Origin: Desulfovibrio mangrovi
GTDB taxonomy: Bacteria > Desulfobacterota > Desulfovibrionia > Desulfovibrionales > Desulfovibrionaceae
Direction: 5' to 3'
NCBI RefSeq assembly: GCF_026230175.1
Contig: NZ_CP104208.1
Coordinates: forward strand, 1,364,001 to 1,428,000
Length of the DNA: 64,000 nucleotides
Part shown: in pieces, positions 1-64,000 of the stretch
Layout: each line of letters starts with the position of its first letter
Numbering within the stretch: position 1 is the stretch's first letter
Made by a program: the position numbers and the translations under genes
Notes under the pieces: generated by a model
Told to the model about the DNA's origin: nothing
The model's input: only the letters and a program-made list of their open reading frames with translations
Database searches by the model: none

Positions 1-665
1 AGAGCAATCCGCTTGCCAACAGACGTCTTCAGGGAAGCCTTGATGATCTTCTCAAGCAGCTCCAGTCTGGCGCTCGCCAGTTCGCCGTAGCCTTGGTCAC
101 GTACCTGCGCCTCCCTGAACAGGGAACGGGCTTCGTCAAACTCAAGCGCACGCAGGTAGGCCACTCCTTCCCAATACCACGGCATGGCTGCCTGTTCATC
201 GGCGATACGGGCATCGTTGAAAGCTCTGCGGCTCTCCCGCAACAGGGCGGAATCGGAGACCTTGCCCTGCTCGTGCAACACAATGAAGGCGCGCTGCTCG
301 GCCACAAGAGTCCACATGCGCTCCGGAGAATCGCTGCTGCGGCTGGCCTTGCGCTGGCCGGAACGGATGAGTTCCAGAGACTCGCTCACATCGCCCTTGG
401 AGGCCAGAACAAGCCCCTTGCCCGCAATGGCGGGACCATAGTCGGCATCCAGCTCCAGTGCCGTATTAAAAGAACGCAGGGCTGCATCCGCCTGACCGTC
501 GTCGAGGAGCCGCATGCCTGTCTCGTAATGATGCAAGGGGGTATCAAGCATTCCCTGCGCCTCACGCGGAGCCTTGGCGCATCCGGCAACACCGGCAGCC
601 AGAAGTACCACGCAACAACAAATCAGGCGCCTGACAGACATTCCGAAAAACGTACCGCGTACCAT
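1..665 (-). CDS. TPR-type lipoprotein, partial (C-terminus beyond left edge)
   Basis: The start ATG at 665 follows a strong GGAGG Shine-Dalgarno, and the frame stays open to the left edge, so about 221 residues are present and the C-terminus is missing. The N-terminus carries basic residues, a hydrophobic stretch and a lipobox ending LAAGVAGC, which predicts signal peptidase II processing and lipid anchoring. Two or three tetratricopeptide-like helical pairs follow (for example HHYETGMRLLDDGQADAALR). TPR lipoproteins are usually scaffolds for envelope complexes. It is the last visible gene of a minus-strand run with an LPP20-like protein, a TPR protein and an amidase, so a role in envelope or cell-wall assembly is inferred. 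No specific family was recognised. Confidence 0.8.
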   Translation of the reverse strand, partial: MVRGTFFGMSVRRLICCCVVLLAAGVAGCAKAPREAQGMLDTPLHHYETGMRLLDDGQADAALRSFNTALELDADYGPAIAGKGLVLASKGDVSESLELIRSGQRKASRSSDSPERMWTLVAEQRAFIVLHEQGKVSDSALLRESRRAFNDARIADEQAAMPWYWEGVAYLRALEFDEARSLFREAQVRDQGYGELASARLELLEKIIKASLKTSVGKRIA

Positions 666-687
666 TTCGGCCTCCTTCGCTTGCTGC

Positions 688-1599
688 CTAATCAAGAATG
701 ATCATGACACGGCATTTTTCCAGAAAATCCTGCCCGGTAGCCATTTCACGCAGCTTGGCAGCATCATCATTGGATATGACCAGATTGGTGCGGGCCTTCC
801 CGTTCACGGCAACAGCCTTGACCACCACGGGGTTGCTGGCGACACGCGGATTCGCGGCAGCCTTGTTGATATCCTTGGCATACCCGGCCATGCCCTGCTG
901 AATGGCATATTCCCGGCTCACGGAAGCCGTGCCGTACACTTCCTGACCGCTTTCATCCAACAGTTTGGGACTCATGGCAGGACGCGCTCCAAGACCACGG
1001 GCGTCAACCAGCAGTCCCGTAAACACGTCGGGCTTTTCCGGTGCGGGAGCGGGAGCCGCTTCCGGCATGGAAGGCGGCACAGCAGCTCCACCGTCAGTCA
1101 TAGGCGGTACCGCTGGGGACATGGGAGCCCCCGGCGCAAGAAAAGGCATATCCGGCGAGAGAAGGGAATTGGCGAGCCCACCACGCAGGTTCATGCCCAC
1201 GGTTACCTCGACGGATCCGTCAGACATATAGGCAGTATCAAGTATCTGGGAATTCTGCAGGAAGCCCCGCACGCGTTCCACAACGGTGTCATCCGCAACC
1301 ATGGCGTTCTGTACAGTTGTCTGCGCATCAATCTGCACTCCCTTGATCACTGCAAGCAGGTTACGGCGGGCGTCAACGGTGGCGGCACGAATGGCCATGC
1401 CGCGAGCCTGGGCAAGACTGACGGAATTTGGCGGCGGCACACCTATGCCTTTAGCCGTGACAAATCCGGTTTGCCAGTTGACCGCGCCGTTATCCATATC
1501 CTGCACATATTCTGCGTTGCCGAAATCCTGAGCAAGAGCCTGTACTGCCAGCAGGAGCAGACAGACACCCGCTGCAGCCAATGATCTCATGAAGTACAT
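688..1599 (-). CDS. LPP20/FlgT-like secreted protein
   Basis: This 303-residue protein starts at the ATG at 1599, six bases after AGGAGG; an in-frame ATG further upstream (1638) lacks a ribosome site. Residues 1-24 form a signal peptide ending AVQALAQ. Residues about 55-135 (ARGMAIRAATVDARRNLL onward) resemble the LPP20/FlgT N-terminal domain, known from Helicobacter lipoproteins and flagellar outer-membrane ring proteins. A proline/alanine-rich linker (about 145-180) precedes a C-terminal domain of unknown type. It sits 22 bases upstream of the TPR lipoprotein and is probably co-transcribed with it. Periplasmic or outer-membrane-associated function is inferred; a flagellar role is possible but no flagellar genes are nearby. 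Confidence 0.75.
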   Translation of the reverse strand: MYFMRSLAAAGVCLLLLAVQALAQDFGNAEYVQDMDNGAVNWQTGFVTAKGIGVPPPNSVSLAQARGMAIRAATVDARRNLLAVIKGVQIDAQTTVQNAMVADDTVVERVRGFLQNSQILDTAYMSDGSVEVTVGMNLRGGLANSLLSPDMPFLAPGAPMSPAVPPMTDGGAAVPPSMPEAAPAPAPEKPDVFTGLLVDARGLGARPAMSPKLLDESGQEVYGTASVSREYAIQQGMAGYAKDINKAAANPRVASNPVVVKAVAVNGKARTNLVISNDDAAKLREMATGQDFLEKCRVMIILD

Positions 1600-1681
1600 G
1601 AGCTTCCTCCTGAGTAACGGTTTCGTCCCTGAAAGCACATAACATGCCGGAGACGCATGATTTCATCCTGCCTTTTTTACC

Positions 1682-2590
1682 TTAGCGACCAAGTTTCTGC
1701 AAATAGTATCTGGCCGCCTTGTTGTCGGTTTCATACCGCAACGTCTGCTCCCAGAGGCTGCGCGCCAGACGGGCATCTCCATTCCGGTAGGCGGCGTAGG
1801 CCCTGTCATTCATCACCTTGGCAAGGCTGGAACGGGCCTCGGCATCTCTTGCATTGATCTGCAGCACCCGCTCCCACAACCGGACAGCATGATCAGGATA
1901 TCCCTGATTGAACAAATTCCACCCCAGTCCATGCATCGCCTTGGTGTGACGCGGATTGATGGCAAGAGTACGCTCAAACTCCAGCCGCGCGTTCATGGGC
2001 ATGTCCATGGACAGAAACGCCCCCGCCAGCCTGTAGTGCGTTTCAGGGTCATCCGAGCCCAGCTCCTGCGCCTTGCGAAACCAAGCCACAGCGCCTGCGC
2101 CGTCATGATCCACTGCGGCCATGACTCCGAGGAAATAGCAGGCATCGGCATTGCTGCCATCTATTCTCAACACCTGCTCGAACAACCCGCGGGCTTCCTG
2201 TTTACGCCCATCCTGCAAACGCATCACGCCGAGCCAAAGACGGGCAAAAGTATTATCGGCGGAAATGGCGACAACTTTGGAGAAGAAGCCCACGGCATCC
2301 TCAAACCGTTCCTGCTTCGCACTGATGAGGCCGAGCTGGTTAAGGGCGAACAGATTGACCGGATCTTCGCGCACCACCTGAGCAAACAGCTGTCTGGCCT
2401 CATCAAGACGCCCCTTGTAATGCAGGTCGGCCCCTTGCAGGATACGCTCATCCAACGCCCCGCCTGCCTGCGCCGGATGTATGAAAACCGAAGAAGGCAC
2501 GGGGGAAATATTACCGGCAACAGCCGAATGTACCATGCTGGCATGAAGCAGCAACAGGCTGAAGCAGACGTGTCGCACAATAAGATGCAT
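1682..2590 (-). CDS. Secreted TPR-repeat protein
   Basis: The 302-residue product starts at the ATG at 2590, which overlaps the amidase stop codon as TGATG, so translation is probably coupled. A GTG one codon upstream is too close to the GGAGG. Residues 1-24 look like a signal peptide (hydrophobic LLLLHASMVHSAVA). From about residue 45 there are seven or eight consecutive TPR motifs (such as DLHYKGRLDEARQLFAQVV, and repeats with Asn-Pro turns). TPR arrays bind partner proteins; the tight coupling to a Tat-exported amidase suggests a periplasmic adaptor for cell-wall remodelling. No enzymatic domain is seen. Confidence 0.8.
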   Translation of the reverse strand: MHLIVRHVCFSLLLLHASMVHSAVAGNISPVPSSVFIHPAQAGGALDERILQGADLHYKGRLDEARQLFAQVVREDPVNLFALNQLGLISAKQERFEDAVGFFSKVVAISADNTFARLWLGVMRLQDGRKQEARGLFEQVLRIDGSNADACYFLGVMAAVDHDGAGAVAWFRKAQELGSDDPETHYRLAGAFLSMDMPMNARLEFERTLAINPRHTKAMHGLGWNLFNQGYPDHAVRLWERVLQINARDAEARSSLAKVMNDRAYAAYRNGDARLARSLWEQTLRYETDNKAARYYLQKLGR

Positions 2591-3840
2591 CACGACCTCC
2601 CTGCACCGGCAAGCCGGATGATGCCTGCAGCAACCGAAGCCGCTATGCGCTGCCGGTACCCCGAATCAGCCAGCAGACGTTCTTCCTGCATATTGGAAAC
2701 AAAGCCTGTTTCCAGAAGCACGGAAGGCATACGCGCCTTTCTGAGCACATAGAAATCCGCTGAATGGACACCCCGATCCGGAAGCTGCAACCGTGCGGCC
2801 AGCACTTGCTGCATGAAACCTGCAGCCGCATCCGCCGCCTGCCAATAGCGACGGCGCTCGTACCGGAACAACAGCTCCTCGATGCCTGTAACCTCTGCAG
2901 ATGCCGCCGTATCCTCATAGCGGAGGACGGCATTCTCGAAACGCGCCACCCGTTGCGCCTCATTGCTTGAGGCCCGCTCAGAACAAAAATAGGTCTCCAC
3001 GCCGCGGGCGTCCCTGTTTTCGCTGGCATTGCAGTGGAATGAGATAAAGATGTCCGCACTATACTGATTGGCCACAGCGGTACGGGCGCTCAAGGGAACG
3101 TAGTAGTCTTCCGTACGGGTCAGAAACACGCGCAGGTCGGGGGCCTGCCGCTCCAGCATTGCGGCGCACCCCAGTGCCAGAGCCAGATTCACGTCCTTTT
3201 CCTTGAGGCCATAGCTTCCCACGGCTCCGCTGTCGAAGCCGCCATGCCCCGGGTCCAGCACCACCCGCCGGATTCGATAGCCCGTCCCCGTCCCCGCCCC
3301 CTGCTGCTCTGCAAGCCAGCGGGCCATGCGCTCTTCTTCCTGCCTGGCTGCAGCCTCAAGAGGTGTCAAAGGCTTTGCGGGAGCGTTAGCGACCGCCCCT
3401 CCCGCTGCAGGACGCTGCGAGAGCATATCCGCCATCATGCGGGAATAGGTGTCTTCAGGGTTCAGCGAAGCGGCAGTGCGAAAATGGACAATGGCCGCCT
3501 TCTGTTCTCCCGTTGCCAGCAGCGCCCTGCCCAGAAGGCCCTGCACAAAATCATCTTCCGACGACAGCCCGGCAGCCTGCCGGAGCACGCGAAGAGCGTC
3601 TTCATAGCGCCCTTCAGCCAGAAGATTCTGGCCCTGCATGGCGAGATCGAAAACCCGGGATGCAGTCTCCGGTGTGAGCGTGGCGTTTGTTCCGGAATCC
3701 GGCACAAAGGTATCCGGGGGCGGCAGCCCGGCCAATGTCTGCGCGGGCAGCATGGGAGACAACACACCCAGGAGTCCCTGAGCTGCAAGTCCTGTCGCCA
3801 TACGGCGCAGAAATACCCGCCTTGTCAGCACATCTGCCAC
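2590..3840 (-). CDS. Tat-exported N-acetylmuramoyl-L-alanine amidase (Amidase_3, AmiC-like)
   Basis: This 416-residue zinc amidase cleaves the bond between MurNAc and the peptide stem of peptidoglycan. The GTG start at 3840 lies six bases after GGAGG. A twin-arginine motif (TRRVFLRR, residues 6-13) and a hydrophobic segment predict Tat export, as for E. coli AmiA and AmiC. Residues about 62-130 hold TPR-like repeats instead of an AMIN domain. The Amidase_3 domain runs from about 190: zinc ligands His199 (DPGHGG), Glu214 and His269 (FISFHCNAS), and the catalytic Glu377 (VLLETGF). All key residues are present. It heads a four-gene minus-strand cluster and overlaps the next TPR gene by one base. 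Amidase assignment is secure; the TPR-for-AMIN arrangement is unusual. Confidence 0.93.
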   Translation of the reverse strand: MADVLTRRVFLRRMATGLAAQGLLGVLSPMLPAQTLAGLPPPDTFVPDSGTNATLTPETASRVFDLAMQGQNLLAEGRYEDALRVLRQAAGLSSEDDFVQGLLGRALLATGEQKAAIVHFRTAASLNPEDTYSRMMADMLSQRPAAGGAVANAPAKPLTPLEAAARQEEERMARWLAEQQGAGTGTGYRIRRVVLDPGHGGFDSGAVGSYGLKEKDVNLALALGCAAMLERQAPDLRVFLTRTEDYYVPLSARTAVANQYSADIFISFHCNASENRDARGVETYFCSERASSNEAQRVARFENAVLRYEDTAASAEVTGIEELLFRYERRRYWQAADAAAGFMQQVLAARLQLPDRGVHSADFYVLRKARMPSVLLETGFVSNMQEERLLADSGYRQRIAASVAAGIIRLAGAGRS

Positions 3841-4133
3841 CAGCCGCCTCCGGTTAGGGTTGGACGAAAAGCTGCCTCACTCGGCCTGCTTCACGCAATA
3901 CTGCAGAATCATCAGGCTACATCAGTATCGAAGCCCGGGCAATGCGCTTTACAATTCCCGAGAAGCAGCCTGTCAGCTAGTAAGACAGTCCGCAGACTTA
4001 CCGCCTTATGGAACCGCATTTCGAGAATCAGCCAATTGTAAATAAAGGTAAACAGACTGGTCGGGCGAGGGTTTTGCATTGACGCCCGCCATGGGAGACT
4101 ATTATCGATTGTGCAGACGATGAACCACTACAG
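3841..4133. other. Divergent intergenic region, amidase / efflux pump
   Basis: These 293 bases separate the GTG of the minus-strand amidase from the ATG of the plus-strand efflux gene and must hold both promoters. I see no clear TTGACA/TATAAT pair, no RNA gene and no conserved small open reading frame. Confidence 0.5.
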
Positions 4134-5345
4134 ATGAACAGACAGGCCATCATCGCATCCCGAACCATTTTGCAACGAGTCTCCCCCATGCCCAATTTCG
4201 TGCTCATTCTGCTGCTGTCAGCCTTTCCCGCCCTGTCCACAGACATGTACCTGCCCGCCATTCCGACGCTCTGCGAGTTATGGCAGATCCCCCTTGCGCA
4301 GGCCAATCTATCGCTGGTGGCATTCTTCATAAGCTTCAGCGGCTTCCTGCTCGTGCACGGACCGCTCTCCGACAGATACGGCAGGCGTCCCATCCTGCTC
4401 ATCGGCATAAGCTTGTATGTTCTCGGCTGCATACTCTGCGCCTCTTCCGTCTCCATCTCCATGCTCGTGCTTGCCCGGATGGTACAGGCCATGGGGGCGG
4501 CGGCAGCGTCCGCCATGTCCCTCGCCCTTGCCAAAGACCTTTACGACGGCGAAGGACGCAAGAAGCTGCTGGCCTACCTCGGAGTCATTGTCCCCCTCTG
4601 CCCCATGGTCGCGCCCACCATCGGCGCATTCATGCTGAGCCATGTATCGTGGCGCGGCATATTCCTCTCGCAGGGAGTGCTCTCACTGCTGGCGCTCTAT
4701 GGCGCATTCCGTTTGACAGAACCATTGAAGGAACGTGGAGCCGGAGGCTTTTCCGCAGCGGTCGAACGCTATCGCAACCTGCTGCGCAACAAGACGTATC
4801 TCGGCTACGCAATATCCTTTTCCATGCTCGGCTTTCCCTTCTTTGCCTACATCGGCTCCTCAGCCGACATTTTCATCACCGGCTTCGGCATGACCGAACA
4901 GACCTACGGTCTCTATTTCGCATTCAACGCCTTTGCGCTCATGCTCGGCTCATTCCTGTGCGCACGCCTGTGCGTTGGCATCGCATCGCGCACCATCCTG
5001 CTGATTTCCGTAACGGGCATGATCGGCTCCGCTGCGGGCATGCTCTATCTGGGCGGCAGCACCCCCATGCTCTTTGCGCTGCCCATGTTCGCCTATTCCA
5101 TGTTCCTCGGCATGAGCCGCCCCATCAGCAACCACATGATCCTTGAGCAGGTAGAAAAGGATGCCGGGACCGCCTCATCCCTGCTGACCTTTTTCTTCTT
5201 CATCTGCGGGGCGATAGCCATGGAGACCATTTCCTTCGACTGGCCCTCCAAACCCGAAACCATTGCCGTGACGGGACTCATTGCAACCATCACGCCTTTG
5301 ATTGTCGTGTTCAGGATTCGGGATAAAAACGGACAACAGGCCTGA
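4134..5345 (+). CDS. MFS multidrug efflux transporter, Bcr/CflA family
   Basis: A 403-residue polytopic protein with about 12 hydrophobic segments, typical for the Bcr/CflA (DHA1) drug-proton antiporters. Diagnostic signs are TDMYLPAIP in the first helix, the MFS motif A (GPLSDRYGRRP, residues about 75-85) in the loop between helices 2 and 3, and a central loop after helix 6. It would expel drugs or small metabolites using the proton gradient; the substrate cannot be told from sequence. No good ribosome site precedes the ATG at 4134, and an alternative start at 4188 (MPNFVLILL) would give a protein that begins directly with helix 1. It is a single-gene unit ending at a strong terminator. Confidence 0.87.
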   Translation: MNRQAIIASRTILQRVSPMPNFVLILLLSAFPALSTDMYLPAIPTLCELWQIPLAQANLSLVAFFISFSGFLLVHGPLSDRYGRRPILLIGISLYVLGCILCASSVSISMLVLARMVQAMGAAAASAMSLALAKDLYDGEGRKKLLAYLGVIVPLCPMVAPTIGAFMLSHVSWRGIFLSQGVLSLLALYGAFRLTEPLKERGAGGFSAAVERYRNLLRNKTYLGYAISFSMLGFPFFAYIGSSADIFITGFGMTEQTYGLYFAFNAFALMLGSFLCARLCVGIASRTILLISVTGMIGSAAGMLYLGGSTPMLFALPMFAYSMFLGMSRPISNHMILEQVEKDAGTASSLLTFFFFICGAIAMETISFDWPSKPETIAVTGLIATITPLIVVFRIRDKNGQQA

Positions 5346-5361
5346 TCCTCCACCCAAAAAG

Positions 5362-5384
5362 AAAAGCCCCGGAAAGGGGCTTTT
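5362..5384. terminator. Bidirectional rho-independent terminator
   Basis: A nine-base stem (AAAAGCCCC paired with GGGGCTTTT, five-base loop) lies between the convergent efflux pump and cbiK genes. A-rich and T-rich flanks on either side allow it to work in both directions. Confidence 0.88.
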
Positions 5385-5415
5385 TCGTATTCGCTGATTA
5401 TATCCTCGCCCAGAC

Positions 5416-6198
5416 TTACAGGCGGTTCAGGGCATCGCCAAGATGGCGTATCCAGATATCGACAAAGCCCGAATATTCGGCCACACCGACCAGCACGGGC
5501 AGACAGTCGAACCCCGCTGCCTCAATGTGCGACTTCCACGATTCCGGCCCCTCTCCAGCCATATCCTTGCGAGCATGACGCCCGACAACTGACAGCAATG
5601 GCAGCAGCCACACCCTGCGGAAGCCACCGGCCTTCAGCGCGGGGAGAATATCGTCGATGGTATGATTGCCGTCCATAGTCCCGATGAAAACGCCTTCATC
5701 AACAGCCCTGACTGCGCGGGAAAGATCTTCGTAGCGGGAATCGCCGGAATGCCATGTTCCGTGTCCCATGAACACCACGGCATCGCCCTCTGTGCGTTCG
5801 GACGGCAGATGACGCAGTATGGCTTGCGCCGCGTGCTGCACATCGTCATCCGTATGCAGCAAGGGACTTCCCACAACCACACCATGCAGGCGCTTCTGCT
5901 CCAACATCTGCTCTCCGTCCGCCAGCAGATCTTCATATTCGGCGCCGGGAATGATGTGCAGCGATTGCACGGCTACATGGGTATATTTCTCGAAGCCCAT
6001 CTTCTCCAGCGCTTTGCGGACGGAGTCCGTCTTCACCCGCTGTTCGGCAAGGCGATCACGGATAAGCTCGGAAGTGAACGCCCAGCGGACATTCACCCCG
6101 GGAAACGCGGAGCGCACCCGATCATCCACAAGGGAGAGAGTGTCATTGGCTTGTTTGCTGTTCGCCCCGAAGGCAACGAGAAGAATACCGCGCTTCAT
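5416..6198 (-). CDS. cbiK: Sirohydrochlorin cobaltochelatase CbiK
   Basis: Inserts Co2+ into sirohydrochlorin in the anaerobic (early-cobalt) cobalamin pathway; in sulfate reducers the same enzyme type may also insert iron for siroheme. The chosen start (ATG at 6198) gives 260 residues beginning MKRGILLVAFG, which matches the family's N-terminus (Salmonella MKKALLVVSFG). An ATG at 6219 adds seven residues; neither has a strong ribosome site. The two metal-binding histidines are seen in FMGHGTWH and in SVVGRHARKDMAG. Desulfovibrio species have cytoplasmic and periplasmic CbiK forms; this one lacks a signal peptide and so is the cytoplasmic type. It stands alone and shares a terminator with the efflux gene. 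Confidence 0.92.
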   Translation of the reverse strand: MKRGILLVAFGANSKQANDTLSLVDDRVRSAFPGVNVRWAFTSELIRDRLAEQRVKTDSVRKALEKMGFEKYTHVAVQSLHIIPGAEYEDLLADGEQMLEQKRLHGVVVGSPLLHTDDDVQHAAQAILRHLPSERTEGDAVVFMGHGTWHSGDSRYEDLSRAVRAVDEGVFIGTMDGNHTIDDILPALKAGGFRRVWLLPLLSVVGRHARKDMAGEGPESWKSHIEAAGFDCLPVLVGVAEYSGFVDIWIRHLGDALNRL

Positions 6199-6403
6199 GA
6201 ATACATCCGTCGTAAGCATATCGTCAGCGTCGGCGTGCCGAAACTGACACCGAAGCTCATCAAGTCAAAAAAAATACGTTAATGACGGGGCGTTGGCAAG
6301 CCACACATGACATATGCGCATCACATAGACAGCCGCCTGCCACAAACGGAACCGAACCCTGCGAAAAATAACACCCTATCCCCCGCAAGAGATCCACTGA
6401 CAT

Positions 6404-6432
6404 TTGACCGCGTCACGCCCAAAGAGTACAAG
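6404..6432 (+). promoter_or_regulatory. Predicted sigma-70 promoter for rfbB-rfbD-lpxB run
   Basis: TTGACC, a 17-base spacer and TACAAG lie about 35 bases upstream of the rfbB start codon. The -35 matches consensus at five of six bases and the -10 at four of six. Confidence 0.5.
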
Positions 6433-6467
6433 AAGCAGATCAACAACCATTCCCGAGAGGATAGAAC

Positions 6468-7490
6468 ATGCGACTTCTCGTTACCGGAGGCTGCGGCTTC
6501 ATCGGTTCCAATTACATACATTATCTCTTCCGCAACGATGATTCCGTTGTCGTGGTGAACCTTGACAAGCTCACCTACGCAGGCAACCCGCTCAACCTCA
6601 AGGCCATCGAAGAGCAGCACGGCGGCACCCGCTATTTCTTTGAAAAAGCGGATATTGCTGATCCCGTTGCCGTTCGCCGCATTCTGGAAGACTACGCCAT
6701 TGACGCCGTGGTGAATTTTGCTGCGGAAACCCACGTGGATCGCTCCATCAACGACCCCGCCCCCTTTGTCACCACCAACGTGCTGGGTACCCAGAATCTG
6801 CTCACCACGGCACGTGCTGCGGGCATTGAGCGATTTGTCCATGTCTCTACCGATGAAGTATACGGTGACCTCGGCCCTGAAGATCCGCGTTTTACGGAAC
6901 AGACGCCGCTCAAGCCAAGCAGCCCTTATTCCGCCTCCAAAGCGGCGGCGGACATGCTGGCCTATGCCTTCTACCGCACCTACGGCTATCCCGTGTGCAT
7001 TACCCGCTGTTCCAACAACTACGGTCCGTACCAGTTCCCGGAAAAGCTCATTCCGCTCATGTTCAAGCTGGCCAGCAGCGATTCTCCGCTGCCCGTGTAC
7101 GGCGACGGCAGCAACGTCCGCGACTGGATCCATGTGGACGACCATTGTCACGGCGTACATCTGACCCTGCTCAAGGGCGCGCCCGGCAAGGCCTACAATT
7201 TCGGCGGCAATGCGGAACGCAAAAACATCGACGTGGTGCGCACCATTCTTGCCCTGCTGAACAAACCCGAATCGCTCATAACCTATGTGAAGGACCGGCC
7301 CGGTCATGACCTCCGGTATGCCATGGACTACTCCCTTGCGCAGAAGGAACTCGGCTACGAACCCGCCTACACTTTCGAACGTGGCCTCGCTGAAACCATT
7401 GCGTGGTATCAGGCCAACGGAGAATGGCTGCAGAGCGTGGAGTCCGGCGCATACCGCGAATTCATGCAAACTTGGTACGGTGACAGGTAA
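6468..7490 (+). CDS. rfbB: dTDP-glucose 4,6-dehydratase
   Basis: Converts dTDP-glucose to dTDP-4-keto-6-deoxyglucose, the second step of dTDP-L-rhamnose synthesis for O-antigen and other surface glycans. The 340-residue length is normal for this extended SDR family. The NAD-binding motif GGCGFIGSN lies at residues 7-15, the catalytic triad Thr128-Asp129-Glu130 in STDEVYGD, and the YSASK motif supplies Tyr154 and Lys158. The ATG follows AGAGGA at a good distance. The stop codon overlaps the start of rfbD as TAATG, so the two are translationally coupled. rfbA and rfbC are not in the window. Confidence 0.96.
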   Translation: MRLLVTGGCGFIGSNYIHYLFRNDDSVVVVNLDKLTYAGNPLNLKAIEEQHGGTRYFFEKADIADPVAVRRILEDYAIDAVVNFAAETHVDRSINDPAPFVTTNVLGTQNLLTTARAAGIERFVHVSTDEVYGDLGPEDPRFTEQTPLKPSSPYSASKAAADMLAYAFYRTYGYPVCITRCSNNYGPYQFPEKLIPLMFKLASSDSPLPVYGDGSNVRDWIHVDDHCHGVHLTLLKGAPGKAYNFGGNAERKNIDVVRTILALLNKPESLITYVKDRPGHDLRYAMDYSLAQKELGYEPAYTFERGLAETIAWYQANGEWLQSVESGAYREFMQTWYGDR

Positions 7491-8401
7491 TGAGCACTAC
7501 CCCCGCTTCTTCCGAAGCCTTGCGGACGGCCATCGTCCTCGGCGGCAAGACCGGCCTGCTGGGCCATATGCTGGCAAAGACGCTACGCGGCAAAGGCTGG
7601 ACTGTGCACGCCCCCAGCCGCGAAGACGTGGACCTGTTCAGCGAAGCCGCCCTTGCGGACTACATTGACCGCTGCGAACCCTCCATGGTGTTCAACACCG
7701 TGGCCTACACGCAGGTAGACAAGGCTGAAGACGAACCGGAAGAAGCACGCCGCGTAAACAGAGGCCTGCCTGCCACACTGGGGCAGGTACTGCGCACCCG
7801 CCCCGTACGCTGCCTGCACATCAGCACGGATTTCGTTTTCAACGGCAAGCACAACGCCCCCTACACGGTGGATGATACTCCCGACCCGCAGTCGGTGTAC
7901 GGCCGGACCAAGCTGGAAGGAGAACGGGCTCTGCTGGAACGCATTCCGGAAAAGACCATCATCGCCCGTACAGCATGGCTGTTCGGCCCCGGCAAAAAGA
8001 ACTTTGTGCATACCATTCTAGGCCTGTGCCGCGACCGCAACTCCCTTAACGTGGTGCATGATCAGATGGGATCGCCAACCTATACCGTGGACCTTGCCGC
8101 CATGTGCGCCGTGCTGGCGGAACATGACACGACCGGCCTGTACCATCTCGTGAACGGCGGACAGGCAAGCTGGTGCGAGCTGGCTGCAGAGGCCACAGCG
8201 CTGGCGGAAATGTCCTGCGTGATTCACGCCATCCCGTCCGAAGAATATCCTCAGAAAGCATGCCGTCCCCGCTACTCCGTGCTTGATACCTCGCGGTACA
8301 CCGAAACAACAGGCCTGACACCGCGTCCGTGGATTCAGGCTCTGCGCGACTACATCTTTCACGATCTCTGGAACACCGAACTAATTTCCGCCAACCGGTA
8401 A
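7490..8401 (+). CDS. rfbD: dTDP-4-dehydrorhamnose reductase
   Basis: Reduces dTDP-4-keto-L-rhamnose to dTDP-L-rhamnose with NAD(P)H. The 303-residue product shows a cofactor-binding GGKTGLLG near residue 18, the conserved ISTDFVFNG (residues 111-119) and the catalytic YGRTK (Tyr137, Lys141). The N-terminal 12 residues before the Rossmann fold are an extension compared with E. coli RfbD. The gene begins within the rfbB stop codon. Ends six bases before the next gene, so the whole block to lpxB is probably one transcript. Confidence 0.95.
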   Translation: MSTTPASSEALRTAIVLGGKTGLLGHMLAKTLRGKGWTVHAPSREDVDLFSEAALADYIDRCEPSMVFNTVAYTQVDKAEDEPEEARRVNRGLPATLGQVLRTRPVRCLHISTDFVFNGKHNAPYTVDDTPDPQSVYGRTKLEGERALLERIPEKTIIARTAWLFGPGKKNFVHTILGLCRDRNSLNVVHDQMGSPTYTVDLAAMCAVLAEHDTTGLYHLVNGGQASWCELAAEATALAEMSCVIHAIPSEEYPQKACRPRYSVLDTSRYTETTGLTPRPWIQALRDYIFHDLWNTELISANR

Positions 8402-8406
8402 AACAC

Positions 8407-9414
8407 ATGAGCACCCAGCAATCCCTCTTCGGCACCCTGATGCAGACATCTGCGGAAATCTTCCGCAATGCCGTGAATGCCAGCTTCATCCTGTTCAAAG
8501 TGATGGTGCCCATCATCATTGCCGTAAAGCTTCTCAATGAATTCGATCTGGTAAGATATCTTGCCCTCCCCCTTGAGCCCTTCATGGGGCTGGTGGGCCT
8601 TCCCGGAGAAATGGGGCTGGTCTGGGCTACGTCCATTGTCGTGAACATCTACAGCGGCATCATTGTCTACGTGGCCATGCTGCCGACCATAGAACCGCTT
8701 TCCGTGGCGCAGATTTCCGTGCTTTCCGCCATGATTCTGGTGGCCCACTCCCTGCCTGTGGAATGCAAGATCGCCCAGCGTTGCGGGGTCAGCCTGAGCA
8801 GCCAGGTGATTTTCCGCATGGGTTCCGCTATGATGCTCGGCATCATTCTGCATCTCGTCTATTCCGGCTTCGGCCTGCTGCAAGACCCGAGCACGGTCAT
8901 GTGGCAGCCGGAGCAGACATCTCCGGACCTGCTCCACTGGGCCATAGGTCAGGCTCGTAACCTGCTCTATATTTTCATCATCATTCTCGGACTCATGGTG
9001 TTCATGCGCCTTCTGGATGCCTTGCGTATCACGGAGTGGATAAACAACCTGCTCACCCCCTTCCTGCGCTTCATGGGCATAAGCCGCAACGCCGCCACCA
9101 TCACAGTGCTTGGGCTGACCATGGGAATTACCTACGGTGGCGGGCTGATCATCCATGAAGTGCAGTCCGGCCGAGTCTCCCAGCGGGATGTATTCGCCTC
9201 CCTCACGCTCATGGGGCTCTCCCACGCCCTGATCGAGGACACCCTGCTGATGATGCTGCTCGGAGCGCACTCCAGCGCCACCCTGTGGGCCAGACTCATT
9301 TTCTCGCTGGTTTTCGTGGCCGTGTTCATGCGCATTTTCGACAGCTACCGCAAGCGCCGCGGGCTTGATGCGCCCGCCACTCCCGTAACAATACCTGCCG
9401 AACCGGATAACTAG
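8407..9414 (+). CDS. Nucleoside-recognition (Gate) domain membrane protein
   Basis: A 335-residue polytopic inner-membrane protein with about eight hydrophobic segments. Two copies of a Gate-like fold (YSGIIVYVAMLP in the first half, GITYGGGLIIHE in the second) resemble the nucleoside-recognition domain of SpmA/SpmB, CNT transporters and FeoB. Proteins of this kind are common in Desulfovibrio but lack a proven substrate. The start was set at 8407, five bases after the rfbD stop, because the longer frame would run inside rfbD. Its place between rhamnose and lipid A genes suggests co-expression with envelope synthesis, but a transport role in that pathway is only inference. Confidence 0.8.
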   Translation: MSTQQSLFGTLMQTSAEIFRNAVNASFILFKVMVPIIIAVKLLNEFDLVRYLALPLEPFMGLVGLPGEMGLVWATSIVVNIYSGIIVYVAMLPTIEPLSVAQISVLSAMILVAHSLPVECKIAQRCGVSLSSQVIFRMGSAMMLGIILHLVYSGFGLLQDPSTVMWQPEQTSPDLLHWAIGQARNLLYIFIIILGLMVFMRLLDALRITEWINNLLTPFLRFMGISRNAATITVLGLTMGITYGGGLIIHEVQSGRVSQRDVFASLTLMGLSHALIEDTLLMMLLGAHSSATLWARLIFSLVFVAVFMRIFDSYRKRRGLDAPATPVTIPAEPDN

Positions 9415-9416
9415 CC

Positions 9417-10532
9417 ATGACGAAATCAGGCACCATATGGATAAACGCCGGTGAAATGTCCGGTGACATGCATGGCGGCAAGCTCATGGCGGCCCTGCTC
9501 AAGAAAGCGCCTAAGCTGCAATTCTGCGGCATGGGCGGGCCCGAGATGCGCTATCAGGGGCTGGATGCCGTACTGCGCGTGGAAGACCTTTCCGTCATGG
9601 GGTTCACCGAGGTGCTGGGACACATTCCCCGCATCTTCCAGATGCTCAAGCGCATCAAGGCGGAACTGGCCCTGCGCAAACCGCGCGCCGTCATTCTCAT
9701 CGATTCCCCGGAATTCAACTTCCGCGTCGCAAAGTATGCCCATGCACTGGGCATTCCGGTCTACTACTACATTTCGCCCAAGCTCTGGGCATGGAGAACG
9801 GGACGCGCCAAGTTCATCGCCAAGTACATCACGCGCATGATCTCCATCCTGCCCTTCGAGATTGAATTCTACAAACAATTCGGCATGCATGTGGATTATG
9901 TGGGCAACCCGCTCGTGGATATGGTGGACTGGCCCACAATAGATCACATAGAGCCGATCCCCGGCCGCATCGGCCTGCTGCCCGGCAGCCGCAGAAAGGA
10001 AATCGAACCACTGATGCCGGAATACGCCAAGGCCGCAACCATTCTGGCCAAGGAGATGCCGCATCTCGAATTCCACTGCATACAGGCTCCGGGGGTGGAA
10101 CAGTCCCGCCTGCGCGAACTGTGGCAGTCCGACGTGCCTTTGACCATCCACGGCCCGCTCAACCGCTACGCCTTCATGCGGGGCTGCGAAATGCTCATGG
10201 CCGCATCCGGTACCGTAACGCTGGAAAGCGCCCTCATCGGCACCCCCACGCTGGTGGCGTACAAGCTCTCCAAACTCACCTACGCCATTGGCAAGCGCAT
10301 AGTGAAGGTGCCCTATGTGGCCTTGCCCAACCTCATCATGGGACGCGAAGTCTTCCCCGAACTGCTACAGGAGAAGGCGGACGGCGCAGTGCTGGCGGAA
10401 CACGCCCGCGCTTGGCTTACCAACCCGCAGGCCATAGACGCAGTACGGGCTGATCTTGCCCAACTGCGCACCATGCTCGGAGAACCCGGCGCTCCTGATC
10501 GGGCAGCACAGGTGATTCTACAGGATTTTTAG
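9417..10532 (+). CDS. lpxB: Lipid-A-disaccharide synthase
   Basis: Glycosyltransferase (GT19) that joins UDP-2,3-diacylglucosamine and lipid X to make the lipid A disaccharide at the inner face of the cytoplasmic membrane. The 371-residue length is typical. Family marks are the N-terminal GEMSGDMHGG, VMGFTEVLG, the IDSPEFNFR stretch, YYISPKLWAWR, YVGNPLVD and LLPGSRRKEI. The ATG is two bases after the preceding stop codon. It is the last gene of the plus-strand envelope block and is followed by a strong terminator. Confidence 0.97.
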   Translation: MTKSGTIWINAGEMSGDMHGGKLMAALLKKAPKLQFCGMGGPEMRYQGLDAVLRVEDLSVMGFTEVLGHIPRIFQMLKRIKAELALRKPRAVILIDSPEFNFRVAKYAHALGIPVYYYISPKLWAWRTGRAKFIAKYITRMISILPFEIEFYKQFGMHVDYVGNPLVDMVDWPTIDHIEPIPGRIGLLPGSRRKEIEPLMPEYAKAATILAKEMPHLEFHCIQAPGVEQSRLRELWQSDVPLTIHGPLNRYAFMRGCEMLMAASGTVTLESALIGTPTLVAYKLSKLTYAIGKRIVKVPYVALPNLIMGREVFPELLQEKADGAVLAEHARAWLTNPQAIDAVRADLAQLRTMLGEPGAPDRAAQVILQDF

Positions 10533-10556
10533 CGCGACTGCAGATTCGAAATGAAT

Positions 10557-10586
10557 GACAAAGGCGGCCTTCCGGCCGCCTTTGTC
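10557..10586 (+). terminator. Rho-independent terminator of lpxB
   Basis: A perfect 13-base stem (GACAAAGGCGGCC with its complement, loop TTCC) lies 25 bases after the lpxB stop codon. The T-tract is short, but the stem is very stable. Confidence 0.8.
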
Positions 10587-10608
10587 ATACCCCCAAATAC
10601 AAAACAAA

Positions 10609-10634
10609 AAGAGGCGGCCCTGAGGCCGCCTCTT
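10609..10634 (-). terminator. Rho-independent terminator of lon
   Basis: Read on the minus strand, an 11-base stem (AAGAGGCGGCC with its complement, loop of four) is followed by TTTGTTTTGTATTT, downstream of the lon stop codon. Confidence 0.88.
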
Positions 10635-10658
10635 CCATATCATTTTTAGCACCCTGCC

Positions 10659-13124
10659 CTATTGAGGCGTGGTGTGCGCTTCACCGTCGGGAATCTCACC
10701 AATTCGCAGCGAACGGGTCAGCACGGAGCAGTCTTCACCATTGGTGTAGATCTTGTCCTCCTCGGCCATGAGCGCCAGCGGAAGCACTTCATCCACATGC
10801 TCCACGGGAATGATCTTGAGTCCCTTCAGGATATCTGCAGGCACTTCCTTGAGGTCCTTCTCATTATCCTTGGGGATGATCACCGTGGTGATGAGACCGC
10901 GATGGGCTGCAAGCAGCTTTTCACGCAGACCACCGATGGGCAGCACGCGCCCGCGCAGGGTTATTTCACCGGTCATGGCCACATCATTGCGCACGGGAAT
11001 GCTCAACAGCGCAGAAACCATGGAGGTGCACAGCGTGATGCCTGCAGAGGGGCCATCCTTGGGCGTGGCGCCTTCCGGCACGTGCACGTGGATGTCGATC
11101 TCCTTGTGGAAGTCGGGCTTCAGGCCGAACATGCCGGAACGGGAACGCACATACGAGAATGCGGCCTTGGCGGATTCGGTCATAACCTCGCCCAACTTGC
11201 CGGTGATGGCAACCTTGCCGCCGCCGGGCATAATGGCGGTTTCCACCATCAGCAGTTCGCCGCCGAGCTCCGTCCAGGCAAGCCCGGTGGTAACGCCCAC
11301 CTGCGGCTGATTCTCACGTTCGCCGTAGCGGAACTTCTTCACGCCGAGGTAGTTGCCGAGGTTCTGACGGGAAACCGTAAGCACCTTGCCGAGATCATCG
11401 GATTCCACCAGCTTCATCGCCACTTTGCGGCAAATGGAAGCAATCTCGCGCTCAAGGTTACGCACGCCGGCTTCACGGGTGTAATGCCGGATGATGTCCA
11501 CAAGCGCGTTGTCGGAAAGCTGCAAGTTGGCATCCTTGATGCCGTGCTGCTCCACCTGCTTGGGCAGCAGGAACTCGCGCCCGATGCGCCGCTTTTCCGT
11601 TTCCAGATAGCCGGGCAGGCGGATGATTTCCATACGGTCCTGCAGGGGCAACGGAATGGAATGCAGATTGTTTGCGGTGGTGATAAAGAACACCTGCGAC
11701 AGATCATAATCCAGATCCAGATAATGATCGTTGAAGGAGTTATTCTGTTCGGGATCGAGCACTTCCAGCAGCGCAGCCGAAGGATCGCCGCGGAAGTCCG
11801 TGCTCATCTTGTCGATCTCGTCGAGGCAGAAGAGCGGGTTATTGAACTCCACACGCTTCAGGGACTGAATGATCTTGCCGGGCAGCGCACCAACGTAGGT
11901 ACGGCGGTGACCACGAATCTCGGCCTCGTCGCGCACGCCGCCCAGAGACAGACGCACGAACTCGCGGTTGGTCGCACGGGCGATGGACTTGGCAAGAGAG
12001 GTCTTGCCTACGCCGGGAGGGCCTACAAGACAGAGAATGGGGCCCTTGAGCTTGGTAGCGAGCTTCTGAACGGCGAGATATTCAAGAATGCGTTCCTTGG
12101 GCTTTTCCAGCCCGAAATGGTCGGCATCCAGAATGGAGCGCGCCTTGTCGATATCAATGGTAGTTTCGCGCAGCTTGTTCCACGGCAGTTCGATAATCCA
12201 GTCAACATAGTTGCGGATAACCGTATACTCAGCGGAGGAAGAAGGCATGGAACGCAACTTCTTCAGTTCACGCAGAGCCTTACCGCGGGCCTCATCAGGC
12301 ATGTCCTTGGCCTTGAGAAGCTGCTCTATCTCATTGAGCTCTTCCTGAGGATCGTCGTCGCGGCCCATCTCCTTGTTGATGGCCTTGATCTGCTCGTTCA
12401 GGTAGTACTCTTTCTGATTGCGCTCCATCTGGTTCTTCACGCGGTTCTTGATGCGCTTCTCCATGGAGGTGATGGCAATCTCGCCCTGCAGCAGCTCATA
12501 CACCTTTTCAAGGCGCACAATGGCATCCTGCAGCTCAAGCACTTCCTGCTTCTTGCGGTAATCGACCTTCAGGTGCGGCATGATGGCATCTGCCAGCTTG
12601 CCGGGATAGGTGATAGAGGTGATGGCCAGCAGGGTTTCCTGCGCCAGCTTCTTGTTGATCTTGGAATACTCGTCCAGCGCCTCGTGGCAGGCACGCATAA
12701 GCGCTTCGGCCTCGGCTCCGGCATAGTCGTTGTCTTCTATGCGGGAGATGGCGGCCTTGGGAAAATCCTGATCATCGTCAAAGGACTGAGGACCTTCCGG
12801 CGACCAGTAGGCACGGTACATCCCCTCGAAGAGCACCTTGATGGTACCGTCGGGCAGACGCAGAAGCTGAAGCACCTTGGAAACGGTACCGACCTCGAAC
12901 AGGTCTTCCTGCCCGGGCTTTTCCATTTCCGGCTCACGCTGGGCGACCAGCAGAATTTCCTTGCCGTGATCGGCAATGGCGCTTTCTATGGCCTTGATGG
13001 AGGCCTCACGGCCGACAAACAGGGGAACTATGGAACGCGGGAACATAACCACTTCCCGCAAGGACATCAAAGGGAGCGTAATCGTCTCGGCACGGTCTTC
13101 ACCGTACGTTCCGAACTCGGTCAT
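10659..13124 (-). CDS. lon: ATP-dependent protease Lon
   Basis: Homo-oligomeric AAA+ serine protease that degrades misfolded and short-lived regulatory proteins. The start at 13124 ([10 protein letters not shown]) follows GAGGAGG; an upstream ATG at 13187 would add 21 residues without a ribosome site. The 821-residue protein shows the N-terminal substrate domain ([15 protein letters not shown]), a coiled-coil middle, the Walker [10 protein letters not shown] and Walker B CLDEIDKM, and the catalytic Ser693 (PKDGPSAG) and Lys736. The 43-residue Ser-Lys spacing equals that in E. coli Lon. It lies downstream of clpX with its own promoter region of about 180 bases and its own terminator. Confidence 0.97.
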
Positions 13125-13164
13125 AAATCCTCCTCGTAGAACTGCCACCGCCCCGCTGAAACGT

Positions 13165-13212
13165 AAGATGGGGCATAAGAGATACACCTAATGCCCCATC
13201 TTCCATTGTCAA
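13165..13212 (-). promoter_or_regulatory. lon promoter region with perfect inverted repeat
   Basis: On the minus strand a consensus TTGACA (13207-13212) is followed by a perfect 12-base inverted repeat (AAGATGGGGCAT at 13165-13176 and its complement at 13191-13202, spacer 14). One arm read toward lon gives CCCCATCTTA, which matches the heat-shock sigma-32 minus-10 element, but no CTTGAAA lies at the right distance. The repeat could be an operator or an RNA hairpin at the 5' end of the message. Confidence 0.45.
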
Positions 13213-13305
13213 CAATTCAATATGGTCACGGCAGCAGATTGCCCGAAAAAACAGGCATCACCGCACCGGACCGCAATGCACCGGGCAAAGCGATCCGAAG
13301 AGATA

Positions 13306-14559
13306 CTAGGAGCCGGTTTTCGCCTCATTGTGATAGATAAGCATCGGTTCCTTGCGCTGTTCGATAACGGCCCTGTTCACCACGCACTCCTTCACACCCT
13401 GCAGGGAGGGCAGACGGAACATGATGTCCAGCATGGCGCTTTCCATCACGTTTCGCAGACCACGGGCCCCGGTTTTACGGGTAATGGCCTCTGCAGCAAT
13501 GCTGCGCAGCGCGTTGGTGGTAAAGCGAAGCGAGATCTTATCCAGCTCGAACAGCTTCTGATACTGCTTGACCAGAGCGTTCTTGGGCTCAGTGAGAATA
13601 CGGATGAGGTCATCCTCTTCCAGTTCCTCAACGTGGGTCACCACAGGAATACGACCGATGAATTCGGGAATGAGACCGAACTTCACCAGATCGTTGGGGT
13701 GAACCTGCTTGAGCAGTTCGCCGTAGGTCATGCTGTTGGGCGCTACAACCTTGGCACCAAAGCCCATGGCGCCGCCGTGCACGCGCTGCTCGATGATCTT
13801 GTCCAGCCCGATGAACGCGCCACCAAGGATGAACAGGATGTTCGAGGTATCCAGACGAATGAACTCCTGCTGGGGATGCTTGCGGCCGCCCTTGGGAGGA
13901 ATGTTCGCCTCGGTACCTTCGATGATCTTCAGCAGCGCCTGCTGCACGCCTTCGCCGGACACGTCACGGGTGATGGAAGGACCATCGCCCTTTCGGGAAA
14001 TCTTGTCGATTTCGTCGATGTAGATGATGCCCTTGGAAGCCGCCTCAATGTCATAGTCGGCGTTCTGCAGCAGCTGAACGAGAATGTTCTCCACGTCCTC
14101 GCCCACATAACCGGCTTCGGTCAGCGTGGTGGCATCGGCAATGGCGAAGGGTACGTTCAGCACGCGAGCCAGCGTCTTGGCGAGCAGCGTCTTGCCGCTA
14201 CCGGAAGGACCGGACAGCAGGATGTTGCTCTTCTCAAGCTCGATCTCGTCGCCCAGAGCTTCGGCGTAGAACACGCGCTTGTAGTGGTTATGCACCGCTA
14301 CGGAAAGAATTTTCTTGGCCTGATGCTGACCGATGACATATTCGTCCAGCTTGGCCTTGATCTCTTCGGGAGAGAGCAGACGACCTTCGTCCACGGTCTC
14401 CTGTACAGATTCCTGCGCAATGATCTCGTTGCACAGGGCAACGCACTCATCGCAGATATACACTTCAGGACCGGCAATCAGGCGCTGAACCTGTTCCTGT
14501 CCCTTGCCGCAGAAAGAGCAACGCAGTTCCTGCAGCTTGTCTTTGTTCGTCTTGTCCAT
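13306..14559 (-). CDS. clpX: ClpXP protease ATPase subunit ClpX
   Basis: AAA+ unfoldase that recognises tagged substrates, unfolds them and feeds them to ClpP. The 417-residue product has the N-terminal zinc-binding domain (Cys14, Cys17, Cys36, Cys39), Walker A GPSGSGKT, Walker B ([10 protein letters not shown]), and the IGF-type loop for docking ClpP appears as [10 protein letters not shown]. It lies 20 bases downstream of clpP and is surely co-transcribed with it. Length and motifs are normal. Confidence 0.97.
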
Positions 14560-14579
14560 ACTTCGGTATCCCGTAGGTC

Positions 14580-15176
14580 TTACTCTTCCATCACTTCACG
14601 ACGGGAAGTGAGGATGCGGTCAATGAGGCCAAACTCCTTGGCGCTCTCGGGTCCCATGAAATAATCACGTTCAGTGTGCTCGGCAATCTTTTCGATGGGC
14701 TGTCCGGTATGTTTTGCAAGAATTCCGTTCAGGGAATCCTTCATGCGCAGAATTTCACGGGTGTGAATCTCAATGTCGGTAGCCTGCCCCTGATACCCGC
14801 CCAGAGGCTGGTGAATCATGATGCGGCTGTTGGGCAGCGCATAGCGCATGCCCTTTTCACCGGCGGAAAGCAGCAGCGCGCCCATGCTTGCGGCCTGCCC
14901 CATGCACAGGGTGGCTACAGGCGAGGAAATGTACTGCATGGTATCATAAATGGCCATGCCGGCCGTTACAGCACCACCGGGGGAATTGATATAGAGATAG
15001 ATTTCCTTCTCTGGATTCTCCGACTCAAGGAAAAGCAGCTGCGCGCAGATGAGCGAAGCCACGTAATCGTCGATGGGGGTGCCCAGCAGAATGATACGGT
15101 CCTTGAGCAGACGGGAATAGATATCATAGGCGCGCTCAGAGCGGCCGGTAGATTCAATGACAATTGGCACTGCCAT
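14580..15176 (-). CDS. clpP: ATP-dependent Clp protease proteolytic subunit ClpP
   Basis: Forms the double-heptamer serine protease chamber. The start at 15176 (MAVPIVIE) follows AGGAGT; a frame extending to 15305 has no ribosome site and an atypical basic leader. The 198 residues carry the canonical triad Ser97 (GQAASMGA), His122 (IHQPLGG) and Asp171 (ERDYFM), with the same numbering as E. coli mature ClpP. The gene order tig, clpP, clpX, lon is the classic one in proteobacteria; here tig has its own terminator upstream of clpP. Confidence 0.97.
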
Positions 15177-15373
15177 TTCTGACTCCTGATAGGGATGCGA
15201 TACGTTGAGAAGAAGAGGAAAGCAGATTCGACCGCAAACGGCATGCAGACCGATCCATGGCGCGCCGCAACGTTTTCTGCGCCTGCGCTCTACAGCATGT
15301 TGCAAAGTAGCAAATTATGCAAGCACTCCTCAAGATACATACGGCAGGAAAACGTGATTATTTAGGCCTGAAA

Positions 15374-15407
15374 GAAAAAAACAGGGGAAGCGATGCCGCT
15401 TCCCCTG
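15374..15407 (-). terminator. Rho-independent terminator of tig
   Basis: Read on the minus strand, an 11-base stem (CAGGGGAAGCG with its complement, loop of four) is followed by TTTTTTTCTTTC. It lies 34 bases after the tig stop codon and separates tig from clpP. Confidence 0.93.
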
Positions 15408-15440
15408 CAAAAGAGGCGATTTTACACCCCAAGCCGGCAC

Positions 15441-16751
15441 TTATGCGTCGGCTTTGAGATCCTTGGGCTCAACTTCGACCACATTGGCCTTCTCGAAGAT
15501 GGCGTCCATGGCCTTGTCAGCCAGCATGCGGTCACGCAGACCAAAGATCAGGTTGTTCTGCATGTAGTAATCCTTGATGGAGCGGAAGTCCTGACCGGTC
15601 TTCATGGCCATCTGCTGGAGCTGCATGTCCACTTCCTGCTCGCTCACTTCCACGCCTTCCTTGCGGGCGGCGGCTACGAGGAAGATCTGGGTCTTGGCAA
15701 TGCGCTCAGCTTCGGGGCGCATATCTGCACGCAGTTCGTCGGGAGTCTTGCCGAGAGATTCGATGGCCTTGCCCTGACGCTCAACCTTGATCTTCTGGTC
15801 CTGCAGCAGGTTGTCCAGGTACATTTCCACCATGGACTCGGGCAGGGGGTAATCAACGGTCTTCATCAGGCCATCCAGCATGGTGGTCTGAGCCTGAGAC
15901 TTGCACAGCTGGCCGCGGCTCTGCTTGTAGGACTGCACAACGGCGTCGCGCATCTTTTCAACAGATTCAAAGCCGCCGGCCTTGCGAGCCATTTCGTCAT
16001 CCAGTTCAGGCAGCTTGCGCTCCTGAATGGAGTGCACGGTCACCTTCATGCTGACGGTCTTGCCTGCGAAGTCAGGATTGATGAAATCTTCGGGGAAGGT
16101 CACGTCGCCTTCCTTGGTTTCACCAGGAGCAACGGTCTTCACGAGGTTTTCGAAATCTTCCAGGGCCTGCTTGTCGCCGAGGGACATCTGGAAGTTTTCA
16201 GCTGCAATGCCTTCGATGGGTTCACCGTTCTCATAAGCGGCGAAGTCAATCACGGCAATTTCGCCGTCCTTGGCGGGACGGTTTTCAGCAAGCGGAACGA
16301 TTTCGGCCATGTTGGTACGGATGCGGTTGAGCACTTCGTCAACTTCATCTTCCTTGACCATGACCTTTTCCATTTCCACTTCCATGCCTTCGTAGTTGGG
16401 CAGCTCGAATTCGGGCAGCACTTCAAAGGACAGGGAGTACTTGAACTCTTCGTCGCGAACCAGCTCGCCGCCGTCGAAGTCGATGCGGGAAACAGGGTTT
16501 GCGTTCAGTTCACCAATGATTTCATTGATGTGAACGTTCACGAGATCCTGAGTCGCCTCGGAATATACTTCCTTCTTGAAACGTCCTTCGATCACGCTGG
16601 ACGGCACCTTGCCCTTGCGGAACCCCTTCAGGTCCACGCTGGTACGGTACATGGCGATGGTTGCAGAAAGGGATGCATTCACTTCGTCAACCGGAACGGT
16701 GACGGAAACCTTCTTCTTTACCGGGGAAAGGTCTTCAACGGTATATTCCAT
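15441..16751 (-). CDS. tig: Trigger factor chaperone
   Basis: Ribosome-bound peptidyl-prolyl isomerase and chaperone that meets nascent chains at the exit tunnel. The start at 16751 (MEYTVEDLSPVKKK) follows AAGGAGGAG. The 436-residue protein has the N-terminal ribosome-binding domain with the signature GFRKGKVP (residues about 43-50), a central FKBP-type domain (about 150-240) and a helical C-terminal arm domain. Length is usual for the family. The gene follows tRNA-Leu on the same strand. Confidence 0.96.
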   Translation of the reverse strand: MEYTVEDLSPVKKKVSVTVPVDEVNASLSATIAMYRTSVDLKGFRKGKVPSSVIEGRFKKEVYSEATQDLVNVHINEIIGELNANPVSRIDFDGGELVRDEEFKYSLSFEVLPEFELPNYEGMEVEMEKVMVKEDEVDEVLNRIRTNMAEIVPLAENRPAKDGEIAVIDFAAYENGEPIEGIAAENFQMSLGDKQALEDFENLVKTVAPGETKEGDVTFPEDFINPDFAGKTVSMKVTVHSIQERKLPELDDEMARKAGGFESVEKMRDAVVQSYKQSRGQLCKSQAQTTMLDGLMKTVDYPLPESMVEMYLDNLLQDQKIKVERQGKAIESLGKTPDELRADMRPEAERIAKTQIFLVAAARKEGVEVSEQEVDMQLQQMAMKTGQDFRSIKDYYMQNNLIFGLRDRMLADKAMDAIFEKANVVEVEPKDLKADA

Positions 16752-16801
16752 GGCTTTTTGCTCCTCCTTGCCTGATGGCAAAAAATCAAAATATGCGGAA
16801 T

Positions 16802-16842
16802 ACCGACAGCGGGACGGTGCAACATCGCCCCGCCCTGTCGGT
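16802..16842 (-). terminator. Terminator-like hairpin after tRNA-Leu
   Basis: ACCGACAG pairs with CTGTCGGT around an inner GCGGG/CCCGC stem. On the minus strand the hairpin lies just past the tRNA 3' end and is followed by an AT-rich stretch ending in TTTTGATTTTTT. It could end the tRNA transcript or act as a processing stop before tig. Confidence 0.6.
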
Positions 16843-16849
16843 CAATATC

Positions 16850-16933
16850 TGGTGCGAGAAGGGAGACTCGAACTCCCACGGCTAAGCCGCTAGATCCTAA
16901 GTCTAGTGCGTCTACCAATTCCGCCATTCTCGC
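16850..16933 (-). tRNA. tRNA-Leu (anticodon UAG)
   Basis: On the minus strand the acceptor arms GCGAGAA and TTCTCGC pair perfectly, the discriminator is A, and CCA is encoded. The anticodon stem CTAGA/TCTAG encloses the loop CTTAGGA, giving anticodon UAG, which reads CUA and other CUN codons. A long variable arm (CGGCTTAGCCG) marks it as a class II tRNA, and the T arm GGGAGTTCGAGTCTCCC is canonical. Confidence 0.97.
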
Positions 16934-16981
16934 AGGTATGTACTGCTTGCATGTTCATGCAGTCATGAAAGATGCTGCACG

Positions 16982-17010
16982 AAACTAAGCGTCGCAATGG
17001 ACGCTGTCAA
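16982..17010 (-). promoter_or_regulatory. Predicted sigma-70 promoter of tRNA-Leu
   Basis: On the minus strand TTGACA, a 17-base spacer and TAGTTT lie about 50 bases upstream of the tRNA 5' end. The GC-rich stretch after the -10 resembles the discriminators of stringently controlled stable-RNA promoters. Confidence 0.65.
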
Positions 17011-17109
17011 CGCGTAGAAGGCGCGAAGATGTACCATTAGTCGAAGCAGAGTTCAAGCCTCGGAGTGCACTAAATCGTAGTATGGAGACAGGCTTTTGCG
17101 TATTCCTGC

Positions 17110-18171
17110 CTAAGGGAGGATATTCAGGTGCCCGCACTTGTGCGAACCGAGCACTTCGCCCACAACAGCGGCCAGCTCACCGGCATCCTCAAGGCGCTTC
17201 ACAACCTCGGCAAGCTGCTGCTGCGGAACCGCAAGCAACAATCCTCCAGAGGTCTGCGCATCGAACACCAGATCACGGAGCAAGGGATCGACGGCATCGT
17301 CCACCGTCGTACTAAGCGCGAAATGCTGCCTGTTGGCGTAACTGCCTGCGGGAATCATTCCCATGCCGGCCAGTTCTACTGCTTCAGACAGAAAAGGAAT
17401 GGCAGCAACGGACAATGCAACCTCGCATGCCGAAGCACGTGCCATTTCGAGCAGGTGCCCGCCAAGACCGAAGCCTGTGATATCCGTAACGGCCTTGATC
17501 CGCATTTCGCGAACAACCCTGCCGCTCCGGTCATTCAAATGCGCCGCCCATGTGTAGAGCAGATCTTCCAGTGCCTCCTTGCCTTCCCAATCGCCCTTGA
17601 TGGCAGTGGCAATAACGCCGGTGCCTATGGGCTTCGTGAGAATCAACCCGTCTCCAGGCCGCAAGGCGGCATTGGAGGTATATCCGTCCGGGTCGATCAC
17701 GCCAGTTACAGAAAGACCATACTTGATCTCGGGGTCCTCAACACTGTGTCCTCCGGCCAGAACAGCGCCCGCCTCCCGAATCTTGTCATACCCCCCGAGA
17801 ATGATGTCCCGCAGCATGTCCTTGGGCATCGTCTTCACGGGAAAGCACACAATATTCATGGCACACCACGGTTCACCGCCCATGGCGTAGACATCGGAAA
17901 GGGAATTGGCTGCGGCTATCTGACCAAAACGATAGGGATCGTTTACGATAGGGGTGAAGAAATCAAGGGTCTGCACCAAGGCCTTGCCTGCAGGAAAATG
18001 CAGAATGGCGGCATCTTCGTTATTCGAAGTGCCGGTAATCACCCTGCCCTGCCCTGCGGAATCATCCTTCGGCAGTGAAGCCAGAATCTGCTCCAGGTCC
18101 CCCGGAGCTATTTTGGCAGCTCAACCTGCCGCCTTGACCTTATCAACCAGTGTGGGTCTGGAAACTGTCAT
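17110..18171 (-). CDS. selD: Selenide, water dikinase SelD (selenoprotein, Sec at codon 17)
   Basis: Makes selenophosphate, the selenium donor for Sec-tRNA, from selenide and ATP. A conventional reading starts at an internal ATG near 18042 and loses 43 residues. Reading from the ATG at 18171 gives MTVSRPTLVDKVKAAG, then UGA at codon 17 (18121-18123), then AAKIAPGDLEQIL, continuous with the rest. Codon 17 is exactly where E. coli SelD has its catalytic Cys17, and the next residues match the glycine/lysine active-site loop, so the UGA encodes selenocysteine. Full length is 353 residues, near E. coli's 347. A hairpin fitting a bacterial SECIS follows the UGA. The ATG overlaps the stop of the upstream LysR gene as ATGA, which supports this start. 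Confidence 0.95.
18080..18123 (-). promoter_or_regulatory. Candidate bacterial SECIS element in selD
   Basis: Right after the UGA the minus-strand RNA can fold: GCCA pairs with TGGC at the base, an AT-rich internal loop follows, then GCTCC pairs with GGAGC around the apical loop GGGGGACCT. The apical loop starts about 18 bases after the UGA, within the range needed for SelB binding. Confidence 0.75.
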
Positions 18172-19082
18172 GCCTGCGTGTTCCGAAGTTGCTTGGTCTT
18201 TTCCTTGAGATAGTGAACAAAACCGGTGACTGCGGGGAAGAAATGCCTCTTGGCGTGATGCACACAGTAGAATTGCCTGCGTACAACCACATCTGTCAAC
18301 GGAATAATCCGCAACTCTCCACGATCAACCATGTCGGAAACGGCCAGTCGCGAAGTCATGCTTACGCCCAGACCTGCCTTTACGCATTGCAAAACAGCCT
18401 GTGTGGAATCAACGGTAAGCCCTGCGGAAAAACGGCGCACGTCAACGCCCTTATCCGCGAGAACCCGTGTAAAACTCTTACGAGTGCCTGAGCCGCTCTC
18501 GCGCATGATCCACGGATAACGTCCCAGATCCTTGCTGCTGAGGGTGGTGCCGTCAGGAAACAGGTCCGTAGGGGCAATGAAGACAAGCTCGTCGTCAATG
18601 ATGGGGGTATAGGCCAATTCGGGATGGGTGTCCTGAGCACCGACGATTCCCAACGTCAATTCCCCCTCGGTAACCATTTCAATGATGCGCGAGGAATCGC
18701 CCACCTTAAGCTCCATGGTCACGCCGGGATGTCGCTTCATGAAGCCGGAGATTATTGGAGGGATAAGATAATGCGCCGGAATGGTACTACCGCCGACAAT
18801 AAAATGACCGGTAATTTCATCCTGCAACTGCGTAATTTCAGCCTTGGCGGCCTCTATACTGGCAAAGGCCTGCCGGGCGTACTGATACAGCACTTCCCCG
18901 GCAGCTGTGGGCAGAACCATACGCCCCATGCGGTCCAGAAGCTGAACCTCAAGTTCTTTCTCAAGAGACAGAACATGCGCGCTGATGGTCGGCTGCGAAA
19001 GAAAGAGCTCTTTTCCGGCTTGGGAAAAGCTCTTCAACTCATACACCTTGCAAAATGCTTCGAGCTTTCTGAAATCGATCAT
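18168..19082 (-). CDS. LysR-family regulator linked to selenium metabolism
   Basis: A 304-residue LysR-type transcription factor: N-terminal winged helix-turn-helix (residues about 1-60, with KSFSQAGKELFLSQPTISAH) and a periplasmic-binding-protein-like effector domain (about 90-295, with IPAHYLIPPIISGF and ESGSGTR). It overlaps selD by four bases (ATGA), so the two are co-translated. LysR regulators fused in operon with selD are recognised in selenium-using sulfate reducers as a selenium-metabolism-associated group; by analogy the effector would be a selenium or sulfur oxyanion or a thiol metabolite, but this is inferred. The ribosome site is weak (GGAAAAA). Confidence 0.88.
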   Translation of the reverse strand: MIDFRKLEAFCKVYELKSFSQAGKELFLSQPTISAHVLSLEKELEVQLLDRMGRMVLPTAAGEVLYQYARQAFASIEAAKAEITQLQDEITGHFIVGGSTIPAHYLIPPIISGFMKRHPGVTMELKVGDSSRIIEMVTEGELTLGIVGAQDTHPELAYTPIIDDELVFIAPTDLFPDGTTLSSKDLGRYPWIMRESGSGTRKSFTRVLADKGVDVRRFSAGLTVDSTQAVLQCVKAGLGVSMTSRLAVSDMVDRGELRIIPLTDVVVRRQFYCVHHAKRHFFPAVTGFVHYLKEKTKQLRNTQA

Positions 19083-19145
19083 GACTATGCGTTACATCGG
19101 TTTTTCCAATAACACAAGAGGCACAAACAATAAGACTACGACAAA

Positions 19146-19179
19146 AGCAAAAAGACCGCTGTGCGAACACAGCGGTCTT
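19146..19179 (-). terminator. Terminator of the alpha ribosomal operon
   Basis: Read on the minus strand, a 12-base stem (AAGACCGCTGTG with its complement, loop of four) is followed by TTTTTGCTTTTG, about 45 bases after the rplQ stop codon. Confidence 0.92.
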
Positions 19180-19224
19180 AATAAGCTTCAGTAACAGCGA
19201 CCCGGTGGGGTCAGCTGATTCTGA

Positions 19225-19686
19225 CTATTCAGCCTTGGCTGCAGCTTCTGCTGCGGCCACAGCCTGCTTCACGGCTTCTTCCTTGGCAACCTTGGGTTCA
19301 ACCTGGGCTGCCTCAACGGATTCGCCGGGCTTACGGGTCAACTCTATTACGGCCATGGGTGCGTTGTCACCGCGGCGGTTTGCGCCGAGCTTCAGAACGC
19401 GGGTGTAGCCGCCGGGAACACCGACATAGAGAGGGCCGATTTCATCAAAGAGCTTCTTCACCAGCTGGTGAGAGCCAAGAACGCTATATGCCTGACGGCG
19501 AGCATGCAGGTCGTTGCGGAGGGCCAGAGTGATCAGGGGCTCTACAACGCTGCGAAGGTTTTTGGCCTTAACTTCAGTGGTACGAAGCTTATAATGAGTC
19601 AGCAGGGACTTAGCCATGTTGCGGAACATGGCCTTGCGATGAGCGGGAGTCCTGCTCAACTTCTTTCCGGAATTGCTATGCCTCAT
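19225..19686 (-). CDS. rplQ: 50S ribosomal protein L17
   Basis: Binds domain III of 23S rRNA near the tunnel exit. The 153-residue product begins [17 protein letters not shown], the family signature, and the core ends by about residue 118; an alanine- and glutamate-rich tail of some 30 residues is an extension relative to E. coli L17 (127). The start overlaps the end of rpoA by 11 bases. Last gene of the ribosomal cluster, closed by a terminator. Confidence 0.97.
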
Positions 19687-20719
19687 TTTGCTGCTTCCTC
19701 TTCAACCAATCCTGGTATTTCTTCTCAAATCCATCAACCTGCATACCGAAGTCCAGATCCATTTCGCAGAGTACGCGACGGATTTCGTCGAGAGACTTGC
19801 GACCGAAGTTCTTGGTCTTCAGCATTTCAGATTCGGAGCGCTGAACCAGTTCGCCAACGAGGGTGATGTTTGCGCTCTTCAGGCAGTTGGTGGCACGAAC
19901 GGAAAGTTCGAGTTCATCAATGCCCTTGAAGAGATTTTCATTCACACCGCTGTCTGCGGAAGAAGAGCTGGACTCTTCTTCGGAGATGCGCTCATCGAAG
20001 TTGATGAACACAGAGATCTGGTCCTTAATGATCTTCGCGCTGTATGCGATGGCATCTTCAGGGGAAATAGAACCGTCGGTCCATACCTGAAGAATGAGCT
20101 TGTCATAGTTCGTCATCTGCCCAACGCGAGCCTGCTCAACGGCGTAGGCAACCTTGCGTACAGGCGCGAAGCTGGCATCGAGAGCGATAAGCCCGATCTC
20201 GTCACCGAGTCCTTCGTGCATGTCAGCCGGCACATAGCCCTTACCCATTCTCACTTCGAGTTCGAAGGTAAGTTCCTTGTCCTCGGTGAGGGTAAAGAGG
20301 TGCAGATCAGGGTTGAGCACCATCACGTGCTGGTTGCCGGGAATGGCAGCAGCAGTAATGGGACCCTTCTGATTTACGGTGAACGCAATCTTCTGTGGCT
20401 CTTCCGTATCCATGCCGAACCTGATTTGCTTCAGGTTCAGAATCACGTCGGTCACGTCTTCCAGCACACCTTCGATGGTGGTGAACTCGTGCTGTACACC
20501 GGAAATCTTCACAGCGACAATAGCTGCGCCCTGAAGCGATGCGAGCAGTACACGACGAAGAGCATTACCGATGGTGTTGCCGTAGCCACGTTCCAGCGGT
20601 TCGCAAACGAACTTGCCGTACTGGGTATCGGCATCACCGGAGCGGGTGATGGTTTCAGGTTTAACCAGTTCAGACCAGTTTCGCGTATTGATCGTCCTGT
20701 CGCCTTGTTTGATGAGCAT
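19676..20719 (-). CDS. rpoA: DNA-directed RNA polymerase subunit alpha
   Basis: Scaffold for polymerase assembly and contact point for promoters and activators. The 347 residues comprise the N-terminal dimerisation domain (including [16 protein letters not shown]) and the C-terminal domain with the DNA-binding helices ([14 protein letters not shown] and GRKSLDEI). Between them lies an acidic and serine-rich linker ([13 protein letters not shown]) that is longer than usual. It lies 14 bases after rpsD and overlaps rplQ, as usual for the alpha operon. Confidence 0.98.
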
Positions 20720-20732
20720 GCTTTATACCCGC

Positions 20733-21359
20733 TTATTTGGAGTAAAGCTCGACAATCAGCTGTTCGTTGATGGGGAACTGAATGTCTTCGCGCTGAGGCA
20801 GAGCCTTAACGGTACCCTTGAAATTGGGACCGTCCACTTCCAGCCAGGTCGGGCAGCCACGACGTGCGATCACGTCCTGTGCTTCTGCCAGAACCGGATT
20901 CTTGCGATGCTTCTCATTAACAACGATCACGTCGCCTACCTTCACCTGCATGGAGGGAATGTTGGCCTTGTGGTCGTTCATAGAGAACACACCGTGACGA
21001 ACCATCTGGCGAGCCTGCTGACGGGAGTTGGCAAAGCCGAGGCGGTAGATAACGTTGTCAAGACGGCGTTCAAGCAGGGCGAGCAGGTTGAAACCAGTTA
21101 CACCCTTCTGCATGTCAGCCTTTTCAAAATAACCGCGGAACTGCTTTTCCAGAACGCCGTACATACGACGAACTTTCTGCTTCTCACGAAGCTGCAGTGC
21201 GTAGTCGCTCACCTTCTTGCGTGCACGACCAGCTGCGCCCGGGGCATAGGGGCGGCGGTCGAAAGCGCATTTGTCAGTGTAGCAGCGATCACCCTTCAGG
21301 AACAGTTTAGAACCTTCACGCCGACAAATGCGGCACTTGGAACCATTATACTTAGCCAA
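20733..21359 (-). CDS. rpsD: 30S ribosomal protein S4
   Basis: Primary 16S rRNA-binding protein that nucleates 30S assembly and often represses its own operon. The 208-residue product has an N-terminal zinc-type cysteine set (Cys9, Cys12, Cys26, Cys31) and an S4 RNA-binding domain ([19 protein letters not shown]). It is the usual autogenous regulator of the alpha operon, so the leader upstream of rpmJ and the gap before rpsK are candidate binding sites. Confidence 0.98.
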
Positions 21360-21374
21360 GACACTATCCTCCTA

Positions 21375-21764
21375 CTAGACGCGGCGACGCTTAGGCGGGC
21401 GGCAACCGTTGTGGGGGATGGGGGTTACGTCACGAATAAACGCGACCTTGAAGCCGGCGGCATTTACAGCACGCATTGCAGCTTCACGACCGGAGCCGGG
21501 TCCTTTGACGTAAATGCCGACGGTGCGCATACCGTTTTCCTGCGCCTTCTTGGCTGCAGATTCGGCGGCGACCTGTGCGGCGAACGGGGTGGACTTACGA
21601 GAGCCCTTGAAGCCGCTCTGGCCTGCGGAAGACCAGCTTACAGCATTACCCCTAGTGTCCGTAAAGGTGATAATGGTGTTGTTGAAGGTAGCCTGGATAT
21701 GGGCGATCCCTACGGGAATGTTCTTCTTTTCTTTCTTCTTGCCCGCGCGTTTGGGTCTAGCCAT
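21375..21764 (-). CDS. rpsK: 30S ribosomal protein S11
   Basis: Platform protein of the 30S subunit near the mRNA exit. The 129-residue product shows the family core ([18 protein letters not shown]) and the C-terminal signature [11 protein letters not shown]. It is separated from rpsM by about 158 bases, which is unusual in this otherwise tightly packed cluster. Confidence 0.98.
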
Positions 21765-21922
21765 AACTATACTCTCTCAACTGAATGATTGATGGACGGG
21801 GTTGGAACCTCGTACGAGCTCAGTCATGACTAAGCCGTGAACGCCGGGCCAATGGGAAATTTTCATAGATCCCTGTGGCTCGGGAGAGATTCCACGCCTG
21901 ATCCTAAGATCCGTGTAGGAAC
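21765..21922 (-). other. Spacer between rpsM and rpsK
   Basis: The 158 bases hold no open frame of note. They include a ten-base palindrome (CTCGTACGAG) and several short stems when read on the minus strand. The gap could hold an internal promoter or an S4-type control structure; neither is proven. Confidence 0.4.
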
Positions 21923-22294
21923 TTACTTCTTCTTCTTGCCGACAACAGCGCGACGGGGACCCTTACGGGTACGGGAGTTGGTCTTGGTGCGCTGGCCATT
22001 TACTGGCAGCCCACGACGATGACGAAGACCACGGTAACACCCGATATCCATCAGACGCTTGATGTTAGAGGACACTTCGCGGCGGAGATCGCCTTCAACC
22101 TTGTAGTTGGTTTCGATTTCCTTGCGGATTTCGTTGACTTCTTCTGCGGTGAGGTCGTCAGCACTACGGGTCCAGTCAACACCGGTGGTGTCGAGGATCT
22201 GGAGCGCAGTGTAACGGCCGATACCGAAGATGTAGGTCAGGGCGATATCCACCCGCTTGCCTCTGGGGAGGTCAACACCAGCAATTCGAGCCAC
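21923..22294 (-). CDS. rpsM: 30S ribosomal protein S13
   Basis: Head protein of the 30S subunit that contacts the P-site tRNA and bridges to the 50S. The 123-residue product starts with GTG at 22294 after GCAGGAG and begins [20 protein letters not shown]; the C-terminal RNA-binding tail [18 protein letters not shown] is intact. Confidence 0.98.
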
Positions 22295-22312
22295 AATCTA
22301 CTCCTGCTTCGC

Positions 22313-22426
22313 TTAGCCCTGGCGCTGCTTGTGCCGGGGGTTTTCGCAAATGACTCTAAGGGTGCCCTTGCGCCGAATTACCTTGCACTTTGGGCACATC
22401 TTTTTGACAGAAGGCCTGACTTTCAT
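22313..22426 (-). CDS. rpmJ: 50S ribosomal protein L36
   Basis: The 37-residue product ([15 protein letters not shown] at the N-terminus) is too short for most gene finders. The zinc ligands Cys11, Cys14, Cys27 and His32 are all present, so this is the zinc-binding form. The stop codon lies 18 bases before rpsM. It stands first in the alpha operon after a predicted internal promoter. Confidence 0.96.
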
Positions 22427-22471
22427 GATAGACTCCATAAGTCTGGGATCGTTCTGACACAACAAAACTCA

Positions 22472-22530
22472 CGGCAGCACTCCGGCTGCCGGAACGGAGG
22501 TCAGTACCATCCTGTTCCGTAAGCCGTCAA
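22472..22530 (-). promoter_or_regulatory. Predicted internal promoter and hairpin before rpmJ
   Basis: On the minus strand TTGACG (22525-22530), an 18-base spacer and TACTGA (22501-22506) precede a hairpin (CGGCAG/CTGCCG, 22472-22491) that is followed by GAGTTTTGTTGTG. It lies in the 130-base gap between map and rpmJ and could be the start of the alpha operon with an attenuator. Confidence 0.45.
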
Positions 22531-22556
22531 TACAATTTTCATCATATTGACGTTAT

Positions 22557-23324
22557 TTATTCGGACAAGCTGAGAATCTCAGGTCCGTTTGCTGTGATGG
22601 CAACACTATGTTCAAAGTGAGCAGAGAGTTTCCGGTCCTTGGTAACAGCCGTCCAGTTGTCCTCAAGAATGTCCACATCGTACGAACCGACAGTAACCAT
22701 AGGCTCTATCGCCAGTACCATGCCGACCTTCAGCGGAACTCCCGGCAGCCCCGGAGGAACAAAGTTCGGAATCTCGGGCCGCTCATGCAGCCTGGTACCG
22801 ATACCGTGTCCCACAAACCGCCGAACCACACCGAATCCATTAGCTTCGACATGCTTCTGTACGGCACGGGAAATGTCATACAAGGAATTGCCATTAACAG
22901 CCTGCTCTATTCCGAGCATCAGAGATTCACGCGTTACGGTCATCAACCTGTCAGCCTCTTCGGAAACGGTACCTACCGGATATGTTCTGGCTGAATCGCC
23001 ATAAAACCCGTTGTAGATAACTCCCATATCAAAGCTGACTATGTCGCCTTCCTGCAACACCCGCTGCGAAGGAAACCCGTGCACAATCTCTTCGTTAACC
23101 GAACAGCACAGTGCATAGGGGAATCCGCAGTATCCCTGAAACGCAGGCCTCACACCGAACTGCTTACACAAATTCTGCGTGAGATCTTCAAAGAACATAG
23201 TCTTGACGCCCGGACGCACGTGCTCACCAAGAACGTCAAGAATCGTTGCCACAATTCGATTGGCCTCCCGCAGGAGGCCAATCTCTTTGTCATTCTTCAG
23301 AAAAACACCGCGAAACTTTTTCAA
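22557..23324 (-). CDS. map: Methionine aminopeptidase, type I
   Basis: Removes the initiator methionine from new proteins. The start is a TTG at 23324, one base after the secY stop codon; the resulting N-terminus (MKKFRGVFLKNDKEIGLLREANRI) fits the family, and no in-frame ATG lies close downstream. The 255 residues hold the two-metal ligands in FDMGVIYNGFYGDSA, GHGIG, AIEPMV and the terminal FEHSVAIT. Place between secY and rpmJ is classic. The rare start and tight coupling may limit expression. Confidence 0.95.
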   Translation of the reverse strand: MKKFRGVFLKNDKEIGLLREANRIVATILDVLGEHVRPGVKTMFFEDLTQNLCKQFGVRPAFQGYCGFPYALCCSVNEEIVHGFPSQRVLQEGDIVSFDMGVIYNGFYGDSARTYPVGTVSEEADRLMTVTRESLMLGIEQAVNGNSLYDISRAVQKHVEANGFGVVRRFVGHGIGTRLHERPEIPNFVPPGLPGVPLKVGMVLAIEPMVTVGSYDVDILEDNWTAVTKDRKLSAHFEHSVAITANGPEILSLSE

Positions 23325-23325
23325 C

Positions 23326-24642
23326 CTACTGCCTTCCCTTGATTCTGGACTTGTTCATGAGTCCTTCATACTGACGGGAAATCATATGGGATTCAACCTG
23401 GGACATGAAGTCCATGGCTACCCCCACAACGATGAGCAGGCTGGTGCCACCGAAGTAGAACGGAACGTTCGCCCATGAAATCAGGGCCATCGGAAGCACA
23501 CATACCGCGGCGATATAGAAGGCACCCCACAGCGTAATGCGGCTGAGCACCTTATCTATGTAGTCACGAGTCTTCCCGCCGGGGCGGATACCAGGAATGA
23601 AGCCGCCGGAGTTCTTCAGGTTCTCGGCAATATCCTTGGGATCAAAGATGATCGCCGTATAGAAGAAGCAGAAGAAAACAACCAGGGCAACAAACAGGAT
23701 ATTATAGAGAATGGTCGTGGGAGCGAACCACGAAGTAATCTGCTGCAGCATCTCGTTGCCGGGAGCGAAGGAGCCGATGGTCGCGGGGAACATCAGCAAG
23801 CTCGAGGCGAAGATGGGCGGAATAACACCGGCGGTGTTGATTCGCAGCGGCAGATGAGTGGTCTGCCCGCCGAACATCTTACGACCCATCTGCCGTTTGG
23901 CGTAATGGATCGGAATACGACGTTGACCACGCTCCATGAAGACTATGGCGCCGAGCACAATCGGCATCAGTGCCAGAATGATGATCCCCATGAAGATGGA
24001 GAGTTCACCGGCACCGATAAGATTGAAGGACTTGAGAATCGCACCGGGAAGACCAGCGACGATACCCGAAAAGATGATGAGGGAAATGCCATTGCCCACA
24101 CCCTTTTCAGTAATCTGTTCACCGATCCACATGATCAGCACGGTTCCAGCGGTAAGCGTGAGGATAGTGATGAGACGGAATCCCCACCCGGCAGTAAGAA
24201 CAACCGGAGCACCTGTGGGGCTGGTCATACTTTCCAGACCCATAGCGATACCGAACCCCTGCATGACGGTGATGACCACCGTCAGATAGCGGGTCCACTG
24301 CGTAAGCTTCTTACGCCCGGCTGCCCCCTCTTCCTTCGCAATACGCTTCAGGTCAGGTGAAACCACCTGGAGCAACTGAATGATAATGGAAGCGGAGATA
24401 TAGGGCATGATACCGAGGGCGAAGATCGAAAGATTTCGAAGTCCGCCCCCGGAAAACATGTCAAACATGCCGAACAGGGTGTTTTGGACGCTGGCGAAGA
24501 ATTCAACGAGAGCGGCAGTGTCTACGCCGGGCACCGGGACATGAATCCCGACACGGTAGAAGGCGAGCAACAGGAACGTCCACATCAACTTCTTCTTCAG
24601 TTCTGGCATTCTTGCCAGGTTCTCAACACCACTGAGCGCCAC
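23326..24642 (-). CDS. secY: Protein translocase subunit SecY
   Basis: Central pore of the Sec translocon in the inner membrane. The 438-residue product has ten predicted transmembrane segments, the plug-region sequence, and the conserved cytosolic loop GIRPGGKTRDYIDKVLSRIT. It lies seven bases after rplO in the spc operon. Confidence 0.98.
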   Translation of the reverse strand: MALSGVENLARMPELKKKLMWTFLLLAFYRVGIHVPVPGVDTAALVEFFASVQNTLFGMFDMFSGGGLRNLSIFALGIMPYISASIIIQLLQVVSPDLKRIAKEEGAAGRKKLTQWTRYLTVVITVMQGFGIAMGLESMTSPTGAPVVLTAGWGFRLITILTLTAGTVLIMWIGEQITEKGVGNGISLIIFSGIVAGLPGAILKSFNLIGAGELSIFMGIIILALMPIVLGAIVFMERGQRRIPIHYAKRQMGRKMFGGQTTHLPLRINTAGVIPPIFASSLLMFPATIGSFAPGNEMLQQITSWFAPTTILYNILFVALVVFFCFFYTAIIFDPKDIAENLKNSGGFIPGIRPGGKTRDYIDKVLSRITLWGAFYIAAVCVLPMALISWANVPFYFGGTSLLIVVGVAMDFMSQVESHMISRQYEGLMNKSRIKGRQ

Positions 24643-24649
24643 GTTTTAC

Positions 24650-25099
24650 CTACCCTTCAAGCGCCTTGGCTTCGCCGCCGGCGTTTTGGATTTTCTCAAC
24701 GGCGGAAGCACTGAACTTGTGTGCTTCTACCTTCAGGGCCACAGAGATCTCTCCACGACCGAGAACCTTAACGGCAGCACCGTTGGTAGCGAGACCGCTT
24801 GCGTAGATGTCTTCAAGAGACACTTCGCCCTTCTCAGCGAATACTTCTGCCAGACGATCAAGATTCACTACATCGTAGGTGTTCTTGAAACGATAGTTGG
24901 AGAAGCCACGCTTGGGAAGACGACGCTGCAGAGGCATCTGGCCGCCTTCGAAGCCGGGACCCTTTCCGCCGCCGGCTCGAGCGTTCTGACCCTTGTGACC
25001 CTTGCCAGCAGTCTTACCCAAGCCGGAGCCGGAACCGCGACCTACGCGTTTGCGGGCCTTGCGTTCTTCAGCAAAGGGATAGAGTTCGTGAAGCTGCAT
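24650..25099 (-). CDS. rplO: 50S ribosomal protein L15
   Basis: Late-assembly 50S protein. The 149 residues start [22 protein letters not shown] and carry the glycine-rich N-terminal tail [20 protein letters not shown] that runs into 23S rRNA. The ATG overlaps the rpmD stop as TAATG. Confidence 0.98.
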
Positions 25100-25269
25100 T
25101 ACTCCGTGACCTCCACCAGATGGGATACTTTGGCAATATTACCGCGTACTGCGGCATTGTCCTCAAACTGCTTTTCCTGACGGATCTTCTTCAGGCCGAG
25201 AGCGTCCAGAGCCTGGCGCTGTTTCGGCGTGGTTGCGATCCGGCTGCGTACAAGCTTTACCTTGATCAT
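25099..25269 (-). CDS. rpmD: 50S ribosomal protein L30
   Basis: A 56-residue protein ([19 protein letters not shown] at the N-terminus, [12 protein letters not shown] at the end) with the usual L30 ferredoxin-like core, found by translating the gap between rpsE and rplO. Its stop codon overlaps the rplO start, and it lies 11 bases after rpsE. Confidence 0.96.
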
Positions 25270-25280
25270 GGTCGTAATCC

Positions 25281-25772
25281 TTACTTCCTGGGAGCTTCAA
25301 GCTTTTTGCCGCGCAGCTCGCTCACATACTCGGCGCTGCGCAGGGAAGTGAGACCAGCGACTGCAGCACGCAGTACGTTGTGGGGGTTGTTGGTGCCGAT
25401 AGCCTTTGCAAGCACGTCGTGCACACCAACAGCTTCCATGACGGCGCGAACTGCACCGCCGGCGATGATGCCGGTACCCTTGGAAGCGGGCTTCAGCAGA
25501 ACGCGGCCTGCGCCGAATTCGCCGAGCACTTCGTACGGCAGAGTGCCGTCCACCAAGGGAATTTCAACCATGTCCTTCTTCGCGCGCTCGGTGGCCTTGC
25601 GGAGGGCTTCCGGAACTTCCTGGGCCTTGCCCAGACCGAAACCTACGGAACCCTTACCATCCCCAACGACTACAAGGGCGCTGAAGCTGAAACGACGGCC
25701 GCCTTTCACAACCTTTGCTACGCGGTTGAGAGAGACAATCTTCTCAATTAAGCCGAGTTCGTTCTGTTCCAT
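25281..25772 (-). CDS. rpsE: 30S ribosomal protein S5
   Basis: Needed for decoding accuracy and mRNA helicase activity at the 30S entry. The 163 residues contain the double-stranded RNA-binding domain ([21 protein letters not shown] in part) and the C-terminal S5 fold ([27 protein letters not shown]). Confidence 0.98.
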
Positions 25773-25789
25773 GCCAATACCTATACCTG

Positions 25790-26146
25790 TTAGAATTCCA
25801 GGCCAGCTTCACGAGCTGCGTCAGCGATTGCCTTGATGCTGCCGTGATAGATGTAGCCGTTACGGTCGAACACCACGCGCGCGATGTCCTTTTCCTTGGC
25901 GAGGCGGGCAATTTCGGCACCAACTTTACCAGCGCCGATCTTGTTAGCCTTCAAGGTTTCACCATCCTTGCCAAGGGCCAGAGTGGAAGCGGACGCAACG
26001 GTCGCACCAATCTGATCGTCCACCAGCTGGGCGTAGATATGCAGGTTAGACCTGAAGACGACCAGACGGGGACGCTCCGCAGTACCGGAGATCTTTTTGC
26101 GGATGCGGACCTTGCGGCGCAGCCTTTTTTCGTTCTTGGACTTCAT
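25790..26146 (-). CDS. rplR: 50S ribosomal protein L18
   Basis: Binds 5S rRNA with L5 in the central protuberance. The 118-residue product has the basic N-terminus [20 protein letters not shown] and the conserved [18 protein letters not shown] and [10 protein letters not shown] stretches. It lies between rplF and rpsE as in other spc operons. Confidence 0.98.
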
Positions 26147-26160
26147 TTGTCTATACCTGC

Positions 26161-26697
26161 CTATTTACCTGCAGACTTACCGGCCTTGCGGCGGATCTGC
26201 TCATTTTCGTACTTAATGCCCTTGCCCTTGTACGGTTCAGGCTTGCGGATACGGCGGATAGACGCTGCAAACTCGCCAACGAGCTGCTTGTCTGCGCCGG
26301 ATACGGTCAGCTTGTTCCCTTCAGCCTTAGCTTCGAGTCCCTTGGGGAGCTCAACAACTACGGGGTGGGAGAAACCAACGGCAAGTTCAATGGAGCTGCC
26401 CTTCACTGCGACCTTGAAGCCAACGCCGATGACTTCCAGGGTCTTGGAATAACCCTTGGAAACGCCTTCGATGCAGTTGGCAAGAAGAGTACGACGCAGG
26501 CCGTGCTGAGCACTGGCCTGACGGGTCTCATTCTTGCGGGTGAGTACTACGTGGCCGTCGGCCATTTCGTAGTTCAGGCACGCTTCGACAGGAGTAGAAA
26601 GGCTGCCCTTGGGGCCCTTTACCTCAACAACGTCCGCACCGATCTTTACTTCAACACCGGAAGGGATCGGGATAGGCTGTTTTCCGATTCGAGACAT
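26161..26697 (-). CDS. rplF: 50S ribosomal protein L6
   Basis: Stalk-base protein near the factor-binding site. The 178 residues begin [19 protein letters not shown] and end with the family motif [20 protein letters not shown]. The two homologous L6 halves are intact. Confidence 0.98.
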
Positions 26698-26708
26698 GAC
26701 TGCACCTG

Positions 26709-27089
26709 CTACCAGATTTCACAAAGAAGTTCGCCGCCGGTGTTGGCGTCTTTAGCAGCGCCACCTTCGAGCAAACCACGGGAGGTGGACAGGATGCAGA
26801 TTCCAAGGCCGTTCTGAACCTTGGGAATCTCCTGAGCACCGACGTAAACACGACGGCCAGGCTTGGAGATCTTCTTCAGACCGGCGATAACCGGCTTGCC
26901 CTGATGGTACTTGAGGGCAATCTTGATCTCACGGTCGCCTACCGTGTAATCGTTCACGTAACCTTCTGCCTTGAGGATGAGGGCAATGGCTTCCTTCATC
27001 TTCGAGCGCGGCACACTCACTTCCTGATGCAGGGCCAAGTGTGCGTTGCGGATACGCGTCAGCATATCAGCAATAGGATCAGTCAGCAT
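26709..27089 (-). CDS. rpsH: 30S ribosomal protein S8
   Basis: Binds helix 21 of 16S rRNA and is the autogenous repressor of the spc operon in E. coli. The 126 residues begin MLTDPIADMLTRIRNA and end with GGELLCEIW, both family marks; the RNA-binding STSRGLL motif is present. Confidence 0.98.
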   Translation of the reverse strand: MLTDPIADMLTRIRNAHLALHQEVSVPRSKMKEAIALILKAEGYVNDYTVGDREIKIALKYHQGKPVIAGLKKISKPGRRVYVGAQEIPKVQNGLGICILSTSRGLLEGGAAKDANTGGELLCEIW

Positions 27090-27107
27090 GTAATTCTCCT
27101 TGTGACT

Positions 27108-27293
27108 TTACCAGCTCGACTTGCGAACACCGGGCAGTTCACCACGCAGAGACATGTTGCGGAAGCAGATACGGCAGATGCCGAACTTACGCATGTATGC
27201 GCGGGGACGCCCACAAATGGGACAACGGTTGTATGCGCGAGCACTGAACTTCGGCTTGCGCTTTGCTTTAACTTCAAGCGACGTACGAGACAC
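27108..27293 (-). CDS. rpsN: 30S ribosomal protein S14, zinc-binding type
   Basis: A 61-residue short-form S14 with zinc ligands Cys24, Cys27, Cys40 and Cys43 (CPICGRP and CRICFR) and the C-terminal [13 protein letters not shown]. This is the zinc-dependent paralogue; a zinc-free long form may exist elsewhere. Confidence 0.98.
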
Positions 27294-27305
27294 GGCTGTT
27301 TCTCC

Positions 27306-27845
27306 TTACTTCTTGAAGGGCATGCCCAGCTGGTCCAGCAGGAACTTGCCTTCTTTGTCAGTGGTCGCGGTGGTCACGATAGTGATGTTCATACCCTTCG
27401 GATTGTCCACGCGGTCCACTTCGAGTTCGGGGAAGATAGTGTGCTCCTTGATGCCCAGGGTAAAGTTACCACGGCCATCAAAGCCACGATCCGGAATCCC
27501 GCGGAAGTCGCGGACTCGGGGCAGCGCGAAGTTTACCAGCTTGTCATAGAAGTCCCACATCATGTCCTTGCGGAGCGTTACACGGCAGCCGATGGGCATG
27601 CCTTCACGCAGCTTGAACGCAGCGATGGACTTCTTTGCGCGGGTGATAACTGCCTTCTGCCCGGCAATGACGGAGAGCTCCTTAACGGCTTCTTCGAGAA
27701 GCTTGTTGTTGTTGCTTGCTTCGCCAAGGCCGATGTTCAGGGAGATCTTTTCCAGCCCGGGAACCTGCATGGAGCTCTTATACTGGAACTCCTTCTGCAG
27801 GGCCGGCACCACAGTTTCCATATAGATCTTTTGCAGACGGTTCAT
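27306..27845 (-). CDS. rplE: 50S ribosomal protein L5
   Basis: Binds 5S rRNA and contacts the P-site tRNA elbow. The 179-residue product shows [32 protein letters not shown] and the C-terminal [15 protein letters not shown], all typical. Confidence 0.98.
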
Positions 27846-27856
27846 CGTCTTTCACC

Positions 27857-28180
27857 CTATCCAATGATTTCGTTGCACTTTTTGCAGAAACGGACTTTTT
27901 TGCCGTCTTCGGTGTAACGGTAGCCAACCTTAGTGGGGCTGGCGCAAGCGTCACACATGACCATCACGTTGGAAACGTGGATGGGCATTTCCTTTTCGAC
28001 AATGCCGCCGGGCTGCTGCAGGTAAGGGTTAGCCTTGGTGTGGCGCTTTACCACGTTTACCTGCTCAACAAGTACTCGGTCCTTCTTGCGAAGGATCTTG
28101 AGAACCTTGCCGATCTTGCCCTTATCCTTACCGGAGACAACCATTACTTTGTCGTCTTTGTGAATACGATACTGCTTCAT
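27857..28180 (-). CDS. rplX: 50S ribosomal protein L24
   Basis: Assembly initiator of the 50S subunit. The 107 residues have the KOW motif ([21 protein letters not shown]). The C-terminal part carries two CxxC pairs (CDAC and CKKC), a zinc-ribbon-like version found in part of the family. Confidence 0.97.
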
Positions 28181-28189
28181 GGTTATCTC

Positions 28190-28558
28190 CTACAGAACCT
28201 CAGGTGCGAGGGATACGATCTTCATGAAACCCTTACCGCGCAGTTCGCGGGCAACGGGTCCGAAGATACGGGTGCCGACAGGCTCACCCTGCTTGGACAG
28301 AACCACAGCAGCGTTGGTGTCGAACTTGATGTAGGAACCATCGGCGCGACGAATTTCTTTCTTCGTACGCACGATAACTGCCTTCATCACATCCCCTTTC
28401 TTTACCTTAGCATGAGGTATAGCCTCTTTCACGGAGACAACGATGATATCGCCCACGGAGGCATAGCGGCGGTGAGAACCACCGAGTACCTTGATGCAGG
28501 CAACCTTCTTGGCACCGGAATTGTCGGCTACTTCAAGAGTAGATTCTACCTGGATCAT
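28190..28558 (-). CDS. rplN: 50S ribosomal protein L14
   Basis: Forms inter-subunit bridges and binds the ribosome silencing factor. The 122 residues begin [19 protein letters not shown] and end [11 protein letters not shown], as in the family. Confidence 0.98.
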
Positions 28559-28567
28559 CGTTAACCC

Positions 28568-28834
28568 CTAAACGGCTTTTTCCAAAATGGATACCAGATG
28601 CCAGCGCTTGTTGCGGCTGAGCGGACGAAACTCAACGATCTTCACCTTGTCACCCATGCCGCATTCGTTCTGCGGATCATGTGCGGTGAACTTTTTCCTG
28701 CGGCGGATGTACTTCTTCAGCAGGGGGTGCTTAACCAGAGTTTCAACACGAACAACGATGGTCTTGTCGTTCTTGTCGCTTACAACAGTGCCAACGAGCG
28801 TTCTGCCGTTTTGCTTTACGATAGCTTCGGACAT
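28568..28834 (-). CDS. rpsQ: 30S ribosomal protein S17
   Basis: Primary 16S rRNA binder of the 30S body. The 88-residue OB-fold protein has [18 protein letters not shown], a [15 protein letters not shown] loop and the [19 protein letters not shown] motif. Confidence 0.98.
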
Positions 28835-28835
28835 A

Positions 28836-29024
28836 CTACGCTCCCTTTTCTTTCAGGATAGTCAGTATACGCGCAATGTTGCGCTTGGTTTCCGGCAATC
28901 CGGAGGTCTTCTGAAGCTGTGCGGTAGCATGCTTGAAGCGCAGGTCGAAGAGTTCCTTGCGGGATTCTTCGAGCTTGGTCTTCAGCTCTTCGGCGCTCAG
29001 CTTTCTCAATTCTGCAGTCTTCAT
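28836..29024 (-). CDS. rpmC: 50S ribosomal protein L29
   Basis: Small helical hairpin protein at the peptide exit tunnel, next to the trigger factor site. The 62 residues include [19 protein letters not shown] and [13 protein letters not shown]. The start codon lies three bases after the rplP stop codon and the end abuts rpsQ. Confidence 0.98.
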
Positions 29025-29027
29025 ATA

Positions 29028-29441
29028 TTAGATCCCCTCCTTTACCACGATAGCGGTCTTGATGGGGAGCTTGTAGGCAGCACGGGAAAGTGCTTCCTTA
29101 GCGAGTTCAATATCAACACCCTTGATTTCGTACAGAACGCGGCCGGGCTTTACGGGGGCGTACCAACCGCAGGGAGCACCCTTACCTTTACCCTGACGAA
29201 CTTCAAGAGGCTTGCTGGTCTTGACACGGTCGGGGAAGACGCGAATCCAAACCTGGCCACCACGCTTGATGTGACGGATCATGGCAATACGTGCAGCTTC
29301 AATCTGCTGGTTGGAAAGCTTGCCATGTTCCAACGCCTTCAAGCCTACATCACCGAAAGCAACGCTGTTACCGCGAAGGGCCTTACCCTTCAGGCGGCCA
29401 GTCTGGTGCTTACGGAATTTAGATCTTTTGGGCATCAGCAT
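29028..29441 (-). CDS. rplP: 50S ribosomal protein L16
   Basis: Sits at the A-site side of the 50S and helps place aminoacyl-tRNA. The 137 residues begin [19 protein letters not shown] and hold the conserved [15 protein letters not shown], whose Arg/Gly region (Arg81 in E. coli) is a hydroxylation site. The start overlaps the rpsC stop by one base. Confidence 0.98.
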
Positions 29442-30082
29442 TACTGCATTACCTCACTGTCAAGGATTTCACCTTTGAAGATCCAGACCTTGACGCCGAT
29501 GATGCCGTAAGTGGTAGAGGCCTCGGCAAAGCCGTAGTCGATGTCAGCGCGCAGAGTCTGCAGCGGAACGCGACCTTCGCGGTACCATTCGCTACGTGCG
29601 ATTTCTGCACCGGCAAGACGACCGCCGCAACCAACCTTGATGCCTTCTGCGCCAAACTTGCGAGCCATGGAAACGGTACGCTTCATGGCGCGACGGAAGG
29701 CAACACGGCGCTCAAGCTGCTGAGCGATGCTTTCTGCCACCAACTGGGCATCAATTTCAGGACGACGGATCTCGTTGACTTCGATGGAGAACTCACGGTT
29801 GAACTTCTTGCGAAGGTCAGCGCGGAGCTTTTCGATTTCAACACCCTTGCGACCGATAACAATACCGGGGCGTGCAGTGGAGAGAATCAGACGAACCTTA
29901 CCACCGGCGCGCTCAAGTTCAATGCTGGCGATGCCGGCATGGAACAGGGCCTTCTTCACATACTTGCGAATCTTGTCGTCTTCGTAAACGAAGGCCGGGT
30001 ATTCCTTTTTGCTGTACCAGCGGGACTTCCAATTCTTGTTGTACCCGAGGCGGAATCCGTACGGATGTACTTTTTGACCCAT
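29441..30082 (-). CDS. rpsC: 30S ribosomal protein S3
   Basis: Head protein at the mRNA entry tunnel. The 213 residues start [20 protein letters not shown], have the KH domain ([17 protein letters not shown]) and the C-terminal S3 fold with [16 protein letters not shown] and the [15 protein letters not shown] signature. Confidence 0.98.
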
Positions 30083-30091
30083 AACTGTATC

Positions 30092-30424
30092 CTAATTTTC
30101 TTCAAGAATTACAGTGATGTGGCTGGTGCGCTTCTTGATGCTCGTGGCACGACCTTGTGCACGGGGCATAAAACGCTTCCAGGTAGGACCTTCGTTAACG
30201 ATAACCTGCTTGACTACCATCGCGTCCACGTCAACGCCGGGCATCTGCTCTGCGTTGGCCACTGCGGAATGAAGCACCTTGTAGATGATTCCGGCAGCTT
30301 TCTGCGGGGTAAGCTTCAGGATATTAAGTGCGTCTTCCACGGGAAGACCGTTCACGTTGCGTGCAACGAGACGGGTCTTGCGCGGGGACACGCGGATAAA
30401 CTTTGCTGTAGCTTGGGCTTGCAT
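30092..30424 (-). CDS. rplV: 50S ribosomal protein L22
   Basis: Lines the exit tunnel with a long hairpin loop. The ATG at 30424 follows AGGTGAG and gives 110 residues (MQAQATAKFIRVSPRK), the same length as E. coli L22; a GTG nine bases upstream is a less likely start. The beta-hairpin tip reads MPRAQGRATSIKKRTSH. Confidence 0.97.
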   Translation of the reverse strand: MQAQATAKFIRVSPRKTRLVARNVNGLPVEDALNILKLTPQKAAGIIYKVLHSAVANAEQMPGVDVDAMVVKQVIVNEGPTWKRFMPRAQGRATSIKKRTSHITVILEEN

Positions 30425-30437
30425 AGTACTCACCTAC

Positions 30438-30719
30438 CTAGCGCTTGGCCTTGCTCTTCTTGTCGGCTGCGTGGCCGTAGTAGGTACGAGTGGGAGCAAA
30501 TTCGCCCACCTTGTGCCCTACCATGTTTTCAGTAACGAAAACAGGAATGAACTTCTTGCCGTTATGTACCGCGAAGGTAAGGCCTACCATTTCAGGAAGG
30601 ATGGTGGAACGACGGGACCAGGTCTTGATGACGCGGCGGTCGCCGGATTCCTGAGCCTTCTCGACCTTCTTGTACAGATGGTCGTCGACGAAAGGACCTT
30701 TTTTAAGAGACCTTGGCAT
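30438..30719 (-). CDS. rpsS: 30S ribosomal protein S19
   Basis: Head protein that contacts the A-site finger. The 93 residues begin [15 protein letters not shown] and include [22 protein letters not shown], the family signature. Confidence 0.98.
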
Positions 30720-30728
30720 TTTCTACTC

Positions 30729-31559
30729 CTACTTCTGACCGCGACGCTTAACGATGAGCTTGGAAGAAGCCTTCTTGCGATCACGGGTCTTGTAGCCCTT
30801 GGTGGGAATACCCCAGGGGGTAACCGGGTGACGACCACCGGAGCTACGACCTTCACCACCACCAAGCGGGTGGTCAACCGGGTTCATGGCTACGCCGCGA
30901 ACCTTAGGACGGCGACCCAGCCAGCGGTTACGACCTGCCTTACCCAGAGAGATGTTCTCATGGTTCACGTTACCAACCTGACCAACAGTGGCCACGCAGG
31001 TAAGCAGAACCTTGCGAACTTCACCAGAGGGCATACGCAGCAGAGCGTACTTGCCTTCCTTGGCGATGAGCTGTGCGTAGGAACCGGCTGCGCGGCAGAA
31101 CTGTCCGCCCTTGCCGGGTGCAAGCTCAATGTTGTGGATGATGGTACCAACCGGAATCTTTGCCATGGGCAGAGCGTTACCGGGCTTGATGTCAGCGCTT
31201 TCACCGGCGATCAGCTTGTCACCCTGCTGGATGCCAAGAGGAGCCAGAATGTAGCGCTTTTCACCGTCTGCGTAGTTCAGCAGAGCAATGCGAGCGGTAC
31301 GGTTGGGGTCGTATTCGATGTGGGCAACGGTTGCCGGAATATCGAACTTGTCACGCTTGAAGTCGATGAGACGGTACAGGCGCTTGTGCCCGCCGCCACG
31401 GCGACGCATGGTGACACGGCCATAGCTGTTACGACCGGCCTTCTTTGTCAGACCTACGGTCAAAGACTTCTCAGGGGTGCTGCGCGTTACTTCCTCAAAG
31501 TCGGAGACGGTCTGGAAGCGACGACCCGGAGAAGTAGGCTTAAGCTTACGAACTGCCAT
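30729..31559 (-). CDS. rplB: 50S ribosomal protein L2
   Basis: Core 50S protein close to the peptidyl transferase centre. The 276 residues begin [15 protein letters not shown] and carry the conserved [19 protein letters not shown] loop with the essential histidine. Confidence 0.98.
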
Positions 31560-31562
31560 TGC

Positions 31563-31853
31563 TTACACTCCCTCGAAGAATTCGATTTTTTCGCCGGGTG
31601 CGAGGGTGATATACACCTTCTTGTAACCGGGAATTCTGCCGACAGTGCGACCCTGACGTACGCGAGCCATGGGCTGGCGACGTACAACGTTCACACTCGC
31701 AACCTTCACGTTGTAGGCTTCTTCGACGGCCTTCTTGATTTCAATCTTGTTGGCGCTGGGAGCGACGTAGAAGGTCACCTTCTCGGCATAATCCTTAAGA
31801 TCGGAAGCCTTTTCAGAGACCAGAGGCTTGATAAGTATCTGAGTGTAGTTCAT
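31563..31853 (-). CDS. rplW: 50S ribosomal protein L23
   Basis: Docking site for trigger factor and SRP at the tunnel exit. The 96 residues show ILIKPLVSEKASDL, NKIEIKKAVEEAYNVKV and the loop GRIPGYKKVYITLAPG. Its terminal Glu-rich end is typical. Confidence 0.98.
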   Translation of the reverse strand: MNYTQILIKPLVSEKASDLKDYAEKVTFYVAPSANKIEIKKAVEEAYNVKVASVNVVRRQPMARVRQGRTVGRIPGYKKVYITLAPGEKIEFFEGV

Positions 31854-31865
31854 ATCATCAACCTC

Positions 31866-32486
31866 TTACTTCAGTCGTTCCTGAACGGGTTCAACGGCGC
31901 CTTCAAGCAGAACCAGCTGCTTGTGACGGAGCACGTCATACACGTTCAGCTGTTCAACATTCTGCACGGTGATGCCGGGCAGGTTGCGAGCAGAAAGCGC
32001 GAGCTTTTCATCGGCACCGTTGGCAATGATCAGAGCCTTGCCCAGACCCAGCTTGCCGACAACGTCAGCCATCAGCTTGGTCTTTACTTCGGGCAGCTCA
32101 ATAGCCTTTACAACCATCAGAGACTCTGCAGCCAGACGGGAGGAAAGAGCCATGCGCATTGCAAGGCGACGAACCTTCTTGTTTACCTTGAAGCCGTAAT
32201 CGCGGGGCTGGGGGCCAAAAATAACGGCACCACCACGCCAGATGGGCGAACGGGAAGAACCGGAACGAGCACGGCCAGTACCCTTCTGGCGCCAGGGCTT
32301 GGCACCACCGCCGCTAACTTCGGCGCGGGTCTTGGCAGCATGAGTTCCTGCACGCATGGCGGCACGCTGAGCGCGAACCACGAGGTTCAGGATTTCCGGC
32401 TTTACCTCGACTTCGAACACTTCAGGAGCCAAGGTGATGTCACCAGCTTCCTGCTTGTTCTGATCGTATACTTTTACAACAGCCAC
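31866..32486 (-). CDS. rplD: 50S ribosomal protein L4
   Basis: Tunnel-lining protein and, in E. coli, repressor of the S10 operon. The 206 residues start with GTG at 32486 and show the extended loop GGGAKPWRQKGTGRARSGSS. If L4 autoregulation exists here, its target would be the long leader before rpsJ. Confidence 0.98.
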   Translation of the reverse strand: MAVVKVYDQNKQEAGDITLAPEVFEVEVKPEILNLVVRAQRAAMRAGTHAAKTRAEVSGGGAKPWRQKGTGRARSGSSRSPIWRGGAVIFGPQPRDYGFKVNKKVRRLAMRMALSSRLAAESLMVVKAIELPEVKTKLMADVVGKLGLGKALIIANGADEKLALSARNLPGITVQNVEQLNVYDVLRHKQLVLLEGAVEPVQERLK

Positions 32487-32498
32487 TGTAGTACCCCT

Positions 32499-33128
32499 TT
32501 ACTGCTTGCGAACCATTACCAGACCATTCTTGGGACCGGGAACGGCACCCTTGATCAGGATCAGGTTTTCATCGGCGCGCACAGCGACGACTTCGAGGTT
32601 AATGACAGTTGTACGCTCGCTGCCCATGTGGCCAGCCATCTTCTTGCCCTTGATGATCTTACCGGGCTCGGTGTTGTTACCGATGGAACCGGGGGAGCGA
32701 TGTACCTTTTCGTGACCGTGGCTCGCGGGCATACCACCGAAGTTCCAGCGCTTCATAACGCCCTGGAAGCCCTTACCAATGGAAGTGCCGGTAACCTTCA
32801 CCTTGTCGCCGGGATTGAAAATCTCGACGGTGAGTTCCTGGCCTACTTCCATCTCAGGCGCACCTTCGAGACGGATTTCACGAGTTTTACGGAACAAGCC
32901 CTTGCCGGCCTTTTCAAAATGACCCTGCATAGGCTTGGTGACGTGCTTTTCCTTGGCGGTGCCAAAGGCGATTTGCACTGCATTATATCCATCAGAGGCC
33001 GCATCCTTCACCTGGATAACGGGGCAGGGGCCAGCTTCGATGACGGTACATGCTACTGCGGAACCGTCACTGACGAAGATGCGCGTCATGCCCAACTTGC
33101 GGCCCAAGATTGCCATTTTCTCAGCCAT
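32499..33128 (-). CDS. rplC: 50S ribosomal protein L3
   Basis: Initiator of 50S assembly reaching toward the peptidyl transferase centre. The 209 residues include [16 protein letters not shown], the internal [19 protein letters not shown] loop (with the Gln/His methylation region) and [18 protein letters not shown]. Confidence 0.98.
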
Positions 33129-33140
33129 GACTACCTCTCG

Positions 33141-33458
33141 CTAGAGTTTGATTTCTACGTCCACGCCAGCGGGCAGACTCAGCTTACCAAGTGCATCCAC
33201 GGTCTGCTGGGTGGGCTCAAGGATGTCCATGAGCCGCTTGTGAATGCGCATTTCGAACTGTTCACGAGACTTCTTGTCTACGTGAACGGAACGGTTGACC
33301 GTGAACTTGTGGATGTTGGTGGGGAGCGGAATAGGACCGGCTACCCCAGCGCCCGTGTTGCGCGCCGTATCTACGATTTCAGCCACAGCCTTATCAAGGA
33401 TGCGGTAATCGTAAGCTTTCAGCTTGATCCTGATACGATCACTGCTAACAGTCGTCAT
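33141..33458 (-). CDS. rpsJ: 30S ribosomal protein S10
   Basis: Head protein that also acts with NusB in antitermination. The 105 residues contain [21 protein letters not shown] and the loop [20 protein letters not shown]. First gene of the S10 operon, preceded by a leader of roughly 590 bases. Confidence 0.98.
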
Positions 33459-34140
33459 AGTTTATTACTCCATGATTCGGGAAACAGTACCCTTGCCTCT
33501 GGTGGCCCCGTGAGGTGGAGCGCACCCTGCCTTTCAGGCGATAGGCAGTAAATTCCTCACAAACGATGGCTGCTCGCCGGACTCACTTGCGGATAACGAC
33601 TCCGCAGGCTTTAGGCTTTGCTTGCCGTTCAGTCCGGCGATGAACGAGGGTTGCCACGACTTCGCTTGCGAAATCATGCGCTCTTTATGGAGTATATGGG
33701 GAGGAGAAGAAAAAGAGGGGGATTCGGACCTTTCCAGTCCAGCAACACCTATTGTCTTCTCTCCGCTTCCACGAAGAACGCCCACGTTGTCGCCAGCCTG
33801 GCCCGGTACTGATATACGATCAGCCGGACAGGTGGTCCAAGAGGGTTCCTAAATGCGGGTGCTTGAGCACCCTTCTATTGTATGTGCACCATTATCTGGA
33901 TTATCCCAGACTGATTGGTGCGACACCATGCAGCATTTAGAAACGCCTGCAAATGTCAAACAACAGCAGAACAGACTCAACCTGTTCTTTATTCCCCCCA
34001 GGGTGAGGAGGAGATTTGCCGTCTCGGGAGACACAGAGTCCCGAACAGCGAAGACGGTTTATACATGCCGCCACAGCAGGCGTCAAGCAGGAAATATTTT
34101 TTCTTGAAAAAAATATAATCCACCGGTGCCCTACCCTTTC
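33459..34140 (-). other. Long untranslated leader region of the S10 operon (no tuf)
   Basis: The region between fusA and rpsJ holds no convincing gene; a short open frame at 33534-33785 lacks protein-like composition and spans hairpins. Visible structure on the minus strand: TCGGGA/TCCCGA stem near the predicted transcription start, GGGTGC/GCACCC (about 33865-33885), TTCGC/GCGAA (about 33660-33675), and a nested element with CGCCGGACT (33575-33583) pairing to AGTCCGGCG (33631-33639) around TGCGGA/TCCGCA (33588-33606). In many bacteria tuf lies here; it is absent. Confidence 0.6.
34058..34086 (-). promoter_or_regulatory. Strong predicted promoter of the S10 operon
   Basis: On the minus strand TTGACG (34081-34086), a 17-base spacer and TATAAA (34058-34063) lie just after the fusA terminator. 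Transcription would start near 34051, about 590 bases before the rpsJ start codon. Confidence 0.8.
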
Positions 34141-34178
34141 AAAAAAAGAAAGCTCCGGTCCCAGAGGAGACCGGAGCT
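34138..34178 (-). terminator. Terminator of the str operon (after fusA)
   Basis: Read on the minus strand, a ten-base stem (AGCTCCGGTC with its complement, loop of eight) is followed by TTTCTTTTTTTG. It lies 22 bases after the fusA stop codon. Confidence 0.94.
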
Positions 34179-34200
34179 AATCATTATATATAGGTCGTCA

Positions 34201-36276
<2,076 letters not shown>

Positions 36277-36291
36277 GCTTCGTCTCCAGCA

Positions 36292-36768
<477 letters not shown>

Positions 36769-36780
36769 TTACTCCAATAT

Positions 36781-37152
36781 CTACTTGGGCCGCTTGGCAC
36801 CGTACTTGGAACGTCCCTGACGACGATCGTTAACACCAGAAGTGTCGAGAGTACCACGAACGATGTGATAGCGCACACCGGGAAGGTCTTTTACGCGGCC
36901 GCCGCGGATCATAACAACAGAGTGCTCCTGCAGGTTGTGGCCTTCACCGGGAATGTAGGCGGTCACTTCAAGACCGTTGGTGAGACGTACACGAGCAACC
37001 TTACGCAGAGCGGAGTTAGGCTTCTTAGGCGTGGTGGTGTACACACGGGTGCAAACACCGCGACGCTGAGGGCAGGCCTGCAGAGCGGGAGTCTTCTTCC
37101 GCTTTACAACAGCCTTACGCTCCTTGCGGATGAGCTGGTTAATAGTGGGCAT
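36781..37152 (-). CDS. rpsL: 30S ribosomal protein S12
   Basis: Decoding-centre protein. The start at 37152 ([13 protein letters not shown]) follows GGAGG; the frame open to 37176 lacks a ribosome site. The 123 residues keep both loops where streptomycin resistance changes arise, [12 protein letters not shown] and [14 protein letters not shown], with wild-type lysines, so a sensitive allele is predicted. First gene of the str operon; rpoBC is not next to it in this window. Confidence 0.98.
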
Positions 37153-37203
37153 TTTTCCTCCGTAGGAAATTATCAAAGTCTTTCGCTCAGTTTAAGACGC
37201 ACG

Positions 37204-37232
37204 GCCATACACCGCCACTGACAAACTGTCAA
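37204..37232 (-). promoter_or_regulatory. Predicted promoter of the str operon (rpsL-rpsG-fusA)
   Basis: On the minus strand TTGACA (37227-37232), a 17-base spacer and TATGGC (37204-37209) lie about 52 bases upstream of the rpsL start codon. Confidence 0.65.
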
Positions 37233-37644
37233 GCGGCAGCACAATACGAACCCTCCCACCAGTCAGCATGTCTGGAAGGAGAAGCGCGCGCCTGCGCCAA
37301 TCCAAACGGGGACTCCGATGCGGCCCAGCAGCCCGCTTGGCATCGAAATCAGACCCGTGAAATCAGAAACATGGTTCTTTACGCCGTTTCGAAAAGGTAT
37401 TCAAGCAAATTCTTGCTGTCCGGCCATGATATTTAATTCGTCCCCCCGCCCCCCCTTCTTGCGCTATTTATCACATGCCTAAAACATCATCCTTATTGGG
37501 GCTCTTAAAGGCCCTTTTATGCCCGGTCCATCTATCTTAATGATTAGACATGCACATACGCCACTATTTTCAAAAAATGCTTGACAGACAACCACTCTTG
37601 CAACTCTCTAATTTTATTAGTTTTAAAAAGTGAAGTTTTTACGC
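37233..37644. other. Gene-free spacer between str operon and sat
   Basis: About 410 bases with no plausible coding frame or RNA gene. It contains a C-rich run near 37441-37460 and an AT-rich stretch from about 37540 with TTGACA at 37581 and TTGCAA further on. These could be parts of sat promoters, but no single pair is convincing. Confidence 0.4.
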
Positions 37645-37652
37645 TTGACTTT

Positions 37653-37670
37653 TTGTCTAATTTTTCACAA
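37653..37670 (+). promoter_or_regulatory. Candidate Rex operator upstream of sat
   Basis: TTGTCTAATTTTTCACAA matches the Rex consensus TTGTGAAATATTTCACAA at 15 of 18 positions, with a perfect right half. It overlaps a TTGACT (37645-37650). Rex is the NADH-sensing repressor known to control sat in Desulfovibrio vulgaris, so sat would be induced when the NADH/NAD ratio rises. Confidence 0.6.
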
Positions 37671-37850
37671 GACCTTCAACACGTGCAAGGGACTAATCCG
37701 AACAGGCATTCCTGATACTTAATGTACTCGCTATGTCGATCGGATCCGAGCACAGAGATTTTCCAATACGGCATTTACGGATTTTCGCACGTATACCACG
37801 TCTTAAATCCCCAGGGAAAAAACTCATTATATTTTCGGAGGAAGGAAGTT

Positions 37851-39128
37851 ATGTCCAAGCTGGTACCCCCGCATGGCGGCAAAGGTCTCGTATGTTGCCT
37901 TCTCGAAGGCGCTGAGCGCGAAGCTGAACTGAAGAAGGCCGCTGGCCTGAAGCAGCTCGAAATTTCTGCCCGTGCAAAGGGCGACCTCATCATGATGGGC
38001 ATCGGCGGTTTCTCTCCGCTGAACGGCTTCATGGGTAAGGCTGACTGGAAGGGCGTTTGCGAAAGCTTCACCATGGCTGACGGCACCTTCTGGCCCGTGC
38101 CCGTAACCCTGGACGCTGAAAAGGCTTTTGCTGACGGCGTTGCAGTAGGCGAAGAAATCGCTCTGGTTCGCAAGGGCGAAGTTTTCGCTACCATGACGGT
38201 CACCGAAAAGTTCGAAATGTCCGAAGAAGACAAGAAGTGGGAATGCTACCAGGTCTTCAAGGGCGAAGGCGCTGACTCCGCTGACGACAAGTTCTGGGAA
38301 GTTGCTCTGGCCGACCACCCCGGCGTTCAGATGGTAATGGCTCAGAAGGAAGTTAACCTTGCCGGTCCCGTTAAGGTTCTTTCCGAAGGCGAATACCCCA
38401 CCGAATACAAGGGTGTTTACCTGCGTCCCGCAGAAGTTCGCGCCATGTTCGAAGAGCGCGGCTGGGCCAACGTTGCTGCTCTGCAGCTCCGTAACCCCAT
38501 GCACCGTTCCCACGAATTCCTCGCAAAGATCGCTATCGAAGTTTGCGACGGCGTTCTGATCCACTCCCTCATCGGCAACCTGAAGCCCGGTGACATTCCC
38601 GCAGACGTACGTGTTAAGGCCATTGACTGCCTCGTAGAACACTACTTCGTGAAGGAAAACGTAATCCAGGCTGGTTACCCCCTCGACATGCGTTACGCTG
38701 GTCCCCGCGAAGGTCTGCTCCACGCTACCTTCCGTCAGAACTACGGCGTTAACAACATGCTGATCGGCCGCGACCACGCTGGTGTTGGCGACTTCTACGG
38801 CCTGTTCGAAGCTCAGACCATCTTCGACAAGATCCCCACCCCGGCTGATTCCGGTAAGGCTCTGCTCTGCAAGCCCATGAAGATCGACTGGACCTTCTAC
38901 TGCTACAAGTGTGACGGCATGGCTTCCCTGCGTACCTGCCCCCACACCAAGGAAGACCGCGTAATCCTGTCCGGTACCAAGCTGCGTAAGGCTCTGTCCG
39001 AAGGCGCTGAAATCGTGCCCCACTTCGGTCGCGATGAAGTTCTCGACATCCTCCGCGCTTACTACGAAGGTCTGACCGAGAAGGTTGAAGTTAAGATGCA
39101 GGGTGCCGCTTCCGGCGCCGCCATGTAA
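37851..39128 (+). CDS. sat: Sulfate adenylyltransferase (ATP sulfurylase)
   Basis: Activates sulfate to adenosine 5'-phosphosulfate, the first step of dissimilatory sulfate reduction, in the cytoplasm. The ATG at 37851 follows GGAGGAAGG; a frame open to 37722 is untranslated leader. The 425 residues hold the PUA-like N-terminal domain and the catalytic domain with [12 protein letters not shown] (Gln212, Arg214, Asn215, His218, His221), the GRDHAG motif and the zinc cysteine cluster CYKCDG...RTCPH. Codon use is strongly biased, as expected of a highly expressed gene. It is monocistronic with a strong terminator. Reductase genes aprAB are not in the window. Confidence 0.98.
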
Positions 39129-39151
39129 TCTGACTGACCTAGTATGACTAT

Positions 39152-39183
39152 AAAGGGGGAGATGCTTCGGCATCTCCCCCTTT
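39152..39183 (+). terminator. Terminator of sat
   Basis: A perfect 14-base stem (AAAGGGGGAGATGC with its complement) with a stable TTCG tetraloop runs directly into TTT and a T-rich tail, 23 bases after the stop codon. Confidence 0.95.
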
Positions 39184-39241
39184 CCTTTGGCTTCTGGAAA
39201 AATTGCGGTATATCCTTACGTCTCCCCCGTCCTTGCTACAA

Positions 39242-40891
39242 TTACCACGCCCTGTCACGGATAACCGTAGCCAGCTCACTCAATGACATCAGAAGACTAT
39301 CGCATGTATTGGATACCCCACCAGCGACGCCGCAGCAAACAACACGCTCCAGCTCTTCGGCATCCCGCCTGACACGAACAGCCCCGACATTCCCACTCTC
39401 CCCTTTTATTCTGTGAGCAAGGCGTCCCAAGTTCACTAAGTCCTTTTCCCTGAGCAGCCTCTCGACATCATTAATATAGGTCGGAATCCACGTAAGAACC
39501 TCATTTAGCAATTCCGCATACTGCGACATTCCTATTCCCATTTCATTCAAGGCAAACTGAACGTCCAGCACCGGTAACACTTCAGTAACCGGGGAACCAC
39601 AGTCTATTTTGGGGGGCGAACCACTGGCTATCCCCTCAGAAGAAGGTATTGCCCCGGGTTCATAGCTATCATGAGCAAACACCAAAACGCCTTCCGAGTG
39701 CAGAAGAGGGTCCGCATAAACCTCCTCCAGTGCTCCCTGCAGAAGGGCATGCAACACTGGAACAGTAAGGGGTTTCTTCAGAACCCCCAGCATCCCTGAT
39801 TCGCGACAAGCTTCCGCTACAGACGGTACCTCGTCGGCAGTGAGGGCAAATACCGGCACGAGCCTGTAGCGCGTCAGCTTCTTCAACCTTCGCGCAACTT
39901 CATAACCGTCCATACCCGGCATGGAAATATCCACAAAGACCATACGATAATTTGAATGCTCTGCCGCCTCCAACGCCCTGAAGCCAGACTCGAAATGCTG
40001 TGGAACCAATCCGGCATTGCGTAGCACGTGCAGACTCACCTCTGCACTTAACGGACTGTCCTCAACCAGCAGGACAGACGTCTTGCTGTCCACATCCGGC
40101 TCCGCATTATCGTTCCCATACCCTTTCCGGAATGATGAGAAATCCGTGTCGGCCTCCTTGCTCCGATGCAATTCATCCGTCTCCCCCTGCCCCTCCACCA
40201 CCTCGGGGCCATCAATCATCAAGACATAGCCCCCAAAGGCAACTGACCAACTTTTCCCTCTTTCCTGAGAAATTCTTTGCACGGGGTTTAGTACAAAGCT
40301 CCGGACCGAGACATATAATGCCGCAAGTGCCAACAGGGCAAAACCGAGACAGGGCAACAGAACCCAACTGAAACTCCCCCCCGTCGAAATCTGCACTGAA
40401 AAAATGGAGGCGCTGCTGGACTGTTGCGAGCGAAGAGCTTCGGCAAGAAAGAGCATGCGGCTTTTGCACGGCACCCAGAGTCCCTCAAGGTCGAATTCTT
40501 TCCTGTCATGCTGTGCAAGGACCCCAAGAATCTCCCTACCCTCTGCCAAAACATCCGAAACCGCACTAAACTGCGATGCTTCAGCCAAATCCATATAACG
40601 ATCAACAATGCGAAGATGGAGTTGGCGTTCCGCCCCTTCCGGGGTGGCAATCATGCTATCTCCGGTAAGAACAACCAACTCGAGTAAGGCTGCGCTCTGA
40701 AGTCGATTTGCCTGCTGAGCGTCAACGCTGTTGGGGGAACCGGATGAAGGCACATGGGGCGCGGAAGAAACCTCCCAGGCCAGCATCAATGTCACCAAAA
40801 GGATGCAGCCGACCGCCCCGAAAAACAGATTCAGGAGCGTTGACAGGGAAACCCGCATGGTTCCTCTATGATGAGAGAGACGCATGACCAT
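39242..40891 (-). CDS. Membrane-anchored REC-Hpt signalling protein without kinase domain
   Basis: This 549-residue protein has two transmembrane helices (about 17-38 and 174-198) flanking a periplasmic domain of about 135 residues. After a poorly conserved linker comes a receiver domain (SVLLVEDSP at 272, phospho-acceptor Asp321 in VFVDISMPGMDG, Thr351, Lys372/373) and a C-terminal Hpt domain with His493 in HRIKGESG. No dimerisation helix or HATPase domain is seen where hybrid kinases have them. So the protein could relay but not start a phosphate transfer; a separate kinase is needed. An ATG at 40858 after AGAGGA is an alternative start. It is convergent with sat; any tie to sulfate metabolism is speculative. 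Confidence 0.82.
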   Translation of the reverse strand: MVMRLSHHRGTMRVSLSTLLNLFFGAVGCILLVTLMLAWEVSSAPHVPSSGSPNSVDAQQANRLQSAALLELVVLTGDSMIATPEGAERQLHLRIVDRYMDLAEASQFSAVSDVLAEGREILGVLAQHDRKEFDLEGLWVPCKSRMLFLAEALRSQQSSSASIFSVQISTGGSFSWVLLPCLGFALLALAALYVSVRSFVLNPVQRISQERGKSWSVAFGGYVLMIDGPEVVEGQGETDELHRSKEADTDFSSFRKGYGNDNAEPDVDSKTSVLLVEDSPLSAEVSLHVLRNAGLVPQHFESGFRALEAAEHSNYRMVFVDISMPGMDGYEVARRLKKLTRYRLVPVFALTADEVPSVAEACRESGMLGVLKKPLTVPVLHALLQGALEEVYADPLLHSEGVLVFAHDSYEPGAIPSSEGIASGSPPKIDCGSPVTEVLPVLDVQFALNEMGIGMSQYAELLNEVLTWIPTYINDVERLLREKDLVNLGRLAHRIKGESGNVGAVRVRRDAEELERVVCCGVAGGVSNTCDSLLMSLSELATVIRDRAW

Positions 40892-41006
40892 ACTGCCGCC
40901 TGGGTTAACGTAAACAGATAGTGAAAAACTACTGCGCCAAAGCGCAGAAAGGCATGATTTGATCTCAAGAACAAACCCGGCTTAATGCCTCACGCCCATA
41001 AAGGGA

Positions 41007-41750
41007 TCAGGCGTAAGACCATCGGGGAATGAAACGCCACGCCCCCCCCAGTGCGGCATCAAACCGACGCGCCTCCGGCATCATGCCCTCCAGATGCTGC
41101 CAGAACGCCTTGGAATGGTTGTGATGTACACAGTGCGCCAATTCATGCAGACAAACATACCTGAGCATAGGCTCCGGCAACAACATCAATCTGGCATTCA
41201 GATTGATGGTATTATCCACGGAACAACTCCCCCAACGGCTACGCTGCAGGCGGATGCGCACATCTTTCAACACAATCCCCTGCCGCTCGGCCAATTCATA
41301 CATCAACGGAATCAAAAATACCGTTGCCTGTCGCTTCAGCCATTCTCGAAGAAACGTCTGAATCCGCTGGGAATCATACCGCCCCGAAACCATAAGACCG
41401 TCTCCGTTCTCCCGCACGGAAAAAGGACGAGAAGAGGGAGCATACCGTATAGGCACAACCTTTCCGGCCCCCCTCAACAGAACCGCTTCAGGAAAATCCG
41501 GCTCGTTGGCATATTGTTCCACACGCTGCTGGAACTGATCGGCAACCCTCGCTATCCAATCCTTCTTGCGTTGCACAATGGACGGAATGCGTGAAAGATC
41601 ATAGGCTTGCGGCACGACAACGATCAGCCCTTCCAATGCGGAATAGCGCAACGACACTCGCTTTGCCCGTGCGCTCCGCCTGACAGAATAGGGAATGTCC
41701 GCTTCCGGCTTTGCCGGCTGAGAGTTATCCAGTCCTTCACGTGTAAGCAT
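41007..41750 (-). CDS. YgjP-type M48-family metallopeptidase (DUF45)
   Basis: A 247-residue cytosolic protein with the zinc-peptidase signature HELAHCVHHNHSKAFW and the upstream RSRWGSCS motif that define the YgjP/DUF45 (SprT-like) family. The start at 41750 (MLTREGL) follows AAAGAG; the frame opens further but that part lies under the divergent gene's promoter. YgjP proteins are often linked to restriction-modification or nucleoside handling genes, but none are nearby and the substrate is unknown. It faces away from the VKOR-like gene. Confidence 0.88.
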   Translation of the reverse strand: MLTREGLDNSQPAKPEADIPYSVRRSARAKRVSLRYSALEGLIVVVPQAYDLSRIPSIVQRKKDWIARVADQFQQRVEQYANEPDFPEAVLLRGAGKVVPIRYAPSSRPFSVRENGDGLMVSGRYDSQRIQTFLREWLKRQATVFLIPLMYELAERQGIVLKDVRIRLQRSRWGSCSVDNTINLNARLMLLPEPMLRYVCLHELAHCVHHNHSKAFWQHLEGMMPEARRFDAALGGAWRFIPRWSYA

Positions 41751-41868
41751 GGCAAACTCTTTACCCTGAAACAGATACACAGTACAGTACCGCCCGAACC
41801 GGCTTTGATCATGAGAAATAATATCCCGCTGGCACCCTTGCGTGATTCCGGCGAATGTGGAGCAAGTC

Positions 41869-42843
41869 ATGTTTGAGCAGTCTCGGAAGAATAGAGTTGC
41901 ATGGATTCCAGCCTTCTTAGCCCTGACAGGATTGACATACTCCACCCTGCAGGCTCTGGGAAAGGCCGAAAGCTTTTGCATCACAACCGGGTGCGAACTG
42001 TTCAAGGACATCACAATCCAAGGTTACTCCCTGTGGTGGTTCGGCAGCGCATTCTTCGCCTTTACGTTGCTGTTATGCCTGGCAGGTCGTCGTCCTATTG
42101 CGCTGGCTGTTGCAACGCTGGCTCTCTTCATCGATATTTTGCTTCTGGTTTTCATGGCTTTTACAGCCCCCTGCTTTGCCTGCCTCGTTGCGGCGTTACT
42201 TATCGCCTTGATTTTCTACTCCCTTTATCGTGATACCGGCGCTCGCAACCGCCGGAGCAGCCTCCTGCTCACCGTCTGGCTCTTCGCCTTCTGCCCGAAC
42301 ATTTTCGGCACGCTTAACGAATCATTGGGAGTGTGGGCCATCGCCGGCCCGGAAAAGGCAGACATGCAGGTTTTCTTCTCGCCCAGTTGCCCGGTTTGTC
42401 TTGCCACTATCGAACGATTCGCCGTCAATCCAGACGCCAGAATCGCCTTCATCCCTGTTGCCGAAAGTGAAGCGGACATTGAGTCCATTGCCCGCATCAG
42501 CAACTCCATGCAGGAAGGAACCTCATTCTATATTGCCTTCAAACGCACCACCCGCCCTGCGGAAAACCCCGTCTCAACATCGGTTCCCCTTGCGCTTCGC
42601 TGGGATCTCTTCCGCAACAAAGCACGCCTCGGAGCACTTGGCGCAACACGCATCCCGGTTTTGGTTACCAGCGGGGTTCCACGCTCTCTGCTTGATGCCT
42701 CCCCCTCCTTTGATGGCGGCATTCCCCCTATCCAGAACAGCACACCATCCATGCCGCAGTCTCCCGCATTCCAACCAACAATGCCGAATATTGAACAATT
42801 CGCCGGATGCGGCGGAGAAGCAGCTCCCCCCTGTCCGCAATAA
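41869..42843 (+). CDS. VKOR/thioredoxin-like membrane disulfide protein
   Basis: The 324-residue product starts at the ATG at 41869 after GGAGC. Four or five transmembrane helices fill residues about 12-145. A loop Cys pair (Cys37, Cys42) and a CxxC at a helix end (Cys102-Cys105, in APCFAC) match the layout of vitamin K epoxide reductase-type disulfide-forming enzymes. A thioredoxin-like region follows (about 163 onward) with CPVC (Cys174-Cys177), then a proline-, serine- and glutamine-rich tail. VKOR proteins oxidise a partner thioredoxin-fold domain using a quinone, here fused. Similarity is by layout and not by strong sequence match, so the family call is tentative. Role in periplasmic cytochrome or hydrogenase disulfide handling is inferred. 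Confidence 0.6.
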   Translation: MFEQSRKNRVAWIPAFLALTGLTYSTLQALGKAESFCITTGCELFKDITIQGYSLWWFGSAFFAFTLLLCLAGRRPIALAVATLALFIDILLLVFMAFTAPCFACLVAALLIALIFYSLYRDTGARNRRSSLLLTVWLFAFCPNIFGTLNESLGVWAIAGPEKADMQVFFSPSCPVCLATIERFAVNPDARIAFIPVAESEADIESIARISNSMQEGTSFYIAFKRTTRPAENPVSTSVPLALRWDLFRNKARLGALGATRIPVLVTSGVPRSLLDASPSFDGGIPPIQNSTPSMPQSPAFQPTMPNIEQFAGCGGEAAPPCPQ

Positions 42844-42848
42844 GCACC

Positions 42849-42876
42849 AAAATAGCAGTTTTGCTTTTTCGAATAA
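42849..42876 (+). terminator. Weak terminator after VKOR-like gene
   Basis: AAAATAGCA, a short loop and TGCTTTTT form a bulged stem running into a T-tract, a few bases after the stop codon. Confidence 0.35.
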
Positions 42877-42927
42877 CTTCGGATGTATGCGGCCGTTTGA
42901 TTACACACTCAGAATGTTCTGATTTTG

Positions 42928-42956
42928 TTGACCTTTTTTTCGAATCAGACTATGTG
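42928..42956 (+). promoter_or_regulatory. Predicted promoter of the dsrMKJOP operon
   Basis: TTGACC, a 17-base T-rich spacer and TATGTG lie upstream of the RsbRD-like gene. The following TGTGAAAA and TTTTCGACA form a loose dyad that could be a binding site for a CRP/FNR- or Rex-type regulator. The stretch 42957-43184 holds no other gene. Confidence 0.45.
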
Positions 42957-43184
42957 AAAAAAATAATTTTCGACAGCCCTGTCTAGGCACCGTCACAACC
43001 GTCTGCAAAGGCCCTCTTATCCGGTGATTTCATTTGGACAATGTCCAAAAAACGCCGTATACGGGGGCCCGAGATTGGACTTAGCGGTGCCTTATGTTGC
43101 GCATTTCGTCACAATGGCAACGACAGTCGCAATGAACCAAGCACCCGTACTGTAATTGAAGCACCTCAACAATCGATTTCACTG

Positions 43185-43724
43185 ATGAGCATACTGGGTA
43201 GCCTGCAGGAGCATCGCGAAGCGATCACCAAGGAATGGATAGACGTAATTTACGGAACCTATCCATTTGACACCGTTGGTTTTCTACGAAGCCAGACCAA
43301 CGCATTTTCCAATCCGGTCGGAGCAAAGACCAGAAAGGCTGCGGAGACCATTGTCTCCGCGCTGCTTGCCCCGACCCTCGATTCTGAAACGGTTTCTCCA
43401 GCCGTTGACGAACTCATCCGGGTCCGTGCCGTTCAGAAGTTTGCACCTGATCAGGCCATGGCCGTCATTTTCTTCCTCAAAACAATTATCCGTAAACATA
43501 TCAAGGCAGCGCTAACCTCAACGGCAGCGTATGATGAGTTGCTTGGCATTGAAGCCAAGATAGACTCCATCGCCTTGCAGGGTTTCAAGATCTACAGCGA
43601 ATGCAGAGACAGAATTCAGCAACTTCGAGTTGAGGAATTCAAGCGTGCGCACTCACAGCTCATTCGAAGAGCTGAGCGTATATTGGAAAAACCGGTTGGG
43701 GAACCGGATAACGAAAACCGATAG
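43185..43724 (+). CDS. RsbRD N-terminal-domain protein preceding dsrM
   Basis: The 179-residue helical protein resembles the N-terminal domain of RsbRD-type sensors (MSILGSLQEHREAITKEW, then TYPFDTVGFLRSQTNAFSNPVG). In Desulfovibrio this gene precedes dsrM, so it is probably part of the dsr transcript. The domain binds unknown ligands in stressosome proteins; here the STAS part is missing, so it is a single-domain sensor or adaptor. Start choice is open: the ATG at 43185 gives the expected family N-terminus but lacks a ribosome site, while an ATG at 43041 would add 48 residues of unconserved sequence, also without one. The gap to dsrM is 19 bases. Confidence 0.75.
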   Translation: MSILGSLQEHREAITKEWIDVIYGTYPFDTVGFLRSQTNAFSNPVGAKTRKAAETIVSALLAPTLDSETVSPAVDELIRVRAVQKFAPDQAMAVIFFLKTIIRKHIKAALTSTAAYDELLGIEAKIDSIALQGFKIYSECRDRIQQLRVEEFKRAHSQLIRRAERILEKPVGEPDNENR

Positions 43725-43743
43725 CCTAGCAGCGAGGTACGGA

Positions 43744-44748
43744 ATGATTATTTCACTTCTCGCGGTCACAGCATTGGGAGTCATGGCTTGGATGGGAGCC
43801 CAGATGGGTCTCCAGTACGTCTTTGCAGCATGCATTCCCTACACTGCTTTGATCGTCTTCCTGATCGGGTTTGCTTGGCGGATTATGGACTGGGCCCGTC
43901 GCCCTGTTCCGTTCCGCATCCCGACCACCGGAGGCCAGCAAAAGTCTCTGCCCTGGATCAAGCCCGCATCTCTGGACAACCCGTCCGACACCACCGGTGT
44001 CATCATCCGCATGGTTCTTGAAGTGTTGCTGTTCAGATCCCTGTTCAGAAACACCTCTGTTTCCATCGAAGGCGGCAACCGTGTTGTCTACTGGTCCAAC
44101 AAGTTCCTGTGGTTGTTTGCCCTTATTTTCCATTACTGTTTCCTGCTTATCTTTGTTCGCCACTTCCGTTTCTTCATGGAGCCTGTTCCGTTTGTCATCA
44201 GCGCTCTTGAGACTCTGGACGGCATGATGCAGATTGGTGTTCCCCGCCTGTTCATGACGGATGCCCTTGTTGTTCTGGCACTGTGCTACCTGCTCGGTCG
44301 CCGTCTCTTTGACCAGAAGGTGAAGTACATTTCGCTCATCAACGACTACTTCCCCCTCTGTCTTATCTTCGGTCTGGTGGGCAGCGGCATTTCCATGCGC
44401 TACTTCACCAAGGTTGATATCGCTTCCGTGAAGACCTTCACCATGAGCCTTGTCAACCTGAGCCCCGATACCGCCGCACTGGCCAACATCGGCGCCCCCT
44501 TCCTGATTCACATGTTCTTCCTGTCAGTACTCCTCATGTACTTCCCCTTCAGCAAGCTCATGCACATGGGTGGCGTATTCCTGAGCCCGACCAGAAACCT
44601 TCCCAACGATTCCCGTGTGAAGCTCCACGTGAACCCGTGGAACCCTGCAAAGGAATACCGCACGTACGAAGAGTACGAGGACGATTTCAGGGATGCTATG
44701 TATGAAGCGGGTCTCCCTGTTGTTAAACTGCCGGAAGACGCAGAGTAA
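43744..44748 (+). CDS. dsrM: DsrM, membrane b-type cytochrome of the DsrMKJOP complex
   Basis: Inner-membrane menaquinone-interacting cytochrome b of the NarI family that passes electrons to DsrK. The start at 43744 (MIISLLAVTALG) follows GAGG; the frame opens earlier but overlaps the preceding gene. The 334 residues have about six hydrophobic segments with histidines suited as heme ligands (HYCFLLIFVRHF and HMFFLSVLLMYF...KLMHMGG). Ends 12 bases before dsrK. Confidence 0.96.
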   Translation: MIISLLAVTALGVMAWMGAQMGLQYVFAACIPYTALIVFLIGFAWRIMDWARRPVPFRIPTTGGQQKSLPWIKPASLDNPSDTTGVIIRMVLEVLLFRSLFRNTSVSIEGGNRVVYWSNKFLWLFALIFHYCFLLIFVRHFRFFMEPVPFVISALETLDGMMQIGVPRLFMTDALVVLALCYLLGRRLFDQKVKYISLINDYFPLCLIFGLVGSGISMRYFTKVDIASVKTFTMSLVNLSPDTAALANIGAPFLIHMFFLSVLLMYFPFSKLMHMGGVFLSPTRNLPNDSRVKLHVNPWNPAKEYRTYEEYEDDFRDAMYEAGLPVVKLPEDAE

Positions 44749-44760
44749 TAAGGAGCAGCC

Positions 44761-46368
44761 ATGTCAATGCCTACCCCTGAAGAGTTGATCAAAATCAACT
44801 ACAATACCCCGGCTGAGTCCTGGATGGACATCAAGCCGGAAATCGTTCCCGGCGCAGTTGCTTATCCTGCCAAGAAGGAAACCATGGAAGGGCTGCATAT
44901 GCCCAACCCCCACACCTGGGACCCCTTCGAAGAAGACTGGAACCTGCCCGAGAACTGGGAAGAGATCATCTACAACGGCCTGAAGGAACGTCTTGAAAAG
45001 TACCGCTCCTTCAAGCTGTTCATGGATATCTGTGTTCGCTGTGGCGCCTGTGCCGATAAGTGCCATTACTACATCGGTTCCGGCGATCCCAAGAACATGC
45101 CTGTGCTGCGCGCTGAACTGCTGCGCTCCGTATACCGCAAGGACTTCACCACTGCAGGCAAGATTCTCGGCAAGCTCGCCGGCGCCCGCAAGCTGGATAA
45201 GGAAGTCATCAAGGAGTGGTTCTACTACTTCTACCAGTGTACTGAATGCCGTCGCTGTTCGCTGTTCTGCCCCTACGGCATCGACACTGCGGAAGTGACC
45301 ATGATGGCACGCGAACTGCTGCACGAGCTCGGCCTTGGTCTTCACTGGATCATGGACCCCGTCAGCAACTGTAACCGCACCGGTAACCACCTCGGCATCA
45401 CCCCCCACGCCTTCAAGGAAATCGTGGAATTCCTGTGTGATGACATCGAGGAAATCACCGGCGTACGCATCAACCCGCCCCTCAACGAACCCGGCCACGA
45501 AGTGCTGTTCATCACCCCCTCCGGCGACGCTTTCGCCGATCCGGGTATCTACACCTTCATGGGCTACCTGATGCTCTTTGAAGAAATCGGGCTGGACTAC
45601 ACCCTGTCCACCTACGCATCTGAAGGCGGCAACTTCGGTCTCTTCACCTCTTCCAAGATGATGAAGAAGCTGAACGCCAAGATGTACGCCGAAGCCGAGC
45701 GCCTCGGTTCCAAGTGGATTCTGGGTGGCGAATGCGGCCACATGTGGCGCGTCATCAACCAGTACATGTCCACCATGAACGGTCCCACTCCGAGCTGCAT
45801 GGAAACCCCGGTCAACCCCATCACGGGCACCGTGTTCCATAACGCCGCTGAGACCAAGATGGTGCACATCACCGAGTTCACCGCAGACCTCATCAAGCAT
45901 GACAAGCTGCGTCTCGACCCGTCCCGCAACGATCATCTGCGCGTTACCTTCCACGACTCCTGCAACCCGGCTCGTGCCATGGGTCTGCTTGAAGAGCCGC
46001 GTGAAGTTCTCAAGGCAGCATGTAACAACTTCTTCGAAATGCCCGAGAACACCATCCGCGAACAGACCTTCTGCTGCGGTGCCGGTTCCGGTCTCAACAC
46101 CGACGAAATCATGGAAATCCGCATGCGCGGCGCCCTGCCCCGAGGCAACGCCCTGCGCTACGTGCAGGAAAAGCACGACGTCAACACGCTGGCATGTATC
46201 TGTGCCATCGACCGTGCAACCCTGCCTCCCCTGGCTGACTACTGGGCACCCGGCGTCAGCGTTTACGGCACCCACGAACTCGTCGCCAACGCTCTTGTCA
46301 TGAAGGGCGAGAAGAAGCGTACCATGGACCTCAGGCAGAATGACCTGCCCGGGATGGAGGATGAATAA
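44761..46368 (+). CDS. dsrK: DsrK, HdrD-like iron-sulfur subunit
   Basis: Cytoplasm-facing catalytic subunit related to heterodisulfide reductase HdrD; it is thought to reduce the DsrC trisulfide or disulfide and so tie the membrane quinone pool to sulfite reduction. The 535 residues carry two [4Fe-4S] motifs (CVRCGACADKC and CTECRRCSLFC) and CCG-type cysteine sequences (GGECGHMWR and FCCGAGSG) for a noncubane cluster. The ATG follows AAGGAG. Highly biased codon use shows strong expression. Confidence 0.98.
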   Translation: MSMPTPEELIKINYNTPAESWMDIKPEIVPGAVAYPAKKETMEGLHMPNPHTWDPFEEDWNLPENWEEIIYNGLKERLEKYRSFKLFMDICVRCGACADKCHYYIGSGDPKNMPVLRAELLRSVYRKDFTTAGKILGKLAGARKLDKEVIKEWFYYFYQCTECRRCSLFCPYGIDTAEVTMMARELLHELGLGLHWIMDPVSNCNRTGNHLGITPHAFKEIVEFLCDDIEEITGVRINPPLNEPGHEVLFITPSGDAFADPGIYTFMGYLMLFEEIGLDYTLSTYASEGGNFGLFTSSKMMKKLNAKMYAEAERLGSKWILGGECGHMWRVINQYMSTMNGPTPSCMETPVNPITGTVFHNAAETKMVHITEFTADLIKHDKLRLDPSRNDHLRVTFHDSCNPARAMGLLEEPREVLKAACNNFFEMPENTIREQTFCCGAGSGLNTDEIMEIRMRGALPRGNALRYVQEKHDVNTLACICAIDRATLPPLADYWAPGVSVYGTHELVANALVMKGEKKRTMDLRQNDLPGMEDE

Positions 46369-46370
46369 CC

Positions 46371-46757
46371 ATGTATAACACCAAGTACGTTCTCCCCGGT
46401 CTGCTGATCTTCCTGGCACTGTTCACCTCTCCCTTCTGGGCTGGCAAGGTCTTCGGTACCGCTTCCTATGAGCGCCCGAAACTGGCTCTGCCTGCCGACC
46501 AGAAGGAGTGCATTGAGCCTGTGGAATATATGCGAGCCGAACATATGCAGATTCTGGATACTTGGCGCGATCAGGCCCTGCGCGAAGGCAAGCGCACCTA
46601 CGTTGCCTCCAATGGCAAAGTATGGAACGTCAGCCTGCAGAACACCTGTATGAAGTGTCACACCAACAAAGCAGAGTTCTGTGACAAGTGCCATACCTCC
46701 AATAGCGTGACCCCCTATTGCTGGGATTGTCACGTCGAGCCGAAGGGGAATCAATAA
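46371..46757 (+). CDS. dsrJ: DsrJ, triheme cytochrome c
   Basis: Periplasmic cytochrome c anchored by an uncleaved N-terminal helix (LLIFLALFTSPFW). The 128 residues bear three CxxCH heme sites: CMKCH 93-97, CDKCH 104-108 and CWDCH 117-121. Cys47 (KECIEP) is the conserved residue believed to give one heme an unusual His/Cys ligation. Two bases separate it from dsrK, and its stop codon overlaps the dsrO start. Confidence 0.97.
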   Translation: MYNTKYVLPGLLIFLALFTSPFWAGKVFGTASYERPKLALPADQKECIEPVEYMRAEHMQILDTWRDQALREGKRTYVASNGKVWNVSLQNTCMKCHTNKAEFCDKCHTSNSVTPYCWDCHVEPKGNQ

Positions 46758-47536
46758 TGAAACGTAGCAGAAGACAATTCCTCAAGGTTGCCAGCCTTTC
46801 CGTTCTGGGTCTGAGCACCCACCTTGCCACTGGCGGCATTGTCAATGCCGCGGAGCAGGGCGCGCAGTACCTGCCCAACGAAAACGGCTTGAAGGCCGGT
46901 CGCTGGGCCATGGTTATCGACACCCGCGCGTTCGAGACGCCTGAGGACTTTGACGTATGCGTAAAGGCATGCCACAAGGCCCACAACGTCCCTAACATTC
47001 CCAACAATCAGAACATCAAGTGGCTCTGGACTGACACGTACGAGCACGTTTTCCCTGAGCAGGGCAATAACCACATGTCCGAATCTCTGGAAAACCGCGA
47101 CTTCTTCGTGCTGTGCAACCACTGTGAGAATCCTCCCTGTGTTCGCGTATGCCCCACCAAGGCAACCTACAAGAAGCCTGACGGCATCGTGGCCATGGAC
47201 TACCACCGCTGCATCGGCTGCCGCTTCTGTATGGCCGGCTGCCCTTACGGCGCCCGCTCCTTCAACTTCTCCGATCCCCGCAAGCATCTGGACATGGGTG
47301 AAGTAAATCCCGAGTTCCCGACCCGCATGCTCGGTGTTGTTGAAAAGTGTAACTTCTGCGTGGAAAGGCTTGCTCAGGGACTTATGCCTGCCTGCGTCGA
47401 GGCTGCGGAAGGCAAAATCGTTTTCGGCGACCTGAATGACCCCGAGTCCGAGGTACGCAAGGTTCTGGCCGAGAACTTCACCATCCGCCGCAAACCCAAT
47501 GTCGGTACACAGCCTGGCGTGTACTACATCATTTAG
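46757..47536 (+). CDS. dsrO: DsrO, periplasmic ferredoxin-like subunit
   Basis: Iron-sulfur protein of the DMSO reductase beta type that links DsrJ and DsrP in the periplasm. The 259-residue product starts inside the dsrJ stop (TAATG) with a Tat signal (SRRQFLKVASLSVLG). Cysteine motifs for several [4Fe-4S] clusters follow: CVKACHKAHNVP, CNHCENPPCVRVCP, CIGCRFCMAGCPYG and CNFCVERLAQG...C. Confidence 0.97.
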   Translation: MKRSRRQFLKVASLSVLGLSTHLATGGIVNAAEQGAQYLPNENGLKAGRWAMVIDTRAFETPEDFDVCVKACHKAHNVPNIPNNQNIKWLWTDTYEHVFPEQGNNHMSESLENRDFFVLCNHCENPPCVRVCPTKATYKKPDGIVAMDYHRCIGCRFCMAGCPYGARSFNFSDPRKHLDMGEVNPEFPTRMLGVVEKCNFCVERLAQGLMPACVEAAEGKIVFGDLNDPESEVRKVLAENFTIRRKPNVGTQPGVYYII

Positions 47537-47545
47537 GAGGCGGAC

Positions 47546-48709
47546 ATGATTGAAAAAGTATTGAAAGGCTCTCCCAAGTTCTATGTTTGGCTCGCCTTCC
47601 TCGGCAGCCTCATAGGCCTCGGCGCCTTCACCTATCTGTTCCAGATGAAGTACGGCCTCTCCATCACCGGCATGAGCCGTGACGTATCGTGGGGCTTCTA
47701 CATCGCCCAGTTCACCTATCTGGTCGGTGTTGCCGCATCCGCTGTTATGCTGGTGCTGCCCGCATACTTCCATCACTACAAAAAGTTCAAGAAGATGATC
47801 ATCTTCGGTGAATTCATGGCCATCGGCGCTGTTCTGATGTGCATGCTCTTCATCGTTGCCGACATGGGCCAGCCCCAGCGCATGCTGAACGTTATTCTCC
47901 ACCCCACTCCGAACTCCGTCATGTTCTACGACATGATGGTTCTGATGGGCTATCTGGTGCTTAACGCCGTCATCGGCTGGGTCACCCTTGAGTGCGAACG
48001 CCATCAGGTTGAGCCGCCCAAGTGGATCAAGCCCATGATTTACCTGTCCATCTTCTGGGCATTCAGCATCCACACCGTAACGGCGTTCCTGTACGCTGGT
48101 CTGCCCGGCCGTCACTACTTCCTGACCGCCATCATGGCAGCCCGCTTCCTGAGCTCCGCATTCTGTGCCGGTCCCGCCATCCTGCTGCTCCTCCTCTTCG
48201 TGGTGCGCAAGATGACCAACTTCAACCCCGGCAAGGAAGCTGTTCAGACCCTGACCAAGATCATCACCTACGCGATGACGATCAACGTGTTCTTCTTCCT
48301 GTTGGAAGTGTTCACGGCTTTCTACAGCGGCATGCCCGGTCACGCTCACCCCATTACCTACCTCTTCGCAGGTCATGGCGGTCATGTTGACTGGATTACC
48401 GGCTTCATGTGGGTTGGCGCCATTCTGGCACTTCTCAGCCTCGCACTGCTCATCCCCCCGAGCCTGCGCGACAATGAAAAGCTGCTGCCTTGGTCTCTCG
48501 GTATTCTGGTTACGGCCACCTGGATCGACAAGGGCCTCGGCCTGATCATCGGTGGTTTCACGCCGAACCCCTTCGAGAAGTACACTGTGTACACGCCTAC
48601 CGTGCCTGAACTGCTGATTTCCCTCGGCATCTTCGCAACCGGTCTCTTCGTAGTATCCATTCTGTGGAAGATCGCGCTGGATGTTAAGAAGGAAGCTGGC
48701 ACCTTCTAA
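47546..48709 (+). CDS. dsrP: DsrP, NrfD-like integral membrane subunit
   Basis: Quinone-interacting membrane subunit of the NrfD/PsrC family. The 387 residues have about ten transmembrane helices and the family sequence SRDVSWGFYIAQFTYLVGVA near the N-terminus. The ATG follows AGGAGG at nine bases after dsrO. It closes the operon, which ends in a strong terminator. Confidence 0.97.
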   Translation: MIEKVLKGSPKFYVWLAFLGSLIGLGAFTYLFQMKYGLSITGMSRDVSWGFYIAQFTYLVGVAASAVMLVLPAYFHHYKKFKKMIIFGEFMAIGAVLMCMLFIVADMGQPQRMLNVILHPTPNSVMFYDMMVLMGYLVLNAVIGWVTLECERHQVEPPKWIKPMIYLSIFWAFSIHTVTAFLYAGLPGRHYFLTAIMAARFLSSAFCAGPAILLLLLFVVRKMTNFNPGKEAVQTLTKIITYAMTINVFFFLLEVFTAFYSGMPGHAHPITYLFAGHGGHVDWITGFMWVGAILALLSLALLIPPSLRDNEKLLPWSLGILVTATWIDKGLGLIIGGFTPNPFEKYTVYTPTVPELLISLGIFATGLFVVSILWKIALDVKKEAGTF

Positions 48710-48740
48710 GCCGACGCTGCAACTCGCTGCTTGGAACAAC

Positions 48741-48775
48741 GGGGCCTGTCCGCAAGGACAGGCCCCTTCTTTTTG
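48741..48775 (+). terminator. Terminator of dsrMKJOP
   Basis: A perfect 11-base stem (GGGGCCTGTCC with its complement, loop GCAA) is followed by TTCTTTTTG, 31 bases after the dsrP stop codon. Confidence 0.94.
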
Positions 48776-48810
48776 CCGCCTATCATCTCCCCACCCAATT
48801 CAACCGTACG

Positions 48811-48843
48811 CCAAAAAAAAGCCCGCCTCATATTGAGACGGGC
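48811..48843 (-). terminator. Terminator of the 128-residue hypothetical gene
   Basis: On the minus strand a ten-pair stem (GCCCGTCTCA with TGAGGCGGGC, one G-T pair, loop ATA) runs into eight T residues, 24 bases after the stop codon. Confidence 0.92.
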
Positions 48844-48867
48844 CTTATCTATTCTGTATCCGGCTGC

Positions 48868-49254
48868 CTACACGGTTACTTGCAACATGGACGACTGTCT
48901 TGCAAATGCCGCTTCGGACTGCTGGTAGGCATTGGCGCCATACCTACGCATCCACTGAGACTCGGGCGCACCTTCCAGCTGTGTTGCTGCCGAAATCTGT
49001 CGCCTGAGGCCTGCAGTTTCCAAATCTGGAACATAGCTCTCGCGAAGCGTCGAACGGGCCTCAGACATCATGTCATCAGACGAAGCCGGCTCCTCGGTTT
49101 CATATCGAACCCCGAACTTGCCCAGCTTGAATCCTACAGATGACTGCGTACGGAATTGCTGCGCGGCAGCGGCTGCCTCAAGCCGCTCTGTCGCTGCCGC
49201 TTTGGCGTAGGCTTCATAGCCCCGCACAGCACTGTTCATTCCGCCGATTTCCAT
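48868..49254 (-). CDS. Hypothetical protein, 128 residues
   Basis: Not recognised. It has no signal peptide or membrane segment, and it is rich in Ala, Glu, Gln and Ser with likely helices (AVRGYEAYAKAAATERLEAAAAAQQ), then a middle part of mixed charge. The strong terminator right after it and its base composition support a real gene. The ribosome site is poor for both the ATG at 49254 and that at 49239. It stands alone between dsrP and pstS, on the opposite strand to both. Confidence 0.65.
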   Translation of the reverse strand: MEIGGMNSAVRGYEAYAKAAATERLEAAAAAQQFRTQSSVGFKLGKFGVRYETEEPASSDDMMSEARSTLRESYVPDLETAGLRRQISAATQLEGAPESQWMRRYGANAYQQSEAAFARQSSMLQVTV

Positions 49255-49600
49255 TCCTGCACCGCCAAATAATAGCCTTAGGTATCGCTCATGTCATAAT
49301 TACGATTCAATAGCATCACTCCCTGAAATATAGCCTTCACTGCGGGCAAGTGCAAGACTTGTAAAGATATCAAACCGAATAAAGTTACGTGACCAATTGT
49401 TAACCGCACGGATGACGCAACTCAAAAATAACAAACTCAACCACCTTAAATTAATGATTAAAACAAGAAACAACTTCCGTAACAAAGATGTGTCTACTGC
49501 GACACCTTTCTGTAACACAGCAACCTTAGTTTGCCTTCATCGCAAGACCGAAACGGCCTGCGACCGAATCAAAAAGCAACCAAATCTGGAGGAAAACCAC
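49255..49600 (+). promoter_or_regulatory. pstS upstream region with candidate Pho-box repeats
   Basis: The 346 bases are AT-rich for this genome and hold no gene. GTAACA occurs at 49479 (in TCCGTAACA) and at 49512 (in TCTGTAACACAG), exactly 33 bases apart, which is three 11-base PhoB steps; the E. coli half-site is CTGTCATA/CTGTCACA-like. This suggests PhoB control of pstS, unproven for this lineage. Confidence 0.4.
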
Positions 49601-50410
49601 ATGCGTTTCAAATCTCTTGCCATCATGGCCGCTCTGGTACTCGGTCTCGCCACCTCCGCCTTTGCAGGCGAAAAAATCACCATCAAGGGCTCCACCACTG
49701 TTCTGCCCATTATGCAGAAGTCGGTTGAAGCTTTCATGAAGAAGCACCCCGACGTCACCATCGAAGTTTCCGGCGGCGGCTCCTCCAACGGCATCAAGGC
49801 CCTGCTGGACGGTTCCACCGACATCGCCATGGCCTCCCGTCAGATGAAGGACAAGGAAGTGAAGCTCGCTTCCGAGAAAGGCATCGACGCCAAGGAAATC
49901 GTTATCGCCTTTGACGCCGTTGTGCCGATCGTCAACCCCGCCAACCCCGTAACCGACCTCACTGCCGACCAGCTGAAGGCCATCTACGAAGGCAAGATCA
50001 CCAACTGGAAGGAAGTGGGCGGCAACGACGCCCCCATCGTAGTCATCTCCCGCGACACCTCTTCCGGCACCTACGAAACCTGGGAAGGCAAGATCATGAA
50101 CAAGGCCCGCGTATTCCCCGGAGCCCTGCTTCAGGCTTCTTCCGGTGCAGTTCTGCAGGCTGTTGCCAAGAACCCCAAGGCCATTGCCTACGACGGTCTG
50201 GGCTATGTGAACGACTCCGTTCGCGCCGTAAAGGTTAACGGCATTGCCGGTTCCGCTGAAACCGCCAAGAACAACACCTACAAGGTTGCCCGCTCCCTGC
50301 AGATCTACGTGAACGGTGCCCCCGCAGGCGCAACCAAGGATCTTTTAGACTTCATCCTCTCCGAAGAAGGCCAGAAGATCGTTGAAGAAACCGGCTTCAT
50401 CAAGATGTAA
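49601..50410 (+). CDS. pstS: Phosphate ABC transporter substrate-binding protein PstS
   Basis: Periplasmic phosphate-binding protein. The ATG at 49601 follows TGGAGGAAAA. The 269 residues start with a signal peptide ending ATSAFA, then the binding motifs IKGSTTVLPIMQKSVEAF, EVSGGGSSNGIKALLDG and SRDTSSGTYETW that coordinate phosphate. Length is that of the short PstS class. It is followed by a hairpin and pstC. Confidence 0.95.
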   Translation: MRFKSLAIMAALVLGLATSAFAGEKITIKGSTTVLPIMQKSVEAFMKKHPDVTIEVSGGGSSNGIKALLDGSTDIAMASRQMKDKEVKLASEKGIDAKEIVIAFDAVVPIVNPANPVTDLTADQLKAIYEGKITNWKEVGGNDAPIVVISRDTSSGTYETWEGKIMNKARVFPGALLQASSGAVLQAVAKNPKAIAYDGLGYVNDSVRAVKVNGIAGSAETAKNNTYKVARSLQIYVNGAPAGATKDLLDFILSEEGQKIVEETGFIKM

Positions 50411-50453
50411 GTCCCCCGCACGGCAAACCGTGTGGACTGCAAAATGACCTTAC

Positions 50454-50482
50454 GCCTCCTCCCGTCCCGTGCGGGAGGAGGC
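50454..50482 (+). repeat. Hairpin between pstS and pstC
   Basis: An 11-base perfect stem (GCCTCCTCCCG with its complement, seven-base loop) without a T-tract. Such hairpins protect the upstream message and raise the binding protein over the membrane subunits. Confidence 0.6.
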
Positions 50483-50531
50483 ACATCGCATAACACGCCA
50501 TCTCCAAACGGCATTTTCGGGGACAACATAC

Positions 50532-51425
50532 ATGCTCATTACCCGCCGCACCAAGGACAGAATCATTCATGGCACCTTCTTTGCCATTGCTGCCAGTTGT
50601 GTTCTGGTGCTTTTTCTCATCATGCTTTTTCTATTCATTGAAGGGCTTCCCATCTTCAAGGTCGTATCTGTTCCGGACTTCATCTTCGGCACCGCATGGT
50701 ATCCGACGGACGATCCTGCGGACTTCGGCATATTGCCCATGATTGCCGCCTCTTTTTCGGTCACGCTTCTTTCATCGCTCATCGCCATTCCCCTCGGCAT
50801 CATGACGGCAATCTACCTCGCGGAAATCGCAACGCCCAGAATGCGCAACATCGTTAAACCGTTCGTGGAAATGCTGCAGGCACTGCCCTCGGTCGTCATC
50901 GGTTTCTTCGGCATGGTTGTGGTTGCCCCCTTGATGCAGGAGTGGTTTGACATCCCCACCGGCCTGAACATGTTGAACGCCTCCATCATGCTCGCCTTCA
51001 TGGCTGTGCCGACCATCACTTCCATCTCCGAAGACGCTATTTTCAGTGTGCCCAATGAAATGCGGGAAGCTTCTCTGGCTCTGGGAGCCACCAAGTGGCA
51101 GACCATCGCTAACGTTGTGCTCCCCGCCTCGCTCACAGGCATCAGCACGGCAGTAATCCTGGGTATGGCACGTTCCATCGGCGAGACCATGGTCGTACTG
51201 ATGGTGGCAGGCGGCGCGGCCATGATTCCTACCTCCATTTTCAATCCGGTACGCCCCATGCCCGCATCCATTGCCGCAGAAATGGCGGAAGCTCCATTCC
51301 AGAGTGATCATTACTACGCACTCTTCGCCACCGGCATGGTGCTCTTCCTTTTCACCCTCATGTTCAACGTACTTGCCGCCTACTTTGCGGAAAAGAAAAA
51401 GCAGGTCGGCGTGGCCTCCCTGTAA
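50532..51425 (+). CDS. pstC: Phosphate ABC transporter permease PstC
   Basis: Inner-membrane permease. The start at 50532 (MLITRRTKDR) follows CGGGGACA. The 297 residues have six predicted transmembrane helices and the ABC-permease EAA loop REASLALGATKWQTIANVVLP for the ATPase. Its partner is PstA, 32 bases downstream. Confidence 0.95.
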   Translation: MLITRRTKDRIIHGTFFAIAASCVLVLFLIMLFLFIEGLPIFKVVSVPDFIFGTAWYPTDDPADFGILPMIAASFSVTLLSSLIAIPLGIMTAIYLAEIATPRMRNIVKPFVEMLQALPSVVIGFFGMVVVAPLMQEWFDIPTGLNMLNASIMLAFMAVPTITSISEDAIFSVPNEMREASLALGATKWQTIANVVLPASLTGISTAVILGMARSIGETMVVLMVAGGAAMIPTSIFNPVRPMPASIAAEMAEAPFQSDHYYALFATGMVLFLFTLMFNVLAAYFAEKKKQVGVASL

Positions 51426-51457
51426 CCCAGGATGCCCCGACAGGACGGAGACCTATA

Positions 51458-52390
51458 ATGAGCCAACTGGCACAGCCCCTTATCGGAAACACCACCATGG
51501 CAGACACACACAACGGCATGCCTCAGGACCAGAGCTTCCTGAAACGCAGACTCCCCATACAGTCCCTCATGTTCACCCTGTTCAAGGGAAGCGTCATCAT
51601 CAACGCCTTGGCATTGGCCATTATCTGCGGCTTTGTTCTCTATTACGGCCTGCCCGCCATTTCTTGGGAATTCCTTCTGGAGCATCCGCGCGAGGCCATG
51701 ACCGAGGGCGGCATATTCCCCTGTATCGTCGGCACCATCGCCCTGTCGTATGGTTCCATGCTCATAGCGCTGCCGTGGGGCGTGGCCACAGCCGTCTACC
51801 TGCACGAATACGCCAAGCCCGGCCCCTTCGTGTATGCCATTCGCCTTGCCATCAACAATCTCGCCGGTGTCCCTTCGGTGGTATTCGGGCTCTTCGGCCT
51901 TTCCTTCTTCGTCACAGTCATGGGCATGGGCGTTTCCATGCTCGCGGGCATGTGCACCCTTGCAGCCCTGATACTCCCCTTGATCATCGGTGCTACCGAA
52001 GAGGCCCTACGCAGCGTTTCCCCCACCTACCGTGAGGCTTCCCTCGGTCTCGGGGCCACCAAATGGCAGACCATCTCCAAGGTTGTGCTGCCTGCCGCCA
52101 CACCCGGCATTCTCACAGGCGCCATTCTCGCCATCGGCAGAGCCGCAGGTGAAACAGCTGCCATCATGTTTACCGCGGCCATGTTTTTTTCTCCCAAACT
52201 TCCCGCTTCCGTATTCGACAGCGTCATGGCTTTGCCGTATCATATCTATGTACTGGCAACCGCAGGCACGGAGATCGAAAAGACCCGTCCGCTGCAATAC
52301 GGAACCTCTCTTGTGCTCATCGCACTGGTACTGGGCATGAACCTCATGGCCATTATCATAAGAGCCCGCCTGCAACGAAAGCTCCGCTAG
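51458..52390 (+). CDS. pstA: Phosphate ABC transporter permease PstA
   Basis: Second permease of the Pst importer. The ATG follows GGAGACC. The 310 residues have an N-terminal cytosolic tail, six transmembrane helices and the EAA loop REASLGLGATKWQTISKVVLP. No pstB ATPase or phoU follows, so the ATPase must be encoded elsewhere. Confidence 0.95.
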   Translation: MSQLAQPLIGNTTMADTHNGMPQDQSFLKRRLPIQSLMFTLFKGSVIINALALAIICGFVLYYGLPAISWEFLLEHPREAMTEGGIFPCIVGTIALSYGSMLIALPWGVATAVYLHEYAKPGPFVYAIRLAINNLAGVPSVVFGLFGLSFFVTVMGMGVSMLAGMCTLAALILPLIIGATEEALRSVSPTYREASLGLGATKWQTISKVVLPAATPGILTGAILAIGRAAGETAAIMFTAAMFFSPKLPASVFDSVMALPYHIYVLATAGTEIEKTRPLQYGTSLVLIALVLGMNLMAIIIRARLQRKLR

Positions 52391-52416
52391 TCTGCACCTG
52401 CGTTCCGAGGACTCCG

Positions 52417-52446
52417 CGGCGGTCCGGCCCCTGCGCAGGACCGCCG
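52417..52446 (+). repeat. Hairpin between pstA and phoH-like gene
   Basis: CGGCGGTCC and its perfect complement are separated by 12 bases, with no T-tract. It may be a weak terminator or processing site between the pst genes and the PhoH gene. Confidence 0.45.
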
Positions 52447-52477
52447 TATGCAACCCACCTCAACCAAAGGGGTATGC

Positions 52478-53668
52478 ATGGGCAGGAAAAACTTCGTTCT
52501 CGACACCAACGTCCTCATCGAAAACCCGGACTGTATCCACAACCTCAGAAACGGTGATGAAAACAACATCTTCATCCCCTACCACGTCCTCATCGAGCTG
52601 AACTCCCTCAAAACCAATCCTCGCCTCCGCCACATCGTCTCTCGCGTGGTGGACACCCTTCTCGCCAACAAGGAAATCATCCAGTTCATCCAGAACGATT
52701 CCAGCGTCTCTCCCTTTACGGAAGAGGTGGTGGACAACTTCATCCTGCGCGAGATCAGTGCCGCGCAGATTGATTCTCCCATCCTCGTTACCAATGACAA
52801 GATACTGCGCCTGCAGGCCGGGCTTACCGGCATAGACAGCGAGGAACTACGCGACTCGCGCCCCTTTGAATCAGACTCACAACGATACACCGGCTTTCTG
52901 GATGCCACGGAGCCCCGGATGGACAATGCCTTCAGCTGGCATGAAGGCAAGCCCATGTTCCACGGGACAGACGGAGACGAACTCATCACCTACCAGATGA
53001 ATGTCTGGAACGTGAAACCGCGCAACGTATACCAGAACCTCGCGCTCATGCTCATGCAACGCGAAGGGATAGACCTTGTCTCCATCCAGTCCGAAGCGGG
53101 CTACGGCAAAACCTATCTTGCCCTTGCCACTGCGCTCTATCTGGCGCTTGAACGTAAGCTTTATGAAAAGATATTTGTGGTGAAACCCCTTATAGAACTG
53201 GGGACCAAGATGGGCTACCTGCCCGGGGACGTGAGGGAAAAGATGGAACCCTACGTCAAATATATTCAGGACCTGCTGCTGAAGCTGCATGGCACTCGTC
53301 CGGCCAACCGCATATTCGCCAACCCCGGAGAGGAACTGCTGCGCTACAACCCGAAACGCTTCGAAATTCTGCCCCTGGCCTACATACGGGGTATGAACAT
53401 CGAAAACGCCATAGTTATCGTGGATGAATCACAGAACCTTTCCCGCACCGAAATGCGCGCACTGCTGACCCGTATGGGAGAGAATGTAAAGTGCTTCTGC
53501 CTTGGCGATACCCGACAAGTGGATAACCCCTATCTCAATGACTCCAATAACGGGCTGAACTGGATCGTACGCAAGCTCAAAGGCTTTCCCAACTATGCCC
53601 ACATCGTCCTCAAAGGAGACAGATCCAGAGGGCCCATAACTGACATGGTTCTCAAGGCAAAGTTATAG
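52478..53668 (+). CDS. PIN-PhoH fusion ATPase (PhoH2/YlaK-like)
   Basis: The 396-residue product starts at the ATG at 52478 after AAAGGGG. Residues about 5-130 form a PIN ribonuclease domain (NFVLDTNVLIENP, with Asp residues at VTNDKI) and residues about 185-396 a PhoH ATPase with SEAGYGKTYLA (Walker A), VIVDESQN (Walker B) and LGDTRQVDNPY. Such PhoH2 proteins couple ATP-driven RNA unwinding with PIN cleavage. E. coli PhoH is phosphate-starvation induced, and the place after pstSCA fits that, though a hairpin lies between. No separate antitoxin gene is seen. Confidence 0.93.
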   Translation: MGRKNFVLDTNVLIENPDCIHNLRNGDENNIFIPYHVLIELNSLKTNPRLRHIVSRVVDTLLANKEIIQFIQNDSSVSPFTEEVVDNFILREISAAQIDSPILVTNDKILRLQAGLTGIDSEELRDSRPFESDSQRYTGFLDATEPRMDNAFSWHEGKPMFHGTDGDELITYQMNVWNVKPRNVYQNLALMLMQREGIDLVSIQSEAGYGKTYLALATALYLALERKLYEKIFVVKPLIELGTKMGYLPGDVREKMEPYVKYIQDLLLKLHGTRPANRIFANPGEELLRYNPKRFEILPLAYIRGMNIENAIVIVDESQNLSRTEMRALLTRMGENVKCFCLGDTRQVDNPYLNDSNNGLNWIVRKLKGFPNYAHIVLKGDRSRGPITDMVLKAKL

Positions 53669-53688
53669 CCATAATTACTAAAACTTCA

Positions 53689-53716
53689 CCCTCCGGAATC
53701 CTCCGGAGGGTTTTCT
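53689..53716 (+). terminator. Terminator of the PhoH-like gene
   Basis: CCCTCCGGA and its perfect complement (loop of four) lead into TTTTCTCTT, about 20 bases after the stop codon. Confidence 0.92.
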
Positions 53717-54046
53717 CTTGCCATGCGAAATAGATAAGTCTATATCGAAGACGGATAACAATTCACACTGGTCACTGATGCTCCGCCGGAAGCTGAAACG
53801 AGACCCGCATGAGACAAACTACCCCATCAGTCCATGCACCTTTCTGCCATGCCCCCCTTATGGCCCCCAAACGTTCCGTCCGGCGGTGTTACGAGGGCTG
53901 CCTCCTTCCCCCAAGGAGGCAGCCCCTTAATTTCTTCATGCCTTACGGCGTTCTTCACTGCCGCTGGTTATCATTCATCTCTTGCCCCTTCGCTGCAATG
54001 CTTGCTATAGCCTGAAAAGGAAACAATACACGGCTATGGAGGCACC
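53717..54046 (+). other. Intergenic region with strong hairpin, possible small RNA
   Basis: No credible protein is encoded. A perfect 13-base stem (GGGCTGCCTCCTT at 53895-53907, complement at 53913-53925, loop of five) is followed by CTTAATTTCTTC. It has the form of a terminator although the PhoH gene already ends at its own terminator 180 bases earlier, so a small transcript may end here. Confidence 0.4.
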
Positions 54047-54337
54047 ATGTCTGAAAGGAAGGACAAGTACCGCGTCGGCACTCTGAATTTCTCTGAAATC
54101 CGAAACAGAAACGAAATCCGGGTTATCAAGATGATACAAAAAGTCATGAGCGAACCGCCCGGATACCAGCCTGATGAACTGTCACTTCAGGACATATACG
54201 CACTGGCACTCAATTCTCTTCCGCCCAGATACACACAGGCCGGCACCATTGTGCTCCGCGATCCGGTGAAGGATGAAGATGTGCTCGCCGCCGTGCGCAA
54301 AGCCTTTGCCATCGTCGTGCAGAACCCCAAATACTGA
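54047..54337 (+). CDS. ComFB-like protein
   Basis: The 96-residue product contains the late-competence ComFB family core (RNRNEIRVIKMIQKVM, then YALALNSLPPRYTQAGTIVL and VRKAFAIVVQNP). It is cytosolic and small. The family was named from a competence operon, and recent work in cyanobacteria links related proteins to cyclic di-nucleotide binding, so a signalling role is as likely as one in DNA uptake. The ATG follows GGAGGCACC. Confidence 0.85.
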   Translation: MSERKDKYRVGTLNFSEIRNRNEIRVIKMIQKVMSEPPGYQPDELSLQDIYALALNSLPPRYTQAGTIVLRDPVKDEDVLAAVRKAFAIVVQNPKY

Positions 54338-54425
54338 TTCCCCAAAACCGTCATGGGGCGTTTCGCACATGCGGAGCGCCCTTTCTTCTTGCGCCTCTAG
54401 CCGTCTCATATTTTCAAGGAACACT

Positions 54426-55247
54426 ATGATCACTGTAGATACGCATATTCACACGTCGTTTTCCCATGGAAAAGCCACGGTGCAGGAGATGTACACAGCT
54501 GCCCGCGAGAAAGGCATGACCGTATTCGGTTTTTCCGAGCATTCCCCGCGTCCCGCCGGTTTCGATTACCCGACGGACTACAAGGCCAAACTGACTGCCG
54601 CGTGGCCTGAATACGTTCAGCAGGTTACGGCCCTCAAGTCCAACGATGACAACATGAAGGTACTCTTCGGCATCGAGATGGACTGGACCAACGGACAGGA
54701 GCCCTACATTCGTGAAAAGCTCTCTGCCGACCCGTTCGACTACGTGATTGCGGGCATCCATTTCCTGGACACTTGGGGCTTCGACTTCAAACCAGACGAC
54801 TGGTCAGCATGGACAGCCGAAGAATGCCATGCGCGGTACGAAGCGTTCTTCACGTCCATGATCGCCGTCGCCCAAACCGGTCTGTTCAACATCATCGCCC
54901 ATCCGGACATCATAAAGATCTTCACGGTGGATACTTTCAGCAGCTGGATCGCGACTCCCAACGCGCAGGAAGTCGTTCGTAGCGCCCTGAAGGCAGTAAA
55001 GGATGCCGGCATGGCCATGGAAATTTCCTCTGCCGGCCTGCGCAAGCTGTGCAAGGAAATCTACCCCGGCCCCTTCCTCATGAAAGCGGCACGCGAACTG
55101 AACCTTCCCATCAGCTTCGGCTCTGATGCCCACTCCACCGCATCCGTAGGCTACGCCTTCGATCAGTTGGAAACCTATGCCCGCAGCTACGGCTATAGCG
55201 AAAGCGTGTATTTTGAAAACCGCACAATGCAGGTCAAGGCCTTCTAA
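54426..55247 (+). CDS. PHP-domain histidinol-phosphatase-like hydrolase
   Basis: The 273-residue product starts at the ATG at 54426 after AAGGAACA. Metal-binding motifs of the PHP superfamily are seen: DTHIHTSFSHG (His7, His9), FSEHSPRPAG, GIEMDW, AGIHF, AHPDIIKIF and FGSDAHS. The length and order fit HisK/YtvP-type histidinol-phosphate phosphatases, the last-but-one step of histidine synthesis, but other phosphoester substrates are possible because no his gene lies nearby. It ends eight bases before the ABC gene. Confidence 0.82.
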   Translation: MITVDTHIHTSFSHGKATVQEMYTAAREKGMTVFGFSEHSPRPAGFDYPTDYKAKLTAAWPEYVQQVTALKSNDDNMKVLFGIEMDWTNGQEPYIREKLSADPFDYVIAGIHFLDTWGFDFKPDDWSAWTAEECHARYEAFFTSMIAVAQTGLFNIIAHPDIIKIFTVDTFSSWIATPNAQEVVRSALKAVKDAGMAMEISSAGLRKLCKEIYPGPFLMKAARELNLPISFGSDAHSTASVGYAFDQLETYARSYGYSESVYFENRTMQVKAF

Positions 55248-55255
55248 CTGCCACC

Positions 55256-56788
55256 ATGTCCTTCCCCCTTGTAGCCCTTGGCCATTGTACGGTTTCCTTC
55301 ACCCGGCATGTTACCGGCACAGCCACCGTAACCAAGGCTGTCGACAGGCTGGACTGGACGCTACACCGCGGTCAGCATTGGGCCATTATCGGGCCTAACG
55401 GAGCGGGAAAATCCACCCTGCTGCGCCTGATTCGCGGCGAACAACGCCCAGACCAGACCGATGGTGGCTCAGTCACGTGGTGTCTTGATGGCGTCACGGA
55501 AACAACCCCGCTGGCCGTGCGTAAACGCATTGCCATTGTCAGTTCGGAAATGCAGGAGCATTACGTTCGCCAGCAGTGGAAGCTCACCGGCGAAGAGCTG
55601 CTCCTGACGGGCTACTTTGATTCCCCCCTGCTGTACGAGTCCCCCAGTGAGCCGCAGCGTGAAGAAGCGATGCAACTTGCCTGCACTCTTGGTGTGCAGC
55701 ATCTGCTGGACATGCAGCTCCCCGCCATGTCGCAAGGACAGCTGCGCAAGTTGCTGGTGGCACGGGCGCTGGTCAACAGTCCGGCCATTATCGTGCTGGA
55801 CGAGGTCTGCGAAGGCTTGGACCAAACGGCACGGGCCGAGGTTCTTGAGACCATCGACAAGGCCGCTGCACTCGGCGCGACGATACTTTTTGCCTCGCAT
55901 CGTCTGGATGAGCTTCCTGCCTGCATATCGCACGGCCTGCTTCTGCGCAGAGGAAGCATTGTCATGCAGGGACAGGTGGCTGAACTTCTGGCCACGCTTG
56001 GCGAAACGCCCCACTGCAAGGACTCCGTTGCTCCCGAGGGAACTCCGCCTCATATCCGTCCCGCAGTCAGACACACCGCCCCGCTGTTCGAGCTGGATAA
56101 GGCCACGGTATACATCAACCGCGCACCGGTCCTGCACGACATCTCATGGCGTTTGCTCGACGGCGAGAACTGGGCCGTATGCGGCGCAAACGGGGCAGGC
56201 AAGTCCACCCTCCTGCGCCTTCTGATGGGCGACGAGCGGCAGGCGTGGGGCGGCACGGTCAAATGGTTCGGCGACCCGGAACCCGACCTGAACGCCGTGC
56301 GCAGGCGTATCGGCTATGTATCTGACAGGCTGCAGGCCACTTACGGGCACGACCACTATCACGGCACTCTTCTGGACATTTCCGGCGAAGAGCTGGTTCT
56401 GTCCGGCTTTTTTGCCAGCATAGGGCTCTGGGATTGGCAGACCATAACCGAGCAGGAGAGAGAAGGCGCAGCAGCATGGATGCGCTATATGGGACTTGCG
56501 GACTATGCCGGTCAGCGCATCCGCGACATGTCCTACGGCAGACTCAGGCGTTTCATGCTCTGCCGCGCCCTGGCTCCCGGCCCGGACATCCTGTTGCTGG
56601 ATGAGCCCTGCTCAGGACTTGATCCCGAATCCAGAGCGCACTTTCTGTATCTGTTAAGTACGCTTGCCCAAAACGGCATACAGTTGCTGTACGTCACGCA
56701 TTATGCCTCGGAACTGATTCCCGAGATTACGCACGTTCTGAAACTGGAAGACGGACACATCGCATCCTGCGGCCCTAGACGCTCATAG
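55256..56788 (+). CDS. Tandem ABC ATPase, ModF-like
   Basis: The 510-residue protein has two ABC domains and no membrane segment, like E. coli ModF (490). Walker A is GPNGAGKST in the first and GANGAGKST in the second. The signature loops are degenerate: MSQGQLRKL and MSYGRLRRF where LSGGQ is usual. Walker B and the D-loop read IIVLDEVCEGLD and ILLLDEPCSGLDPES. ModF is linked to molybdate uptake genes, but no mod genes are here, so its role is unknown. It could also be a regulatory or translation-linked ABC protein. It may be co-transcribed with the PHP gene and the TrpF-like gene. Confidence 0.83.
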   Translation: MSFPLVALGHCTVSFTRHVTGTATVTKAVDRLDWTLHRGQHWAIIGPNGAGKSTLLRLIRGEQRPDQTDGGSVTWCLDGVTETTPLAVRKRIAIVSSEMQEHYVRQQWKLTGEELLLTGYFDSPLLYESPSEPQREEAMQLACTLGVQHLLDMQLPAMSQGQLRKLLVARALVNSPAIIVLDEVCEGLDQTARAEVLETIDKAAALGATILFASHRLDELPACISHGLLLRRGSIVMQGQVAELLATLGETPHCKDSVAPEGTPPHIRPAVRHTAPLFELDKATVYINRAPVLHDISWRLLDGENWAVCGANGAGKSTLLRLLMGDERQAWGGTVKWFGDPEPDLNAVRRRIGYVSDRLQATYGHDHYHGTLLDISGEELVLSGFFASIGLWDWQTITEQEREGAAAWMRYMGLADYAGQRIRDMSYGRLRRFMLCRALAPGPDILLLDEPCSGLDPESRAHFLYLLSTLAQNGIQLLYVTHYASELIPEITHVLKLEDGHIASCGPRRS

Positions 56789-56825
56789 GCCGGAAACAGA
56801 CTCACACCGAGAGTGGGAAGACATC

Positions 56826-57563
56826 ATGAACACCCCGCCCCCCAGCCTCAGTCTCATCCCGGGGAAGCCATTTCACGGACTCGTGCAGATTGCAGGCGTG
56901 CACGATATGCAGGAAGTTGCGCTGCTGCTGGATTCCGGTGTCGACGCCATCGGATTCCCTCTGCGGCTGCCCGTCAATGCGGAAGACTGCACCGAGCAGG
57001 AGGCAGCCGCCATGGCACGTGCAATCTCTCCGCAGGCCACCCCCGTCTGCATCTGCTATCTGGACAGGACTGAAGCCGTGGTCCGCTTCTGTACCGAGAT
57101 TGGCATGCGTCATGTACAATTACACGGGCCCATCTCCGTGCAGGAACTGAAGAAGCTCAAGGCCCTTACACCGGAACTCTTTGTCATAAAAAGCCTTGTT
57201 GTCTGCCGCGACGGAAGCAACGCCAATGAACTGGAAGCAATGGTCAGCCAGCTCAGCCCCCATGTGGATGCCTTCATCACAGACACCCACAACCCCGCCA
57301 CCGGCGCGGATGGCGCCACCGGACTGACGCACGACTGGTCGGTCTCCAGACGTCTGGTCGAGTTGTCGCCCCGTCCCGTCATCCTTGCGGGAGGACTGAC
57401 GCCGGACAACGTGGCCGAGGCAATCCGCATTGTCCGCCCTGCGGGAGTTGATGCCCATACCGGTGTGGAGGGAGCGGACGGACGCAAGGACCGCAACCTG
57501 ACACTGCGCTTTATTCAACAAGCAAAACAGGCATTTATAAATTTTTCCGCAACCAGATCGTGA
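56826..57563 (+). CDS. TrpF-like (beta/alpha)8 protein without the catalytic Cys
   Basis: The 245-residue product aligns with phosphoribosylanthranilate isomerase: VQIAGVHDMQE at the start, HVQLHGPISVQE, VIKSLVV, GATGLTHDWSV, VILAGGLTPDNVAEAI and GVEGADGRKD. In TrpF the first motif is KICGIT with a Cys acting as general base; here that residue is Ala23. The partner acid (Asp153 in FITDTHN) and phosphate-binding loops remain. So tryptophan synthesis is unlikely to be its role, and a related sugar-phosphate isomerase or binding function is inferred. No trp genes are nearby. Confidence 0.8.
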   Translation: MNTPPPSLSLIPGKPFHGLVQIAGVHDMQEVALLLDSGVDAIGFPLRLPVNAEDCTEQEAAAMARAISPQATPVCICYLDRTEAVVRFCTEIGMRHVQLHGPISVQELKKLKALTPELFVIKSLVVCRDGSNANELEAMVSQLSPHVDAFITDTHNPATGADGATGLTHDWSVSRRLVELSPRPVILAGGLTPDNVAEAIRIVRPAGVDAHTGVEGADGRKDRNLTLRFIQQAKQAFINFSATRS

Positions 57564-57665
57564 TTTTTGTCAACAATACTTGTGCTTCAGCGGCTTTTCC
57601 AGTACACATCTCTTCGTGGGCTTGAGAATTTTTTAACAAGTAGGCACACGCCAGGAGTTGGAGAC

Positions 57666-57740
57666 ATGGATTTTGTTTTGTTTTTCGTAGGCATCGTCAC
57701 CGTTCTCGGTGCGCTGTACTACATCAAGAAGACCAGCTAG
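57666..57740 (+). CDS. 24-residue single-pass membrane peptide
   Basis: The ATG at 57666 follows AGGAGTTGGAGAC, a good ribosome site, and encodes MDFVLFFVGIVTVLGALYYI plus KKTS. It is one hydrophobic helix with a basic end, and a strong terminator follows 63 bases later, so it looks like a complete mini-gene. No family recognised. Single-helix peptides of this size often stabilise membrane complexes. The NapH-like protein next to it is a possible partner. Confidence 0.55.
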   Translation: MDFVLFFVGIVTVLGALYYIKKTS

Positions 57741-57802
57741 CTTCGCGGCCTCAATTTTGCGGCCACTGTGCCGGAAATTGAGCAGACCGGTTCACCGGTC
57801 TC

Positions 57803-57841
57803 AAGGACATGTGCTCGGGCAAGCCATGTCCTTTTTCTTTT
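57803..57841 (+). terminator. Terminator after the 24-residue gene
   Basis: AAGGACATG and its complement CATGTCCTT (loop of 13) run into TTTCTTTTG. A smaller hairpin (AGACCGG/CCGGTCT) lies just upstream. Confidence 0.8.
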
Positions 57842-57946
57842 GCCCAATTTTTGCCAGCCACTCTGCAACTTCAGGGCTGACATCCGGCACGGTATGTGAC
57901 ATGGATTCCTGTCGATCAAAACAAGCGCGATATTGACAGGTAGTAC

Positions 57947-58942
57947 ATGCCCAGCCCCTCTCTTCCGTTCTGGCGGCGTCCGCGCGGACTCCGCTTTCTC
58001 ATTCAGTTCCTCTTCACGACCTTCTGCCTCTATGCAGGCCATACATTCTACAACCACGTTGCCTGGTTGAGCGGCAAGACCGATCAATTTACGGCAAAGC
58101 CCCCCTCAGTCGAAGCCTTTCTGCCCATCAGCGCCCTTATGGCCGCAAAACGCTTCATTCTGACCGGCCTGTGGGACTCCATTCACCCTGCAGGGCTGAC
58201 GCTGTTTCTTACATTCATCCTCATAGCCGTTGCTTTCCGCAAAGGCTTCTGCGGCTATATCTGTCCCATCGGCTTCATTTCATCCCTGCTGGAAACACTG
58301 GGCCGCAAGCTCGGACTCTGTCGTGAAACGGGGAGAATCGCCTCGCGCCTCATGACCATTCCCAAGTACATCATTCTGGGCGGTTTCCTCTGGTTCATCA
58401 TTATCGGCATGGATGTAAGAGCCATAGAAAGCTTTCTCTCCGCCCGATACAACATGGTTGCCGATGCCAGCATGCTGCACTTCTTTCTGGCGCCTTCCGT
58501 CACGACCATATTTATCATCACAGGGCTTGCGGCAGCCTCTCTCTTCATCCGCAACGCGTGGTGCCGCTTCCTGTGCCCGTACGGGGCGCTGCTGGGCCTG
58601 TTCGCCCTGTTCAGTCCCGTGGCCCTCACACGCGACAAGGAGCGCTGCATATCCTGCGGCAAATGCAGCAAGGCCTGCCCGTCCGGCATATCCGTTGAGA
58701 CGAAACTGCGAGTGAACACACCGGAGTGCATCGGCTGCGCCGCGTGCGAAGAAGCCTGCCCCGTGCAGGGTTGCATTTCCGTGCGACTGGGCAACAGGCG
58801 AACCTCCTTCATGTTTATTGCAGTCGGCAGCGTGGCGCTTCTGCTGGGCATTTACTGCTGGGCCCTGTCTACGGGGCGCTGGCACTCCGAAATCCCTGTG
58901 GACATGCTTCGGCGTGTCTACATGATGCAATACGGAAGCTGA
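57947..58942 (+). CDS. NapH-like polytopic [4Fe-4S] membrane protein
   Basis: The 331-residue protein has about five transmembrane helices, two CxxxCP motifs at membrane edges (CGYICPIG and CRFLCPYG), and a pair of ferredoxin-type clusters (CISCGKCSKACP and CIGCAACEEACP). This layout fits the NapH/MauN and YccM/CcoG group that moves electrons from quinol or to periplasmic partners. The ATG follows ACAGGTAGTAC. No nap or other reductase genes lie nearby, so its partner is unknown. It ends at its own terminator. Confidence 0.85.
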   Translation: MPSPSLPFWRRPRGLRFLIQFLFTTFCLYAGHTFYNHVAWLSGKTDQFTAKPPSVEAFLPISALMAAKRFILTGLWDSIHPAGLTLFLTFILIAVAFRKGFCGYICPIGFISSLLETLGRKLGLCRETGRIASRLMTIPKYIILGGFLWFIIIGMDVRAIESFLSARYNMVADASMLHFFLAPSVTTIFIITGLAAASLFIRNAWCRFLCPYGALLGLFALFSPVALTRDKERCISCGKCSKACPSGISVETKLRVNTPECIGCAACEEACPVQGCISVRLGNRRTSFMFIAVGSVALLLGIYCWALSTGRWHSEIPVDMLRRVYMMQYGS

Positions 58943-58970
58943 TCCTTTCCCTCCCCCTGCAACACAGTGC

Positions 58971-59012
58971 ACCATCCGGACACACCCCTTTGTTTCCGGA
59001 TGGTTTTCTCCG
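58971..59012 (+). terminator. Terminator of NapH-like gene
   Basis: ACCATCCGGA and its complement TCCGGATGGT, with a 14-base loop, run into TTTTCTCC. Confidence 0.8.
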
Positions 59013-59176
59013 TTTCACCCCTTGCCAATCGCGGCGCACGTATTACACATACCATCGAAACAGAGCGGCAAGACTATTCTGTCTGCCCCGCCGTTTCGCG
59101 CGGCCCAGACGCTTCTGCCCAGTCGCGCAAACCATACACTGACGGGTTACACAATCCCGCAAGGAGTTTTAAACCG

Positions 59177-60034
59177 ATGACCAGCAATCTCAAGACCGTC
59201 ATGCTTCTCGCCCTGCTTTCCGGCATCATCATCTTTCTTGGTGGCGCCATGGGCGGTAAAACCGGCCTTGTCTTTGCCTTTGGACTGGCACTGCTCATGA
59301 ACGTGGGCAGCTACTGGTATTCCGACAAGATTGTTCTGCGCATGTACGGCGCACAGGAAATTGATGAAGCCGATGCCCCCGGCCTGCACCGCATGGTGGA
59401 GGAACTGGCCCAGAAGGCCGGCATTCCCAAGCCCCGTGTCTGTATAATCCAGCAGGACGCGCCTAATGCATTTGCAACGGGTCGAAATCCTGAACACGGT
59501 GTTGTAGCTGTCACCAGCGGCATCATGCGCCTTCTGAGCCCTGAAGAACTCAAGGGCGTTATCGCCCACGAAATAGGTCATATTGCCAACCGCGACATTC
59601 TCGTGCAATCCGTTGCTGGCGTACTTGCTTCCGCCATCGTCACGGTAGCCAACATGATGCAGTGGATGGCCATTTTCGGCATGGGCAGCAACGATGATGA
59701 AGAAGGCGGCAGCAATCCTTTTGCGGCCCTGTTGCTGGCCTTTCTGGCTCCGGTTGCAGCAAGTCTTATCCAGTTCGCCATTTCCCGCTCACGGGAATAC
59801 CTTGCGGACGATACGGGCGCACGTCTTGCCGGCAACCCGCTGCACCTTGCCTCCGCGCTGGAAAAGCTCAATGCCTATTCCCAGCATGTGCCCATGCGCG
59901 CCGGTAACGAAGCCACTGCGCATATGTTCATTGTGAACCCCTTTGCCGGTGCCAACCTTGCACGCCTGTTCAGCACCCACCCTCCCATCGAGGAGCGAGT
60001 GCAGCGTCTGCGCGACATGGCCCGCAGTCGTTAA
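59177..60034 (+). CDS. htpX: Membrane protease HtpX
   Basis: Zinc M48 endoprotease of the inner membrane that helps clear misfolded membrane proteins. The ATG at 59177 follows AAGGAG. The 285 residues hold two N-terminal helices, the active site HEIGH (in GVIAHEIGHIANRD), two more helices and the third metal ligand in SREYLADD. Typical length. Its 5' region has no clear sigma-32 promoter. It ends at a strong terminator. Confidence 0.97.
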   Translation: MTSNLKTVMLLALLSGIIIFLGGAMGGKTGLVFAFGLALLMNVGSYWYSDKIVLRMYGAQEIDEADAPGLHRMVEELAQKAGIPKPRVCIIQQDAPNAFATGRNPEHGVVAVTSGIMRLLSPEELKGVIAHEIGHIANRDILVQSVAGVLASAIVTVANMMQWMAIFGMGSNDDEEGGSNPFAALLLAFLAPVAASLIQFAISRSREYLADDTGARLAGNPLHLASALEKLNAYSQHVPMRAGNEATAHMFIVNPFAGANLARLFSTHPPIEERVQRLRDMARSR

Positions 60035-60056
60035 AATATCCCATTCCGCAAAGCAC

Positions 60057-60095
60057 AAGGCCCGCATCCTTAACGGATGCGGGCCTTTCTCTTTT
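60057..60095 (+). terminator. Terminator of htpX
   Basis: AAGGCCCGCATCC and its perfect complement (loop of five) are followed by TCTCTTTTG. Confidence 0.92.
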
Positions 60096-60106
60096 GATAC
60101 AACAGC

Positions 60107-60727
60107 CTAGCTGTTTTCTTCAATCCACCGTTGCATTTCTCGCTTCACTGCATCCAGCGGAGACCGCCCCCGACCTTTTTCAGGCTTCTCAGGTGCAACT
60201 TCTGCCCTCATACTTCTCGGCATCTGCTCGATATCGCCTTCTTCCATACGCCGTTTCTCCATACGGGACTCCATACGCTCCCTGAACGTATCCAGCCTGA
60301 GAAGTTGCGGAGCGGACAGCAGCTTACGCAATTCCGCATTGAATTTTGCCCGCTCAACCGCACGCTCGGACATTTCTTCGCCGCGTATGCGGGAAAGACT
60401 GCGAACAGTTTCAACATCACCAGTCTCTACAGCCGTGCGCATAGCCTTCATCTGTTCTTCACGAAGCGCGGGACGCTCTTCTGCCTGCACCTTGTCAATG
60501 AAGGCTATCTGCTGCTTCAAAAGCACCGCAATATCGGCTTTTTGCTTGGGCGTAAGTTCCAGCCAGTCCAGCATATCCAGTGACGAGTACTCCATACAGG
60601 GAGGACGAGGGCCATGAGAGGGTCTATCCATTCCGATCCCCGGACCATGTAGCCCTTGTGGCTGAGCACTGGCAACGCCAGCACTTGCAATCATTATAAC
60701 AAACACAATCAAAACTATTCTTTTCAT
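60107..60727 (-). CDS. Spy/CpxP-like periplasmic protein with LTxxQ motif
   Basis: The 206-residue product starts at 60727 (MKRIVLIVFVIM) after AAGGAGA; a frame open to 60793 has no ribosome site. Residues 1-23 form a signal peptide ending GVASAQ. A charged helical body follows with LTPKQKADIAVLLKQQ (the LTxxQ motif) and a second heptad-rich helix, as in Spy, CpxP and ZraP, which act as periplasmic chaperones or metal-linked sensors. The last third is rich in Arg, Glu and Met. Its promoter shares the TGTAACC-GTCATA element of the ECF sigma operon, so it is a predicted target of that sigma factor. Confidence 0.8.
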   Translation of the reverse strand: MKRIVLIVFVIMIASAGVASAQPQGLHGPGIGMDRPSHGPRPPCMEYSSLDMLDWLELTPKQKADIAVLLKQQIAFIDKVQAEERPALREEQMKAMRTAVETGDVETVRSLSRIRGEEMSERAVERAKFNAELRKLLSAPQLLRLDTFRERMESRMEKRRMEEGDIEQMPRSMRAEVAPEKPEKGRGRSPLDAVKREMQRWIEENS

Positions 60728-60792
60728 ATGGCATTCTCCTTGCTCCATATCAGATACATACAAAAAAAACACAGAAACAATTGTTCTATCCA

Positions 60793-60823
60793 TATGACGT
60801 CAAGCACAGCGACAACGGTTACA
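60793..60823 (-). promoter_or_regulatory. Predicted ECF-sigma promoter of the Spy-like gene
   Basis: On the minus strand TGTAACC (60817-60823), an 18-base spacer and GTCATA (60793-60798) precede the start codon by about 65 bases. The same two boxes occur before the ECF sigma gene. Confidence 0.7.
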
Positions 60824-60829
60824 TTAAGA

Positions 60830-60979
60830 AATGTAGCCCGACAGGGGAGTTATCGGGCTACATTATAGAGACCGCCTAGACATTGAAAAATGATACAAGG
60901 GGTGGCATAGGAGATCGTGGCCGGTCAGGGGTATTCGGCACACTCCAGCCTCACATTTCACATTGCATCAGCGGTTACA
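60830..60979 (-). ncRNA. Candidate small RNA between the Spy-like gene and the ECF operon
   Basis: On the minus strand a TGTAACC (60973-60979) with a weak GTGAGG 18 bases on could start a transcript near 60942. It would end after a perfect 12-base inverted repeat (AATGTAGCCCGA at 60830-60841, complement at 60853-60864, loop of 11) followed by TTCTT. No protein is encoded in between. ECF-controlled small RNAs are known in other bacteria; here it is a guess from layout. Confidence 0.3.
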
Positions 60980-61011
60980 GTATGTGACGCAACAACGAAA
61001 CCAACAGTTAC

Positions 61012-61036
61012 AAAAAAACCGCCCTAAGGCGGTTTT
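61012..61036 (-). terminator. Terminator of the ECF sigma operon
   Basis: On the minus strand AAAACCGCC and its complement (loop of four) run into TTTTTTTG, just after the Spy/CnrX-like gene. Confidence 0.9.
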
Positions 61037-61044
61037 ATTCATAA

Positions 61045-61488
61045 CTACATGGGAGGTGGCGGGGGCGGATGCTCACCGAACATGGGAGGTGGCGGAGGTG
61101 GATGCTCACCAAACTTTCCACGCCGTTCGTCCAGACGCTTACGGAAGGCATCAAGCAGTTCGATCTGCTCGGGTGTCAGGTAAACACGCATGCGCATGTC
61201 CGTCTCATCCATGATTGCCTTGAACTTGGGGTCAATCGCCTTTCTGAGCTCCACCCCCTTTATCCAGGCTTTCTCAAACTCAGGGCGGACCAACTTCTCC
61301 TGCTCGGGGGTCAGGCGGATCTCTCGTTTCAGATGCGAGAATATCCTCTCACGCATTTCCTCGGGACGCGGAGGAAACGCCGGCCCGTGGGCCACCATCC
61401 AGCAATACGTCCCCACAGCGCCGACGATTATGCCGGAAACGAGCAAGGCAACTGCAGCAATATATCTCTTCACAAGCGAAGAAAGCAT
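61045..61488 (-). CDS. Membrane-anchored Spy/CnrX-like periplasmic sensor
   Basis: The 147-residue product has an N-terminal membrane helix (about 9-30) and a periplasmic helical domain with two LTPEQ motifs (REIRLTPEQEKLVRPEF and RVYLTPEQIELLDAF), the layout of the metal-resistance/CnrX and Spy group. The C-terminus ends in two exact copies of FGEHPPPPPPM, from a 33-base tandem repeat. Operon place after an ECF sigma gene and a one-helix protein fits a signal sensor of the CnrX type. Metal specificity is unknown. The ATG follows AGAGGT. Confidence 0.78.
   Translation of the reverse strand: MLSSLVKRYIAAVALLVSGIIVGAVGTYCWMVAHGPAFPPRPEEMRERIFSHLKREIRLTPEQEKLVRPEFEKAWIKGVELRKAIDPKFKAIMDETDMRMRVYLTPEQIELLDAFRKRLDERRGKFGEHPPPPPPMFGEHPPPPPPM
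61048..61113 (-). repeat. Two-copy 33-base tandem repeat in coding sequence
   Basis: Two adjacent 33-base units differ at four or so positions and encode FGEHPPPPPPM twice, including the stop-proximal end of the Spy/CnrX-like gene. Confidence 0.9.
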
Positions 61489-61500
61489 AATGCAACCTCT

Positions 61501-61824
61501 TTAGAATTCCATGTAATACAACGTAAACAGACCCGCGGGATCATACAGCAGGCCATTAATGACACGGTCGATGTAGGTACCTTGTCCTACCGTACCGGAA
61601 ACAACGAATAATGCGAGAGCAGCCATACAGGCTACGGCTGAAAAAGAGTATGCGGTCCTCGCAAACCCCATCCAGCCGTCTTCAAGCGACAGGAAGAATA
61701 TCTCGTCCATTACGGACGCGGTGAGCCGCGCTCCCCCATGGCTGAATCTGTTATCGGATTCGGCCACAACAGCTTTATGGGCCATGCGGAGAAAAGCCAT
61801 GAACCGTTCAACACTGCTACCCAT
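61501..61824 (-). CDS. One-helix membrane protein, candidate anti-sigma factor
   Basis: The 107-residue product has a cytosolic N-terminal half (about 55 residues), one transmembrane helix (about 57-77, SFSAVACMAALALFVVSG) and a short periplasmic end. It starts two bases after the ECF sigma stop codon, with its ribosome site GGAGG inside the sigma gene, so translation is coupled. No known anti-sigma domain (ZAS, CnrY) is obvious, but position and topology are those of an anti-sigma factor. Confidence 0.7.
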   Translation of the reverse strand: MGSSVERFMAFLRMAHKAVVAESDNRFSHGGARLTASVMDEIFFLSLEDGWMGFARTAYSFSAVACMAALALFVVSGTVGQGTYIDRVINGLLYDPAGLFTLYYMEF

Positions 61825-61825
61825 A

Positions 61826-62401
61826 CTACACCTCCGATATTCCGGCCTGGGCGAGAATGTCCTTGAGCTTTCTGCGCACCCGCAGGGAACGCACTTTCAC
61901 ATTCACCCTGCTCCAGCCGAGCAGTTCTGCCGCTTCGGCAACTGTCTTTTCTTCCAACGCAGTCAGGGTAATGACCATTCTGTCCTCCGGTGAAAGCTGA
62001 TCCAAAGCCCACGAGAGCACAGCAGCGGCATCATGACTGCGTGCGGCATCATGATAGGTCGTCATGGCCGTATCGGCCATCAGCCTATCCAGAAATTCCG
62101 TGCTGTCTTCCGACAGCGCAACCTGATGTCCGGACTTCCTCCCGTTCTCCCGCCAATAGTCATAACAGCAGCGCACCGCGATACGGGAGAGCCAGTTCGG
62201 AAATTTGTCCCCTCCACGATAGGAGGCCAATCCCTTGTATGCATTGACAAAGGTATCGTGAACCACTTCATCCCCGCGGTCGTGCGGGACATGACCGGCA
62301 ACAATACGACAGACGCACGGACTGTGCCGGTCGATCAGAACGGAATAGGTATTGATATCCCCGCGCAACACGCGCTGCACTATCTCATCGTCACTCAACA
62401 A
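61826..62401 (-). CDS. ECF-family RNA polymerase sigma factor
   Basis: The 191-residue product has region 2 (FVNAYKGLASYRGGDKFPNWLSRIAVRCCYDYWR) and region 4 with helix-turn-helix (LTALEEKTVAEAAELLGWSRVNVKVRSLRVRRKL in parts), joined by a short linker, with no region 1 or 3. It is an RpoE-like sigma controlling envelope or metal responses. The operon that follows holds a likely anti-sigma and a Spy/CnrX-like sensor. Its own promoter has the TGTAACC-GTCATA boxes, which points to autoregulation. Confidence 0.93.
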   Translation of the reverse strand: MLSDDEIVQRVLRGDINTYSVLIDRHSPCVCRIVAGHVPHDRGDEVVHDTFVNAYKGLASYRGGDKFPNWLSRIAVRCCYDYWRENGRKSGHQVALSEDSTEFLDRLMADTAMTTYHDAARSHDAAAVLSWALDQLSPEDRMVITLTALEEKTVAEAAELLGWSRVNVKVRSLRVRRKLKDILAQAGISEV

Positions 62402-62473
62402 AGCTGTTCCTCAGGGCATATGTCACTGCGGGAAGAAGGGATCGCCTTTCGGCACACTGCATCTACTACCCTT

Positions 62474-62503
62474 ATGACTCCCAGAATTACGCTCAGGTTA
62501 CAA
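62474..62503 (-). promoter_or_regulatory. Predicted autoregulated ECF-sigma promoter
   Basis: On the minus strand TGTAACC (62497-62503), a 17-base spacer and GTCATA (62474-62479) lie about 73 bases upstream of the sigma start codon. The same boxes precede the Spy-like gene. Confidence 0.7.
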
Positions 62504-62509
62504 TCCCCG

Positions 62510-62550
62510 TGGAAGAAAAATAAGAAACCCGCGAGCCGGAACCCGCGGGC
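62510..62550 (-). terminator. Terminator of dxs
   Basis: On the minus strand a hairpin with GC-rich stem CCCGCG/CGCGGG and a ten-base loop is followed by TTTCTTATTTTTC. Confidence 0.8.
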
Positions 62551-62577
62551 TTGAAAAGTCAACATCTCTACAGAGCA

Positions 62578-64000
62578 CTATGCCAGAAGCTCCAGCAATG
62601 CCTTGCGAATACCCTGTTTATCAATGCCGAGCATGGCGCGCAGTTCCTTCTGCTTACCATGTTCCACAAACTTATCAGGAATGCCCAGACGCTTCACAAC
62701 CTTGCCACCAAGGGCGTTGCGGTCGGAAAGCAGTTCCAGCACACCGGACGTAAACCCGCCAACAAGCGCGTTCTCTTCAATGAGCAACAGCTTGTCATGG
62801 GTGGCCGCCAATTCCAGAAGCTGTTCTTCCGGCAGCGGCTTTACGCAGCGCGAATTGAAAATGGTAACCTGAACGCCTGTTTCCTCAGCGACTTCGCGGG
62901 ACACCTCAAGCGAAGGCTGCACGCGGGAGCCCACGGCAATAACAGCCACCTTTTCTCCCTTTTCCAGCACCACGCCGGTTCCAACGGGAAAAACCTCCGG
63001 CTCGGGCTTCAGGGGTACACCATACCCCGCCCCACGCGGATACCGGATAGCCACGGGCCCGTCATGCGCAAAGGCAGTTGCCATGCAATCCTGCAGCTCG
63101 GCCTCGTTACCGGGCACCAGCACCACAAGGTTGGGAATATGCCGCAGATAGCTCAAGTCGAATGCACCATGGTGCGTGGGACCGTCTTCGCCCACAAGGC
63201 CGCCACGGTCTATGCAGAACAGCACGGGCAGATTCTGCAGGCAGACGTCATGCACGATCTGGTCATAGGATCGCTGCAGGAAGGTGGAATAGATGGCCAC
63301 AACAGGACGCAGCCCCTGCGTTGCCAGACCGGCGGCAAAGGTCACCGCATGCTGCTCGCAGATGCCCACGTCCACGAAACGTTCGGGGAACTGCTCTGCA
63401 AAACAGGCGGTTCCGGTACCTTCCGGCATGGCGGCGGTAATAGCCATGATGCGCGAATCCTGACGCGCCATGCGGCACAGGGTAGACCCGAACACATCGG
63501 TATAGCTGGGCAGATTGCTCAGCGCTGCAAACTTCTTGGCCTGCCCCGTTTCCGGCTCGAAACGGCCAACACCATGAAAGTGGGTGGGATTGGATTCCGC
63601 AGGCTCATACCCCTTACCCTTCTTGGTCATCACATGCAGCAATACGGGTTCATCAAGGTCCTTGCAGAGCTTGAAGGCCTTCTGCAGCTCCTTGATGTTA
63701 TGACCGTCCACCGGCCCCATGTAGTTGAAGTGGAACGCTTCAAACAGCATGCCGGGGGTAAAGAAACTTTTCAGGCTGTGCTCGCTGCGCTTGGCATAGT
63801 TGAGCATTTCCTCGCCAATGCCGGGCACGGAGTTGAGCACCGTCTCCAGATCCTTCTTGAAACGGCGAACCCAGCGTGAAGAAAGATTGCGGGAAAGGAA
63901 ATGCGACATGGCTCCCACGTTGCGGGAGATGGACATTTCATTGTCGTTCAGAATGACCAGCAGCTTGCGGTCCATGTGACCGGCCTGATTGAGCCCTTCG
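62578..64000 (-). CDS. dxs: 1-deoxy-D-xylulose-5-phosphate synthase, partial (N-terminus beyond right edge)
   Basis: Thiamine-diphosphate enzyme that makes DXP from pyruvate and glyceraldehyde 3-phosphate, the entry to the MEP isoprenoid pathway. About 474 C-terminal residues are present, and the frame stays open through the right edge (EGLNQAGHMDRKLLVILNDNEMS), so the first 150 or so residues lie outside. Seen motifs are the TPP-binding NDNEMSI end, FNYMGPVDGHN, GICEQHAVTFAAGLA, DRGGLVGEDGPTHHGAFD and the C-terminal transketolase domain. No frameshift is seen. Confidence 0.97.
   Translation of the reverse strand, partial: EGLNQAGHMDRKLLVILNDNEMSISRNVGAMSHFLSRNLSSRWVRRFKKDLETVLNSVPGIGEEMLNYAKRSEHSLKSFFTPGMLFEAFHFNYMGPVDGHNIKELQKAFKLCKDLDEPVLLHVMTKKGKGYEPAESNPTHFHGVGRFEPETGQAKKFAALSNLPSYTDVFGSTLCRMARQDSRIMAITAAMPEGTGTACFAEQFPERFVDVGICEQHAVTFAAGLATQGLRPVVAIYSTFLQRSYDQIVHDVCLQNLPVLFCIDRGGLVGEDGPTHHGAFDLSYLRHIPNLVVLVPGNEAELQDCMATAFAHDGPVAIRYPRGAGYGVPLKPEPEVFPVGTGVVLEKGEKVAVIAVGSRVQPSLEVSREVAEETGVQVTIFNSRCVKPLPEEQLLELAATHDKLLLIEENALVGGFTSGVLELLSDRNALGGKVVKRLGIPDKFVEHGKQKELRAMLGIDKQGIRKALLELLA

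Follow-up and report, generated by a model that had tools for sequence, protein, structure and literature searches.

The window, a 64,000-nucleotide stretch of the Desulfovibrio mangrovi genome, gives good support to a self-regulating circuit of sigma factor, anti-sigma factor and sensor that has a secreted Spy-like protein as its output, because the three-gene module and its promoters are conserved. The circuit is probably an envelope-stress switch, in which an ECF sigma factor would fire its own operon from promoter P1, a C-rich small RNA from P2 and a secreted Spy-like protein from P3 (Table 1). The matching promoters and the conserved module are directly visible, as is an RNA element kept in the four g5 relatives. 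The operon encodes the sigma factor, one-helix protein and Spy-like sensor candidate that the initial annotation had described. Its broader proposal, a CnrYXH-like circuit with a secreted output, stands in part: the sigma/anti-sigma/sensor module and the promoters are conserved, whereas the CnrX-like, metal-related part is weak in ligands, profiles and neighbours.

Table 1 Features of the locus, in positions of the window
Feature	Position	Strand	Basis
P1, sigma operon promoter, TGTAACC-N17-GTCATA	62473..62502	-	motif scan; same position in G096 and G021
ECF sigma factor of 191 aa, starting at a TTG behind an AGGA Shine-Dalgarno-like stretch	61826..62401	-	Pfam, profile comparison
107-aa one-helix protein, presumed anti-sigma factor	61501..61824	-	place, size, one hydrophobic helix
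Spy1, membrane-anchored Spy-like protein, presumed sensor	61045..61488	-	profiles, alignments
Terminator hairpin of the sigma operon with its T tail, whose final T also opens P2	61012..61032	-	sequence
P2, third promoter, TGTAACT-N17-GTCACA	60983..61012	-	sequence; comparison with relatives
Candidate small RNA, ends predicted	60826..60977	-	fold; arrangement repeated in 6 other genomes
RNA terminal hairpin, CTCCCC loop, T tail TTCTT	60831..60863	-	fold, own terminator scan
P3, Spy2 promoter, TGTAACC-N18-GTCATA	60793..60823	-	motif scan
Spy2, secreted LTXXQ/Spy-like protein of 206 aa, with its start moved to 60727	60107..60727	-	ORF, profiles, promoter position

The sigma factor has sigma-70 regions 2 and 4 only, in about 190 residues and with Pfam matches above the cut-off, as in ECF factors; its closest solved relative is E. 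coli RpoE (E 9.6e-16), and its group may already be numbered in the large ECF classification. The seven loci with three promoters form a single sigma clade with one further locus, G150 (support 99/94), where neither the RNA nor Spy2 is present beside the sigma operon. For the wider comparison, a first set of relatives took 40 of the 65 non-window matches with their flanks, leaving out the other 25, and a second covered all 23 matches, 17 of them new. Across 58 loci, an ORF script that favoured hydrophobic candidates gave no anti-sigma factor in five and a wrong one, left out, in three, which leaves 50 anti-sigma factors; sensors were called in 50. The alignments hold 33 of 49 anti-sigma and 29 of 47 sensor references, plus the window, L033 and, for the anti-sigma factor, L034.

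Another hallmark of ECF factors, autoregulation through a promoter whose −35 box contains AAC, is predicted for 33 of 41 loci, in which a two-box site with TGTAAC precedes the sigma gene (31 by scan of the relatives, plus the window and G096). The near-identical boxes that the initial annotation had placed before the sigma gene and the Spy-like gene are both exact, and these two TGTAACC-N17/18-GTCATA sites in the window compare with a maximum of 0 across 100 dinucleotide shuffles. The genome-wide search that it had suggested confines the exact motif to this locus: with spacers of N15–19, the whole 3.95 Mb genome gives two matches, both here, and the reversed control none. P2, overlooked in the initial annotation, sits between P1 and P3. 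The trio recurs in seven genomes from two genera, and in all seven loci the gap between Spy1 and Spy2 holds two sites, a result that none of 2,000 mononucleotide shuffles per gap reproduced. The P2 box of G148 reads CGTAAC. We infer that the sigma factor reads all three promoters.

Relaxing the search to one mismatch and GTCWWA gives, in the window's genome, 8 matches against 5 in the reversed control for N17 and 3 against 9 for N18. For N17 and N18 respectively, G096 has 5 and 8 matches (reversed control 7 and 9) and G021 has 7 and 5 (reversed control 4 and 7); the counts in all three genomes include the real promoters. The relaxed matches in the window's genome are not clearly above the reversed control, and we claim no further regulon member. 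Candidate extra members were inspected at 34 loci, with minus-strand matches not reoriented in the downstream view; 29 of these loci have a mechanical ORF of at least 70 aa across the site, a test that says little because two of the real promoters are also covered by such ORFs.

The one-helix protein, as the initial annotation had noted, has no recognised anti-sigma domain: Pfam and NCBIfam give no match to its 107 residues. The profile of the family shows no detectable similarity to CnrY (hhalign probability 1.2%) and reaches 3.0% with RseA; RseA_N is touched by one of 36 anti-sigma members, weakly (E 0.0076). Its presumed role as anti-sigma factor follows from its place in the module, its size and its one hydrophobic helix. 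Spy1, a Spy/Metal_resist-like protein and the presumed sensor, scores 13.7 bits against LTXXQ, under the Pfam cut-off of 24.3; alignment of its profile gives a probability of 91% for E. coli Spy and of 59% for CnrX, the CnrX alignment extending to residue 80 only; Spy ranks first among the solved chains that the profile finds. The predicted structure of Spy1 is poor (mean pLDDT 60.6), and a fold search from it, which returned nothing at E ≤ 0.001, was set aside.

These profiles bear on whether the locus could be a true CnrYXH-type metal sensor controlling metal tolerance. The same three parts are present (an ECF sigma factor, a short membrane protein with one helix and a helical sensor anchored in the membrane), and Metal_resist, matched by 12 of 31 sensor relatives, is the best evidence for a CnrX-type site; LTXXQ is matched by 8 of the 31. 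A histidine just outside the membrane helix, His34, is likewise suggestive, being present in the window and in 42% of 50 sensor relatives, the highest value of any His, Met or Cys column besides the start; against this, no other such column exceeds that level, and no Met or Cys column besides the start reaches 30%. Spy is also a better profile fit than CnrX, the gene order is sigma, anti-sigma, sensor rather than the Y-X-H of pMOL28, the neighbours are M48 peptidase and DXP-synthase genes with no adjoining efflux gene, and the output is a chaperone-like protein. A CnrX-type metal site, unsupported by the ligand columns, the CnrY and CnrX alignments and the better fit to Spy, was rejected, and we regard control of metal tolerance as very unlikely; the likeness to CnrYXH concerns how the circuit would operate and does not make the locus a member.

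The proposed output of the switch, Spy2, matches LTXXQ with E 3.5e-4 and 21.7 bits, below the Pfam cut-off of 24.3, and touches both the LTXXQ and the Spy models; its predicted structure is poor (mean pLDDT 54.8). We place its start at 60727 because the longest frame opens at 60793, within the promoter. Upstream, the roughly 150 bases after P2 fold strongly and end in a terminal hairpin directly before the Spy2 promoter. Fold z-scores of the RNAs from the seven loci, terminators included, range from −2.9 to −8.6. The terminator scan listed neither this hairpin nor that of the sigma operon; our own scan finds the RNA hairpin in the window and G021 and misses that of G096, which has a poor T tail.

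The position of the hairpin could also mean that P2 starts a long Spy2 leader, with the hairpin before P3 acting as an attenuator instead of ending a free small RNA. In all seven loci the RNA ends a few bases from P3 on the strand of Spy2, and the window and G096 have weak T tails, which fit an attenuator; yet Spy2 owns promoter P3 right behind the hairpin in seven of seven loci, the T tails are long in the g5 relatives and G021, and an antiterminator alternative to the fold was not noticed in passing. We consider the attenuator improbable, and most likely, from sequence comparison, the element is a sigma-controlled C-rich small RNA.

Conservation of this candidate RNA differs between the two groups. 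Among the four g5 relatives, the last 64 nt are 84–95% identical, with the sigma factors at 68–80% and Spy1 at 46–70% (five of six pairs computed), and a single-stranded linker with repeated CCC is invariant. In the group to which the window belongs, RNA identity is 53% and 38% against 75% and 65% for the sigma factor, and hardly exceeds that of leaders (33–40%); the group keeps the place, promoter, fold and exposed C-runs of the RNA only, and its sequence is not well conserved. A covariance model of the g5 RNAs misses the window's RNA and, in G096, picks up no more than part of the terminator (E 0.57). Across the order it matches 11 of 348 genomes, of which four are the known loci and seven are weak; the six weak matches readable in context all lack a TGTAAC promoter in the nearest 90 bases. 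Covariation in the 5′ stem, from four sequences and an alignment whose 5′ part is still not ideal, is weak, its three two-sided pairs being reached by 100 of 500 shuffles.

Exposed C-runs recur throughout: the seven RNAs together hold 40 unpaired CCC, against an average of 20.7 and a maximum of 35 in 200 shuffled sets, and P ranges from 0.03 to 0.16 when the RNAs are taken singly. Complementary message sites number 8 (non-self) against 4 in the reversed control; two of the eight overlap a start codon, and no target site common to several genomes was found. Hfq was found in none of the seven genomes with the three-promoter arrangement. A peptide product was rejected, as the RNAs share no ATG or GTG frame. 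A TTG frame, with no preceding Shine-Dalgarno, runs uninterrupted through the RNA of all four g5 relatives; the absence of synonymous changes over 11 codons points to selection acting on the RNA.

The CCC repeats of the invariant linker in four relatives, and a host in which Hfq was not found, would also suit an RNA that titrates a protein recognising exposed CCC runs, with no message pairing. We know of no CCC-binding protein of such a kind in these bacteria, which counts against titration. Similar C-rich loops have moreover been read as anti-Shine-Dalgarno elements, in the part of that study available (PMC3927594), and titration seems to us an unlikely account.

In the switch that we favour, the 107-residue membrane protein would tether the sigma factor to the membrane, where Spy1, anchored alongside this protein, would sense unfolded protein or a related periplasmic disturbance. 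Freed sigma factor would then act on three promoters inside 1.7 kb, P1, P2 and P3. The RNA, probably Hfq-independent, would pair through its exposed CCC runs with Shine-Dalgarno regions and so lower the synthesis of some proteins, while Spy2 would protect the periplasm.

Known systems resemble parts of this arrangement. In CnrYXH of Cupriavidus metallidurans pMOL28, as far as the available text describes it (PMC7689651), a sigma factor, a one-helix protein and a helical periplasmic sensor likewise share an operon; the present locus differs in gene order, in a chaperone-like output in place of an efflux pump and in the extra RNA, and its sensor family shows no conserved Met comparable to the CnrX ligand Met123. 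RpoE–RseA with RybB and MicA also joins an envelope-stress sigma factor to an RNA branch, according to the accessible part of PMC1804206. Unlike that system, the operon here has no RseB-like gene, likeness to RseA is limited to one weak member, the sensor is Spy-like, the RNA is linked to the sigma locus and Hfq was not found. Compared with Spy, CpxP and LTXXQ proteins, Spy1 retains a membrane anchor rich in Gly and, in many cases, a proline-rich tail. The anti-Shine-Dalgarno RNAs SmelA075 and SmelA099 of Rhizobiales also keep unpaired C-rich motifs as their stems diverge, in the section of PMC3927594 consulted; the motif here is CCC/CUCCCC and not the CCUCCUCCC given there, the linker is long and invariant in the g5 relatives, and the candidate RNA follows a promoter of ECF type and keeps a constant position next to the sigma operon. 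Among open-access papers, judged by their titles and with subscription literature outside the scope, we found no earlier description of the locus.

As a tentative reading, possible though short of probable, these 2.4 kb may hold a complete Hfq-free counterpart of the sigma-E/small-RNA envelope response, passed on as a single unit within two genera. A sigma factor with a Spy-type sensor would drive its own expression, that of a chaperone and that of a multi-CCC RNA, which would silence translation by Shine-Dalgarno pairing or titrate a CCC-binding protein. The protein and RNA branches of one stress response would then be joined in a small locus, in hosts whose genomes gave no Hfq (0 of 7). Two ideas become testable with this locus: that a C-rich RNA can repress on behalf of an ECF regulon independently of Hfq, and that an ECF switch can use a Spy-like protein anchored in the membrane as its sensor.

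Both promoters that the initial annotation had proposed, one ahead of the ECF sigma operon (P1) and one ahead of the separate secreted LTXXQ/Spy-like gene Spy2 (P3), are real and exact in sequence. The genome-wide search for the two-box motif that it had suggested gave these two matches in 3,947,083 bases and none in a reversed control; neither the window nor the genome holds any further copy, and the maximum in 100 shuffles of the window was 0. With one mismatch allowed, counts in this genome and its two nearest relatives (G096 and G021) lie near those of reversed controls, and the visible regulon is therefore local. The two-promoter picture was nonetheless incomplete, as a third promoter, P2, had been overlooked. 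P2 sits between Spy2 and Spy1, the membrane-anchored Spy-like gene that ends the sigma operon, at an equivalent position in the window, G096 and G021, and is the sole match to the core TGTAAC-N18/19-GTC in 64 kb besides P1 and P3 (three observed versus a shuffled mean of 0.53, with at least three in 2 of 100 shuffles).

Promoters, hairpins and neighbouring features around the sigma operon and Spy2 (window positions)
Feature	Position	Strand	Remarks
P1, promoter of sigma operon	62502-62473	-	17 bases between boxes; exact match to initially annotated site
Operon terminator (hairpin and T tail)	61032-61012	-	final base of T tail is part of P2 -35 box
P2, promoter of candidate RNA	61012-60983	-	TGTAACT-N17-GTCACA; from core scan
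TGTAACC box	60979-60973	-	no matching -10 box; 4 bases past P2
Closing hairpin of RNA unit	60863-60831	-	CTCCCC loop; ~150 bases beyond P2
P3, promoter of Spy2	60823-60793	-	18 bases between boxes; exact match to initially annotated site
M48 peptidase gene	59177-60034	+	faces Spy2; Peptidase_M48 E 3.9e-38
TGTAACC box	59151-59145	-	no matching -10 box; strand opposite to leader of M48 gene

The hairpin with the CTCCCC loop closes the unit predicted to be transcribed from P2, and P3 starts 8 bases further on. A consensus terminator scan reported neither this hairpin nor the operon terminator, probably because their T tails are absorbed into extended stems; a separate hairpin scan detected the closing hairpins of the window and G021, and not that of G096. 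The peptidase gene facing Spy2, which we take to be HtpX-like, has ORFs of like length at its position in G096 and G021, compared by length and place.

The full order of P1, sigma, anti-sigma, Spy1, P2, short RNA, P3 and Spy2 is repeated in four genomes of another genus (group g5: G148, G169, G156 and G170). Two promoter sites occur in the Spy1–Spy2 gap at 7 of 7 loci, versus 0 of 2000 mononucleotide shuffles per gap, the loci being scored with [TC]GTAAC, because P2 of G148 reads CGTAAC, and the shuffles with TGTAAC only. As cut, the g5 RNA measures 88-91 nt. It opens with a 5′ hairpin whose loop contains CCC, continues through the linker AACCCACCCTAATCCCTTCTTCCCCGCA, invariant in all four, and ends in a terminator hairpin. 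Its final 64 nt are 84-95% identical, versus 68-80% for the sigma genes and 46-70% for Spy1 (5 of 6 pairs computed). A DNA search with this RNA matched 14 of 288 family genomes, the four g5 loci strongly and the other 10 only by fragments of 22-34 nt. Three pairs of the 5′ helix show two-sided changes, a number reached by 100 of 500 shuffles; the covariation score was attained in 19 of 500, and sliding the pairing partner lowered pairing from 97% to 39-52%. No Rfam family reached threshold in six loci or in window 60500-61200, where the top match scored 26.4 bits (threshold, 55). The C-rich RNA is firmly a conserved element of the g5 relatives.

Weak matches to a covariance model built from the g5 RNAs also occur in six genomes of group g25 (L175-L180). 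There, CTCCTCCCTCCTTGA precedes a strong GC-rich terminator in the five that are readable, none of which has a TGTAAC promoter within 90 bases of the match; this stretch is perhaps another C-rich small RNA.

The candidate RNA of the window is less well supported than the g5 RNAs. It is 53% identical to that of G096 and 38% to that of G021 (sigma genes, 75% and 65%; leaders, 33-40%); the g5 covariance model does not detect it and touches the terminator alone in G096 (E 0.57). What the three RNAs share is their place, the promoter, a hairpin before P3, exposed C-runs and a strong fold, with z-scores, terminators included, of -4.9 (window), -6.9 (G096) and -8.6 (G021). Across all seven RNAs, which are kin and hence not seven independent tests, 40 CCC triplets are unpaired versus a mean of 20.7 and a maximum of 35 in 200 shuffled sets; taken singly, the RNAs give P values of 0.03 to 0.16. 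No common ATG or GTG frame was found across them. A small RNA is probably present in the window as well. In the sigma tree, the seven RNA loci and G150 form one clade (support 99/94). G150 has neither RNA nor Spy2 at its locus and is placed inside the clade with weak support (93/38), so that the tree requires two changes; a single origin of the arrangement is possible.

The window's sigma protein matches 50 of 149 family genomes (E<=1e-15), and that of G148 matches 23 of 36 genomes of the g5 genus (E<=1e-40). Among 58 loci (57 retrieved stretches plus the window), a protein of ~100 residues with a hydrophobic helix lies 3′ of the sigma gene in 50, and in 50 the next gene encodes a sensor whose N terminus carries a hydrophobic helix, the helix being partly built into both counts by a gene-calling script that preferred hydrophobic candidates. 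The same three-gene set is present on contig L033, labelled Deltaproteobacteria, and in a more distant form on the short contig L034, labelled Verrucomicrobiota. TGTAAC-N16-19-CG[AT][TC] lies upstream of the sigma gene, on the same strand and 59 to 1327 bases away, at 31 of 41 loci, chance accounting for one or two by our estimate rather than by shuffling; the window and G096 carry an AGTC form that this pattern misses, giving 33 of 41. The -35 box is shared between clades and the -10 box is clade-specific (GTCATA, CGATTAC, CGACCAA or CGATGTA).

Four g29 loci (L043, L044, L046, L050) carry TGTAACC-N17-GTC ~1.2-1.3 kb upstream of sigma, with what looks by eye like an EF-hand protein gene in between. 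Eight g25 loci (L049, L051, L052, L055, L060-L063) carry TGTAACC-N16-CGACCAA ~600 bases before sigma, with a same-strand secreted Spy-like gene between in L049 and L051. At five loci from species congeneric with that of the window (L064, L065, L069, L070, L072), a small gene whose product has a signal-like N terminus (MNTLKK... or MDTLKK...) follows the operon, and L065, L070 and L072 have a small secreted-looking gene ahead of sigma.

The sigma factor is nearest, among solved chains, to E. coli RpoE (E 9.6e-16; CnrH, E 2.6e-8). As first annotated, the 107-residue one-helix protein lacks a recognised anti-sigma domain: it has no Pfam match, RseA_N is touched by 1 of 36 aligned relatives (E 0.0076), and profile comparison of its family gives 1.2% for CnrY and 3.0% for RseA. 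Its anti-sigma role is presumed from place, size and topology. Spy1 by itself matches Metal_resist at E 0.01, below the cut-off; hits to Metal_resist at E<=0.01 occur in 12 of 31 relatives, and to LTXXQ in 8. Against solved chains its profile ranks Spy first (E 0.0009), and CnrX chains are absent from the 60 matches listed; profile alignment gives 91% for E. coli Spy and 59% for CnrX, the CnrX alignment extending to residue 80. Met123 of CnrX is described as conserved among CnrX homologs and required for signalling (PMC7689651). Among 50 Spy1 relatives, all Met and Cys columns other than the start stay under 30%, and 42% have His34, just beyond the membrane helix. Because of these columns, and with the Spy alignment above that of CnrX, a metal site of CnrX type is unlikely. 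The proposed CnrYXH-like circuit holds as a circuit type, probably without CnrX-type metal sensing; for a Spy-like sensor domain, protein unfolding is the natural guess as signal.

The simplest reading is a switch working like CnrYXH or RpoE–RseA with a Spy-like sensor, a circuit type that is already known. In Salmonella, sigma-E activation is followed by a fast drop of major omp messages, which the title of the report assigns to sigma-E-dependent small RNAs (PMC1804206). A search for Hfq (PF17209) detected it in none of the 7 genomes, of which one is 81% complete; the control search was positive in 5 of 14 known genomes, including E. coli. C-rich loops retained on diverging stems in Rhizobiales are interpreted as anti-Shine–Dalgarno elements (PMC3927594). 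In the four g5 genomes, the linker has 8 complementary sites excluding the RNA gene (reversed control, 4), none common to different genomes; two overlap a start codon, one of these two preceding a gene that resembles, by eye, a membrane fusion protein. Released sigma would raise its own expression together with a secreted chaperone-like protein and the C-rich RNA. Judging by the titles of the papers found, the C-rich RNA beside the sigma operon, with its promoter of matching kind, is the new element.
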